In this document: positions 1 to 64,000 of the stretch, in pieces
How positions within the stretch are numbered: the stretch's first letter is position 1
Layout: each line of letters begins with the position of its first letter
Assembly (NCBI GenBank): GCA_033065855.1
Contig: JAVXUO010001872.1
Location: 1-64,000, forward strand
Reading direction: 5' to 3'
DNA from: Escallonia rubra
Lineage: Eukaryota > Streptophyta > Magnoliopsida > Escalloniales > Escalloniaceae
DNA length: 64,000 nucleotides
Program-made: the position numbers and the translations under genes
Notes under the pieces: generated by a model
What the model saw: the letters and a program-made list of their open reading frames with translations, nothing else
The model's database searches: none
What the model was told of the DNA's origin: nothing

Positions 1-398
1 TGGAATGGTTTAATCTTGTTGGTGATTGGAATCTTGGCTCCTAGTGATAAATTTTAATGAATGCTTCTCTTGGAGTCTTCTGGAGGGAAGTTATGGCTAC
101 ATATGCAGTCAACTTCTGTTGTTTTGTAACTAAAAAAAAAGTCACATTTACGGTGCCAAGATTTTGTTTTTTGTCATCATAAGTATGTATTTTCTGGGCC
201 TAAATTATACGTTTTCAGCAGACCTGAACTTTCTAATGTGATTTTTCCGCCTTCAGAAGGTGGTAGAAAACTTATAATTAATTTATATCTGTTTTTTCTG
301 TTTCAGTATGTTTGTAGAGTATGATAATGTGGTTTTGACCAAAAAAAATTTCCTTTTTTGTTTTTTCTATCTATTTCTTCTGGATGTATTTTTGGCAG
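1..398 (+). other. RPC2 intron sequence at the window edge
   Basis: T-rich, AT-rich sequence ending in the acceptor TTGGCAG just before exon CGG TGT GTT. I found no coding match to the expected preceding RPC2 residues, so this is most likely one intron running in from outside the window. Confidence 0.6.
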
Positions 399-3300
399 CG
401 GTGTGTTTACATTGCTTCAGATAGTGGTCGTGTATGTCGTCCTCTTGTAATTGCTGACAAGGGTGTATCAAGGATCAAGGAACGTCATATAAAGGAGTTG
501 AAGGTAAATACTTAGCTTGCGTAGTATTCTTCTCATGAATTCTCGTCACTTACGTGATTGAATCTTTCCTCCCTTGAAGGATGGGCTTCGCGATTTTGAC
601 AGTTTTCTTCAGGAGGGTCTGATAGAGTATCTTGATGTCAATGAGGAAAACAATGCTTTGGTTTGTTCCTAACTGATAATGCTTTTGTATATTTTGCTTC
701 CAACACTTCGAGCACCATCTTACTGGATATATATAGATTGCTTTATATGAAGGAGAGGCTAAAGCGGAGACAACTCATATTGAAATAGAGCCTTTTACCA
801 TCTTAGGTGTTTGTGCCGGGTTGATTCCTTATCCTCATCATAACCAGTCACCTCGGAATACCTATCAGGTTTGTTGATTGTCGATTCTGTATTTGTTGGG
901 TTGCAATACACGAGCAGGAACACAATTCATTTGATAACTCTCTTTTTCGTTCTAGTGTGCAATGGGGAAGCAAGCGATGGGTAATATTGCTTATAACCAG
1001 GCAAGTGGCCCTTTTTTATTTTCTGTACTTTGATTCTCCTAACCAGAAGGTGCTAACTGTAGTCATATAATTTTACGCGCATGTCTCAGAATTTAATTTT
1101 TAGCTTGTTGCACTTCCAAGTAATGCTGTTATAGTTGTTGAGATCACCGTGCCTACCTGATGTGGAACCAATAGGACGAAAAACAGAGGAGGAGAATATT
1201 CTAACTTCAATTTATCAAATGGTACTTAATCCCTTATAACAGGGGTCCTTTTCTAGTACAAAATAAAGAATAATAAGGAACTATATTGATCAGATCCTCA
1301 TTGACTCAGTTTTATCCATATGAATTTGACTAAGTCTTACATCTTTTTCATTACTGAAATATGAAATCCCAAATATATTCTCTTACTGAAGTAGACTTAG
1401 ATGAGATCAAACACATGGATGTGCTTCGAGAACCTAGATTTAGTCTGCCAAGTCCTCTAATTAGGCCATGTTGTGTTCCCATCACTATCTCCCATCTGAA
1501 CATAATTTAAATTGTTTGTATGTTATTTTCCGGTTTATGGATCATTATGAGAATGTCATTTGCATGATGCTGGCAAGAAGCCAACATTTCTGTTTAGGGC
1601 TTGCACCCTTTCAAGTCGGCAGAATAGTTACATCAGTTGCTACACTACTATATTTTATTCGATAATGATGTTATCGCCGCTAATACTCCTAAATTTGGAA
1701 TGCGTTGAAAAATCTATATGAATAATGGTTTTTGGCATATATATCCTCTTCCTCCATCTTTTCATATCCTTACCTCAAGGAGGAGGAAAGATGTGAGGAG
1801 AATCTTTACTTTTTAGTTTTTTGTGGAGAAGTGTTTGACAGTGTTTGTTGGTTTGCAGTTAGGGAGGTTGGACACATTAATCTACCTTTTAGTGTATCCT
1901 CAACGGCCATTATTGACTACACGAACAATTGAGCTGGTTGGTACTCAAGATATCCATTGTGGTACTTAATTATGGCATTTTAGTTACTAACGTTTATGTC
2001 CAGATAGTACAACCCTTTTCTTTTTCCCCCCCTGTGAAGGTTGGATATGATAAGCTTGGAGCAGGGCAGAATGCAACAGTTGCAGTTATGAGCTATAGTG
2101 GCTACGACATAGAGGATGCTATAGTTATGAACAAATCATCTCTTGACCGTGGTTTTGGTCGTTGTATCGTAATGAAAAAGTACTTCTCAGTCTTCCCTTT
2201 TGACTTACATAGTTGGGGCATTTTGCTCTCTGCATTTCCAAACTAATTAGATTTTCTTAACAATTGTTTAATTTTTGTTCAAGTTTCTAAATGTCTCACA
2301 TTCTTTTTAATGAGCAGATTGTCTGCTGTATATCAGAAGTATGAGAACGGCACAGAAGATAGAATTATTAGACCCCATAGAGAAGGACACGATGCAGATA
2401 GAATGCAGGTGATATTGGTTGAGACGTACTTTTTCACTAGTACAGTTATGTCTTTTTCTGCAGAGGAGTCTTTCATGGTGTGGCCAGGAGCGGATCCACC
2501 TTTGGTTGAAGGGAAGGGAGTTTTTACTAGCATTTTACCCACTAATTTTTGTATTTTGACCACCCTAAGATTTCTGAGTGTCTTAAACTGCTCCTATATT
2601 TTGACTAGCTTACTGGTTCGACCTAGCTCCGCCATTGGTTGTGGCGGTGTGTGATGTTAAGCACATCAGAATCCCCACCATTTGGGCATTAATACACGTT
2701 CTTGATCGCCTTGGATGAGTTAAGCAGCCTGCATGTGAATCATACAGATCTAGTAACTACGTTTCTTAATCCCAATGAAGAAACCCAGTCTGGAGTTAGC
2801 AGAAGTAATTTCACATGGAAAATAATATCTGCCAACACTGACCAGATCTTATCATTGACTTTCTCTTTATAGATGTGGCTTTTCCAAGGAGTTAAGTAGC
2901 CTGCGTGTCAATCATATAATATATTAATAACATATGGTAATCGCAATGAAAAAACCCAGGCTGAAGTCAGCAGAAGTAAATGCTCTCTAGTTTTTGCCGG
3001 CATGCTTTGTTTTCTGTGGAGAATATTATCTGCCAACACTAAATAAGGAGAAATTTTATTGTTGACTATCTCTTTATATATTTGGCTTGATCACTTGATT
3101 CTCAGTTCGAGAAACTTGTATTCATATTATCCTGCTACCTATTCTACCCCTTATGTAGATTTTGGATGATGATGGACTTGCTGCTCCCGGAGAAATAATC
3201 AGGACAGATGACATTTATATCAATAAGGAGTCCCCTGTTATTACGAGTAGTAGGTCAAGTATCTCACCTAAGGGATTGCCTAATAGGTTGGTATTTACCT

Positions 3301-6300
3301 TTTTCTTGATATTCGTTTTGGCAATTCCAATTTCTCACGTCTAGTGCTACATTTAGTGCATATAAGCCCAGCAGACAAGTCTACATGGGTCCGAAAGGGG
3401 AGACAGCTGTTGTGGATAGAGTAGCTCTCTTCTCCGACAAGAGTAACAATAAATGCTTTAAATTTATGATTCGTCATACTCGGAGGCCTGAGGTAATGGA
3501 CGTGATCTTATGGAACTTAAAGAGTATTCTCAACCATTGGTCTTTTTTAATTCCTGTTCTGAATTCTTTGTCTATCAACTTAGGTTGGCGACAAATTTAG
3601 CAGCAGACATGGCCAGAAAGGTGTTTGCGGTACTATTATTCAACAAGAGGATTTCCCTTTCTCCGAAAGAGGCATATGCCCTGATTTGATCATGAACCCT
3701 CACGGCTTCCCAAGGTAATCCAATATATTTACTATACTTGGACAGGATTTGCTAGTATTAGAATAAAGGACTTTGGATGATTTACAGATAATTTTGTTGG
3801 GATTTGAAAGGACGACTTTGTACTTCATTGCAGTCCGTCCTTATTTCCAGCCTTGAGCAATAATTTATTTTTTATGAACTTACAGCATCTTTTTGTGAGT
3901 GGACGGGGGAAATACACTAGACTTCAGTGCACTGAGATTGATTGATGTTTGTCGCAATTATAACTACGTGAGAAATCCATAACCGTTGCCTAAAATTAGC
4001 GTCTATGAGGGAGTATTTTATGGCCTGCTTTTGCATATAACTTTCTTTATAAGTATGTTAAGAGATTCCCCCAAGGGTGGTGTGTGTGTTAACCTGTGTA
4101 AACTAGAGGTATGTAAAAAACGGAACAAAAGAAGCTACCCAAAACTCATCCATAAGAATGGGGCAATAAAAACTAGCTACACCATAGCCAGACAGAATTC
4201 ATTTACAGACTTTAAAACAGGTACATTAAATAACGGAAGTCCGCTTTAACCAAAAATACAGGAGACTAAATAGGTGAGCATGAAACCAATGCAAAGGTAT
4301 TCCCACTCCGTCAAACTCGCCTGTTCTTTCTTTCCATTTGACCCTAAATAGAGATGGCGGCACCAACTTCCATTACCATCGCAACTCCTGAGGCACTTTT
4401 ATCTCACCCCACCCCACCCCATCCCACCCTCGAAGCATCCTTTTAACTGACTTTGGCTATTTTAGTGTGTAATTATGGTAAATGTCACACAGGGCCTATA
4501 GACTAATAACAGAGCAATATATTTCTTTAGCCCTATCTGCAAGGGTGTAGCTGGTTTTGCCTGACTGGGCTGAGGTTGGTGCTCTGACTTGCCAACATTA
4601 TCCCCTGAGTATTTTGTTTGCTTCCATTTGTATTTTCTGCCCGTCATCATTTGGTTTCCAACTGCCTCCTTGTCATTCATGGTTCTGTAATCTTTGGATC
4701 TACCTTTGCCTCCCAGATCGTGGATTTTGGAGATATGTGGCACACGGAACTTGTCTCGCCTTTGCTCTTTTTCGGGTCCTGGGTAACTTGTACAAAAAAA
4801 ATATTGATCCTGGAACAATGCTCATCCTTATCGCTTTAATGAGGTTTAGTTAGCAAACTGCCTAAGGAGCATAAACATGTCTCCTTGTTTATCAAAAAAT
4901 TAAATCAAGTAAAAGAGCCCTAGCTCTCTCCTCCTTTCCCATAAAGAAGATTGAAAAGCAGGAACCCGTCACCAATGTCGAGGATGGCACCAACAAGGAG
5001 CGGTGTTAGTACTTCTTCTGATGATTTCAAGCCAACCGTGCGCCTCAACAGCGAATGGTGACCATGCTGGAGCTACCCTTTGGTCGACGCTTACAGATCT
5101 CATTTTCCGTTGGAATTCGCTTGTATATGTATTCGGAGGCTGGAAAGGAAAATTGCAGTCTGCAAACAATAGGCGTTGTTATAGCGTATATATCATTTAC
5201 ATCAATCTGGAACGAAATTGTGTAGAAGTTACTGTGCTCTAGAGGAAAACTAAATAAGGTTGACAGATTAAGGATGACCTTTCCAATTCAATCACAAGCT
5301 TAGCACATGTATTACGTGCCAGTTAAACGTTCACATTCATGTGGGTTTTGGTGTAAGTGGCAATTAGAGGGGCGAATATGGCATAGCGTGTGCAGGGTTT
5401 TACACCCTGAGATTAGTTCATAAAAACTGATATTGCAAGAAGAGAAATAAAAATCTGTTCTTAGATATCTCAGTTGGTTAAATTCGGAGCAAGCATCTTC
5501 TTTCAATGAATGCCTGAAATGACCGCTTCAAGTATAAGCACATAATATGAATATTCTTTAGATGTTGAGATGAAAGAGCTCTTGTTCTAGCATTCTTTTA
5601 AACTATCCAATATTTGGAGACTTTTTTAACAAACTATGAGTAGTAGTCATGTTGTGATGATCAAAGTTCAAATATAGCTGAGTGGACAAAAATACCCCTA
5701 ACTGCCTTTTCTGTTCCCCTTTTCCCTCTTCGGCAATACCACCACCACCAACCACCGCCACCTCCACATCACCATAATCACTATTTGCTTTCACCTCAAG
5801 ATCCTCACAACCATGGGCCACCATAAACCACTGCCCAAATAACATCAAATTCCAGATCTCCATTAATAACCAGACAGAGGTCATGAATTCCGAGTACTGC
5901 TGGAGATGACAAACTCCCTGTTTCCATCGTCCCATAATACATGACTTGAATAATGATAAGACATGTTCCAGAGTCTTTCAGACAAAGCAATTGAATTTTC
6001 TCCTGCTATTAACTTAGAAATGAGTGCACTATAAATGCTTGGTTGTCATCAGAATGAGAGACAAATATAAAAGAGCTTGCATGAGTTTCAATTCGATAAA
6101 AAAGAAGAAAATCTGAAGGTAAGACGGAAGCCATGTTTTTACATCATCTGCACAAGACTGCTGGAATACCAATTCCAATAGGGAATAAATGAGCAGGTGA
6201 ATCAATAGCTATGTCCTGGAAGGGATCGGGAGACCACTGATAAAGAAGGGACAATTTTGTGAGAAAAAGAAGAACAAACCCTATTTTAGTTCTTCAGAAT

Positions 6301-9300
6301 TGGGACATCGATATCAGAGGCATGGCCATTTAAAGAGGACCAATATGCAGGTGCTGGAAGTTTTTGTTGGTGGACGTGGTGATGGTATTGCCAAAGAGGG
6401 AAGAGGGGAATATAGAAGGCAGTTAGGGGTATTTTTGTCCGCTTAAGTCAAAAAGTGTTTGCTAAGGGTTGCCTTATCTATTACAGGAACAATGGACCTT
6501 TCAAACATTTATCGGTCTTAATTTCTGAAAGGAATGGATTATTGTCCTTGATCTGTTTATTTATATTTAAAAGTACACGAAGAAGAAGGATCATCACCAA
6601 ATGAAACCAAATTATAGTTCTATGTTTAACTATATGTCTAGACTAATGAATCTATTGCTTCTATTGTGCCACGGAATAAATCCTTCCAAGTGTTTCATAT
6701 TTTAAATTTGTTCCTTTGGTGTTGAGAGGTAGATCATTTGCGTAATTTTCGATGCATCATGCAATTCTGTTTTATTAAGTTCTATGTTTAACTAAATGTC
6801 TAGACTAATGAATCTATTGCTTCTATTGTGCCACGGAATAAATCCTTCCAAGTGTTTCATATTTTAAATTTGTTCCTTTGGTGTTGAGAGGTAGATCATT
6901 TGCGTAATTTTCGATGCATCATGCAATTCTGTTTTATTAAGTTTTAGTTTTAAATGTCCAGTGATAGCTGTACACTCAGTAAGGTGCATGAAATAGTTTC
7001 TAACAAGTTAATTATCAGTCGCATGACAGTTGGGAAGATGATAGAGCTTCTTGGGAGTAAAGCTGGAGTTTCTAGTGGTAAATTTCATTATGGCAGTGCC
7101 TTTGGGGAACAAAGTGGTCACGCGGACAGAGTTGAAGCTATAAGGTGCTTTATTTCTCCTCTAAGGACTGTTGTCATCCATAGCTACAGTTCTGATAGAC
7201 GTGCTTTGCTTATAACAGTGAAACCCTTGTGAAGCATGGATTTAGCTACAATGGCAAGGACTTCATTTATTCAGGTTCCCTGTTTCTTTTCAAAGTCATG
7301 TCTCTAAGTTATTACCCAGATATATCTGGTTGTCTTTGAAGTATCAGTATTGGACAAACATGTTTTATGCAAGCATGAAATTTTAGCAGAATACGAACAT
7401 TCGAACATTCTTTTCATTGTTAATCTTTTAAGCGTTAATGACCTCATTAATCTTGCACCATGTTTGGTGTTTATGAACTTCATTTGTGGTAAGTTCGTGT
7501 GATATTTCCTATTTTATATGGTGTTTACTCTCTCAGGAGCTCACGACTTTTATTTTCCTTGGAAAAACCTGTTAATGCTGCATTTTTGTCCAGTTATGCT
7601 AATGCTATAATTTACTTGTGTTCCGCTGTTATCCTTCATCACAATTCTACAAATGGAGTTGCTAAATACGGCGATACTATAAGCTGTAATCTGCTAGGAT
7701 TAATAGTATTAGCTAGTTCAATATTTTGATCATTCTATCTTGTATTAGATGCCAACTTTGCCTGTTAAAATATCTCTTTCATCACTGTAGCGCTTCTAAA
7801 TTCAAAATTAGATTTTATGCAATGACACGGGTTAATGTTACGCTGGTGTGAGAACATTTCCTCCAACGTGGTTTTGGCCAGACCAGTGGTTGACTTGCAA
7901 TAAAAACGGCTAGGTCGCACCTGAACTTTCCCTGACGACCCCGACCAGTAAAAACTAGAACAAGTGGCACCAGCACTTACAACTCTTCCCAAGAATCACA
8001 AACAAGTTCTTCCATGGGTGAAAAATCCAATATACCATCGCAGGCCTTTGCTGACAATGAACTAGCTAACAAAATACAGTAGAATCCTAAGAAGCAACCA
8101 CAAAGTAAAATATCCTCACATACTAAAGATACCCTTCTGAGATCTTCAAGGGTTACATAATCTTTTCTTTTTGTTCGATATGTTCGTCGAAGGTGTGATA
8201 ATCATGATGGTTTTGACAATTTTATAGAATTTACGTCGACATCAGAGTATTTGATTCTGAAGTTGATTGAGCAGGCCTTGTTGACTTGCAATTTTATATA
8301 TTGGTGATGCTGCTATTTTGGACATTCTTCGATCTTTATTGCTTGCTGTCATGATTTTTTAAGGAGTAATTTCTAAGACTGAAAGTGCTGATAATACTTC
8401 ATTTATACTCATATTAATGTCTGTGCATGCTCGAGGATCTTCTTAACATAACTGTAATGGTACTCTTGGTATAACCAAACAAGTTAAGCCCGCACATTCT
8501 AATTTTGTATGCACTTCCAACAGACCCCTATCGTGTTAGAATTTCCTCAAAAGTATTCTACAGAAACTTTCATTTGTTGGGCTTGTTATTTTTAAGTGGT
8601 GTAATAAAATTGTAGTTTCTAGCAAAATCTACCCTGTATGCTGTCTGGTAGCCTGTCTTTCATATTGGCTTTGTATTCGATTGATGAAGTCCTATGCACT
8701 AAGTTTTCATAGGATCAGTTTAGGAACCGTATGAGGTTTGCTTTAAATTTACATGAACTTTGCTTCCAGTCACCCAATTCAGTGTTCATTTCCTTTAGTT
8801 CAGCTGGTGCCATTTGGATCCCAAAGTGGAGGACCTAACCTATGAGAGACTACACGTGTATTCTTGTAACATGGCCCCATATCTTGTTTGGATGTTACTT
8901 CCAGATGATCATAACTTCTCTTTTCTTTTCAGGAATTACTGGTATGCCACTACAAGCATATATATTTATGGGGCCAATCTATTACCAGAAGCTGAAACAC
9001 ATGGTAAACTCTAGGTCTTATGAAGCTCAGGCTTTGAAATATCAGATTCTCTTTTGCAGAAAAAATGTGTCGTGAACATCACGTGCCCATGCATTTTGAG
9101 GACAACTTACACGAATCTGACTATAAAAATCTTCTTTGAAGCAAAAATTAAAAGAAAAAAAATGTGGAGAGGAGGTTATTTTTGCACTTGTATAAAGTTT
9201 TTGTTAATGTTTACATCACCTTTTGTTGGATGAACATTTAGCACGAACCAATTAGTTGCTAGGTTCAATACAGTCTTTTTTCCTTCTCACTGCTCACTTC

Positions 9301-12300
9301 TCAGTCAAACTATGTTAAGCCTTATGCAAACTAGTTGGATTGACTGCATGAATAGTTTGGGATGCATTTGTTGGAGTATCTAAATTAAACAAAAATAGAA
9401 GCACCAGTATACAAAGTCTCACGGAGGGTTGTAATGCTTGAACCAAGGTGCCCAAAAATGTTACGAGTCAACATACGAGATGCCAATAGCCGTGATAATG
9501 ATACAGTGATGTTGAGCAGAGCATGCATCTTAAGCGGTCACAGTTTCTCACAATTACTAGTCAGAGTCCAAACTTCTCATACAAGGGTAAATTAACCTTA
9601 ACTATAGTTTGAGCCGAACACAGGAGAATCGTGATTTCATAATATCTGCTCCGTACTCTCAAGTTAACTGAGATAGAAACCATGAGCTGTTCATTATTCT
9701 TGTTTATGTAGGGTGTCTACTTAACTCGTGAAAGTGATCACCCCGACCTGTTGGACTTGATCAATCTCTGTGCCCAGGCCTTTGCCTCTTACGTTGTGAT
9801 ACATGTGACATTTTCTGTAGCATCAACAGCATTGGTTACTTTAGTTATCATCTACTGTAGAAGACTAGTTTTTCCCAAATTTACGCAATCGAGTTTACGA
9901 GAACTCTTAGATCTTCTATAGTTGTTGCCTCCTTGAATTAGATCTCATGAAATGGTCAGAAGCACTAAACCGGTTCTGATTAGGTGAATGTTATTATTTG
10001 CTTTATATATTGCCTCCATTTTGTGATGCCACGATGTAGCAACTAGTTATTTGCACTTGGGGCCTCTTTGATATCGTTTGCAGTTATGGTTTTCAGTTTT
10101 CAAAATAGCAAAAACGAAAACCATTTTAGTGTTCATTTTTTACCAAATAGAGAGTGGGGTTTTTGAATCGAGTGTTGTCCATTTTTTGGTTTTCTTTTCT
10201 TGCATTTTTGTTCTTTTCTGTTTTATTTTATCTCTTCGTGCTGTTGTGACATCACTGCGCAGCAATCACCCACCAGCACCCACCACCTAACGTCAACCAC
10301 TACCATCAACCCCAACCACCATGGGACAGAAGCTTTCCCCAGTTCAAATCAATGCCTCTGCAATTACAAAATCTGTCATGGAGTCGAGGCTTTTATATGA
10401 ATCGAAGCCCAAAGAATTTGACTCAAAGCCTCAAAGAAGAGGATATCACCAATCTGATGATGTAAAAGGTCACCAGAGAATTGGAGATTGATGGAGCTAA
10501 CATGGGCCCCTTGTAATCGCAGCGTGGTGGTGGAGGTGTGTTGAATCAAAGAGCGAAGCTATTTGTTGAATGGGTCGGGGTCGTGGAGGTAGTGGGTGTG
10601 GTGGTGGTGGAGGCTGGACTGAAGCCAGTGGGCTCAGTTTTGGTTGTGATGGCTGCTGTTGCGGTAGGTATTGTGGGTGCGGAGGTGGAAGGGAAGGCGA
10701 GGAGTCTGGGCTTAGTTATGGTGGCCGTGGTGATGGTAGTACCAGTGCTGGTGGTAATGGTATGGTGGTGATGGTGATGGTGGTGCTGATGGTAACGGGC
10801 AAGGTTCTGGTGGTGGTGATCAATGGAGAAGAGGGTTGATAAAAGGATTTGGTTTTGCTTCCAATAAAGTTTGAGCAGGTGATCTCAAATTGAAAACCAC
10901 AGTTGAAACCAAAACCACTCTCTGGAGTTTAAAAGAACAAGCCAAAAATGAAAAAGGTTTATAAAGAAAACTAAAGAAACTAGTATACAAAGGTTTTTTC
11001 ACCACTTTTTAAAACTAGAGGAAAAACTGAAAAAAAGTTTCAACACTATCGTAATGTACAGTAGGAAGTATTCCTTTTTGATTGTGACCATCACAATTCT
11101 TCAATTCTACATAACAGAGGGGGTTCAATCTTCGACCTTTAAGCCAAATGACATCTGCATTGTTCCTTTTACCATCAGGTCCTAGACAAAATGCATGCTC
11201 GAGGTAATGGGCCTCGTGTGATGATCACTAGACAACCTACTGAAGGGAGAAGTAAAAATGGAGGTATTATACTTCTCAAATTTCTTATGTGTAAACTTAT
11301 CTTCATTTCAAATACTGCTATCATCTCCATTTTTGCAAAATTTGCAGGATTACGAGTAGGAGAGATGGAACGCGATTGTTTGATTGCTTATGGAACTAGC
11401 ATGTTAATTTACGAGCGGTTAATGATCTCAAGCGATCCTTTTGAGGTTCAGGTGTGTCAGATGACACTGGGAATCTTCATGTTTTTCCTTCCTTTGAGCA
11501 AGTCATACCTTCATGTCCGTCCTTCAACATCATGAGCATGGTGTTCACGTTTTTCTTCTGAATTTTGTGGAACTCGTATGCTCGTAACTTCTAAACAGTA
11601 ATATAAATGGTCCTGACCTCCCTGCAGAAATCTTATGGAAGATGTAATTCCAAGTTGTTAGAACTGTAATGCATCTTTTCTTCCCAATTTAAACATGTCA
11701 ACTTGGTCTGGTTATAGATCATCCACGTGCCATGCTTAAGGTTTCCATGCTATACCGAGACAACCATTTGCTGTTGTCTTTCAATCATTTCTATCCTTCT
11801 GTGTCTAGCTTAAGAATTAGTGTTGGTACAGGTTTGCAGAAAATGTGGTTTGCTTGGATATTACAACTATAAGCTGAAAACTGGCATTTGTTCAAAGTGC
11901 AAAAACGGGGAAAATATCTCTAGCATGAAGTTGCCATATGCATGCAAGCTCTTATTCCAGGTAAATTAATTTCTAATCTATTCGTGGAGATTCTTTAGAT
12001 TTGCAATCATTACAGATTCTAAATTGTTGTATGATGTAACACAACCTGTTTTCCTTTCCCCTCACTTTTTGGTATTTCAGGACAGGTTTTAATGATACGT
12101 TATTCCAAATGTTCATATTAACTTGTTCCGGATGTTCACTAAATCAATTATAAAGTAGACGACAGGTGCTGTAAAGTCCATTCACAAGAAAAATTCTCTC
12201 TCTCTCTCTCTCTCTATCTAATCAGTAAAGGTGGCCGAATCATAGTACACTAAGTGTCACATCTTTATGTAGTGGCTATTTTATCTTTAGGACAGAATGA

Positions 12301-15300
12301 TACTTGATGATTCTGTTCCCTGTCGGCAGAACTGAAATTCCATTGTACTAAATTTGATTTGCAAGTGGGTGGCCATTTGGTTCCAACAAGGTCGTACAAA
12401 GAGCAATTTTAGATTAGTTGCTACTGGAGCAATTCCAATGATAAGATGAGAGCCAATGTTTACAGAAATGGCTAGACTTTTCAAGCTTCGGTGTGAGTCA
12501 TGGCAATGAGTTGGTGGAATATGTTGAAGCAAGGGCACACAACCTAATCCCACACTGGCGAGGGCTTTGGTACCTAGTTCCATTGTTCCTCGCGCAGGCT
12601 CTCAGATGGAGTGGTCATGAGAGGAACTATGAAGACTGACGAAAAACTTGGTTCTTAATGTAGCAAGACTGGTAGATGTGGGCGGAGGATGCTGTAAAGG
12701 AGGTGTTGAAAGCAAGACCTTACTGAAAGTAATGAGTTGGAGTCGGAGGGAACTAGGATGTGGTAGATTCATAAATGAGGAGGCAAATATTAAGGTGTGT
12801 GTGAGGTGGTACTCCTGGGTCACACAAGTGCGGCTAAGGATGGCAATATGACTCATAGCGAATGGGTACCCTGCCGACCTGTGCTGATTTGAGCAGGTGA
12901 ATCTGTCTTTGACCTTGTTTAAGGACTGTTTTGGTACAGAAATGGGAACTTGGTTTTGGTCTGGAGCAGGTACCGCCTCGATTCCTTCGCGTTATGTGTT
13001 CATATCGTTGATTTCTTTGTTACAGTAACTTCTGAAATTCGTGGCCATTGACCTTCAGAACTTTTTGAGTATAGGATATGCCATTACCCCTATTATCTAC
13101 CTCCACGCAAAGAAAGAGTCCTCGAAGTTTGTTTAAGTAGCCCTTTTCTCTCTATTTGCGTATGCATCTACCCCTTCCCTTGGCTTTCTGTCCATTTCTC
13201 CATTTGCAACTTAAATGTGAGCGATTAATGGTGGAAATGCACACAAAGTATGACTTACCCTAAAGTGAAAATAGGAGAAACACTTATCCAGTGAGGTAAC
13301 TCGGTGATAAACACTCCCACTCTCAGTGCTCTCTAGCTCCAAACCCCTGCCACCTCCAGTCTATCATTCAAAACCACCATCACCAACCATTGCAGAATCA
13401 CTGTTGTTTTTACCCATCAAAGTGCACCCCAAACCAACACCACTACCATTACCACCATCGATCCAAAGGAAATCCACAAACAATATCAGTTGAGCCACAC
13501 TCACCTGCACGACCGCGCAATCTTTCTCTCTCTGACCCCACCCTGGCTATCACTCGTAGGCTCATGTTTTTCTGGTGTAGGTGTAAACAGGGGGCAGTGG
13601 GAAAAGTCAACCTAAGGAGCTAGCTATTCTAACGAGGGAAGTCATGCCTGTAAAAGCCCCAGAATATCCCCTTCCCTAGCCGATGTGGGACTGCATAATT
13701 GGCATTTGTTTCAAAGCCTTACATCTCTGCAAGGGGGCTACTGGCTCCTCAGGCATGTTGACCACTGTTGGGACTTCTGAGGTACTATTGGCGTGGATGC
13801 AAACCATGAGTAATGTAGAATCTGCCAGGCTGGGAATGGGGCAGCTCTGATCCCAGTTGATGCAAACAGGGGCAATGGGAGAGCTCAACCTGAAAAGCTT
13901 ACTATCCAAGTGAAGGAAAGCCCAAAAACCCTTGCCTAGAGGTTGGGGGATTGCATCCGATTCCAGTTCGCTCCTGCAGTTCAGTGTCATCGAATTATTG
14001 CCACCGTCAGGTTCTGCACATATTGTCCTTTCTCCCAGACTATCTTTTCCCGCTTGAGGTTAGGAGCAACTATGTAGTGGTGTAACGTTAATGGTTGTGA
14101 GTGGTGCTGGTAATGGGGGCGGTGGCATGGAATGAACTTAAAGGGGGGAAAAAATAGATAACCCCTTTTTTCTGCTCTGAGATTGTGGATAGCGCCTCGG
14201 CATGACTATCAACATGACCTCTTCAAACTGAAATTGGATTGAAAATTAACAAAAAGTTTTGGTCCGCACGGGCATATTTAGGAAAAAAGGCCACTTTTAA
14301 CAATCTTGAAACATGAAGGGCTCAAGCAAAAGAGAGGCTAATAAATTGTGGTGATTTGGCTCTGAGAGTGAAACCTTTTCAAAATTCAAAGGCACTATAC
14401 GTAGCTTATTATGCCGAACCACCCAACTGTTTACCTCTACTCTGGACATATTCGAAGAAATTCTGACCACCGGAGGGAATGGTTTGTGGGTTCCGAACGG
14501 CTATAGCGGCTGCCCTGGCCTTCCAAGTTCCAAAGTTATTTATTTGGCATTTTTATGAATTTACTTGTGCGCCAAGCCCTTCTGTAAGTTTTTCATTTAA
14601 TTCTCCTTCTAAAATGGTCAGGTGCAAGCCATGAAAGGAGGATCTGAGTCATTTTATGGAGATCCTTTTCTTACGTGTATTCTTCCTCCTTGATTTGAAA
14701 TTTAATCACCCACGTGGATACTACAATTAACCACGATCAGCCCAATACCACCATCATAAGCAACCACTGCCACTGCATCTGCCCTTAGATGAACGAAACG
14801 CGTGCGGCATAATTCTCAGGACCATTTACTGGCTGGTCAACAGGGAATTGGCCGATTCAACAGGGAATCGGCCACCACACCGGTTCGGCTGTCCATTTGG
14901 ATCGTATAAGCTGCTGAACCGGTCAAAACCAGATGAACCGGCCTTTATTCTGGAGCAAGCGGGTGGTCCTGACCAAATAAGCACAGCCCATTAACTTACT
15001 AAACAGTGACATAATGGTTCTCCCAGGATTTGATCGTCAGTATGGAGGCTGGCCAGCAATGTCTTTACCCGCTGAACCAAGCACAAAGTTGTTAGTAAAA
15101 ACCTATAGACTCTTCAAAATGCGTGAAGTACCGTTGTCCGACAATGGACACTTGGACATGGGTATGGGATATGTATCCGACACATCTTGTAGGATATGCT
15201 ACTACGAACTCTATCTGATAGTTATAAAAATTCTATATTGCTTTGATATAAGTATTCAATTAACACGTGCGTCAGGTAAATTACCGTTCTATATTGCTTT

Positions 15301-16997
15301 GATTTTATTGACTAGGTACGATTCTGACATTCGTACCTAGTCCATAAAATCTGCAGTATCTAATATTTAGATACTAGTCACCCTATTACGATAAACTGTA
15401 TTTAGTACAAACAGTTGAACTGATTGACCCACCAGTTGAACCAATGAAGCATGAACAAGTCCTGGTGTCGGGTTTGGTTCTGATAACTCTGGAGGCAGGA
15501 GCTGGAGCAAGTGCAATGGGGGGTGTTACTAGTATTGGGTTTTGGGCTGGGAGTGGGAGCAGACGCGAAGCTCGGGAGCGTCACTAATATTGGAGAATCA
15601 TGCAACACCAAGGAGCACCTCCAGTACTAAAGCCACTATTGCCTGTACTGGCACGGCCATCACCGCCATATAACACCATAACCACCACCACCACCATTTT
15701 TTATGTTTGTTTGGCTTGACAAGCCGTACTTTCACATGCTTGTGCAAAATAAGGGGGCGGGATGGAGTTGGGCTGGCAGTCTTGGTAACAAATCCTAAAT
15801 TCGGGTGGTTGGAAGTTAGCAATGGCACCGAGATAGGGTGCACATTGGGTCTGGGGTGCGGGATCCGAAACGCAAAACCCATAGCTGATCTGATCTATTG
15901 CGAGGCGGAAGTGTGGTGGACATGCATTGAGGCTTATGCTTCTGGGTCAGATTAGGCTTCATCTGTTGTATGGCTTTCACTGCTTAGCTCCTGTCACAGC
16001 CGTAAACATATGGTATTATATCTACTTTAGACATTTCGTTATCTGAGCATGCCATCTTAACTTAGCATTAGAGTGCTGGGGCATTAATCCTGCTGCACAG
16101 GGACTAGCCTTGCAAGGTGCAAGGGCCACAAAGTGGGTAGCAAAGCCCACATGGTCGAGGTCCAACAAGGTGGGTCCTTGGAATGATCTGCGAGGCAGGA
16201 AGTGGACCCATGAGGTAGGCCCAGGGAGCTCAAAAGAGATACGAATCCTGGGATTGAAAAGGATTAGCTGCACGTCTCCTGATAGCTTAAACATTTGGGA
16301 GAGTTGGGTATGATTTCTTGCATCAAGTGGTGTGAGGTCTCAATAATCGAGTCTCCTCAGCGGGAGAATAATGCAGGGGCATTTATCCTGCTAGGCAGGG
16401 ACCAGCCTTGCTAGGTGAAAAGTGGGTTCTAAGCCCCCCAGGATGGAGGTCCTATGGATGATTTGCGAAGTGGGAGATGGAGCCGCGCAAGGAGCTAATT
16501 CGAGATACGATTCTTGGGCTCAAAGGATAAGTTGGTTGCCCTGTCCTGCATCATATTCACAACGGATTAAGGCTGACTGCAGTTAAAGCCTCAAGCAGTT
16601 ACTGTCTAAAATATGGTAGGCGTGTGGGCTTTTAGTTAGACCCAAACTAGAATTGATAATAACTGATGAAACTTTGATCTGCACGCTGTTATGATCTTTA
16701 AACATTTGCTTGATTCCGACTTTTTGAATTTACTTGCATTCTCTTACTTATGATGGACCTATGAAAATCTCTGTCAACTCTACTAGATTTTTCTACTGTA
16801 CTTTGGGTGTGAATATCCAGTGTTCCATTATTTTACTGCTGTGCTTTCTAGTTCATTTAGCGAGAAATATGTCAAATAAAACTTCCTCAATCGCCTTTTT
16901 CTTCTCTCTCGGAAGTTTTTGTAACTTTTCTCTTTCATGCTCTTAGGAACTCCAATCGATGAATATTGTCCCGCGATTAAAACTGACCGAGACTTGA
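399..16997 (+). CDS. NRPC2: DNA-directed RNA polymerase III subunit 2 (second-largest subunit), C-terminal half, 17 exons
   Basis: Catalytic beta-like subunit of nuclear RNA polymerase III, which makes tRNAs and 5S rRNA. I placed these exons: 399-503, 580-660, 737-868, 956-1000, 1859-1936, 2040-2179, 2318-2408, 3159-3286, 3345-3492, 3584-3714, 7019-7144, 7219-7274, 8933-9003, 11179-11263, 11348-11451, 11832-11960, 16947-16997. They sum to 1701 nt (566 residues plus TGA) and every junction keeps phase. Key blocks are [16 protein letters not shown] (exon 6), the universal beta signature [12 protein letters not shown] (exon 10), [12 protein letters not shown] (exon 11), and a C-terminal zinc ribbon with two CxxC pairs (CRKC, CSKC; exon 16). 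The gene ends with a 51-bp exon coding [16 protein letters not shown]. Plant homologues are about 1,150 residues, so the 5' half is outside the window. Intron 4 uses a GC donor; all others are GT-AG. The orthology is secure from remembered family sequence; exon edges are by eye. Confidence 0.93.
1001..1858 (+). other. RPC2 intron 4 with GC donor
   Basis: The exon ending in TATAACCAG is followed by GCAAGT rather than GT. The acceptor is TTTGCAG at 1852-1858. No repeats or genes recognised inside. Confidence 0.7.
2409..3158 (+). other. RPC2 intron 7
   Basis: It contains a loosely repeated segment. A stretch near 2715-2850 (GTTAAGCAGCCTGC ... CCCAGTCTGGAGT) resembles one near 2890-3030 (GTTAAGTAGCCTGC ... 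CCCAGGCTGAAGT), suggesting an old local tandem duplication of about 175 bp. No coding content seen. Confidence 0.5.
5678..6447. mobile_element. Inverted-repeat element, probably a MULE-like insertion
   Basis: GGACAAAAATACCCCTAACT at about 5682 is matched in inverse orientation by AGTTAGGGGTATTTTTGTCC at about 6421. The similarity runs inward about 65 bp to AATACCACCACCAC / GTGGTGATGGTATT. Ends and target duplication could not be fixed, so the family is inferred from general appearance (long, diverged inverted repeats around GC-richer filler). Confidence 0.45.
6617..6942. repeat. Tandem duplication, 2 x 162 bp
   Basis: The segment beginning GTTCTATGTTTAACTATATG at 6617 recurs almost base for base at 6779. 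Only a substitution or two separates the copies (ACTATATG against ACTAAATG), so the duplication is recent. It lies inside RPC2 intron 10 just upstream of exon 11. Confidence 0.9.
7275..8932 (+). other. RPC2 intron 12
   Basis: 1.66-kb intron ending TTTTCAG before the [15 protein letters not shown] exon. AT-rich; nothing recognisable inside. Confidence 0.65.
9004..11178 (+). other. RPC2 intron 13 with a probable transposon remnant
   Basis: 2.2-kb intron. About 10060-11060 looks like an old inserted element. GATATCGTTTGCAGTTATGG at its left and CAACACTATCGTAATG near 11041-11056 form a weak inverted pair. The interior has CCACC-rich (10260-10330) and GGTGG-rich (10530-10830) tracts in opposite sense. 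No open gene is supported. Confidence 0.45.
11452..11831 (+). other. RPC2 intron 15
   Basis: 380-bp GT-AG intron with no recognisable content; it separates the SSDPFEVQ exon from the zinc-ribbon exon. Confidence 0.7.
12194..12214. repeat. (TC)n microsatellite
   Basis: About ten uninterrupted TC units inside the RPC2 terminal intron. Confidence 0.9.
13575..13980. repeat. Diverged direct repeat, LTR-like in flavour
   Basis: GTAAACAGGGGGCAGTGGGA ... CCCTTCCCTAGCCGATGTGG near 13580 is echoed by GCAAACAGGGGCAATGGGAG ... CCCTTGCCTAGAGGTTGGGG near 13862. The GATGTGGGACTGCATAATTG run is of a kind often seen in plant LTRs, so an old LTR fossil is possible but not shown. Confidence 0.35.
15302..15350. 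repeat. Hairpin with 20-bp arms
   Basis: GACTAGGTACGA and TCGTACCTAGTC are exact inverse complements around a 9-nt loop. Extended arms (ATTTTATTGACTAGG / CCTAGTCCATAAAAT) match at all but one position. Confidence 0.8.
16070..16560. repeat. Two diverged tandem copies of a ~220-bp sequence
   Basis: GGGGCATTAATCCTGCTGCA at about 16078 is matched by GGGGCATTTATCCTGCTAGG at about 16377. Similarity continues through GGGACTAGCCTTGC / GGGACCAGCCTTGC and GAGATACGAATCCTGGG / GAGATACGATTCTTGGG. Origin unknown. Confidence 0.6.
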
Positions 16998-17795
16998 TCC
17001 GATGGGTTTCCCCTCCAAGGATGGAAGCAACACGGCCGGGGTATCTGTTCCAGTGCCGTGTCCCTGGATGTCAATGACATTACAACATGACATTTCACTC
17101 GTCTGCACGTTGTGGAGGAGATGATAAAGTCATCAAGCCAGAGGATTGAAGAGGCTTCGATGCTTAGCACCTATCTCTACATGTACATTCTTATCTGAAC
17201 TCTGAATCCTTGTGCAGAACATCCGTGTTGGACGTTCATCTTATACAAATTGCATACTCAAGCTGCCAACTTAGAATTTGGTTACCGATGGAATTTACAG
17301 ACTGCATCCTCGTCCTTTTAATTTTTTGAGCATGTACTCGGCCCCAAGTTAGGTCATTGAAGTGGAATAGACGGATCGTAGCTGGAACGTATCAAGATCT
17401 AATTGGTGGAATAAACAGAAAGGAGCTATTGGAACAAATAATTTTTAGATAGGTATCGTTTAAAACAAATTAAAAGTACGACGATGAAAATAAAATAAAA
17501 GGGAAAATAAGATGATTTTTTTTTAATGCTAGTTTCCCATGTTTAAACTGAATCCCTGATTGTGCATAGTGCAGTAATCAAAGTGGACAAAAATTAAGAA
17601 ATAGTAAACCAAAAAAAAAATGAAGTAAATAGTATTAGGTACTCTTGTCTTGCAAAAAACAAGTGCGACTCGTGAATTTTTTTTTAATTTTAAATAGGAG
17701 AATTGATATCAATAAGAAGAGTGCATTTTTAGTTATACAAGTAGCTAGACTTCTTTGGGAGAAGAAAAACCCTCCCGACGTAAGCGTTAACTAGT

Positions 17796-17920
17796 TTTTT
17801 TTTTAATGTTTAGAACTGTAATTAAATATGGCCCGTTGCTCGTCAGTATGGAGAATCGAACTCGGGGATCTCGAGGTCATTCCTCGAGTCCTTTTGCTAC
17901 TTCCACCACCCCCAAGGGTT
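17796..17920 (-). mobile_element. tRNA-derived SINE (minus strand)
   Basis: On the minus strand it begins AACCCTTGGGGGTGGTGG and carries a B-box-like GAGTTCGATTCTCC and an A-rich 3' end (T run at 17796-17804 on plus). It is flanked by imperfect 15-bp duplications, AAGCGTTAACTAGTT (17782) and AAGCGGTTACTAGTT (17921). The other segmental copy (AAGCGTTTGCTAGTT, about 40864) lacks it, which defines the empty site. The head resembles plant Au-type SINEs; that family name is inference. Confidence 0.75.
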
Positions 17921-17935
17921 AAGCGGTTACTAGTT

Positions 17936-18365
17936 GAAAAGGTCGATGTGTGTGTGAAGTACTAAAGCCCGCTGTCACAAAAATGGCCTGATGCCTATTA
18001 AGTCCATGTCTCCTTTTTTTTTTTTTTTTAATGAAACCGAACCAAATACATTGGGTTTCATCTCATGTGGCTGGAGGTAGGGCTGCAAGCGAGGTGAGTA
18101 CTCTGCTCATTATGAATTACTCGGCTCGTGTTCGTCATGAACTTTGAATTGATGTTTGAACTCGCACTCAAAATTTTTGTACGGACACGAGCTGATCTCG
18201 GCTCGGATCGTGTAAATGACCTTAATTGAAAAAGAAAAGGATTAGATATTGTAATATCATTCACACACAAGCTGAATCCCTAATATTTGCACATCAACAG
18301 TCACTAAACCAAAATCTAAAAGAACCCTTCCAATTACTCAAACCAGATCCCTAATATCATGTTGG
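17936..18365. other. RPC2 downstream flank with T tract
   Basis: After the RPC2-copy homology ends near 18015 there is a run of about 17 T (18013-18029). Next is a CTCGGCTCG-rich stretch (18075-18230) that looks like the inner part of a hAT-type terminal sequence (AGGGCTGCAAGCGAG at 18078). No gene. Confidence 0.4.
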
Positions 18366-18965
18366 GCTGATAGCTTGGCAAATCTGGATGGGCCCATGAA
18401 TGCAACTCGGCATCTAAGGCAGACCTTTATTTCTTGAGATTAGTTTGGCCCGGAAGTGTAATCTGATAAGCTCCTTTTTTGGGCTATTAGCCCCTTTATG
18501 TATGTATCAAAAATTAGAAACTTCTTCTGTTCTCATCAACCTCCCTGTTGTCGGCTCTGGATCCCTGCTCTAAGGCTGTTGGCCAGATTTCAGCCTTTGA
18601 ATGAGCCGTCTTTGGCTTCTAAATGTACCGAATTAAATCTATTTGTTCCTCAAATAGAAGCCATAGATCTGCAGAAGAGGCAAGAAAAAAGGACAGCGGC
18701 AGAACCTTCGAGAAAAAGTCACATCTTCATAAGGGCACATTCGTCCCTAAGTGCTACGTACATACATGTGAGGTTCAGCTTTTTGGCTAATAAAGTCAAA
18801 AAAATGCCAGAACTTTGCAAAAGCTGGTCCCTATAAAACTGAGCAAAGAGATGAGAGATCCATGTGAGCGTCTGGCCCCAAAGTCATTCAACATTAGGAG
18901 TCTTTCTTTAAAACTAGCGTACTGTGAGATGCCTTCACAGAACTTCCTGTTCAGGCTTCCTACCA
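18366..18965. repeat. Spacer-module fragment joined to DUF247 upstream fragment
   Basis: 18366-18640 repeats the sequence found just downstream of each DUF247 copy (GCTGATAGCTTGGCAAATCT ... TGTTGTCGGCTCTGGATCCC). 18658-18830 recurs at 22072-22300. 18835-18960 matches the block upstream of the DUF247 genes at 44040 and 48830 (AACATTAGGAGTCTTTC). Confidence 0.75.
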
Positions 18966-19101
18966 TCAAACTGAACTTATTAAAATATGTTAACTATTCG
19001 ATTTTACATTTCTCAAATCAACATCGTTACCGTTCGATTCATGAATCACAACTGATAATAAACCGAACAAAACTGACCTACGATGTACTCAATTATTGTT
19101 A

Positions 19102-20394
19102 GGGTAAATTACACTAAACACCCCTGAGGTTTTACGTAATTACACTCCACTACCGCTATCTTTAAAAATTACACTCAGCTCAAAAAATAACTTTTTTTGT
19201 TACGGTGTTAATGGTGCAATGCAAAAAGACATGAATGCCCTCAGACTGTTTTCTTGCTTCTTCTTCTCTCCCCCTGAGCCCCACGGCCGCAACAGCCCCT
19301 TGCCCTTCCTTCCGCATCTTACGTCGGCACCCTGCAGCGCCCCTACCCCCGTCAGCACCATGCAGCGCCCCTTTCCCCGTCAGCACCCTGCAGCGCCCTT
19401 TTCTTCGGCATCTTCTTCTCTCCCCTCGTCCCCCACGGTTGTAACAGCCCTTTGCCCCTTGCCCCTCCTGCTGCAACAGCGTCGCGCCTCACTCTCTGCT
19501 GACAGCACCCCTCCCCCCGTCGGCGCCGCTAGCCCCCCTTCTTCCTTCTTCTTCTCTCCCCTCGTCCCCCGCGGTCGCAACAGCCCCTTGCCCCGTCGCC
19601 CCTCCTGCTGCAACAGCGCCACACCTCACTCTCCGCTGATAGCGCCCCTCCCCCCGTCGGCGACGCTGACCCTCCTTCTTCCTTCTTCTTCTCTCCCCTC
19701 GTCCCCTGCGGTCGCAATAGCCCCTTGCCCCGTCTCCCCTCCTGCTGCAACAGCACCACACCTCACTCTTCGCTGACAGCGCCCCTTCCCCCATCGGCGA
19801 CGCCGACCCCCTTCTTCCTTCTTCTTCTCTCCCTCGTCCCCCGCGGTCGCAACAGCCCCTTGCCCCGTCGCCCTTCCTGCAGCATCTTAAACCGACGCTT
19901 CACTCTCCGCTGACAACTCCCCTCCCCCCGTCGGCGACGCCGACCCCCCTTTCCCTCCTCCTTTTTCTCTCCCCCAGCAGCCGCAACAACCCTTTGCCCT
20001 TCCTTCTACATCCCACGCCGGTAGCGTCCCTCCCCCTGTCGGCGCCCCCCTCCCCCCTTCCTTCTTCTTATCGCAGCTGCAACAGCACCGCGCCGTCGCC
20101 CGCCAAACCCATTAGCTTTTAGATTCAACCCTAATCTTCCTTTTTTAATTGTTCTTACCAAAATGCCCTCCTTATTTGCGTAAATGACAAAGGGGGGGGG
20201 GGGTATTTTGGGTATGAAAATTGCATAAAGTGATGGGTCAGAGAATTTTTTCACGGAGTTGGGCCTTCCGTTAAATGTGTGTAGTTGTGTGTAATGCGGG
20301 TATAAATCTCGGTGGGTCGGGTTGTAATATATAAAGATAGCGGTAGTGGAGTGTAATTACGTAAAACCTCAGGGGTGTTTAGTGTAATTTACCC
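19102..20394. mobile_element. MULE-type DNA transposon, non-autonomous, 1.29 kb
   Basis: Terminal inverted repeats begin GGGTAAATTACACTAAACAC and run about 55 bp (through CACTCCACTACCGC). They are flanked by 9-bp target duplications, TTATTGTTA (19093-19101) and TTATTTTTA (20395-20403). The duplicated block has an empty site (CAATTATTTTTAGTGACATT near 42809). The interior is GC-rich tandem repeats with no transposase. Confidence 0.88.
19498..19920. repeat. GC-rich tandem repeat, ~137-bp unit, about 3 copies
   Basis: GCTGACAGCACCCCTCCCCC recurs with small changes at 19498, 19635, 19773 and 19910. Each unit contains CGGTCGCAACAGCCCCTTGC or a close variant. It fills most of the MULE. The long proline/serine-rich reading frames here follow from the repeat. 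Confidence 0.85.
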
Positions 20395-20810
20395 TTATTT
20401 TTAGTAACATTCATTGATAATTTTCACATACTGCTAAGCAAATGCCTAATAAACAAAACCTTGAAAGTTAAGAGAAAAGAAAATAAGGAGAACGCTTATA
20501 ACACGAAAGTTAGGGCTCCATATTTCTCCCGCTATCTCAACAAGGCAGATAGGGCATCGCCTTTCTTAAGTCCAGGATTCTTGGTCCGGCGTTTTCTCGT
20601 TGACTGACAATTAAGTTAAGACCATTCGTAATTACTCATTCTTTCTTATACATCGATGACAAAAAAGTTGGGTTTTCATTTTAACATAATGCTTATATTT
20701 TATGTTAACACGAGCACTTGGATATTGAGTGTAACAAGATTATGTGCATTTTAGATAAAATATAACTTTAGTTTTGAATAATATTTACATTGAATAATAG
20801 GTGTGCAAAG

Positions 20811-21465
20811 GGATAACTTTAATAAATAAGCACAAAAGGATAGGCAAGCAGCCGCGGTGGTGGCTTCTCCGGCGAGGTGATTGCGGGGTACTTGCCACAG
20901 AGGTGACGGCTAGTGGAGGTGGTTGTGTTGCACGGTGGGGGAGGGGAACTTGGAGGCGAGGAGGGATGACAACTGGATGGAGGACAGAGGAGGGAGTTAG
21001 GCTATCGCTAGCGACAATAGAGAGAGAATAAATAAAGTGATGGAGAGAAAAATTAATTAGGGTTTTCATCTTAGGACTTTTAGCGAAGGACGATGTCCAT
21101 CGCTAAAAGTTCCATTTTCAAATTTTTTTGATTTTTAGCGACGGTACTTTAACGGCAGAGACAAATCCGTGGCCAAAAGTTAAAAAGTAAAATATTTCTT
21201 TTTGCAACAGATTTAAATCCGATCTGTAGGTAATACTTCGTCGCTAATTTATTTACAAAAATATCTTCAAAATTCAACTGAAAATAGAAATTTCGAAAAA
21301 CCTTCTAGCAATGGAATTTTTGTCGGTATAAGTCCGTCGCTAAAGGTTATTACCGATGAACATTTCTAGCGGAATAATCTTTAGCGACGGCCTTTACCGT
21401 CGCTAAAGGTGACTTTTAGTGACGGAATGACGTCCATATGGCTAAATGAGATTTTTCTTGTAGTG
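20811..21465. mobile_element. CACTA transposon, 3'-terminal remnant
   Basis: It ends TTTTTCTTGTAGTG, the inverse complement of the CACTACAAGAAAAA terminus of CACTA (En/Spm) elements. Before the end are many TTTAGCGACGG-type subterminal repeats in both senses, as CACTA elements have. No 5' CACTA terminus or transposase was found, so only the right end survives. It is shared with 43236-43896 and therefore predates the segmental duplication. Confidence 0.75.
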
Positions 21466-22576
21466 TATATACACCTTATGCAACAAATGAAAGGCTACAC
21501 GTATATCCTAACCAGTAGTGGAGCCAGAGAAATTCTTTAAGGTGGGCACCGAGAAACTAAATATTATTCAACAATCAATTAAATGCAAGAGCAAAATAGG
21601 GTTGTGTTACATATTTAATAAAAGTTATGAGTTTCTTCCTAGTAAAAAAAACTCATATAACAATGAACTGAAAACTAAAATAGACAATTAAGTACAATTG
21701 GCAAAAATATAAAAATGGATCAATCGACAAAATAACACAATCGCTCCCTTCGAGAAAAAGTCACTAGTTTATGCCACTAAAGTCACAAAAATATTACAGA
21801 AAACAGAATGCCTTATCGTAAAGAAAATAATTTGGTGAATCAAAAAATAGTTTTTACATATTAAACTTTGCTTTTAACACTTGATGCCGAGGTAGCCAAT
21901 AGGCAAGATATAATTGGTAACGAAGAAGTGAGGAGATGGGTTAACAAGAGTAAGGCCTTTTTCTTGTTATTATTAAGGAGATGCTTTATGAGGTCTGACA
22001 TGGAGAAACTAAGAAGAAGGACTTGAGAGACTTAAGGACGAACGACCAAGGGTCAAGGGAGAGTGAAGTGGAAGCCATAGATCTGCAGAAGAGGCAAGAA
22101 AAAAGGACAGCGGCAGAACCATCATGCTTTTCCAGTTTCCTCTTTTGTTGTGCCTTACGGTGAAATGACCAAATATAGTCTACCTAGTTCGTAAAAGTCA
22201 CATCTTCAGAAGGGCACATTCGTCCCTAAGTGCTACGTACATACATGTGAGGTTCAGCTTTTTGGCTAATCAAGTCAAAAAAAATGCCAGAACTTTGCAA
22301 TTGTAGCCCAAGACAATTGTAAAAATTTGCTGCTATCCGGGTTGTAGCCCAAGACAATTGTAAAATGGAAAAGATACAATGGACTCAATTAAGGATACTT
22401 AGGGGGTGGACACCTTTAGACCCTAAATTATGGATAACCTTCTTAGCACTCTCTAAACGGTTATTGCGACTCCCTAAATTACTTCACAGGACTATACGTC
22501 CAAGTAGAAAGGAATTTAAGGCCACCGTAAATTAATTCACAGGACTATACATCCACGTAGAAAGGAATTTAACGCC
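21466..22576. other. Upstream region of DUF247-1 with a hAT-like end
   Basis: The flank resumes as in copy 2 (ATACACCTTATGCAACAAAT). At about 21513 it is broken by CAGTAGTGGAGCCAGAG, which looks like a hAT terminus; its other end was not found. 22072-22300 repeats 18658-18830. Just before the gene, 22480-22575 holds a tandem doubling of TTCACAGGACTATAC ... GAAAGGAATTTAA (about 56 bp), present only once in DUF247-3. Confidence 0.5.
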
Positions 22577-24091
22577 ATGGCGGATATCCATGATGAGGAT
22601 AGCAGACGAGATAGGACTTCTGTCAAGAAATTATCAGAGACGATAAAAATTGATGTGGCCGACGATTACCTTGCAATCAAAGAATGGGAAGCCGCCATTG
22701 GAGGAAAGCAGACTAATACTAGCCTTTTGAACAACAAAAATAGAAATATAATACACAAGATTTCTCCACTCTTGCGAACGGACAAGAGAAACAAAAAGGA
22801 GTACGACCCAGTAGTTGTTTCCTTGGGTCCTTACCACCACAATAAAGGGGAGCTCCAGTTAGCAGAGAAGTTCAAGTCTAGAACACTACAAATGTTTCTT
22901 GCAAGTTGTGAAGGCATAACCATTGATGATTTGTGCGAGGGGGTCCTGGCGATGGTTGACATTGCGAGAAGTTGCTATGTCGAAGGCTCAACGGATGCAT
23001 ACGATGACGAGGAATTTTCCCGAATGATGCTCCTGGACGCCTGTTTTATTTTAACCATCATATGCAGTGAAATATTCGATTGGAGGTACATGGGAAATCA
23101 GCGTCCCCACACAAAGAATACCGATTTTGCTCTCACACTATCACTCGGCGCCACGGATGATACGAAGGTAGACCACGTGGTACTACTGTATCACGAGCAT
23201 CTAGGTGCGTTGGGGTGGGCTAATATATTCCGGGATATGTTTTTACTTGAGAACCAAGTGCCTTATGAAGTGCTTCGAGTGTTAATAAACTTCAGATCTG
23301 ATGACGGAAATGAACGGGAGGCAACAGTGAACAGATTTGTTGATTTCATAGTGCATAGGGAGAGGACTAGCGAGCCAGAAGGAAGAACATCGAGCACTAG
23401 CGTATCTCAGCAGCGGCCTTCTCATCTTCTTGAAATGTATCGAACATCCTTTCTCAGGTTTGATAGCAATCAGAAGCACTCGCCGAAAGCCAAATTTCGA
23501 GTTGATGTTAAGAATCGGTTTACCAACTACACACACTCGTGTCGTTCAACTACGGAGCTCAAAGCAAAGGGAATCCACTTTAGGCCTAGTACTGGCAAGT
23601 ATTTGACGGACATCGATTTCAACTCGTTCGGCTTTTATGGACAGCTTGAAATCCCTTCCAGGGTTATCACTCCCAGTGCCAAGGCCATTTTCCTAAACTT
23701 GATTGCATACGAAATGAGTCCACATACCCCTAACGATTTCAGTGTGACATCTTATATTGGTTTCATGAAATCACTCATTAATCATCCAGATGATGTGAAA
23801 GTGCTAAGGTCAAACCACATTCTTTTGAACAAACTGATCAACAGTGATGAAGAGCTGGCTAAGATGTATATGGAGATAAGCATTCCCACAGTGAACAATG
23901 CCATCTTCATGATCGTTCAAGAAAGAATCCAAGAGCACTACAATAGCAGGGGAAAGACGTGGATCGCGCAAATGATATCACGGTACCTTAGTAGCCCTTG
24001 GACTGCTATTGGTTTACTTGCTGCAACTTCACTTCTCGTCTTAACCTTTCTCCAGACCTACTTCACAATCTCTCCTCGCTCCGGCAAGTGA
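22577..24091 (+). CDS. DUF247 (UPF0481) family protein, DUF247-1
   Basis: Single-exon 504-residue plant DUF247 protein. Family landmarks in order: HKISPLLRTDKRNKKEYDPV and VVSLGPYHHNKGELQLAEKF (about 60-96), MMLLDACFIL (about 150), FRDMFLLENQVPYEVLRVLI (about 220-238), SCRSTTELKAKGIHF (about 320), PSAKAIFLNLIAYEM (about 365), TSYIGFMKSLINHPDDVKVL (about 390), and a C-terminal hydrophobic span WTAIGLLAATSLLVLTFLQT (about 475-495) that should anchor it in a membrane. Molecular function is unknown for most members; DUF247 proteins are male determinants at the grass S and Z self-incompatibility loci. The ATG follows GGAATTTAACGCC, conserved with DUF247-3. The region about 158-205 differs strongly from DUF247-3 while the flanks are nearly the same. 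Confidence 0.92.
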   Translation: MADIHDEDSRRDRTSVKKLSETIKIDVADDYLAIKEWEAAIGGKQTNTSLLNNKNRNIIHKISPLLRTDKRNKKEYDPVVVSLGPYHHNKGELQLAEKFKSRTLQMFLASCEGITIDDLCEGVLAMVDIARSCYVEGSTDAYDDEEFSRMMLLDACFILTIICSEIFDWRYMGNQRPHTKNTDFALTLSLGATDDTKVDHVVLLYHEHLGALGWANIFRDMFLLENQVPYEVLRVLINFRSDDGNEREATVNRFVDFIVHRERTSEPEGRTSSTSVSQQRPSHLLEMYRTSFLRFDSNQKHSPKAKFRVDVKNRFTNYTHSCRSTTELKAKGIHFRPSTGKYLTDIDFNSFGFYGQLEIPSRVITPSAKAIFLNLIAYEMSPHTPNDFSVTSYIGFMKSLINHPDDVKVLRSNHILLNKLINSDEELAKMYMEISIPTVNNAIFMIVQERIQEHYNSRGKTWIAQMISRYLSSPWTAIGLLAATSLLVLTFLQTYFTISPRSGK

Positions 24092-25790
24092 GTAATGCGG
24101 ATCATCTGTCAAAGTTGAGTAGAATAATAAAATCCGTTCTTACCATCAATAGTAGTTCAGAATAGAGAAGTTCTATGTACATCTCTACAATCGGGTTTCT
24201 GCTTATGGTAGACTGGACGAGTCATAAGTCTTCCAAAGAATCACAAGTGCTAATGGCTCTCAAATGGCTAGAATGGGCCGGACGGGAAGCTTCTCAACCA
24301 GCCACTTGATTCATGGTAAAGTGTCCTACCATATTGTCTAAATTAGGGAACGAGGTTGAGTGTAACCCCCAAACGGGGAGCTTCGATTTCCTGCACAGGT
24401 ATTTGTAAGGGAAGGAAGATTCTGAAGAAGGGGATGGGATGGAGGCTAACAAGGGGACTGATAGCTTGGCAAATCTGGATGGAACCATGAATGCAACTCA
24501 GCATCTAAGGCAGACCTTTATTCGGGCTACTCTCTCAACCCTACTCATTCAAAGGCTGAAATCTGGCCAACAGCCTTAGACCAGGGATCCAGAGCCGACA
24601 ACGGGGAGGGTGATGAGAACAGAAGAAGTTTCTTATTTTTGATACATTGCGTTGATGGGAAGACCATAAAAAAGTTGTGCTTTGGGTCCCTACTTTTACC
24701 ATTTTCATTTCCTGTGTTTTTACAATGACGATAAAAAGGATTTTTTTTCAGTGTACTTTTATCATTTTTTATTTACGTTTTGGATAAAATTATTAAAAAA
24801 TGACAAAAAACTTAAAATACCTCAGACTTGTTTTTAACTTTTTCCACCCAAACATAATCCAAAATGTCAAAAAAAGTAATTGAATTTTTTTTGGTGAAAA
24901 TGATAAAAAGTATAGGAACGCATTTTCTGACTGAAAATGAAAATACAAAACAAAAATGCTAAACACACTGCCCTTATTTTTCGGGTCGTTTCGTATTGAG
25001 TGGCTTCCTCATCCAAGGTCGGGTAAGAATGTCATGTGCTTGCCCGAGTTGCAGTTTCGGTCGGTGCTATCCATCCCCATTCCTGAAGAATCGAGTACAC
25101 GAGTGCATCAATCAACTATTCGTACTTGCGTCCGTCATCGACGGCCGACTCCCAGCTATTATTTCCCAACTTTGTCCACTATAATCAGAGTGCATCCATT
25201 TCTGGTCCATAGACTATCGTCAAGACAAAGTGCTGCAGCTCCCAATTACAGGGATTTTATGGAGACCCTAGAGACGCGCCAACGTGGATTACAAAATTTG
25301 GTGGAAGAGACCAAACATTCATTTCAATAACAAGGAGTGAAACATAAAACGCCACACAATTGCAGAGACCGCATCCATTTTTACGGATGCTTTGTTGGTA
25401 CTACGAATGTACACAGGTTAATTAGACCATAACTAATCCAACACCTAAAATGTACATATACATGGGTGACGTTCTATCGTCAAGTGACAAGATAATTTTT
25501 CTCTTCAACAACCAAGGAAAGGAAAATAGAATGACACTTGGAAATCCATCAACAACTAGGTCCAAAAGTGGTTATTTCAGCCTTACAAAGTCTTGCAGCG
25601 ACGAATATTTGATGGATGACAATGGCTCAAAAGTGCAAAGAAGATGTACAAAAACATATTGCCCCAGCCTTCTTCAATTTTCTCGACTTTTCCTCTTCGT
25701 GATAACTTAATTAACAACTTATACAAAGTACAATACAAAAGTATTATATATGTCAATTAGCGACAAATGCAAATGAATTAATCACAAAGG
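24092..25790. repeat. DUF247-ATPD spacer module, copy S1
   Basis: It starts with the DUF247 3' flank (GTGAGTAATGCGGATCATCT) and continues as in the other copies. At about 24528-24650 the TGTTGTCGGCTCTGGATCCC segment is in inverse orientation relative to all other copies. 24650-24960 is AT-rich with no match recognised. 24985-25330 and 25400-25790 match the spacer before the intact ATPD gene (compare 53740-54660). Confidence 0.75.
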
Positions 25791-25993
25791 TCATACAGCA
25801 AGCTTAATATCCCTAATGTCGAGCTGAGCGGCGATCTCTTCAAGCTGCTTCTTCACGCTCATGTCAATCAGCTTCGACCCCGAGTTCCCGTACCTGATCG
25901 TGAAACCAACGACCAACGAGGGGTCAATCACCGTCTTGATCCTCACATTCTTCGACCCAGTACGTAAGCCTCTGCACCCCCTTGGCGATCTGG
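25791..25993 (-). pseudogene. ATPD 3' fragment 1
   Basis: It matches the last ~65 codons of the intact ATPD gene at 54662 in the same orientation (reads IDMSVKKQLEEIAAQLDI-like on the minus strand). A 4-base insertion after CGACCCAGTA (CGTA) breaks the frame. The homology stops at GGCGATCTGG, where an LTR-like sequence begins. It cannot encode a delta subunit. Confidence 0.85.
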
Positions 25994-25998
25994 CGGAT

Positions 25999-26559
25999 TG
26001 TTAGAATAGTTAGTGACAATATGTGGGTTGGTTGTCCCACAATAGAAAAGTAACAAGGATGCAAAGCCTTTATAAGGCTTAATTTCACCAAATCAATTAA
26101 CTTTGGATGGTGGAAAATTTTGGAGGGAAATTCAAAAATTTACTTGGTTTGACCTTGGTTGGGCTTGAAATGAAACAATATTTAATGGTCAAAAGATGAA
26201 TACTTGGGGTTTGGTTGAAATTAATTAATATATTCTAATTTTTATTTTGTTTTATAGTAGTTAATTACAGTCAATGCCCAACAATTATGTCCTTTAGTGC
26301 CAAGGTTTGTTTTCTTTCGGCCAAGGGTTGTGTTCATTCATATATTATAAATATATGTGTCTCTTTCAATTTTCACAAGATCATAAAAATATTTTCTAAA
26401 ACGTGTTCTTGGAAAAATTCTAATTTTGCTGGTTAGAATTTTGTTTAACTTTGTTATCCTGGAACAATTTGCCATCAAACCGACATCAATCATAGCGAGA
26501 ACATATTTGCTCAAGGACAAAGATGATTCATGATCAAAGCCTTATTGCATTTTCCAACA
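25999..26559. mobile_element. Possible solo LTR or TRIM-like fossil, copy 1
   Basis: A 561-bp block starts TGTTAGAATAG and ends TTTTCCAACA, giving the TG...CA and short inverted ends typical of plant LTRs. It lies exactly between the ATPD fragment and DUF247 upstream-type sequence. A second copy is at 29888-30447. No internal coding region or clear target duplication is seen. Family not determined. Confidence 0.4.
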
Positions 26560-26754
26560 TGATAAAATGGAACCCCTTAGGTTGACCAAAATGTTATGTG
26601 ACAGCTCAACACATGCTTGTAATCATGTAAGCCTTCTCTTATTGCTAAATTGATCACTTTTAGCAACAAATACACACCTAATGCAACGAATGAAAGGCCA
26701 CACTTATATCCCAACTACAAAGGATCAAAACTTGTGCACTAAGAAATTGGCTAA
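26560..26754. repeat. DUF247 upstream-block fragment
   Basis: CCTTAGGTTGACC ... ATGCTTGTAATCATGTAAGC ... CACTTTTAGCAACAAATACA matches the sequence upstream of DUF247-4 (48610-48730) and lies on the far side of the LTR-like block. It has no CACTA remnant, so it also shows the pre-insertion state of the site at 21465/43896. Confidence 0.7.
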
Positions 26755-27690
26755 TCTATACCTATACTATTTATAAAAGTGTGAATGAGTGTAAATCAAT
26801 TTCTGGACACAAAGACACTTAAAAATTTTGATTATGACAACTAAATCCTTTAATGTTTTGACCTTACTCCTCCATAAATGCAAAAACTCCTTATAAACTC
26901 TTCCTCTTCAGGTTCCTCCCTCCACTCCAATTCTTGGAGAAGCGTCTCCGTCCATCTCTTGCAAAAATTAATTGTTACAATTAATTCGAACCTAATTGAT
27001 TATTGCCTCCACCAGTAACAACTCGCCATTTTATCTTCAACAATACCTTTTGCAATACCTTATCTAGATTATTACATGGGGAGACAATTAAATATTGGTG
27101 TTCCTTGATTTACACATCCACAACACAATTCTGCCTCATCATCTAATTAGAATTTTTGAGAATTGGTTGGTTGTAGATTTATATGGACAACAATTTGAAC
27201 ATTTGTTACTTGATGCAGCCCCAAGCAAAGATCGATATGATTATCCTTCTAAGGGTGCTTCATTTAGGTTTGAGACTACAGTTTCCTTTACATACTCACA
27301 ATAGATAAATAGCAAATAATATTTGTATATTTACTATCTATATGTTTCCATGTAGTTTGGAGCAACAAGTTGTGTTGGATCCATAATAGTGATTTCTCAG
27401 ACTCAATTTTTTTTTAGATGAACGAGCGATATTATTACTCATTATCGGTTACATCACTGAGGATAGCCGACATTAAAAAATCAGGCGCTTTCTCAGACTC
27501 AATTTATTCCTATGAATCTGGGAGTATGGGAGAAGCATGTGAGTTATAGAATTTACTTTAGGTTTTACTTTTCTCTTAATTCATGTCTTGAATTTGATTA
27601 CTACAATTTCCCTTTTGTTTCCTTTTCATTTAAAATGTTTGTCTGGATTTTTTTTTTTATTATAGATTTCTAAATTACCCTCTACTAGCC
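26755..27690 (+). mobile_element. Helitron 5' part, truncated copy
   Basis: It begins A|TCTATAC...TATTTATAAAAGTGTG after GGCTAA, a typical TC start. The sequence is shared with 30643-31478 (TTGATGCAGCCCCAAGCAAA, TTGGATCCATAATAGTGATT) and stops at CCTCTACTAG where a DUF247 fragment begins. The empty site GGCTAA|TCAAGTC is at about 43977-43990. No 3' hairpin is present in this copy. Confidence 0.6.
27410..27489 (-). mobile_element. Small retroposed insertion with target duplication
   Basis: About 80 bp with a T run at its left, flanked by direct repeats TTCTCAGACTCAATTT (27394 and 27490). The sister copy at about 31275 has the site once, uninterrupted. This is the mark of target-primed insertion of an A-tailed RNA on the minus strand. 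Parent family not recognised. Confidence 0.75.
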
Positions 27691-27696
27691 ATAGTT

Positions 27697-28263
27697 ATGA
27701 TGGTAAGAATCAGTATACCAACTATACACACTCGTGTCGTTCAGCTACGGAGCTCAAAGTAAGGGGAATCAAATTTGAGCCTAGTACTCACAGGTTTTTG
27801 AGGTACAGCCGTGGACAGCTTGAAATCCCTTCCAGGGTTATCACTCCCAGTGCCAAGGCCATTTTCCTGAACTTGATTGCATACGAAATGAATCCACATA
27901 CCCCTAACGATTTCGGTGTGACATCTTATATTGGTTTCATGAAATCACTCATTAATCATCCAGATGATGTGAAAGTGTTAAGGTCAAAACACATTCTGTT
28001 GGACAAACTCAACAGTGATGAAGAGCTGGCTAAGATATATATGGAGATAAGCATTCCCACAGTGAACAATGCATTCTTCATAGAAGTTCAAGAAAAAATC
28101 CAAGAACACTACAATAGCATGGCAAAGAGGTGGATCGCGCAAATGATATCACTGTACCTCAGTAACCCTTGGACTGCTATTGGTTTACTGGCTGCAACTT
28201 TACTTCTCGTCTTAAACTTTCTCCAGACCTACTTCACAATCTCTCCTCGCTCCCGCAAGTGAG
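27697..28263 (+). pseudogene. DUF247-2, C-terminal fragment
   Basis: An open frame of about 188 codons matching the last third of DUF247-1 and -3: QYTNYTHSCRSATELKVRGI, then RGQLEIPSRVITPSAKAIFL, the SYIGFMKSLINHPDDVKVLR block and the C-terminal membrane segment. Between GIKFEPSTHRF and GQLEIP, about 12 residues present in DUF247-1 are lost. There is no start codon at the proper place; it begins abruptly after the Helitron 5' piece. Translation from its own start seems unlikely, though the frame is otherwise open to the normal TGA. Confidence 0.88.
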
Positions 28264-29683
28264 TAATGCGGATCATCTGTCAAAGTTGAGTAGAATAATA
28301 AAATCCGTTCTTACCATCAATAGTAGTTCAGAATAGAGAAGTTCTATGTGCATCGCTACAGTCGGGACTCTGCTTATGGAAGACTAGACGAGTCATAAGT
28401 CTTCCAAAGAAGCACAAGAGCTAATGGCTCTCAAATGGCTAGAATGGGCCGGACGGGAAGCTTCTCAACCAGCCACTTGATTCATGGTAAAGTGTCCTAC
28501 CATATTGTCTAAATAAGGGAACGAGCGTGAGTGTAACACCCAAACGGGGAGCTTCGATTTTCTGCACAGGTATTTGCAAGGGAAGGAAGATTCTGAAGAA
28601 GGGGATGGTATGGAGGCTAACAAAGGGGCTGATAGCTTGGCAAACCTGGGTGGACCCGTGAATGCAACTCAGCATCTAAGGCAGACCTTTATTTCTTGAG
28701 ATTAGTTTGGCCCGGAAGTGTAATCTGATAAGCTCCTTTTTTGGGCTATTAGCCCCTTTATGTATGTATCAAAAATAAGAAACTTCTTCTGTTCTCATCA
28801 ACCTCCCTGTTGTCGGCTCTGGATCCCTGCTCTAAGGCTGTTGGCCAGATTTCAGCCTTTGAATGAGCCGTCTTTGGCTATGAAATCCGCACCACGAGCA
28901 GCGTTTAAAAAGGAATGCAAAAAGGTTAGCTAGCTTCAAAACAACCATCACCCAGCTCCGCCGGATCCTCTAAATTTACCGCAGTAAATCTATTAGTGCT
29001 CAACTCGGAGATGTAAAAAAAGCTCAATTGCGTTGATGGGAAGAGCATCAGAAAAATTTTCAGGGCGTTTCGAACCTGCGTTTGTCATCAACGGCCGAGT
29101 CCTGGCTTTTAGTGCGTCCATTTCTGGTCCATAGATTCTCATCAACACACTGTGCTGCAGCTCCCAACTACGGGGACTATTATGGAGCCCCGTGAGATGG
29201 TCCAACGTCGATTACACAATTTGGTGGAAGAGACCAAACATTTATTTCAAAAACAAGGAGTGAAACATAAGACGCCACGCAATTACAGAGACCATATCCA
29301 TTTTTACAGACGCTTGGTTGATATTACGAACGTACACGAGTTAATTAGACCATAACTAATCCAACTCTTAAAATGTACATAGGTGACGTTCTACCGTCAA
29401 GTGAGAAGATAATTTTTCTCTTCGACAAGCAAAGAAAGAAGAATAGAATGATACTTAGGAAATCCATCAACAACTAGGTCCAAAAGTGGTAATTTCAGCT
29501 TTATAAAGGCTTGTAGCGACGACGATTATTTGATGGATGAAAATGGCTCAAAATTGCAAAGGTGTACAAAAATATATTGCCCTAGCCTTCTTCAATTTTC
29601 TCGACTTTTCCTCTCCGTGATAACTGAATTAATAACTTATATATGTCAATTAGCGACAAATGCGAATGAATTAATCACAAACG
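28264..29683. repeat. DUF247-ATPD spacer module, copy S2
   Basis: It continues from the DUF247-2 stop as the usual spacer (GCTGATAGCTTGGCAAACCT, TGTTGTCGGCTCTGGATCCC, GTGCGTCCATTTCTGGTCCA, GAGACCAAACATTTATTTCA) and ends at an ATPD fragment. No gene inside. Confidence 0.8.
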
Positions 29684-29885
29684 TCATACAACAAGCTTAA
29701 TATCCCCAATATCGAGCTGAGTTGCGATCTCTTCAAGCTACTTCTTCACGCTCATGTCAATCAGCTTCGACCCCGAATTCCTGTACCTGATCATGAAACC
29801 AGCGACCAACGAGGGGTCAATTACTGTCTTGATCCTCACATTCTTCGACCCAGTAAGCCTCTGCACACCCTTGGCGATCTGGGGG
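29684..29885 (-). pseudogene. ATPD 3' fragment 2
   Basis: Matches the C-terminal ~65 codons of ATPD (VKTVIDPSLVAGF-like on minus) with scattered substitutions, and is cut at GGCGATCTGG exactly as fragment 1 is. Fragments 1 and 2 therefore share one origin and were copied together with the LTR-like and Helitron sequence next to them. Confidence 0.85.
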
Positions 29886-29887
29886 AT

Positions 29888-30447
29888 TGTTAGAATAGTT
29901 AGTGACAATATATGGGTTGGTTGTCCCACATTAAAAAAGTAAGATGGATGCAAAGCATTTATAAGGCTTAATTTCACCAAATCAATTAACATTGGATGGC
30001 GAAAAAATTTGGAGGGAAATTCAAAATTTACTTGGTTTGACCTTGGTCGGGCTTGAAATGAAACAATATTTAATGGTCAAAAGATGGGTACTTGGGGTTT
30101 GGTTGAAATTAATTAATATATTCTAATTTTTATTTTGTTTTATAGTAGTTAATTACAGTCAATGCCCAACAATTATGTCCTTTAGTGCCAAGGGTTGTTT
30201 TCTTTCGGCCAAGGGTTGTGTTCATTCAGATATTATAAATATCTGTGTCTCTTTCAATTTCCAGAAGATCATAAACATATTTTCTAAAACGTGTTCTTGG
30301 AAAAATTCTGATTTTGCTGGTTAGAATTTTGTTTGGCTTTGTTATCCTGGAACAATTTTCCATTAAACCAGCATCAATTATAGCGAGAACATATTTGCTT
30401 AAGGACAAAGATGATTCATGATCAAAGCCTTATTGCATTTTCCAACA
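29888..30447. mobile_element. Possible solo LTR or TRIM-like fossil, copy 2
   Basis: Second copy of the 560-bp TGTTAGAATAG...TTCCAACA block, in the same setting as the copy at 25999. The two copies arose by local segmental duplication, so they are not a pair of LTRs of one element. Confidence 0.4.
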
Positions 30448-33400
30448 TGATAAAATGGAACCCCTTAGGTTGACGAAAATGTTATGTGACAGCTCAACAC
30501 ATGCTTGTAATCATGTAAGCCTTCTCTTATTGCTAAATTGATCACTTTTAGCAACAAATACACACCTAATGCAACGAATGAAAGGCCACACTTATATCCC
30601 AACTACAAAGGATCAAAACTTGTGCACTAAGAAATTGGCTAATCTATACTATTTATACAAGTGTGAATGAGTGTAAATCAATTTTTGGACACAGAGACCC
30701 TTAAAATTTTTGATTATGACAACTAAATCCTTTAATGTTTTGACCTTACTCCTCCATAAATGCAAAAACTCCTTATAAACTCTTCCTCTTCAGGTTCCTC
30801 CCCTCCACTCCAATTCTTGGAGAAGCGTCTCCGTCCATGTCTTGCAAAAATTAATTGTTACAATTAATTCGAACCTAATTGATTATTGCCTCCACCAGTA
30901 ACAACTCGCCATTTTATCTTCAACAATACCTTTTGCTTTACCTTATCTAGATTATTACATGGGGAGACAATTAAATGGTGTTCCTTGATTTACACATCCA
31001 CAAGACAATTCTGCCTCATCATCTAATTATAATTTTTGAGAATTGGTTGGTTGTAGATTTATATGGACAACAATTTGAACATTTGTTACTTGATGCAGCC
31101 CCAAGCAAAGATCGCTCTGATTATCCTTCTAAGGGTGCTTCATTTAGGTTTGAGACTACAGTTTCCTTTTCATACTCATAATAGATAAATAGCAAATAAT
31201 ATTTGTATATTTACTATCTATATGTTTCCATGTAGTTTGGAGCAACAAGTTGTGTTGGATCCATAATAGTGATTTCTCAGACTCAATTTATTCCTACGAA
31301 TCTTAGAGTATGGCAGAAGCATCTGAGTTATAGAACTTACTTTAGGTCTTACTTTTCTCTTAATTCATGTTTTGAATTTGATTATTACAATTTCCCTTTT
31401 GTTTCCTTTTCATTTAAAATGTTTGTCTGGATTTTTTTATTTTTTATCATAGATTCTAAATTACCCTCTACTAGAAGGGGTAGAAAGGACTCTTTGATAC
31501 AAAGGTTGGATTAAGGGCTAATTACAGCAGTGTCCCTGAGGTTAGAGTGAAATTACAGTCAAGGATAATAAGTTTCAAAATGTAACACCCATGTCCATCC
31601 AAAAAGTATACGTTTTCTGTGATGTCATCATTACATATTTTTAAAATGACAGTACTGCCCTTGTATTATATATTTTTAAATTAAGATTTCAAACCCTAAT
31701 TTTGGTTTTGGAAAATCCTAATTTGAAAATTAGGGTTTTGAGAAACCCTAATTTTCAAGTTAGGATCTTTAATACAAATATTGGAACTTATTAAGAAAAA
31801 GATTGAAAAACACAGTTTGATATTTCTTTTGAGTTCTTCATCTCTTCCATGTTTTTTAGGTATCTGAAACCAAGCGACGTAATTGGTACTTATTATGGAT
31901 ATAGATCTTAGGTTAACTTCTGGAGAACCTGAGAAGGAAGAAGAAAAACTAAATGGAGTCGTGAACTTGTTGGATAATGAAGAGAAACTGCATAATGGAG
32001 ATAGAATCGGTAGAACTATGGTATACATTGAAGAAAAGTTCCATGCTACTCGCCGAATTCCCAGATTATGGTTTCACATACACACACATACATCCTGTAG
32101 CCGCCGCCCCCTTCATCCCCCCACCCCGCCGTGTACCATCCCAACACCACGACACCTTTTTGACCAACAACGAAACCCACCACAGTTGCTCGATCTACAC
32201 GGTTGTGAGGAGTATTATGACGCATAGATAAGGGGCGGCGGGGATTCACTCCGGTGATTGCAGAGGCGGTCGGTGGTGGTTGCGAGAAATTGGCGGTTGT
32301 GGGCGGCAGGGACAGGCTGCGTCGCTGCTACATGGTTGGGCGAGGGAGGGGGTTGCGATGGGATTGGGAGAGAAAGGGGGCTGATCGATGGCGGCGTGGT
32401 CTAACAGAGGTGTGGGGGAGTAGCAGCGGGCAGGGTGGGGGGAGGGTGGCGACGAAGTGGGTAGGGAAAGGGTGGGGGAAGAGAGAGATATAGTAAAGTT
32501 CAGACACATTTTTTTAAAAAAAATTAGGGTTTTTCTTTTCTGAAAAGAGAATGGAATTTAAAAAAAAACTTTCTAACATAAGGGCAATCACTACAAGAAA
32601 ATCGGCTTATGCCTACGGTACAGTACCGTAGGTATAGGTGCCATGTCCCGTAGGCATAGCCTATCCCTACGGTACTCTACCGTAGGGAGAAGTGGCGATG
32701 CCCTAGATCTATGCCTACGTGATTTAAGGTTATGCCTACGGTTATACCGTAGCCCACTTATTCCCAGCTATGCCTACGGTACTACCGTAGGCATAGCTGT
32801 ATTATTATTTTTATAGCTATGCCTACGGTACTACCGTAGGCATAGCTGTATTCTTATTTTTATTCCCAACCTATGCCTACGGTACATACCGTAGGCATAG
32901 CTCCTTATTTGTCAAAAAAAATATTTACAAAATCATTTACATGCTATCACTACACCCCTGCCAAGCACCAACTTATAGAACCGCTACTGCAAGATCAATA
33001 GATGCACCAGTAAGGGAACCATAATCATGCCAATCAAATTAACTAAAATCACAATGTTTTAGGGACTTAACTCTATAGTTTAGCCAAATGCATAACAATC
33101 TCGTCGAAGAAGGTTAAGATAGGTAATAACAAAAAGCATGCGATACAAGTATTAAACTTCAATAGCGTACCATTCTGTAAAGCCATATTACAACTAAAAA
33201 AATAAATTATGTCCACATATATATAGGCTTCAAGTAAACCCTCTATGGGAAGTATCTTCACAACTGATATAAGAAGGGTAAAGCACAGACTGAACCATTT
33301 TCTTAATCTGAAGTGCCAAGAAGCAGAAGCAAATAGCTAGAATATCCCAAAAAAAAAGGCTTGACAAAAGTCAACATGTCAGATACAGTGTGCAGAAAAT

Positions 33401-34837
33401 GAAGCTTAACTATAGCCAAGTTGATCCCCCAAAACTTTAGTGTCTAAACACAAGAAAATCACATTTTCAAGTCAAAAGGCAATAAGTCAACAAGAAAAAG
33501 AAGTACAACTCTAATCCAAGGCTGTCCAACAGTCGAGGTCTTGCTTGCTATTGTATGGCAACCAACTCTGCAAAACCAAAACTAGCATCACCGAAGCCGT
33601 ACCAAAGACTAAAAGCCATGTCCAATAGCTCCCGCATATGTTTGCACCAACTTTTAGTGTAAAAATGATGCTCAAACACGTCATTACAACTCAGCATCCC
33701 ATATGATTTATAAAGTGTTATAAAGCTCTCACCTCAACATGCCAAGCATCATAGCAAAACGCTCCCTTAGCACCATATTCTTCTATAGAGCGAATAAAGA
33801 ATCAATCCCTTGCCAATACCAAACACTTCACCTAAAGACTCACCGCATAAGGCCCACTCGCCACCTTAAGACAACCATCCACCATGACCTTTACCACCTC
33901 ATTTACCACAACCAAGGACGACGTGAACACTCTCTTGTGGGCACTGTAGAGATTTCTGAATTGAGCGTGTCTCTCTAGGCCTTGTGACATTTAAAAGTGC
34001 AGTATAGCACCTAAAGTTGGAGGAAGTACAAACAATTGTCAGGTGCTTCCAGCAGTTAAATGTTCGGCAACATTCCTAGTCTTAATTTTCCTTGACCCGT
34101 TCCTAGGTGGGGGGAGAGGAAGAAAGGGGTGGCAGCAATTGACTGACATAAGGGGCAGTATTTCTTGTGTACTCAGTAACCTTATTACGCTCTAAAAAAA
34201 CATGGAACAGGTAAACCATGTTGCAGCAACATCTATGAGCCTCTCACAAAGGTGGATTAACTAACCTCATTACCCAGGTAAACCATGCAACGGATTACCT
34301 AACCTCATTAAGCTGATTAGTCAACCTATTTATATACAAACTCAAAAAGCCTCTCTTTTAATTTACCTGAAGCTGTATTACAGTTTCACATGCTTGGGTG
34401 CAAAGACAGAATAATAGCTAGCATTTAAAGCATCGCAAATCATCAGCGATAGCGCATCAATCACTCATCAAATTCATCCAAACGCAAACAGGACAAAACA
34501 AGTTAAGTAATCCATTAAAGCCACATATGGAAGTCTCTAACAGAAGATGAAACAGGTAAACCAAAATAAAATATATCACGAAAATAAATTGTTCTCATCA
34601 ATTGCCAAAATTAAAGCTTCAAAAAGGAAGAATATATCAAATGGTGTATATCCAAGACTAGAATTCCCATGTAGGTTCAGTGAAGCTCGCTCAATGGATC
34701 ACAACATGCAAATATGTTTCATAAATATGAGCTACAAATGTAGATTACCAAATACACTAAAGAAATTTGGTTGCCTTCTTTCCTGTTCCATCTCTGTTTT
34801 GCTGTTAGAGTGAAGTGGTGCTTTCAATCCCAAAAAC

Positions 34838-34989
34838 TATTAAATTACCAAATACACTAAAGAAAAGGAAATGCCAAACAAGATGATGAATATTAAAGAA
34901 AATGGGTAGATGATCATCTACCCATTTTCTTTAATATTCATCATCTTGTTTGGCATTTCCTTTTCTTTAGTGTATTTGGTAATTTAATA
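34838..34989. repeat. 152-bp perfect palindrome with no spacer
   Basis: The axis is between 34913 and 34914 (TAGATGA|TCATCTA). Each 76-bp arm is an exact inverse complement of the other out to ATTAAATTACC / GGTAATTTAAT. Part of the arm (TTACCAAATACACTAAAGAA) also occurs once directly at 34746. It lies inside the CACTA element. Confidence 0.93.
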
Positions 34990-35559
34990 TGGAGGTGTGG
35001 AAAGCTAGCATGAATGGTCAACACAGAAGAACTTTGCATCGGAAATATACCTCTTCTTTTGCTTGGCAGCACCATAGCTCCAACTCTGCTATCCCAGCCT
35101 TTACATATTCCCCATTGCTGAATGTGCAACACTCACGGCGAAGAAGAAGACTGCAGGATCAACAATTATACACAAAACATAAAGAAGTCTCTCAGCATAA
35201 GTATGACAACAAAAAGTACAATGCAAAATGCCAAAAGAAAAAAGGAAGAGAAGTCTCAAATACCTGTTAAAGAGTTGTACGTTAATGTATGAGAAAATCT
35301 GGGTAAATATCTTCTGAACAATAATAGGGGGCACCTGAAGATACTGGCACTTCGAAACAAAACCCTTAATCCCTCTAAAACTTGAAACAAAACCCTTAGC
35401 TAAAGATACTGGCACTTCGAAAGGCTGCACCCATATGAATTCATCTTCCTTGGTGGCCTCCCCACACACAGCACACACAAAGAGAAAAATATAACACCAA
35501 CCCTTAATCCCTCTCTCTCTTTTCCTTGCAAACCCACACACTCCAACACACACCTGAAC

Positions 35560-35950
35560 TCACACATGCACTCACATATATATGCACACAACACACCAAA
35601 CACACTCAAAATACAAACCCACACATCAAACTCACAGTACACGCACACACCCGAACACATAACACACACACACACACACCTCTCTAGCTGCCTCGGCAGC
35701 TCCACGGACTCACACAATACACACAACGCACACACTAACGCACCCTAACGCGCACACACAGCACACAACCTAAACACACACACTTCAGGCACACAACACA
35801 CTACACGGCTGCACAGCAGCCCACACACACACATCACGTTGCCACACGCAATACACGACACACACACACATGAACACTGAAGACATACACACACCCACAC
35901 ACTCATTCAAGCACTCACCACATTCACTCACACAAAAGTCGCACACAACA
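35560..35950. repeat. CA-rich low-complexity tract
   Basis: CACACA-rich sequence on the plus strand with imperfect units inside the CACTA. Cysteine/valine-rich frames on the minus strand here are products of the repeat and not genes. Confidence 0.85.
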
Positions 35951-36930
35951 CTACTCACACCTCTCTTTTCGTAACCCAATTCAAGAATCATCTCCCCTCC
36001 CCTTATATCTTAAGCGGCACCCATGGTAGAATAAACGCAGGAGAAGCAAATAACAGTCCTTGGTGACACAGAAAAAGGGCAGAGGAAAAGCCCAATGGCT
36101 TTAACTACCCAGCCACCTTCCACTGCACACACACCTTAACCCATCATCCCACAACACATACCCCCTCTCTCACACAGTCCCGCCAACCCCCCACCCCTTT
36201 CTCTCACACACCAGCCACCCCCCAAAACCCCTGCTACCCACCCCCCATGAACCCCATCACCACCCCGGGGTTACCCACGACCCCCATAACAACAGAAATT
36301 CCCCACCACCCCGCAACCCCCTCCTCCCTAAGATTGCAAGAGCACGAATAGAGAGAGACCGGGACAAATTCGTAGAAAGAACAAGAAGAAAGTGTAAATT
36401 GAAATTGGAATTGTAAATTGAAATTGGAATTGGAATTGGAAATTGAATGAGAATTGTTACATGTGGAGTGGCTTAATTAAGCTGAAGAGGATATCGGAAG
36501 TGCACTGTTGCCGCACCAGTCGTCAACGACTCGCCGCCACCGGAGTCCTCGCCTCGCCGTCGACACTCGTTGATCAGTCTGCCCGTCACTGCTTCTTCTA
36601 AGGTCACCGTTCATCAACGCGTCGTCACCGGGGAGGGTCATTGGCCGGTGGAGTTCTCGCCTTCACCGATCACTGCTTCTTCTTCGATTGTTGTTCCAGA
36701 TCTGAGTTTGAAGACGGCGTCGGACCTCGGTAGTCGAGTCCACCGGTGAAGTCCTCCCCTCGTTGTCTTGTTCGTTCCAGATCTGAGCTGAGCTCTGCCA
36801 AAAAGAGTCAACTCGAGGAGCCCCTGCCATGTCCGTGTCTGTGTGTCTCCGTCGCCCGTCGCCCGTCGCCGGTGAGTGCTGCCGTCTGCCTGTCTGGGAG
36901 TGGGTGAGAGTATTTGGCAACTGGGCAAGT

Positions 36931-36970
<40 letters not shown>
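36931..36970. repeat. (GA)n microsatellite
   Basis: About 19 GA units close to the right end of the CACTA element. Confidence 0.9.
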
Positions 36971-36974
<4 letters not shown>

Positions 36975-38206
36975 CCATGTGGCCACGGTTCAGCCTCAAC
37001 CGTCGGTCTAAGGAGACTTCTATCTACGGCTCCGTGTGAGCCGTAGGCAATTTCGTCGCTATAGCCATGTTTTGTTGTAGTGAATAAAGTCATTTTGTTA
37101 AAACCGTTAGGTTTTTTTAAGATTCCGTCTGGTCAACGGACATAAGTGTAATTTGTCAAAACTATTGTCCTTGCCTGTAATTACCCCCAAACTTCAGGGA
37201 TATATGTGTAATTAGCTTAATTTTAGGTGGTATTGGGATCATAGGCTATGTGAATCTGGTTTGAATTGGCTTGACTTTAAGGCCTTGGCTTATGCCAAAT
37301 CTATTTCACACCTTATAACGCAAAATTACATGAATTTCTTTTCCTGCACTTTTTCCTTTTATGAACTACTGTTGCATCAAGTAATTGCGAAATATAGCTT
37401 AAATGGTGTTTTTTTTATTCACTTATGTGGTATATTCATGAAAAAGGACTACATAAATGATATCAGAGACTTTCTTATAAGTTCGCGTGAGATCGTAGTG
37501 AAAGGAAAATGCTTCGTGACAAAAATCAACCGGTTATATTAATGTGCCAAAGCTCACATAATCCAAGAGAGAAATAAATTGTTACTTTGGTTAATAAATA
37601 TCTCCCATAATGCTAACATATTTTAATCTCATAAGGTTGGTGTTATGGGCCGGACTAGAAGACCGATATCCTAATTAAGATGGAAAAAAAATGAAAGATC
37701 AAAGAATTCAAGGAAGAAAAGAATTGGAAGAAGGTACAATACGAGTTCAGGGCGATGAGCATTGTGGGCAATCCATAAAAGATAATGAAAATTAAGAGGC
37801 AAATGCTTGAGAGTTACTTCCAAAACGATTCGAGAATTGTTCATATGTTAAATTATGATATATGACTTGGCACATTATAATATGAAATCATTTATGTTGA
37901 TTGATCTTTTCAAGGGCTTAGATACTTAGAATGACCTCTCTTAGACATTTTTACATCAATAACTTGTGCTAATTTTAAGCACCAATTGATTAGGTTAAAC
38001 TTTTGAATAATTATCTGGCCATTCACACGTTGATAGTTTATTGGTCATACTAAGATTGTCAAAATCATATTTTTACGTACCATGTTTATGTGTCAATGTA
38101 ATTATCAAAGTCAAGTGCGAATGTAGAATTGCTTCATTGCAAATAGTTATACTTATCTTGATAATAAGCGTAGATGCTTACGTGCAACGCACGTATACTC
38201 TACTAG

Positions 38207-38453
38207 TCTCTCTATCTTAAAAGTGTAACATGTTTAACCATATTTATGTATCTACACATTTTTATGACCAAAATGCCCTCTAAGATATGATAATACATAT
38301 TACAAATTTTCTAGGCCTCTTTCAAACCGATGCAAATGGATAGCCGCTCGCTCACTACCCCGAATCGTCGCAACAATAAGAAACCAGAACTAACGGCGCC
38401 TTTCCCTCCCCTACCGTCCCTCATCCTTCCATAATTGTTTTACAATGGCAAGA
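38207..38453 (+). mobile_element. Second Helitron 5' end, head to tail with the first
   Basis: Directly after the CTAG of the first Helitron comes TCTCTATCTTAAAAGTGTAA, a typical TC-starting Helitron 5' terminus. It runs to about 38450, where RPC2-like sequence begins (AACTTTGATCTGCACGCTG). No matching 3' hairpin plus CTRR was found downstream, so it may be truncated. Confidence 0.5.
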
Positions 38454-38724
38454 ACTTTGATCTGCACGCTGTTATGATCTTTAAACATTTGCTTGATTCC
38501 GACTTTTTGAATTTACTTGCATTCTCTTGCTTATGATGGACCTATGAAAATCTCTGCCAACTCTACCGGATTTTTCTACTGTACTTTGGGTGTGAATATC
38601 CAGTGTTCCATTATTTTACTGCTGTGATTTCTAGTTCATTTAGCGAGAAATATGTCAAATAAAACTTCCTCAATTGCCTTTTTCTTCTCTCTCGTAAGTT
38701 TTCATAACTTTTTCATGCTCTTAG

Positions 38725-38775
38725 GAACTCCAATTGATGAATATTGTCCCGCGATTAAAACTGACCGAGACTTGA
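38725..38775 (+). pseudogene. Orphan copy of the RPC2 terminal exon
   Basis: The last RPC2 exon with its acceptor (CTCTTAG) and TGA is duplicated here. It reads [16 protein letters not shown], with Ser to Leu against the genic exon (TCG to TTG). No other RPC2 exon is nearby, so it is non-functional unless a very long RPC2 transcript splices to it. That would need a 26.8-kb intron and is unlikely. Confidence 0.9.
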
Positions 38776-38897
38776 TCCGATGGGTTTCCCCTCCAAGGAT
38801 GGAAGCAACACGACCGGGGTATCTGTTCCAGTGCCGTGTCCGTGGATGTCAATGATATTACAACATGACATTTCACTCGTCTGCACGTTGTGGAGGA

Positions 38898-40201
38898 CAG
38901 GGGCGGAGGCAATGGGGGGCACAGGTGGGCTGGAGCCCACCTGCTTCTAAGTGAATTTTCTATATTATATGGTATATTTCTCCTTAACGAGAAAAATGCC
39001 CACCTAAAAATTTTAAAAATACTTAAAAGAGATGTATTTTTAATCACTTTATATGCTAAGCTATATGACAATTTTAAAAATAGTTTGAAGAAAATGTCTT
39101 TTTAGCCATTAAAAATGCTAAACTTACTAAATAAAAAAAGTTCTACGCTTAAAGTCAACACAAAAAAATCTCATATTCTCTATTATTTTCAAAGCGTCCC
39201 TATTTCGAAAGCCTAAAAGCCACATAATGGAGATAGGCACGGAGCACACCATCTCCTCAGCCCCCTCACCGGCCTTTCGCCCTCAACGTCACGGCCCACT
39301 GTCTCCACCGGCAGGTTCACCTCCGGCGACCAGCATAGTCGCGTACGGTAGAATGGTTGAAGTCGTGGTGTATTACTCGAATCATCGATTCATCTATTCC
39401 TCCAGCTTTGTCGATTCGTCATGATGTATTTGCAATTGCGTTCTCCTCATATTTTCTTTCCCAAATTATCAGTGTCTCGCCTAATTTTCTCCACGACAAT
39501 CCATTTATCCTAAAGATCATGAAGAAACCTCTTTTTTTTTCCCTTCCAAATATAAAGCCACCACTCTTCCACTGATTACTAGAATTTCTCCACTGTCTCC
39601 ATGCAAAGTCGCAAACCCTAATCTTCTACTTTGAAAGAAAGGTAAGATCTAGATTTCCAGTGTTTATTCTTAAAATTTCTAATTCCTTGAACTTGAACCC
39701 TTTCCTTTTTGTTTCAAATTAGAATTTGATAATTGAGTTTTGGAACTTACAAGTCCCAACTGAGAATTGGGGCCGCTAGTAGGATTCTTAATTTTAGATT
39801 GAGATTTTGGATTTATATTTTTCAGATTGCCATTGTTACTCGTGGGTGGTGAGTGTAAAAGTTTCAGACTGAGATTTGTTGGGATTTTTTATTTTGGAAT
39901 GAGAGATTGACAATTGCTGATTGTGGTTGCAATTACGAAATATGAATTTGGCATTTGAGAGAATTTAGCACTAAATTTAGCAATTAGGGTTTGAGAATTT
40001 GGAGCTTTCATGAACAAGTTGAATACAATGACAACCTGACAAACTGGGAAGTTCGAATTGCCGAATTGAAGTTCTTGTTTCTTGCCCCTTTGAACCACGT
40101 TCATCAGTTTGTTAGGTTTAACTCACTGACGAAGGTATTTTAAGCAAAAAATTTTGACTATTAAGTGCCCACCTTGAACTAAATTTTTGGCTTCGCCACT
40201 G
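38898..40201. mobile_element. hAT transposon, non-autonomous, 1.30 kb
   Basis: Ends are CAGGGGCGGAGGCA and, on the other strand, CAGTGGCGAAGCCA. The 8-bp target duplication GTGGAGGA lies at 38890-38897 and 40202-40209. The empty site (GTTGTGGAGGAGATGATAAA) is intact in the native RPC2 3' flank near 17108. No transposase frame. Confidence 0.93.
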
Positions 40202-40948
40202 GTGGAGGAGATGATAAAGTCATCAAGCCAGAGGATTGAAGAGGCTTCGAGACTTAGCACCTATCTCTAAATGTATATTCTTATCTGAACTCTGAATCAT
40301 TGTGCAGAACATCCGTGTTGGACGTTCATCTTATACAAATTGCATACTCAAGCTGCCAACTTAGTATTTGGTTACCGGTGGAATTTACAGACCAAATCCT
40401 CGTTCTTTTAATATTTTGTGCCTGTACTCTGCCCCAAGTTAGGTCATTGAAGTGGAATAGACGGATTGTAGCTGGAACGTATCAAGATCTAATGGGTGGA
40501 GTAGACAGAAAGGAGCTATTGGAACAAAAAATCTTTATATAGGTATCGTTTAAAACAAATTAAAAGCACGATGAAAATAAAATAAAAGGGAAAGTAGGAT
40601 GATGTTTTTTTTGCTATTTTCCCATGTTTAAACTGAACCCCTGATTGTGCCTAGTGCAGTAATCAAACTGGACAAAAATTAAGGAGTAAACCAACAAAAA
40701 AAAGTGAAGTACATAATACTAGGTACTCCTGTCTTGCAAAAAACAAGTGACATCCTGATTTTTTTTTAAAAAAAATAAGAGAATTGATATCAATAAGACG
40801 AGTACGTTTTTAGTTATACGAGTAGTTAGATTATTTTATGAGAAGACAAACCCTCCTGACATAAGCGTTTGCTAGTTGAAAAAGTCGATGTGTGCGTGAA
40901 ACACTAAAGTCCACTGTCACAAACATGGCCTGATGCCTATTAAAGTCT

Positions 40949-42396
40949 ATGTGTTGTCATCAACCACCCTGTTGCCGGCTCTGGATCAATGGTCTTAGGC
41001 TGTCGGCCAGATTTCAGCCTTTGAATGGGCCATCTTTGGCTATAATATCCGCCCACGAGCAGCGTTTAAAAAGGAACGCAAAAAGGTTAGCTAGCTTCAA
41101 AACAACCATCACCCAGCTCCGTCGGATCCTCTAATTGTACCGAAGTAAATTTATTTGTTCCTCAATTTTGTTCACTAAAGTTAGAAGTGCATCCATTCTG
41201 GACCAGAATGGATCACTTTAACGTCATCTGAAAAAACAGCCAACTTTAACGTCATCTGAAAAAACAGAAGAAGAAGCAAAATGGACTGACCAGCTGGATT
41301 CTCCTCAGAACCGGAGCTTGGAGAAGATCCACCGGTTGTCGCCGACCTTGAAGCGCTCCTCAAACCAGGCCTTGACCTCTTTGGCGGCTGTGAACCACTC
41401 ACAAGGCAAGCTCGATGTAAGATTTCAGGCCTGTCACGTGACTGGGATGTAGGAGTGAAGGAAATCGGAAAGGAGGCTGCCGGCGACGGAGAAAGAGACT
41501 GCCGGCGGTGGGAACACTCGGGTGATGGAGAGAGGCTCCACCGGCGATGGTGATGGCTGTCACGGTCGCAAGAAAGCGTCGCGGGAGAGAACCAACGGGC
41601 GACGGCAGAGCATGTTCTCTTCTTTCTACGTCTTGTAATTATAGGACCCGTTTTGACCCGCGGGTCGAGTGACCCAACCCGTTATAACCCTTATTAATTT
41701 GAACAACCCAATTCTGACCCGCGGGTCGAATGACCATCCCACGGATTTGATTGGGTTGACCCGCGGTGAATAAAAATGAACGGATTGGGTTGGGTTCAAT
41801 GGGTTGGGTCATATTTTGCCAGGCCTAATTCTGGTCCATAGGTTCTCATCAAGACAGAGTGATGCATCTCCCAAGTGCAAGAACTCTTACTAAATGAGAG
41901 CCCCGAGAGAAGCTCCAATGTGGAAGAGACCAAAAGCCACGCGACTGCAGAGACCATAACCATTTTTATAGACACGACGTCGGTACTACGAACTTACATG
42001 GGTTAACTATAACTAATCCAACACTTAAAAAGTGGACATAGGCGCCGTTTTCTAGTCTAGTGACAAGATAATTTTTTACTTCGACAACCAAGGAAAATAT
42101 TGAATAATACTTGGAAATCGATCAATAATGAGGTCGGGAAATGGTCATTTCAGCTTTACTAAGGCTTGCTGCTGTCAATCTAAGAAAATGGCTCAAAAGT
42201 GCCAAGAAGATGTACAAAAACATATTGCCCCAGCCTTCTTCAATTTTCTCGACTTTTCCCCTCCGTGATAACTGAATTAATAACTTATATAAAGTACAAT
42301 ACAAAAGTATTATATATGTCAATTAGTGACAAAATGCAAATGAATTAATCACATCCAACCCACAAAAAGGTCATTCAACAAGCTAACGTACGCCCC
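40949..42396. repeat. DUF247-ATPD spacer module, copy S3, with an insertion
   Basis: Spacer sequence as in S1, S2 and S4 (TCATCAACCACCCTGTTGCC ... CCCAGCTCCGTCGGATCCTC ... ACCAAAAGCCACGCGACTGC). It is interrupted between GTGCATCCATT (41197) and TCTGGTCCATAGG (about 41831) by foreign DNA listed separately. Confidence 0.75.
41205..41828. mobile_element. Probable transposon insertion in S3
   Basis: ATTCTGG is repeated at both edges of about 620 bp of sequence absent from the other spacer copies. The right end reads, on the minus strand, TAGGCCTGGCAAAATATGAC followed by repeated GGGTCAACCCG-type words, as in some plant hAT elements. The left end does not mirror it. On the minus strand 41290-41405 reads in one open frame ([20 protein letters not shown]...), perhaps a captured exon; I do not recognise it. 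Confidence 0.45.
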
Positions 42397-42671
42397 CTAA
42401 ACATCCCCAGTGTCGAGTTGAGCGAGGATCTCTTCAAGTTGCTTCTTCACGCTCATGTCAATCAGCTTCGACCCCGAGTTGCCGTACCTGATCGTGAAAC
42501 CAGCGACCAACGAAGGGTCAATCACTGTCTTGATCCTCACATTCTTCGACCCAGTAAGCCGCTGCACCCCCCTCTGGGCCACGTGCCGTGACTCCAACTG
42601 CACCACCGAGGTGACAACGACCAGCTCCGTGTCAGTCAAGCTGTTGTACACCAGTTCGAACTCCTTGACAG
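42397..42671 (-). pseudogene. ATPD 3' fragment 3
   Basis: Longest of the fragments: on the minus strand KEFELVYNSLTDTELVVVTS through GSKNVRIKTVIDPSLVAGFT to IDMSVKKQLEEILAQLDTGD. It matches the last ~90 codons of ATPD with three residues (IAK-equivalent) missing after AQ and an altered C-terminus. The N-terminal domain and transit peptide are absent, so it is non-functional. It joins repeat B directly. Confidence 0.88.
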
Positions 42672-43235
42672 TGAACACCAAACCGATCCAACTGAACTAT
42701 TAAAACATGTTAACAATTCAATTTTATATTTATCAAATCAACATCATTACGGTTCGTTTCATGAATCACAACTGATCATAAACCGAACAAAAATGACCTA
42801 TGATATAGTCAATTATTTTTAGTGACATTCATTGATAATTTTCACCTACTCCTAAGCAAAAGCCAAATAAATAAAACCTTGAAATTTATGAGAAAAGAAA
42901 ATAAGGAGAACACTTATAACACGAAAGTCTACTGCTCAATATTTCTCCCGCTATCACAACAAGGCAGATAGGACATCACCTTTCTTATGTCCAGGATTCT
43001 TGATCCGGCTTTTTCTCGTTGACTTGACCAATTACGTTAAGACCATATGTAATTACTCATTTTTTCTTATACAACAATGACAAAAACGTCGGGTTTTCAT
43101 TTTAACATAATGCTTATATCTTATGTTAGCACGAGCACTTAGATATTGAGTGTAACAAGATTATGTGCATTTTAGATAAAATATAACTTTAGTTTTGAAT
43201 AATATTTACATCGAATAATATGTGCAAATGGATAA
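42672..43235. repeat. Repeat B
   Basis: Same sequence as repeats A and C (AACCGAACAAAAATGACCTA ... GGCAGATAGGACATCACC), here uninterrupted. It gives the empty site for the MULE in A. Confidence 0.75.
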
Positions 43236-43896
43236 CTTTAGTAAATAAACACAAAAGGATAGGCAAGCGGCCGCAGTGGGGCTTCTTCGACGAGGTGATT
43301 GCGGGGTACTTGCCACAGAGTTGACGACGAAGTGGAGGTGGTTGTGTTGCACGGTGGGGGAGGGGAATTTGCCGGCAAGGAGGGAGGACAACTGGATGGA
43401 GGACGAAGGAGGGAGTTAGGCTGTCGCCGACAGCAATAGAGAGAGAAGAGAGAGAGAATAAAGAAAGTTGTGGGGAGAAAAATTAATTAGGGTTTTCATC
43501 TAAGGACTTTTAGCGACGGACGATGCCCATTGCTAAAAGTGGCGTTTTCAAAATTTTGATTTTTAGCGACGGATACAAATTCTTTGCCAAAAGTTATAAA
43601 AAAATTAAAATATTTTTTTTAGCAATGGATTTAAATCCGATCCGTAGGTAATACTTCGTCGTAATTTATTTACAAAAATATTTTCAAAATTCAACTGAAA
43701 ATAAAAATTTTGAAAAACCTTCTAGCGCTGGAATTTTTGTTGGTATAAATCCGTTACTAAATGTTATTATTGACGGACGTTTCTATCGGAATAACCTTTA
43801 GCGACGGACCTTTAACGACGGCCTTTACCGTCGCTAGAGGTGACTTTTAGTGACGGAATTGTGTCCATATGGCTAAATGAGATTTTTCTCGTAGTG
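43236..43896. mobile_element. CACTA transposon, 3'-terminal remnant (copy 2)
   Basis: Duplicate of 20811-21465, ending TTTTTCTCGTAGTG with TTTAGCGACGG subterminal repeats. The same 5' truncation in both copies shows the loss came before the segmental duplication. Confidence 0.75.
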
Positions 43897-45378
43897 TATA
43901 CACACCTTATGCAACAAATGAAAGGCCACACGTATATCCTAACTACAGAGGATCAAAGCTTGTGCACTAAGAAATTGGCTAATCAAGTCAAAAAAAAAAA
44001 AGTCAAAACTTTGCAAGCTGGTCGCCATAAACTACGCAAAGAGATGAAAGGTCCAAGTTAGCGTCTAGCCCCAAAGTCATTCAATATTAGGAGTCTTTCT
44101 TTAAAACTAGCGCACTGTAAGATGCCTTCACAGAACTTCCTGTTCAGGCTTCTCACCATCAAGAGGTTCTCCATCTCCCCGGCCGGTTGCAGTTCTTTTA
44201 CATTTCTCGAAACGCAGCAATAAAGGTATCTCTCTCCCTACGATCAGTTGTCTTCGCACTTGTTTCTTTCATATTGATACGGAGTATATTTCAAGAGTCC
44301 ATATATCGTACTGAGCCAGAGTAACTTAATGAGTAAAGTTCCGCTATTCTTTGTGTCGAGGTTCAATTTTAAGTTTTTTTTAACCATACCGATGAAAAAG
44401 CAAAAAGACAGTAAGAAACTCCATGCCATTGAGAAAATTGTGAAACCACCTAATAAGCACTAGAAAATATATTTATCGATCAGATGCACCGGGTAACTCC
44501 GTGCTTAGATGAGAGTGCTCCGTATTACTAAACAACGTGAATATTGCTGTAATTTCTTTTGGTCACCTCATAAGTTATTGCAAGTAATATTTTGATGAAT
44601 CAAGGTGTGCTACAAGCTGTGGTTGTCCCAAACTAGTGGGGGTGACCTGTGCGTTGGGCTAAGCAGGTTTTAACCAACCCAACCACGGACTTGGTGGCTC
44701 TATAATAACCAACCCAAAAATAATAAGGTTAGGCCGAGGAAAAGGGGTGGTTGTAGCTAAAAAGTGGTAATTTTTGAATTTTAGCGAACCCAAAAAATTG
44801 AACTGGAAAGTTATTGGTCGTAACTCGTAAGATTCTGGAATTGTATACTGCTTTGAAATTTCAATTCACAACCGCTCTTGCTCTCATCCGTGATTCGTGC
44901 AGCCAAGGGACTGGGCTAAGTTTCGCTTTTTCCTGTACACAATTGGAGCTTCTTTTAACACCAAGTTAACGTCTTTCTTTTATGCAGCCATAACCATTTA
45001 AGCCATTGAATCTTTGGCTAGGCTTCATGTTGTGATTAGCTAGTAGACACCAATATGTGGGTCTAGCCAAATTTTGTAGTATTTTTTATATTTATACCTA
45101 ATTTCGCACTTTTTAATCTCTAAAAGTTACCTTACCACCATAAGTGGTAAGCAAATTGAGTCCATTGTATACACCAAAACGATTTTACGCAAGATCGTAA
45201 AGTAAGTGAGAAAGAGAGAGAAAGCCTAAAGAATTAACGGCCACATGGAGTTCGGCACAACCGACATATGCATGTCGGTTCTAAAGCCAAACGGTACTAA
45301 CCGCTGCATTTCAACGGTTCTAAAGCAAATAAATAACTTCCCAGGACTATACATCCAATTTGAAAGGAATTTAAGGCA
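43897..45378. other. Upstream region of DUF247-3
   Basis: 44040-44230 is the upstream block shared with DUF247-4 (48835-49015) and with 18835-18960. It ends GCAGCAATAAAGGTATCTCT, which could be a 5' UTR exon with its donor at about 44225, though no transcript evidence exists. The remainder is AT-rich with no gene seen. Confidence 0.5.
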
Positions 45379-46863
45379 ATGGCGGATATCCATGTTGAGG
45401 ATAGCAGACGAGATACGACTTCTGCCAAGAAATTATCAGAGATGGTAAAACGTGACGTGGCCGACGATGACCGTGCAATCGAAGAATGGAAAGCCGCCAT
45501 TAGCGGAGAGCAGAAAATTGGTGGCGTTCTGAACGAGAAAAGGAGAAGAATAATACACAGGATTTCCCCACTCTTGCGAGCGAACAAGAGTAACGAAAAA
45601 GAGTACGACCCTGTAGTTGTTTCCTTGGGTCCTTACCACCACAATAAAGGGGAGCTCCAGTTAGCAGAGAAGTTCAAGCCCAGAACACTACGAATGTTTC
45701 TTGCACATTGTTTCAACAAAACCATAGATGATTTGTGCGAGGTGGTCCTGGCGATGGTTGACATTGCTAGAAGTAGCTACGTCGAAGGCTCAACGGATGC
45801 ATACGATGACGAGGAATTTTCCCGAATGATGCTCCTGGACGCTTGTTTTATTTTAAGCGTCATATGCGGTGACACATTCCAAACAGAGAATACCGATTGT
45901 GATCCCTTCACACCATCACTCGTTGCCATGGATAATATGATGGTAGACCCTGTGGTACTACAGTATCACGAGCATCTAGGTGCGTTGGGGTGGGCTAATA
46001 TATTCCGGGACATGTTTTTACTTGAGAACCAAGTGCCTTATGAAGTGCTTCGAGTGTTAATCAACTTCACATTTGATATCGGAAATGAACGGGAGGCAAC
46101 AATGAACAGATTTGTTGATTTTATAGTGCATAGGCAGAGGACTAGCCAGCCAGAAGGAAGAACATTGAGCACTAGCATATCTCAGCGGCAGCCTTCTCAT
46201 CTTCTTGAAATGTATCGAACATCCTTTCTCAGGTTTGATAGCAATCAGAAGCACTCGCCGAAAGCCAAATTTCGAGTTGATGGCAAGAATCGGTTTACCA
46301 ACTACACACACTCGTGTCGTTCAGCTACGGAGCTCAAAGCAAAGGGAATCAACTTTAGCCCTAGTACTGGCAAGTCTTTGACGGACATCGATTTCAACTC
46401 GTTCGACTTTTTTGGAAAGCTTGAAATCCCTTCCAGGGTTATCACTCCCAGTGCCAAGGCTATTTTCCTAAACTTGATTGCATACGAAATGAGTCCACAT
46501 AACCCTAACGATTTCAGTGTCACATCTTATATTGGTTTCATGAAATCACTCATTAATCATCCAGCTGATGTGAAAATGTTAAGGTCAAACCGCATTCTTT
46601 TGAACAAACTCAACAGTGATGAAGAGCTGGCTAAGATGTATATGGAGATAAGCATTCCCACAGTGAACAATGCCATCTTCATGAACGTTCAAGAAAGAAT
46701 CCAAGAGTACTACAATAGCAGGGCAAAGACGTGGATCGCGCAAATGATATCACGGTACCTCAGTAGCCCTTGGACTGCTATTGGTTTACTTGCTGCAACT
46801 TTACTTCTCGTCTTGACCTTTCTCCAGACTTACTTCACAATCTCTCCTCGCTCCCGCAAGTGA
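45379..46863 (+). CDS. DUF247 (UPF0481) family protein, DUF247-3
   Basis: Intact single-exon frame of 494 residues. It has the same order of DUF247 landmarks as DUF247-1: HRISPLLRANKSNEKEYDPV, VVSLGPYHHNKGELQLAEKF, MMLLDACFILSVI, FRDMFLLENQVPYEVLRVLI, SCRSATELKAKGINF, PSAKAIFLNLIAYEM, and a C-terminal hydrophobic anchor WTAIGLLAATLLLVLTFLQT. The start ATG GCG GAT ATC follows GGAATTTAAGGCA, the same context as DUF247-1. The segment between DACFILSVICGD and YHEHLGALGW differs from DUF247-1 in both length and sequence, while the flanks are nearly identical. Function unknown; probably a membrane-tethered plant protein. Confidence 0.92.
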   Translation: MADIHVEDSRRDTTSAKKLSEMVKRDVADDDRAIEEWKAAISGEQKIGGVLNEKRRRIIHRISPLLRANKSNEKEYDPVVVSLGPYHHNKGELQLAEKFKPRTLRMFLAHCFNKTIDDLCEVVLAMVDIARSSYVEGSTDAYDDEEFSRMMLLDACFILSVICGDTFQTENTDCDPFTPSLVAMDNMMVDPVVLQYHEHLGALGWANIFRDMFLLENQVPYEVLRVLINFTFDIGNEREATMNRFVDFIVHRQRTSQPEGRTLSTSISQRQPSHLLEMYRTSFLRFDSNQKHSPKAKFRVDGKNRFTNYTHSCRSATELKAKGINFSPSTGKSLTDIDFNSFDFFGKLEIPSRVITPSAKAIFLNLIAYEMSPHNPNDFSVTSYIGFMKSLINHPADVKMLRSNRILLNKLNSDEELAKMYMEISIPTVNNAIFMNVQERIQEYYNSRAKTWIAQMISRYLSSPWTAIGLLAATLLLVLTFLQTYFTISPRSRK

Positions 46864-47600
46864 GTAATGCGGATTATCTGTCAAAGTTGAGTAGAATAAA
46901 AAAATCCGTTCTTACCATCAATAATAGTTCAGAATAGAGAAGTACTATGCGCATCGCTACAGTCGGGACTCTGCTTGTAGAAGACGTGACGAGTCATAAG
47001 TCATCCAAAGAATCACAAGAGCTAATGGCTCTCAAATGGCTAGAATGGGCCGGAAGCGAAGCTTCTCAACCAGCCACTTGATTCATGGTAAAGTGTCCCA
47101 CGACATTGTCTAAATAAGGGAACGGGCTTGAGTGTAACACCCAAACGGGGAGCTTCGATTTACTGCACAGGTATTTACAAGGGAAGGAAGATTCTGAAGA
47201 AGGGGATGGTCCGGAGGCTAACAAAGGGGCTAATAGCTTGGCAAACCTGGATGGACCCGTGAATGCAACTCAGCATCTAAGGCAGGCCTTTATTTCTTGA
47301 GATTAGTTTGGCCCGGAAGTGTAATCTGATAAGCTCCTTTTTTGGGCTATTACCCCCTTTATGTATGTATCAAAAATAAGAAACTTCTTCTGTTCTCATC
47401 AACCTCCCTGTTGTCGGCTCTGGATCCCTGCTCTAAGGCTGTAGGCCAGATTTCGGCCTTTCAATGAGCCATCTTTGGCTATAATATCCGCACCACGAGC
47501 AGCGTTTGCAAAGGAACGCAAAAAGGCTAGCTAGCTTCAAAACAACCATCACCCAGCTCCGCCGGATCCTCTAAATTTACCGAAGTAAATCTATTTGTCC
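46864..47600. repeat. DUF247 downstream spacer, truncated copy
   Basis: 3' flank as after DUF247-1 and -2 (GTGAGTAATGCGGATTATCT ... TGTTGTCGGCTCTGGATCCC ... GCCGGATCCTCTAAATTTAC). It breaks off at about 47600, before any ATPD sequence. Confidence 0.75.
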
Positions 47601-49556
47601 TTTTTCCGAATTTGTTAATGCTTGTTGATAGGATGCATGTTATCATCCTTTTAAATTCGTATGTGGGGAATATTCATAGGATCGGATTCCTTCTATTCCT
47701 CATGCAACCTAAAGTTGACGCTCCGAGGTTACTTGACTTCGAGGCTACTTCGCTCCAAGGTCTCATTCAAGGACAATATGGGACTAATAATTATTCGCCT
47801 TTCATCCTTAGACCTGTGAGGCCTGAGGTTGTTATAAACGAGTATCCCTCGCATGTGTTTTGTCCACACGTCGGTTTAAGCGTCCATTAGTCGCCCACGT
47901 TTAGTCGCGTGTGTTTTCTCATGCGCTCTTCTAGTGGGAGGTATCCTACAGAAGCGGTCAAAAGCAGCGAATTTTATCTTCCCTCCATGATGGACTGGTC
48001 TAGTTACCATCCTCTCGATCTCCCACACACACACACAATGACTAAAGAGAATGAGGAGGATCTCAACCTGCAGCAATGCTACTGTATATATAGAATCGTG
48101 TCTTTCCAACTGTTGATATGGAGGCACTCTCTAAGGTTTTCTGCGAGCAACTCATGATGCACTTAATAGCTCTCTTTCGTGAGTTTTGAAATTTTTTACA
48201 AGCAAGCTTTCCCTGAGAATTTTTTTTCTCTAACAAGTCTTTCTTTGCTCACAAACACTAAAAAGGTTCCAATTAGGCAACCAATGCATGGTGATGACGG
48301 GAACGTTATTGATGGGAGGACTTCTGACGATCATGACCCTTTAAGCAAATTGTTTATCATTTTTTTCTTTTAATTCTGGGACTAAAGGTCCTAGTTTTAG
48401 GATTTTGGCTACTTGTACTGGAGTACAAAGAAATATGAAAGGTAAACAAGATGAACAATTGCTTTGAAGATGAACATCGTCAAGAAGTTACAAGTCAATT
48501 TGCAATTTGCTGTGCAACGGTTTAGTCCCTGAGCAGTGGCCGTGCAAATATAAAGGGTAAGAGTCTCAAAAAAGACAAATGAGAAATCATGCATGACAGA
48601 ATAGATCGCCTTAGGTTGACAAAAATATTCCCCCACAGGCTCAACGCCTGCTTTTGAATTTAATCATGTAAGCCTTCTCTTATTGCTAATTGATCACTTT
48701 TAGCGACAAATACGCGCCTTATGCAACAGATGAAAGGCCACACGTAGCGTTTCGCTAATCAAATGAAAAAGGCCAGAACTCTGCAAGTTGTTCGGCTATA
48801 ATACTAAGAACAGAGATGAAAGATCCAAATGAGAGCCGGCCCCAAAGTCATTTAATATTAGGAGTCTTTCTTTAAAACTAGCATACTGTAAGATGCCTTC
48901 ACAGAACTTCCTGTTCAGGCTTCGCACCATCAAGAGCTCTCCATCTCCGCAACCTCTCCCTGACCGGCTGCGCTTCCTCTACATTTCTCAAAACGCAGCA
49001 ATAAATTAAAGGTGTTTCTCTTTCCCTCTCTCCTTACTATCACTAGTCTTCGCACTTGTTGCTTTCATATTGATATGTTTTAAAAGTCCATACATCATGC
49101 TAAGCAAAAATAACTCTATTGGTAGCGTTTTACTATCTTTTGCTTTTTTTGGTACACTATAGATAACATCTTTCATTTATTCAGCCATAACCATTTAAGC
49201 CATGAAAAAGTTTTGGCTACCATTCGTGTTGTAGGAAAATAGTTACAACCCTTCATATCGCGACAATTAATGATCGTTAAATGTCTTTAGTGACTCTTAT
49301 TAGTGACAATTTAGACGATGGGACTTAGTCTAGGCTTCATGTTGAGATTAGTTCATCTATACATAAATTCACAATTTTTAGTCGCTAAAAGTTACTTAAT
49401 CGATACCTTTGATAAATTTGCATGTCACCATAAGTGCTTTTGAAGCAAATCGAATAGTTTTAACTTTTATATAGGGTTCTCTCTAAAAGATTACTGCCAC
49501 CCCTAAACTTACTACTTCACAGGATTATACATCCAAATTGAAAGGAATTGAAGGCA
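47601..49556. other. Intergenic region upstream of DUF247-4
   Basis: 47601-48600 is unmatched elsewhere in the window and has no convincing gene. 48600-49015 is the DUF247 upstream block (ATCATGTAAGCCTTCTCTTA, CTTCACAGAACTTCCTGTTC). Unlike copies 1 and 2 it has no CACTA remnant beside CACTTTTAGCGACAAATACG. Confidence 0.6.
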
Positions 49557-51034
49557 ATGACGAAGTTCATTATGAGGATCACAGAGGAGCTGGGAGTACT
49601 TCTATCGAGAAACTAACAGAGATGATAAAAATTAATGTGGTCGACGATCGCGATACAATCAGAGAATGGGAAGCCGCCATTAGAGGAGAGCAGAGACATA
49701 CTGGCGTTGCGAACGAGAAAAAGAGAAGAATAATACACAAGATTTCCCCACTCTTGCGAACGGACAAGAGTAACGAAAAAGAGTACGACCCAGTAATTGT
49801 TTCCTTGGGAGTTGGGTCCATACCACCACAAAAAAGTTGAGCTCCAGTTAGCAGAGAAGTTCAAACCTAGAGCACTACTAGAATATGTTTCAGGTTGTGA
49901 CGGCAAAAGCATAAAAGATTTGTACAACAAAGTCTTCGAGATGGTTGACATTGCTAGAAGTTGCTATGTCGAAGGCTCAACGGATGCGTCATGACGAGGA
50001 ATTTTCCCAAATGATGCTCCTAGACGCTTGTTTTATTTTAAGCGTCATATGCAGTGTAGCATCCGAATACAACCCCGCGGAAATGATCATTGGTAAAAAA
50101 TTCACAATAGATTTTGGTGCCGTAATACTACTGCACTACGTACGAGTATCTAGGTGCCTTGGGGTGGGCTAATATATTTCGGGATATGTTTTTACTTGAG
50201 AACCAAGTGCCTTATGAAGTGCTTCGAGTGTTGATCAACTTCAGGTCTGATGTCGGAGATGAACGGGAGGAAACAATGAACAGATTTGTTCATTATATAG
50301 TGCATAGGCAGAGGACTAGTAAGCCAGAAGGAAGCACATTGGGCACTAGCATATCTCAGCGGCGGCCTTCTCATCTCCTTGAAATGTATCGAACATCCTT
50401 TCTCAAGTGTACCAGCAATCAGGAGAGCTCACGCAAATTCGAATTTCGATTTGATGGTGAGCGTGAATATATCAAGTACACACACTCGTGTCGTTCAGCT
50501 ACTGAGCTCAAAGCAAAGGGAATCAACTTTGCGCCTAATACTGGCAAGTCTTTGACGGACATTGGTTTCAACTCGTTCGGCTTTTATGGCCAGCTTGAAA
50601 TCCCTCCCAGGGTTATCATTCCCAGTGCCAAGGCCATTTTCCTAAACTTAATTGCATACGAAATGTGTCCACATACCCCTAACGATTTCAGTGTGACATC
50701 TTATATTGGCTTTATGAAATCACTCATTAATCATCCAAATGACGTGAAACCGCTGAGGTCAAACCACATTCTGTTGAACAAACTCAACAGTGATGAAGAG
50801 CTGGCTAAGTTGTATGCGGAGATAAGCATTCCCACAGTGAACAATTCCATCTTCATGAGCGTTCAAGAAAGAATGCAAGAACACTACAATAGCAGGGCAA
50901 AGACGTGGATGGCGCAAGTGATATCACGGCACCTCAGTAGCCCTTGGGCTGCTATCGCTTTAATTGCTGCAACTTTAATTCTCGTCTTAACCTTTATTCA
51001 GACCTACTTCACAATCTCTCCTCGCTCCAGCTAG
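49557..51034 (+). pseudogene. DUF247-4, frameshifted pseudogene
   Basis: Full-length homologue of DUF247-1 and -3 in at least four frames. The ATG at 49557 is out of frame with what follows because one base is missing before GAGGATCAC. Further shifts lie near 49805-49835 (extra bases around TTGGGAGTTGGG), near 49985 (GCGTCATGACG) and near 50140 (CACTACGTACGAG). From about 50159 to 51034 the frame is open for 291 residues with all C-terminal DUF247 blocks and the membrane anchor, ending PRSS. No functional whole protein is expected. A shorter protein from an internal ATG is possible but unsupported. Confidence 0.88.
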
Positions 51035-51342
51035 TGAGTAATGGGGATCATCTGTCAAAGTCGAGCAGACTAATGAAATCCGTGCTTACCATCATTAGTA
51101 GCTTACAATAGAAAATTATTTGCAAACCTCGCTGCAGTCGGGACTCTGCTTAGAGAAGATAGGACGAGTCAGAAATCATCATAAGAATCACAAGAGCTTA
51201 TGGCTCTCAAATTGCTAGAATGAGCCGAAAGCTTCTCAACCAGCCACTTGATTCATGGTGAAGGGCCCTAAGACCGTGTCTAAATAAGGGAAGGTGATAT
51301 GAGTATAACACCCAAACAGGGAGCTTCGACTTCCTGAAGAGT
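51035..51342. repeat. DUF247-4 3' flank (start of spacer S4)
   Basis: GTGAGTAATGGGGATCATCT ... CACCCAAACAGGGAGCTTCG as in the other copies. It is broken at CTTCGACTTCCTG by about 1.95 kb of foreign DNA and resumes at about 53298. Confidence 0.75.
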
Positions 51343-53297
51343 TACATGCAGGGTGTTGCTGCTAAAAATATGTTAAGCGTATGCTCCAGAACCCTAGCCT
51401 AGACAATGACCTACAAGATAAAAAAAAACGAGTGACCGTCGGGTGGGGTTCCCGACGGAGAACTCTCTGATACTTAAGTCAGAGTGCAGCTACAGGGTAG
51501 AACTCTGAAAAAGCAGGAAAAGACTGGGTGTCTGTGGCGAGCCCCCCTATCTGATAAGACACAAGACATTAAGCATGTAAAATTGACGATCTCGTGAAAT
51601 ATAAAGCCCCTCCGTCTGAGAAGGCATGAATATAAAAATGGCTTTTCAGTCTATATATTAGGTTGATCGCAAGAAGTCCCGTAGGAGCAATAAAAATACA
51701 GAAGACCATAATCTGCCTGTTCGGCTGGACGAGCATATAAAGTTAAAGGACGAGGAGTCCGTTTGAGCAAGATGTCACTGATGATAAAACAGAGGACGTG
51801 AAGTTCGTCTGAGCAGGATATCACTAGGTGATCATTAAAGAAGTCGCCGCAGTTTATCGATATACTGCGCGGTAGCTAGATTCGATTTGCTGGTGGCATA
51901 AGCACGAGCTTGCAATTATACCATACATAATATCGATGCTATCAGCAAGGGTTGGCGATTGCTCTGATTCACTAGAGCATTGGCAGTGTGCATGCTCTTT
52001 TATTGTAGGATCAGCTTATCAATCTGCAGTGATGCGTATATGACACAAATCACGAGATAATATGTGAGATCTAATTGGCTAGATGCTGCCAAAGAAGCCC
52101 TAAGCATGACTTGTAGTTGTTGAGCACTGTGAATTTGTTCCTTGCTTGCGAGACGGTCTATATGTCATTGTTGATGCTCGCAGGCACAGTTTACTACCTT
52201 GCCACGGGAAAAGCACGTGACAGAACAAATATCCTTTAATGTAATAAAGCATATGAACATACAAGTGCAACTGTAGTTTTAACACATAAATAATAGCGAT
52301 GTTCATACACCGCGGCCCCATTAGGACTTTGTCGGTTAGCCTACAGGGGTGCGCTGCACTGCGTGTCGCAAGTGAGCTCAAAAAAGTTGTAGCAGTCGGT
52401 AAGATTCGACATGCAATGTATCCGCGCCAATTGACGCGAGTGGATAATGCTAGACCAAAAAAGAACGTAGGTCTAGGTAACATAGAAGTGCACAATGAGT
52501 AGCCTTTGGAAGGCTTGCTAGTGCCACTAATCGTAGTCGCTTTATTTTTATTGACGCGGCATGCATATAAAATGTGCACATAATTTTAAATTGGTCTCTT
52601 TCCTTTAAAAGGTTAATGCTTTAAAATGTACGTGGTCTAAGTCGAATAAGTAAGACCTTTTGGGTCTTAAGTATAGACACTTCTCATATATAAAAAGTCT
52701 AATGCTTTTAATAACGTGGCATATGTGGAATGTTTTAAGACCCTATGGGTGTAAAACATAAGTATGCTTCTTCTTTTTTAATGGAGTAAAAGCGTAATTC
52801 TTATAAAAAGAAAAGGATACACCTGATTGTGCCTTCCTCCTTTGCAAAATGGAACAGCCATGGCATTGACGTACCTGCGGCCATCCTCCGCCGACGATTT
52901 GGTGCTGGTCATCGCCGGTGGATCCAAATCAGGACACTTCTCCTTGGGGTCGTCAATCGCAGACAAAGGCCTTCCATTTGTTCCCGGCAGAAGACTCTTT
53001 AATGCTTAAGTCAAAGTTCAACTACATGAAAGGGACTCTAAAAAAGCAAGAAAGATTGTTTCTCTGTGTGTAGTTGTTTGCGTATCTGGGGGTAGCCCCC
53101 TTAATATAGTTGTAGGTAGAAGACCCCTAGTAGGACTAGGTCGTGAGCCAGATGTGTGAGGATCGCGTTAAGATCCTTGAGGATCACGTCACGATATCTG
53201 AGGACTCTTTTAGAATCTTAATTATCAATCTCGTAGATTTATCCAATTTGATTGGGAATGTAAGGTGTCTCAATTGGGAGTTTATATTTAAGTTATG
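51343..53297. mobile_element. LTR-retroelement-like fossil inserted in spacer S4
   Basis: About 1.95 kb absent from the other spacer copies. Two loosely similar stretches, near 51460-51560 and 52985-53110, share CTTAAGTCA(G/A)AGT, a GCA(A/G)GAAA-type run and a TAGCCCCC / GAGCCCCC word. Such words are common in LTRs of plant retroelements, which suggests a very degraded pair of LTR-type ends. No structural or polymerase coding region is recognisable. It looks old and broken in many places. Family uncertain. Confidence 0.35.
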
Positions 53298-54661
53298 TCA
53301 CAGGGATGGAAGATTCTGAAGAAGGGGATGTGATGGAGGCTAACAAGGGGGCTGATAGCTTGGCAAATCTGGATGGACCTATGAATGCAACTGAGCAGCC
53401 AAGGCATGCAGACCTTTCTTGAGAATACTTTGGGTAATCTGTTAAGTTTCCTTTTGGGCTATTAGCCCCTTTATGTATTCAAAACTAAAAAACTTCTGGT
53501 GTTCTCGTCAACCACCCTGTTGTCGGCTCTTGATCCCTGTTATAAGGCTGTTGGCCAGATATCAGCCTTTGAGGGAGCATTTAAACAGGAATAAAAAATG
53601 GTTAGCTTCAAACAATCATCACCTAGCTCCGCCGAATCCTCTAAATGTACCAAAGTAAATCTTCTTTGTTCTCAACTCGGAGATCTAAAAAGACTTCAAC
53701 AGCGTTGTCAACAAGGTTACGTGAAACTTATTTTCAGCTAGTTTCATATTGAGTGACTCCCTTCATCCAAGTTCGGGTCGGTGGTGTCCATCCCCATACC
53801 GCAAGAACCGAGTATCAATGCATCAATCACTTTTCGCACTTACATCTGTTATCAACCGCCAACTTCCGGCTTTTACTCCCCATTTTTGTCCAATGAAGTG
53901 CATCCATTTCTGGTCCATAAATTCTCATCAAGACAAAGTGTTGCATCTCCCAACTGCAAGAACTCTCATGGAAGCCCCGAGAGAAGCTCCAACGTCGATT
54001 ACATGTATTAGTGAACTAAACCAAACATTCATTTCAATATTGAGGAACGAAACAAAATACGCCACGCGATTGCAAGATCGTAGCCATATTTAGAGACGCG
54101 ATTGTTGGTACTACCAACTTACATGCGTTAGACCATAACTAATCCAACACTTAAAAGTGGACATAAGTGCCGTTCTACCGTCTAGCGACAAAAGATAATT
54201 TTTTACTTCGACAACCAAGGAAAATATTGAATAATACTTGGAAATCGATCGACAACGAGGTTGGAAAATGATCATTTCAGCTTTACTAAAGGCTTGCTGC
54301 TTTCCTCCAAAGCCATGTTGTTTATGCATGTGCTTTCTTTGCTGCACTTTGTTGTACTTTCCAGAGCCAAACGTTAGTTTGGGCTCTTTAAGTTGTAAGT
54401 TATTGTCTTAGTAATAAAATTTCTGTTTCAACCAAAAAAAAAAAAAAAAAAAAAAAAAAAGGCTTGCTGCGATGATTATCGATCTATGAAAATGGCTCAA
54501 AAGTGCAAAGAAGATGTACAAAAACCTATTGCCCCTGCCTTGCTTTTCCTCTCCATGATGATAACTGAATTGATAGCTTACACAAAGTAGAATACAAAAG
54601 TATATATATGTCAATTAGTGACAAATGCAAATGAATTAATCACATCCAACCCACAAAAAGG
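53298..54661. repeat. DUF247-ATPD spacer module, S4 (next to the intact ATPD gene)
   Basis: GGAAGATTCTGAAGAAGGGG ... TGTTGTCGGCTCTTGATCCC ... TCCATTTCTGGTCCATAAAT, leading into the 3' flank of the intact ATPD gene. This is probably the parental arrangement from which S1-S3 were copied. A retroposed piece at 54301 interrupts it. Confidence 0.75.
54301..54457 (+). mobile_element. Retroposed 3'-end sequence with poly(A) and target duplication
   Basis: About 160 bp ending in AATAAAATTTCTGTTTC and a run of over 20 A. It is flanked by direct repeats AAAGGCTTGCTGC (54288-54300 and ending 54470). Other spacer copies have a single uninterrupted GGCTTG(C/T) site (for example at 42163). This is a poly(A)-RNA insertion by LINE machinery: a 5'-truncated LINE or a processed mRNA end. 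The source gene is not recognised. Confidence 0.82.
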
Positions 54662-55414
54662 TCATACAGCAAGCTGAACATCCCCAATGTCGAGCTGAGC
54701 GGCGATCTCTTCAAGCTGCTTCTTCACGCTCATGTCAATCAGCTTCGACCCCGAGCTGCCGTACCTGATCGTGAAACCAGCGACCAACGAGGGGTCAATC
54801 ACCGTCTTGATCCTCACATTCTTCGACCCAGTAAGCCGCTGCACCCCCTTGGCGATCTGGGCCAGGTGCTGCGACTCCAGCTGCACCACCGAGGTGACAA
54901 CGGCCAGCTCCGTGTCGGTCGGTCTGTTGTACACCAGCTCGAACTCCTTGACTATGTCCTTCATCAGGTCGATCCGCTTCATGTCGATGAGTATGTTCAA
55001 GAAGTTGGCAATGTGGGGCTGGATCTTCGACGAGGCGGTGATTTCGTCGATCACCTGGCGTTTCTTCTCCAGGCTGATGATGGGGCTGGTGAAGAAGTCG
55101 AACACCTCGGGGTCGGCGAACATCTTGTCGATCTTCTCCATGTCGGCGGCGGTGGACTCCAGGGTTCCGTTGGACTTGGCAACGTCAGCTAGGGCGGTGG
55201 CGTAGCTGCCCGCCGCCGAGTCCGCCATCCTGGCGCCGGACGCTCCGCCGTTTGGCCGCGGCTTGGTGGCGAGTTTGGCGGCCAGTTTCGGGAGTCTTAG
55301 GGATGTGAGGCCGCCGGTGGTGAATGTGGACTGGAGGGGCTTGCCGGAGGCGATGGGCGGAGACGGCGGCGATCGGGATTGGAAGGTGATTAGGGTTTGC
55401 TGAAGGGCGGCCAT
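54662..55414 (-). CDS. ATPD: ATP synthase delta chain, chloroplastic
   Basis: Intact intronless 250-residue protein of the OSCP/delta family. It links the CF1 head to the peripheral stalk of the thylakoid ATP synthase. Residues 1 to about 65 form a Ser/Pro/Lys-rich plastid transit peptide (MAALQQTLITFQSRSPPSPP start). The mature part begins near AAGSYATALADVAKSNGTLE. The N-terminal helical domain includes ISLEKKRQVIDEI and IANFLNILIDMKRIDLMKDI. The C-terminal domain carries the hallmark KNVRIKTVIDPSLVAGFTIR and GSKLIDMSVKKQLEEIAAQL. Length and layout match the family, as does the intronless structure known in Arabidopsis. The base composition is much more GC-rich than its surroundings. It is convergent with the DUF247 genes, and three truncated 3' copies lie at 25791, 29684 and 42397. 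Confidence 0.96.
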   Translation of the reverse strand: MAALQQTLITFQSRSPPSPPIASGKPLQSTFTTGGLTSLRLPKLAAKLATKPRPNGGASGARMADSAAGSYATALADVAKSNGTLESTAADMEKIDKMFADPEVFDFFTSPIISLEKKRQVIDEITASSKIQPHIANFLNILIDMKRIDLMKDIVKEFELVYNRPTDTELAVVTSVVQLESQHLAQIAKGVQRLTGSKNVRIKTVIDPSLVAGFTIRYGSSGSKLIDMSVKKQLEEIAAQLDIGDVQLAV

Positions 55415-56067
55415 TTTTACCGGCGATTAGTGGGAGGGGGGAAGAGGGAAAAGGGTGTGCGAGAGTTTTGGGGATTTTCTATTTGTTTCTGGTGGGTTTT
55501 GGATAAGAAGGGATGGTGGCGATTTTGAGAGGTGGGGTGATCGACGGTAGGGGAAGGGATTGAAATCTAGTGATGGCGGAGAAGGATGGCCTCTAATTCT
55601 GGAGGAGATAAGGAGTTTGAGGTGTGTGCTTCACATTTGAGCAAACAAATTTGGGTGATGTGACCACTATGAATGTCCTTTGTTTTCTGTTACTCGGTAG
55701 ACTTAAGATTTTTCTTGAATTTGCAAATAAGGATCGGTTCAGCGGTTCAAAGGATCTCGATCTAAGTTTTTCATTTGGGTTTGAATCATGCCCGCCGCAC
55801 TTATTGGTGAAAAATTTATGTCATCCCCCTGCATGTGCTCTACACACGAGTCTTTGTGCACTTCGGTTCTGACATAGGTGCGGAAATCGAGAGCTCAGAT
55901 GTATGCGGCGGCCTTGTAGGTCCCCGAGGCGCAATACTCCCTATCGGTTAGATTAAAGCCTTACGCTCAAGTCTTTTTAGCACCAAATAAAAAGATCTCC
56001 CTTGAATTAGTTACCTCAATTTTCTCGTAAAGGTATTGCTTTATCAAGGAGTGCTTTTAAGCATATA
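55415..56067. other. ATPD 5' flank
   Basis: Presumed promoter and 5' UTR of ATPD (minus strand). The first 160 bp upstream of the ATG are rich in pyrimidine on the coding strand (CCCTCTTCCCCCCTCCC-like), as in many plant leader regions. No motif can be assigned firmly. 55600-56060 holds nothing recognisable. Confidence 0.5.
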
Positions 56068-56640
56068 AGCGTGAACACCAAACTGATCAAATTGAATTAT
56101 TCAATAATTTTAACGGTTCAGTTTCACATTTCTCAAATCGACATTGGTTCGGTTCGATAAATAAATCACTTTTTTGCAACTGATCACAAACCGAACATAA
56201 CCGACTTATGATATATTATTCTACTCTCAGTGATTGTATTGATAATTTTTACAAACATGGTACTAAGCAAGGTTAAATAAACAAAACCTTGAAGATTAAA
56301 AGAAAAGAAAATAGCGAGAACACTTATAGCACGAAAGACTAGTGCTCAATATCTCTCCATCTATCACAACAAAGCAGATAGGGCATCGTCTTCCGTAAGT
56401 CCAGAATTCATGGTCCGATATTCACTCATTAAGTAATTACGTTACGATTATGTATGATGACTCATTCTTTTTCGTACATCAATGACAAACGCACAAATGA
56501 GCTTTCATGTGATATAATGCTTATATCTTATGTTACGAGCACTTAAATATTGAGCATAACAAGATAATGTGCAAGTAAGATAAAATATAGCTTCAATTTT
56601 GAATAACATTTACATCGATAGTAGGTGTGTAAAGGGCTAA
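56068..56640. repeat. Repeat C
   Basis: Third copy of the sequence in repeats A and B (CACTTATAGCACGAAAGACT, AAGCAGATAGGGCATCGTCT). It lies upstream of the intact ATPD gene and is more diverged than A and B are from each other. Confidence 0.7.
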
Positions 56641-56984
56641 ATTTATTGACTTAGTGCACAACGATCGAGAGCGACCAAACGTTTAAACCAACTAAACCGA
56701 TGGTATTTGTTAGGTTCAGTTCAAAACTTTTCAAATCAAAGGGTAAATTTTTGAGTTGCGAATTACTCCTAAAGCGAATCAAATTGAACCGTGTTCACCC
56801 TATAAAGGGCTGGGTTGGAATTTTTTTGTTCAAAAGTCCTTTGTATTCCATTAATGTTCAAGATACGTAAACATTCAGCATTCCATCACTAATCTAAAAT
56901 CCAAACTATACAGTTGCAGGGGCAGAGCCACGCTTGTACGAGGGGGGGCTATTGTACCCCTTCAGATTTTGGATATATATATAT
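56641..56984. other. Intergenic region with a hAT-like terminus and TA tract
   Basis: At 56917 CAGGGGCAGAGCCACGC matches a hAT terminal sequence (compare CAGGGGCGGAGGCA at 38898) but has no partner in the window. A short (TA)n tract (56973-56984) leads straight into the next element. Confidence 0.5.
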
Positions 56985-57330
56985 GGGAGCTGATCCCTTG
57001 ACAGCGCTGGCAAATGGAGTTAAGTTGCCAACGCGATCTGGCCGTCCACGCGCGATCTGTGGACGGTCCAGATCTTTTTTTTGCAATTTTTTTAAGTCTG
57101 TCCGCCACATTATGTAGCGGACAGTATTTTTGACAAATATACCCTTATTCCCGTCCGCTACATTATGTAGCGGACGGAATTTTCTGACATTTTTTTCTCT
57201 CTCTCCATTAATGCTCTGACGGTCCAAATATTTTTTTTACTTTTTTTTTAAGTTCGTCCGCTACATAATGTAGCGGACGATTTTTTGACAAAAATATCAT
57301 CATGTTCCATCCGCTACATTATGTAGCGGA

Positions 57331-57867
57331 GGAGTAGGCAGACATTATTTTTTTGTTCTGTCCTTTCTCTTTCTCTGTCCTTCCTCGACCACAGCAACAG
57401 GATGAGGTCACCCCCCCTCTCTCTCTCTCTACCCTCCTCTCTCTCAACCAGAGTATCCAACTCAAGGGCTGACTGATATCATGGCCGAAGAAACCCAGAA
57501 ATCGGCTGCAGAGGCCCCAGCGCCCGCGGCTGCAGAAGTCGTCGCGGTCTCCGATGTGCCGGAGGCCGAGAAACCCACCGCCGCCATCGCCGAGAAAGAT
57601 GCGACGCCGGAGCCTGTGAAGGAGCCGGCGACGGCGGAGGAAGAGAAGATCACCGAGTCGGCGTCGTTCAAGGAGGAGACCAACGTCGCCGGTGAGCTCG
57701 CCGACCCAGAGAAGAAGGCCGTGGACGAACTCAAGCAGCTGGTCCAGGAGGCCCTCAACAAGCACGAGTTCACCGCCCCTCCTCCGCCACCGCCGGCCAA
57801 GGAGGAAGAGAAGCCCGTAGAGGCTGCACCGTCCAGGAGGCCCATATCCCTTTCCATCAAGCCATAG
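57331..57867 (+). pseudogene. Patellin (SEC14-GOLD protein) N-terminal fragment inside the transposon
   Basis: An open frame of 128 codons at 57481-57867 starts MAEETQKSAAEAPAPAAAEV and includes ESASFKEETN and KKAVDELKQLVQEALNKHEF, the acidic N-terminal region of patellins. The SEC14 lipid-binding and GOLD domains are absent. 57331-57480 is pyrimidine-rich leader-like sequence, presumably the captured 5' UTR. After about residue 120 the frame runs into antisense PPR sequence, which supplies PISLSIKP and the stop, so the frame is a chimera. It could be transcribed with its own captured leader, but no patellin function is possible. Confidence 0.8.
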
Positions 57868-57938
57868 AAAACCTTCCTCCCCGAACCCATATCCCCACAC
57901 TTGCAATACATATCGATTAAAGCAGACTGAATAAACAA
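57846..57938 (-). pseudogene. PPR-protein fragment (antisense, captured)
   Basis: The minus strand reads LFIQSALIDMYCKCGD then MGSGRKVFYGLMERD, a typical pentatricopeptide-repeat stretch. It is about 31 codons, joined directly to the patellin piece in opposite orientation. It must come from a different gene, so the element carries parts of at least two loci. Confidence 0.72.
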
Positions 57939-58549
57939 CTGCTGCCATGGGGGGAAGAAGAGCAAGAGGGCTGTCAAGGTTTTAAACGAGAAATTGAACC
58001 TTCCACTTCTTCTTCATCCGTTCACGCCATTGATCTCTAGGTTGAGCTTCTTCATCCAGCCCAGCAGTGTTGTGGGCTGTTGTCATTGCTGCAAGGAGGA
58101 TGGAGAGGAGAGAGAGAGAGAGAGAGAGAGTGAAGAAGAAGAAGAAATGAGGGGACATGAGAGGCAGATATGTCAGGAGAAGAGAAAAGGAGTCTGTCTC
58201 TGTCTGTCCGCTACATAATGTAGCGGATGGAACATGATGATATTTTTGTCAAAAAATCGTCCGCTACATTATGTAGCGGACGAACTTAAAAAAAAAGTAA
58301 AAAAAATATTTGGACCGTCAGAGCATTAATGGAGAGAGAGAAAAAAATGTCAGAAAATTCCGTCCGCTACATAATGTAGCGGACGGGAATAAGGGTATAT
58401 TTGTCAAAAATACTGTCCGCTACATAATGTGGCGGACAGACTTAAAAAAATTGCAAAAAAAAGATCTAGACCGTCCACAGATCGCGCGTGGACGGCCAGA
58501 TCGCGTTGGCAACTTAACTCCATTTGCCAGCGCTGTCAAGGGATCAGCT

Positions 58550-58552
<3 letters not shown>

Positions 58553-58591
<39 letters not shown>
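58553..58591. repeat. (TA)n tract between two transposons
   Basis: 39 bp of TA separate the right end of the patellin-carrying element (GATCAGCTCCC) from the left end of the next (GGGCCGATCCCC). Confidence 0.95.
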
Positions 58592-58593
<2 letters not shown>

Positions 58594-59385
58594 GCCGATC
58601 CCCATCGACCGGTGGGAAAATAACAATTTTCCCACCGAATCGCAGGTAAGAGCAGCGATTGGGAAGCAGCGCGCAAAAATGACGAAAAAGGACGAAAAGG
58701 GACCAAAATGGCACGAGAAATTCACCAAAATATCACGAGAAAATGAAATTATCGCGAGAAAATGGGCATTAATGCCCAATCGCATGAAAGACTTGCGATT
58801 GGCATTAATGCCCAATCGCAAGTCTTACATGCGATTGGCATTATTGCCTTCTTGCCCCCCCACCCCCCTTGCCCCCCACCCCGTGGCCCCCACTTTCCTT
58901 TTTCTTTCTCGCTTCTTTCCTTTTTTTTTCTTTCTTTCTTCTTTCCTTTTTTCTTTATTGTCTTTTCACCCCATAGCCCATTTTTATGAGCATATTCAAA
59001 AAATTAGACTCGTTAATCTCAGGGTTTTCCAATGAAATGTATTTCGGCGAAAAACGAGACACGTTATTTTTTGGGTTTTCCTATGAAGGGCCTATTCGGG
59101 CACACTTTAGGGGCCAATTCATAACGTTCGAAAAATCTTGTAATTTTTTTTGTCACTTTTTTTCGCTCATTGCACATGAGGCACGCTAGTTAGCCCATTC
59201 TTATGTATTTCGGCGAAAAACGAGACACGTTATTTTTTGGGTTTTCCTATGAAGGCCCTATTCGGGCACACTTTAGGGGCCAATTCATAACGTTCGAAAA
59301 ATCTTGTAATTTTTTTTGTCACTTTTTTTCGCTCATTGCACATGAGGCACGCTAGTTAGCCCATTTCTATGAATTTCGGCGAAAA

Positions 59386-59997
59386 ATGAGACAGGGTCTT
59401 TGTTTTGCACTTTGGCAAAATCACGCTCTTGCCTTATTGAACTCGGACGATCAATGTCACGCATCTGAGGCTAACCTAATCATGATACCGTGTCTTCACG
59501 GGTGCCACTTCTTCCTATTAGTTCTCCATCCAGCGAACAAAACGGTCCACATATACGATAGCCTAATGGAAGATGGACCTGGTGGGCAGCTGACGGAGAT
59601 GTACTCCACGTACATCAATGCGGTGGTTAGTTTATATTTCTAGAGCTTCGCTCATAGTCTATTCTTCTTGTTAAGTAGGCTTGATAACTTTTTTTACTGT
59701 TGGATGCAGACTACTATCATTCCACTAGCGTGCCGACATGTTACGGGGGAAGCCATCACGAGCTCAACAATGATAGAGCCTTGGACGGTCGTGATGATTC
59801 AAAACCGACCAAAGCAATATAACAGTCATGATTGCGGGATTTACGTCATCAAGTACATGGACTACATAGCTCGCTCGGATGTGCTCGAATATACGTCGTG
59901 GTCTCGAAGGGATGCATTGACGTTTAGATATCGGATAGCCTGGGAGCTGAAAAAGGGTGTAGCTAGACGCCTTCCTTACCATTCCCTTGAGATGTAG
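59386..59997 (+). CDS. Ulp1/SENP-type C48 cysteine protease domain, transposon-borne
   Basis: Two exons, 59386-59625 and 59710-59997, with an 84-bp GT-AG intron (GTTAGT ... TGCAG). Spliced product 175 residues. C48 landmarks: GCHFFLLVLHPANKTVHIYD with catalytic His41 and Asp58, then WTVVMIQNRPKQYNSHDCGI with Gln116 and Cys122 (Gln-x5-Cys as in Ulp1), followed by YVIKYMDYIARSDV. The family removes SUMO-like proteins. Here it is only the protease core, without a long N-terminal region. The first ~17 codons lie inside the left TIR, so the true start could differ or the piece could be a truncated capture. Catalytic residues are kept, so activity is not excluded. Intron edges are by eye. Confidence 0.72.
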
Positions 59998-60572
59998 TTG
60001 ACGTTCGTATGGATTATTATTAGTATTGTTGGATTTTGGATATTAAGATTTCAAATTGAATTAGCCTTATTATTACTTTAGAATGACTTTGGACAATGGG
60101 CTAACTAGCGTGCCTAATTTAAAATACCAAGCTAGCGCGATTTCGCGCGAAACTTTTATGAGAACCCTAGGATGTTGGGAAGTTCCATTCCCCAGGAATT
60201 CGCGCCATTCTGAAGCCATTAGCTATTTTTTTGGCCGAACGACCTTTTAAGCGCTTGATCTAGACACCGGTTCGCGATTTTTGCGCGAAAGATCCGTAAA
60301 ATACTTTTTAGATCAAGGATGAACTCAGGAAGCGTAAAATAGCATTTTGAGGCACTTTTGAGATTTTTCCTGATGCCAGGGGCATTTTGGTAATTTGCCA
60401 CCCCGCGATGGGTGTTTTGGTAATTTTCCCGCGCCAAGTTTTTCAAACGACTTTTTAGTCCAGAAATGTAAGTAAACCACCTGAAATGTTGTTTTGAAGC
60501 TGGTTCGGGGGCGTAATTGTCGCTAGGGGTGAAAACTTAATTAGACAGTTTTTTCACGAATTTATAAAAAAT
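59998..60572. other. MULE core downstream of the Ulp1 exons
   Basis: Non-coding by inspection, with GCGCGATTTCGCGCGAAAC-type words. It leads into the right TIR at GCTAGAGCGTGATTTTGCC (60573). Confidence 0.5.
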
Positions 60573-60645
60573 AGCTAGAGCGTGATTTTGCCAAAGTGCA
60601 AAACAAAGACCCTGTCTCATTTTTCGCCGAAATTCATAGAAATGG

Positions 60646-61130
60646 GCTAACTAGCGTGCCTCATGTGCAATGAGCAAAAAAAAAGTGACAAAAAAAATTA
60701 CAAGATTTTTCGAACGTTATGAATTGGCCCCTAAAGTGTGCCCGAATAGGGCCTTCATAGGAAAACCCAAAAAATAACGTGTCTCGTTTTTCGCCGAAAT
60801 ACATAAGAATGGGCTAACTAGCGTGCCTCATGTGCAATGAGCGAAAAAAAGTGACAAAAAAAATTACAAGATTTTTCGAACGTTATGAATTGGCCCCTAA
60901 AGTGTGCCCGAATATGGCCTTCATAGGAAAACCCAAAAAATAACGTGTCTCATTTTTTGCCGAAATACATAAGAATGGGCTAACTAGCGTGCCTCATGTG
61001 CAATGAGCGAAAAAAAAGTGACAAAAAAAATTACAAGATTTTTCGAACGTTATGAATTGGCCCCTAAAGTGGCCCAAATAGGCCCTACATAGGAAAACCC
61101 AAAAAATAACGTGTCTCGTTTTTCGCCGAA
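60646..61130. repeat. Three tandem ~165-bp repeats in the right TIR
   Basis: GGGCTAACTAGCGTGCCTCA starts at about 60646, 60809 and 60977. Each unit ends in ATAACGTGTCTC. The left TIR has two units in inverse orientation (59030-59365). The unequal copy number shows the TIRs have changed by tandem expansion or loss. Confidence 0.85.
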
Positions 61131-61224
61131 ATACATTTCATTGGAAAACCCTGAGATTAACGAGTCTAATTTTTTGAATATGCTCATAAAAATGGGCTAT
61201 GGGGTGAAAAGACAATAAAGAAAA

Positions 61225-62401
61225 GAGTTAATTACGCGGTTGACCACTGTACTATTAGGCAAATTTCACTTTGACCACTGAACTTTGATTTGTGTCAAAG
61301 TGACCATTGGACTCTTTAATTTGTTCAATTAAGTCATTCCGTTAGGTTCAGTTAACAAAAAGTCTGTTAAGTGTCCATGTGCGAGGCACATGTGGGGGCA
61401 AAATTGTCAAAACATAAAAACTCAAAATTTTTATATTACTTATTTTTTTTATTATCTTTTTTTATTATTTTTATCCTTTTTCTACTTTTCTTTTTCTTCT
61501 CCTATTCTTCTTCCTCCCCAAAAGTCAGATCAACCCAATTCGGCCTTGAGCTATGCTCCTGGGTCAACTCACCACCACCTCCACCTCCGCCGTCCACCGG
61601 AAACAGCTGCCGCGGATGCGTTTGATTTGTGACGGATACTGGAATTTGTGACGGAATCGGGTCGGAAGGAAAGATACCGAAATCGAAGACAAACGCGTCA
61701 CCGGCGAGCGTCGAGCACGAGTCCTCGTCGCAATGGCAAACGCGTCGCCGGCGTGCGTCGAGCACGAGTCCTCGTCGCCCGCATTGCTCGAGCCGCCGTC
61801 GGCATTCACGACCGATGAATTGGAGGTGCCTGATTGCAGAAGAGGGCAAAGACGAAGCAACTAGCCGATTGTGCCGATGGATCGTTTTTTGGTGTTAATG
61901 GGTTAGTTTCAGATCTGTGGTGTTAATGGGTTAGTTTTTTGGTGGTAGTGGTGGACTGTATTGGTGGCGGTTGTGAGTTTAATGGTGGAGGACAGAAGGT
62001 GGTCGTGGGTATGGCGGTGGTTGTGCTTGGTGGTAGTGTTGGGTTGGTGTCGGGGTTGCGCTTGGTGGTGGTGCTGGGTTGGTGTCGCGGTTGCGCGTGG
62101 TGGTTGGTGGTGGAGCGGTGGCTATGCTCGGTGGTGCTGATGCTTGGTTGAGGTTGAAGACATCAAATGAGAAAGAAGAATGAAGAAGAAGAAGAAGAAG
62201 AAGAGGAAGAAAAATAAGAATAGAGACTGACGGATTTGCCCCTAAATTAAATGATTTAACGGACATTTTGTTAACTGAACCTAACGGAATGACTTAATTG
62301 AACAAATTAAAGAGTCCAATGGTCACTTTGACACAAATCAAAGTTCAGTGGTCAAAGTGAAATTTGCCTAATAGTACAGTGGTCAACCGCGTAATTAACT
62401 C
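61225..62401. mobile_element. Nested Pack-MULE, 1.18 kb, recent insertion
   Basis: TIRs of about 140 bp begin GAGTTAATTACGCGGTTGAC and are almost identical. The 9-bp target duplication TAAAGAAAA is exact (61216-61224 and 62402-62410). It lies inside the right TIR of the Ulp1 MULE. The interior has an AP2/TOE-like exon piece on the minus strand, then GGT-rich filler and a GAA run. No transposase. Confidence 0.93.
61502..61833 (-). pseudogene. AP2/TOE-like (RAP2.7 type) transcription factor N-terminal fragment
   Basis: On the minus strand SGTSNSSVVNADGGSSNAGD and DEDSCST, then in a second frame FDFGIF, RQLFPVDGGG and SSRPNWVDLTFGEEEE. These match, in order, the first-exon region of euAP2/TOE proteins before the AP2 domains (compare [20 protein letters not shown] in RAP2.7). 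A 47-bp tandem duplication (GAGCACGAGTCCTCGTCG occurs twice) shifts the frame. No AP2 domain is present. It was captured by the nested MULE. Confidence 0.72.
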
Positions 62402-62797
62402 TAAAGAAAAAAGGAAAGAAGAAAGAAAAAAAAAAGGGAAAAAAGAAAGAAAGAAAAAAAAAGGAAAGAAGGGAGGAAGAAAAAGGAAAGTGGGGGGCAA
62501 GGGGGGTGGGGGTCACGAAGGCAATAATGCCAATCGCATGTAGGAGTTGCGATTGGGCATTAATGCCCAATCGCAAGTCTTTCATGCGATTGGCATTAAT
62601 GCCCATTTTCTCGCGAGAATTTCATTTTCTCGTGATATTTTGGTGAATTTCTCGTGATATTTTGGTGAATTTCTCGTGCCATTTTGGTCCCTTTTCGTCC
62701 TTTTTTCGTCCTTTTTCCGCAGCAGCTTCCCAATCGCTGCTCTTACCTGCGGTTCGCTGGGAAAATTGTTATTTTCCCACCGGTCGATGGGGATCGG

Positions 62798-62800
<3 letters not shown>

Positions 62801-62834
<34 letters not shown>
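62801..62834. repeat. (TA)n tract at the right end of the Ulp1 MULE
   Basis: 34 bp of TA follow GGATCGGCTC directly. Confidence 0.95.
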
Positions 62835-62837
<3 letters not shown>

Positions 62838-63853
62838 TTTTCATAATTTCACACACTCTCTCTCTATCTTTCTGACTCTCATTGACCTGTCGACCTCTCT
62901 CTCTCTCTCTCTTCACCGACTCACCTACTCACGGCCACGGCGCGGCCGGCTCCTTACTCCGGCAGACACTAACCCACGACGGCACGACACCGACACACCG
63001 TCGACACAAACCCACGAAACGAGCGGCGAGCCCACGATCTGGGCTATCTCTGGATCTGGTTCTAGTCTTCTAGATCTACGCCAACTACGCGCCGACGGCG
63101 AGTCGGTGACGACACATGATCTGGTTCGGTCTTCAGTCTTCATTCCAAGTCTCCAACAGTCCATCGGCGGCAAGAACTAGAAGGCAAGAACCCACCTCCG
63201 GCGGCCGACGAGTCAGCGACATGTATGTTCCAACTTCCGAAACTGTAATTTCACCTTGATGACTTCATTGACTTGATCATGCCAGTTGCCATCTCTACAA
63301 AATTTGTTTGTTTTCTTTTTAGTATCATAGCTCATAGCCATAGGAAATTAGGAATGGATTATGGATAATCTTGAGCATTGATTAATGATTATGGATAATG
63401 TTTAGTATTGATTATGGATAATGTTTAGTATTGATTATGGATAATCTTGAGCATTGGTTATGGATAATGTTGAGCATTGAATATGGTTAATGTTTAGCAT
63501 TGATTATGGATAATCTTGAGCATTGATTATGGATAATCTTGAGCATTGATTATTTGTTTGATAATTTTAGGTTATTAATTGTACATTTGAGAATTGAGAT
63601 TATTAATTGATGATTTTAGGTTGTTAATTGTGCATTGAACATTTGAGATATTGAGATTGTTGATGGAGAATGAGACGCAATTGGATTGAGATATCGAATG
63701 TGTGATTTAGTTGAATTGTGGATTGAAATTAGGTTAACGCAATAATGAAACATAACTGGAAAAGTAAAAGAATAAATTTGTTTTGATTAATTAGGTTATT
63801 TGATTGATAATTGATGGATTGATATTGAAAATAAAATGTATTTTATTTTCACA
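62835..63853. other. Leader-like region before the right-edge ORF
   Basis: 62850-63220 is CT-rich then GC-rich and could be a promoter and 5' UTR. A possible donor is CGACAT|GTATGT at about 63221, followed by AT-rich, intron-like DNA including a 23-bp minisatellite. This gene model is inference. Confidence 0.35.
63356..63553. repeat. Minisatellite, 23-bp unit, about 8 copies
   Basis: Units of GATTATGGATAATCTTGAGC+ATT alternate with GATTATGGATAATGTTTAGT+ATT, with a few point changes. Confidence 0.92.
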
Positions 63854-64000
63854 ATGAATAAGTTCTTTAAAAAGAGACCAAAGTTTGAAGAACACTTGCC
63901 TAATAAGAACGAGCGTAGAAATCAAGATACCATTCAACAGTCTCCAATTCCAACAGTAAGGGACAAGGCTCCCATTGTGCATCGTGATGTTCATTTCGGG
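63854..64000 (+). CDS. Start of a probable hAT-type (TTF zinc finger) transposase-like protein, partial
   Basis: ATG at 63854 opens 49 codons that run off the window: MNKFFKKRPKFEEHLPNKNE then IPTVRDKAPIVHRDVHFG. A short basic MxKFFK(K/R) start followed by a polar linker is typical of plant hAT-family proteins annotated as zinc finger MYM-type 1-like, whose TTF zinc finger and dimerisation domain would lie further right. The evidence is only this N-terminus, so the call is tentative. The upstream intron-like DNA fits a spliced leader. Confidence 0.45.
   Translation, partial: MNKFFKKRPKFEEHLPNKNERRNQDTIQQSPIPTVRDKAPIVHRDVHFG

Follow-up and report, generated by a model that had tools for sequence, protein, structure and literature searches.

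What kind of mobile element occupies positions 58592-62800 of the 64-kb window (the whole 64,000-nucleotide stretch of Escallonia rubra DNA that was analysed), and how did part of a C48/Ulp1 protease gene come to lie between its arms? An earlier, sequence-only reading had described an inverted-repeat element with a C48 gene at this location. The extent, the TIRs and the protease fragment proved to be real, but the reading had not mentioned a second element nested in the right arm, the TA run that probably served as target, or a neighbouring inverted-repeat element. Here, the main element is called B, the nested element C and the neighbour A. The left end of B, GGGCCGATCCCCATCGACCGG, pairs with its reversed right end, GAGCCGATCCCCATCGACCGG, and the element is made up as follows:

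58592 to 62800, no strand assigned: full length of the MULE-like element B (inverted-arm and end comparison)
58592 to 59432, plus strand: left TIR, 841 bp, inner border placed to within about 3 bp (inverted-arm comparison)
60574 to 61224, minus strand: right TIR, inner part (inverted-arm comparison)
62411 to 62800, minus strand: right TIR, outer part, past nested element C (inverted-arm comparison)

Without element C and one copy of its TSD, B measures 3,023 bp. Both TIRs are long, which is a trait of MULEs. The length of about 850 bp originally given for them holds for the left TIR (841 bp), whereas the right TIR amounts to about 1,040 bp, spread over 60574-62800 and split by element C. Leaving aside a low-complexity stretch at approximately 58871-58949, alignment of the outer arms over 302 columns shows 10 mismatches and 27 gap columns (96.4% ungapped identity), and that of the inner arms over 445 columns shows 9 mismatches and 2 gap columns (98.0% identity). 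With the low-complexity stretch included, identity across 58594-58964 amounts to 84.9% (397 columns). Using blastn, no other copy of B was detected within the 64-kb window outside 58592-62800 at E 1e-3, and a 25-mer from the end of B gave no exact match in viral contigs, a collection distinct from plant genomes.

Tandem Repeats Finder identified a 166-bp unit in both arms of B, and a short piece of the same repeat was found by comparison in the core of the element:

59037 to 59393, plus strand: 166-bp tandem repeats, 2.2 copies, in the left TIR (Tandem Repeats Finder)
60613 to 61136, minus strand: 166-bp tandem repeats, 3.2 copies, in the right TIR (Tandem Repeats Finder)
60095 to 60115, plus strand: isolated 21 bp that match part of the 166-bp unit, within the core of B (sequence comparison)

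The five full units differ from one another at 3-8 alignment columns in pairwise comparisons. The repeats had been reported as 165-bp units present in unequal number; the inequality (2.2 versus 3.2 copies) was confirmed, while the unit is 166 bp long. Composite TIRs that contain tandem repeats of unequal number are a trait of foldback elements. These units are minisatellite-like, and slippage, unequal exchange or gene conversion may have altered how many of them one arm contains. The inequality had also been singled out as unusual; it is indeed seen in B, but it has already been described in Tm1, a Mutator/Foldback element in which the number of tandem units differs between the two TIRs (PMC3169594, in excerpt).

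The interruption of the right TIR is accounted for by element C:

61225 to 62401, no strand assigned: nested element C, 1,177 bp, with 146-bp TIRs, in the right TIR of B (arm match and TSD)
61216 to 61224, plus strand: TSD of C, TAAAGAAAA, first copy (sequence comparison)
62402 to 62410, plus strand: TSD of C, TAAAGAAAA, second copy (sequence comparison)

The TIRs of C are identical at 144 of 146 positions, and the 9-bp TSD that brackets the element is exact; a TSD of this length is described as typical of MULEs (PMC4486113, in excerpt). No Pfam family rose above the cut-off among the frames of C that were tested. Since the TSD of C sits within the arm of B, C inserted once that arm already existed.

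TA runs of at least six units occur three times in the 64-kb window, in each case exactly at a border of A or B:

56973 to 56984, no strand assigned: TA run of 6 units, left of element A (repeat search)
56985 to 58552, no strand assigned: element A, a TA-flanked inverted-repeat element with gene-like fragments (arm match and Pfam)
58553 to 58591, no strand assigned: (TA)19.5, common to A and B (repeat search)
62801 to 62834, no strand assigned: (TA)17, right of B (repeat search)

B is therefore flanked by a microsatellite on both sides (19.5 and 17 TA units), and A and B are joined end to end through a single TA run without interrupting each other; both are traits of the MuTAnT and SaTar elements. 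Because of the TA runs on its two flanks (58553-58591 and 62801-62834), no TSD is readable for B. The first 30 bases of A scored higher against the left end of B, and likewise against its right end, than did any of 2,000 base shuffles, while the score against C, a control that is not TA-flanked, was reached by 211 of 2,000 shuffles. Given the likeness of their ends, A and B were probably mobilised by related machinery. The TIRs of A span 346 bp and are identical at 345 positions. On the minus strand, A showed a weak PPR match under Pfam's cut-off (E 0.014), and its plus-strand frame at 57406-57864 gave one Pfam match, to an unrelated family and at a chance-level E of 0.12; this frame resembles the N-terminal region of patellins. 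At the right arm of A, a palindromic GTCCGCTACATAATGTAGCGGAC-type module occurs in four copies (58198-58437). A 21-mer from the end of A had no exact match in viral contigs, which do not comprise plant genomes.

The core of B contains a C48 frame composed of two exons:

59386 to 59625, plus strand: exon 1 of the C48 frame, its first 47 bases in the TIR, with His41 and Asp58 (open reading frame, Pfam and alignment)
59626 to 59709, plus strand: predicted intron, 84 bp, GT-AG (splice-site sequence)
59710 to 59997, plus strand: exon 2, including the stop codon, with Gln116 and Cys122 (open reading frame, Pfam and alignment)
59433 to 60094, plus strand: probable outer limits of the C48-bearing segment, running from the TIR to where a repeat-like motif first appears (60095)

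When spliced, the frame is open over 175 codons, encoding 175 aa, and matches the Pfam family Peptidase_C48 with an E of 9.4e-14 at profile positions 84-209 of 217. Taken singly, exon 2 gave an E of 4e-9 and exon 1 an E of 0.12, which is under the cut-off. The best of 18 solved sequences matched at up to E 1 was human SENP2 (E 4.4e-6, chain residues 105-220), whose H, D, Q and C, which we take to be the catalytic residues, align with His41, Asp58, Gln116 and Cys122 of the frame. These results bear out the earlier description of a two-exon frame that keeps the four residues. To call the catalytic core apparently intact was too strong, as the complete catalytic domain is absent: despite the four active-site positions, 83 of the 217 profile positions (38%) are missing on the N-terminal side. 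For this reason the fragment, judged by its sequence, is unlikely to be catalytically active.

The start of the frame does overlap the TIR, as had been noticed before. The first in-frame ATG (59386) and about 16 codons, up to 59432, are left TIR sequence, and 16 of the first 18 residues are encoded in the right arm of B as well. This shared coding sequence suggests a chimeric frame, part TIR and part C-terminal protease fragment, or else a TIR that has extended into the fragment. On the other side, the 21-bp repeat piece at 60095-60115 would confine the foreign segment to 59433-60094 at most. Genomic DNA rather than cDNA is the probable source, to judge by the predicted intron of 84 bp (GT-AG). 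The four catalytic positions in a two-exon open frame could reflect recent capture or some constraint, a point that weighs against the reading favoured below. In a tblastn search of the 64-kb window with the protein, four chance-level matches alone (E 3.2-7.3) were obtained outside element B. Searches of collections other than plant genomes returned 2 pattern-matching stretches for protease relatives in viral contigs and 42 for exon-2 relatives in genome contigs, none of which was confirmed.

Pfam scans were carried out on 15 of the 36 frames of at least 60 aa listed around B, 14 of which lie in or overlap the element. In agreement with the sequence-only reading, no transposase was found among these 14 frames, and C48 was the sole family above the cut-off. 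Matches below it (Eapp_C, E 0.11; CRA, E 0.27; a Dickkopf subdomain, E 0.13; CSG2, E 0.032) are taken as chance, with the exception of the match of exon 1 to Peptidase_C48 (E 0.12).

For classification, MULEs were recognised by a TSD of 8-11 bp, long TIRs and a transposase of the mudrA type, encoded by the element itself or by TIR-sharing relatives; MuTAnT and SaTar elements by flanking microsatellites, end-to-end arrays and multiple copies, some with TSDs of 9-10 bp; and Pack-MULEs by a host gene fragment between TIRs without a transposase. The MULE membership of B rests on architecture. With regard to Pack-MULEs, B contains a C48 fragment with a predicted intron between its TIRs and no transposase in the 14 frames, the fragment being a candidate for host origin. 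Taken together, we consider it likely that B is a non-autonomous, microsatellite-targeting MULE, inserted in a TA run beside A and carrying a truncated, probably inactive C48 fragment. This would correspond to the known microsatellite-targeting type (MuTAnT, SaTar, Micron) together with gene capture as in Pack-MULEs.

We hypothesize that B inserted into the TA run beside its relative A, with TA runs as the target, and that a transposase supplied by an autonomous relative would act in trans on the ends of B. The foldback-type TIRs enclose a genomic fragment of a C48/Ulp1-like gene with a predicted intron. Of the catalytic domain, this cargo retains only C-terminal sequence, fused on its 5' side to the TIR, which supplies the first ATG. 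A protein, if made at all, would probably be an inactive leftover, and the fragment passive cargo. Later, C, a distinct MULE-like element with a 9-bp TSD, entered the right arm of B, as its TSD within that arm shows.

The fragment may also have a different origin, in that B could descend, by internal deletion, from an autonomous MULE that encodes a mudrA-like transposase together with a complete Ulp1 protein, and would then have made no capture of its own. Ulp1-bearing MULE families, some of them with a transposase, are known from several plants (PMC2528002 and PMC13317346, both in excerpt), and the N-terminal truncation of the fragment coincides with the TIR border; however, the 14 frames tested within B yielded no transposase remnant. 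We regard this origin as a serious possibility that falls somewhat short of an even chance. It is compatible with most of the reading that we favour, and the likelihoods attached to the two are not meant to add up to certainty.

Since TA-run flanks cannot tell a 2-bp from a 9-bp duplication, B might be a Tc1/mariner-type element, or a member of another superfamily, with a 2-bp TA duplication. TIRs of at least 841 bp with internal repeats, and the presence of gene cargo, are more in keeping with MULEs, on general knowledge and on the excerpted MuTAnT, SaTar and Tm1 literature, which makes this assignment improbable. A third reading gives the C48 frame a function, as a short TIR-driven protein that aids the element, for example through interference with the SUMO pathway or through anti-silencing in the manner of Ulp1-bearing VANC genes. 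The open frame of 175 codons, the GT-AG intron and the four retained catalytic positions are consistent with such a helper protein; MULE TIRs can bear promoters (PMC3310237, in excerpt), and Ulp1-bearing Vandal elements anti-silence, the Ulp1 domain's own part there being undefined (PMC13317346, in excerpt). With the first 83 of 217 profile positions absent, though, we find this distinctly unlikely. A still broader proposal, in which A and B are microsatellite-targeted Pack-MULEs with capture inside TA-sheltered elements, TA arrays are assembly sites for content exchange, and the truncated, TIR-initiated C48 frame is an expressed and selected SUMO-binding or anti-silencing protein, appears very unlikely. 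A palindromic assembly artefact, which had been named beforehand as an outcome that would overturn the earlier interpretation and which the long arms and the identity of all 61 of the 61 innermost aligned bases might recall, is barely credible and was rejected, given the unique spacer, the mismatches and gaps between the arms, and the presence in one arm alone of an extra 166-bp unit and of element C with its TSD.

As a non-autonomous, microsatellite-targeting MULE, B can be set beside several published systems, cited here from excerpts of the respective papers. MuTAnT elements of Medicago truncatula lie mostly in TA runs, with 14 of 218 outside perfect ones, and have modular foldback TIRs and, outside microsatellites, 9-nt TSDs (PMC4486113). 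B resembles them in its TA-run flanks, its long modular foldback TIRs and its G-rich outermost bases, and MuTAnTs are likewise mostly non-autonomous (PMC4486113). They differ from B in size, 90% of them being 200-300 bp long, and in their published terminal mask; moreover, the excerpts of PMC4486113 describe no gene cargo for MuTAnT, whereas B carries a C48 fragment. The SaTar elements of guayule and rice, rice Micron included, form end-to-end arrays through microsatellites without mutual interruption (PMC5907723), and A and B similarly are TIR elements lying end to end through TA runs, uninterrupted by each other. Guayule SaTars measure about 400-1,700 bp, B being larger, and three of five rice SaTar families (1, 3 and 5) are labelled non-Pack-MULE (PMC5907723), whereas B contains a gene fragment and A gene-like fragments. 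A further difference from SaTar arrays is that B has been split by C, an element without microsatellite flanks. Published microsatellite-targeting elements are mostly smaller than B (PMC4486113, PMC5907723), and many microsatellite-associated MITEs are described from pineapple (PMC8449440).

Ulp1 domains are reported in MULEs of Arabidopsis, melon, rice and grapevine (excerpts of PMC2528002 and PMC13317346). B is like the Ulp1-MULEs of melon, rice and grapevine (van Leeuwen 2007, as cited in PMC2528002), melon TIR-MULEs included, in that a MULE harbors the domain. The grapevine families drawn with Ulp1 are transposase families (PMC2528002), whereas B has no transposase in the frames tested and a truncated domain. 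The sequence-only reading, in proposing a MULE with Ulp1, had pointed to Kaonashi (KI-MULE), which does share with B an Ulp1-type domain in a MULE (Hoen 2006, as cited). The data are consistent with a non-autonomous, MULE-like element that bears an Ulp1/C48 fragment, but the parallel fails: KI-MULEs are non-TIR (PMC2528002, PMC13317346) and have a 200-aa protease domain in reverse orientation to mudrA (Hoen 2006, as cited), whereas B has long TIRs, and its membership of Kaonashi was rejected. Composite TIRs with tandem repeats are common to B, Tm1 (PMC3169594) and Muta1 (PMC5225508); the units of Tm1 and Muta1 are 9-15 bp long and their hosts are animals, whereas the unit of B is 166 bp long and its host is a plant.

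Every single feature of the B locus has a precedent in other plants or animals, and the locus alone opens no new mechanism. It does bring together the targeting of TA microsatellites, TIRs of the foldback type that contain minisatellite units, and a fragment of Ulp1. TA targeting combined with gene cargo was not found in excerpts of the open-licence papers retrieved on this combination, in which the one match to 'TA microsatellite' was the title of a reference. Should A and B prove to be TA-targeters that carry gene fragments, the movement of gene pieces would extend to microsatellite-targeting MULEs.

Elsewhere in the 64-kb window, Pfam identified a DUF247-type gene at 22520-24088, with similar frames at 27666-28259, 45364-46860 and 49487-51031. 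These frames lie in segments that are approximately 82-93% identical and probably form a local duplication cluster. On the minus strand, an uninterrupted open frame of 254 aa at 54665-55426 matches the ATP synthase delta (OSCP) subunit (Pfam) and is presumably of the chloroplast type. Together with the DUF247 gene, it marks the host as a plant. To the right of the last TA run, at 63354-63553, lies an array of approximately 23-bp and 30-bp units that are TGATTATGGATAATGTTTAGCAT-like.
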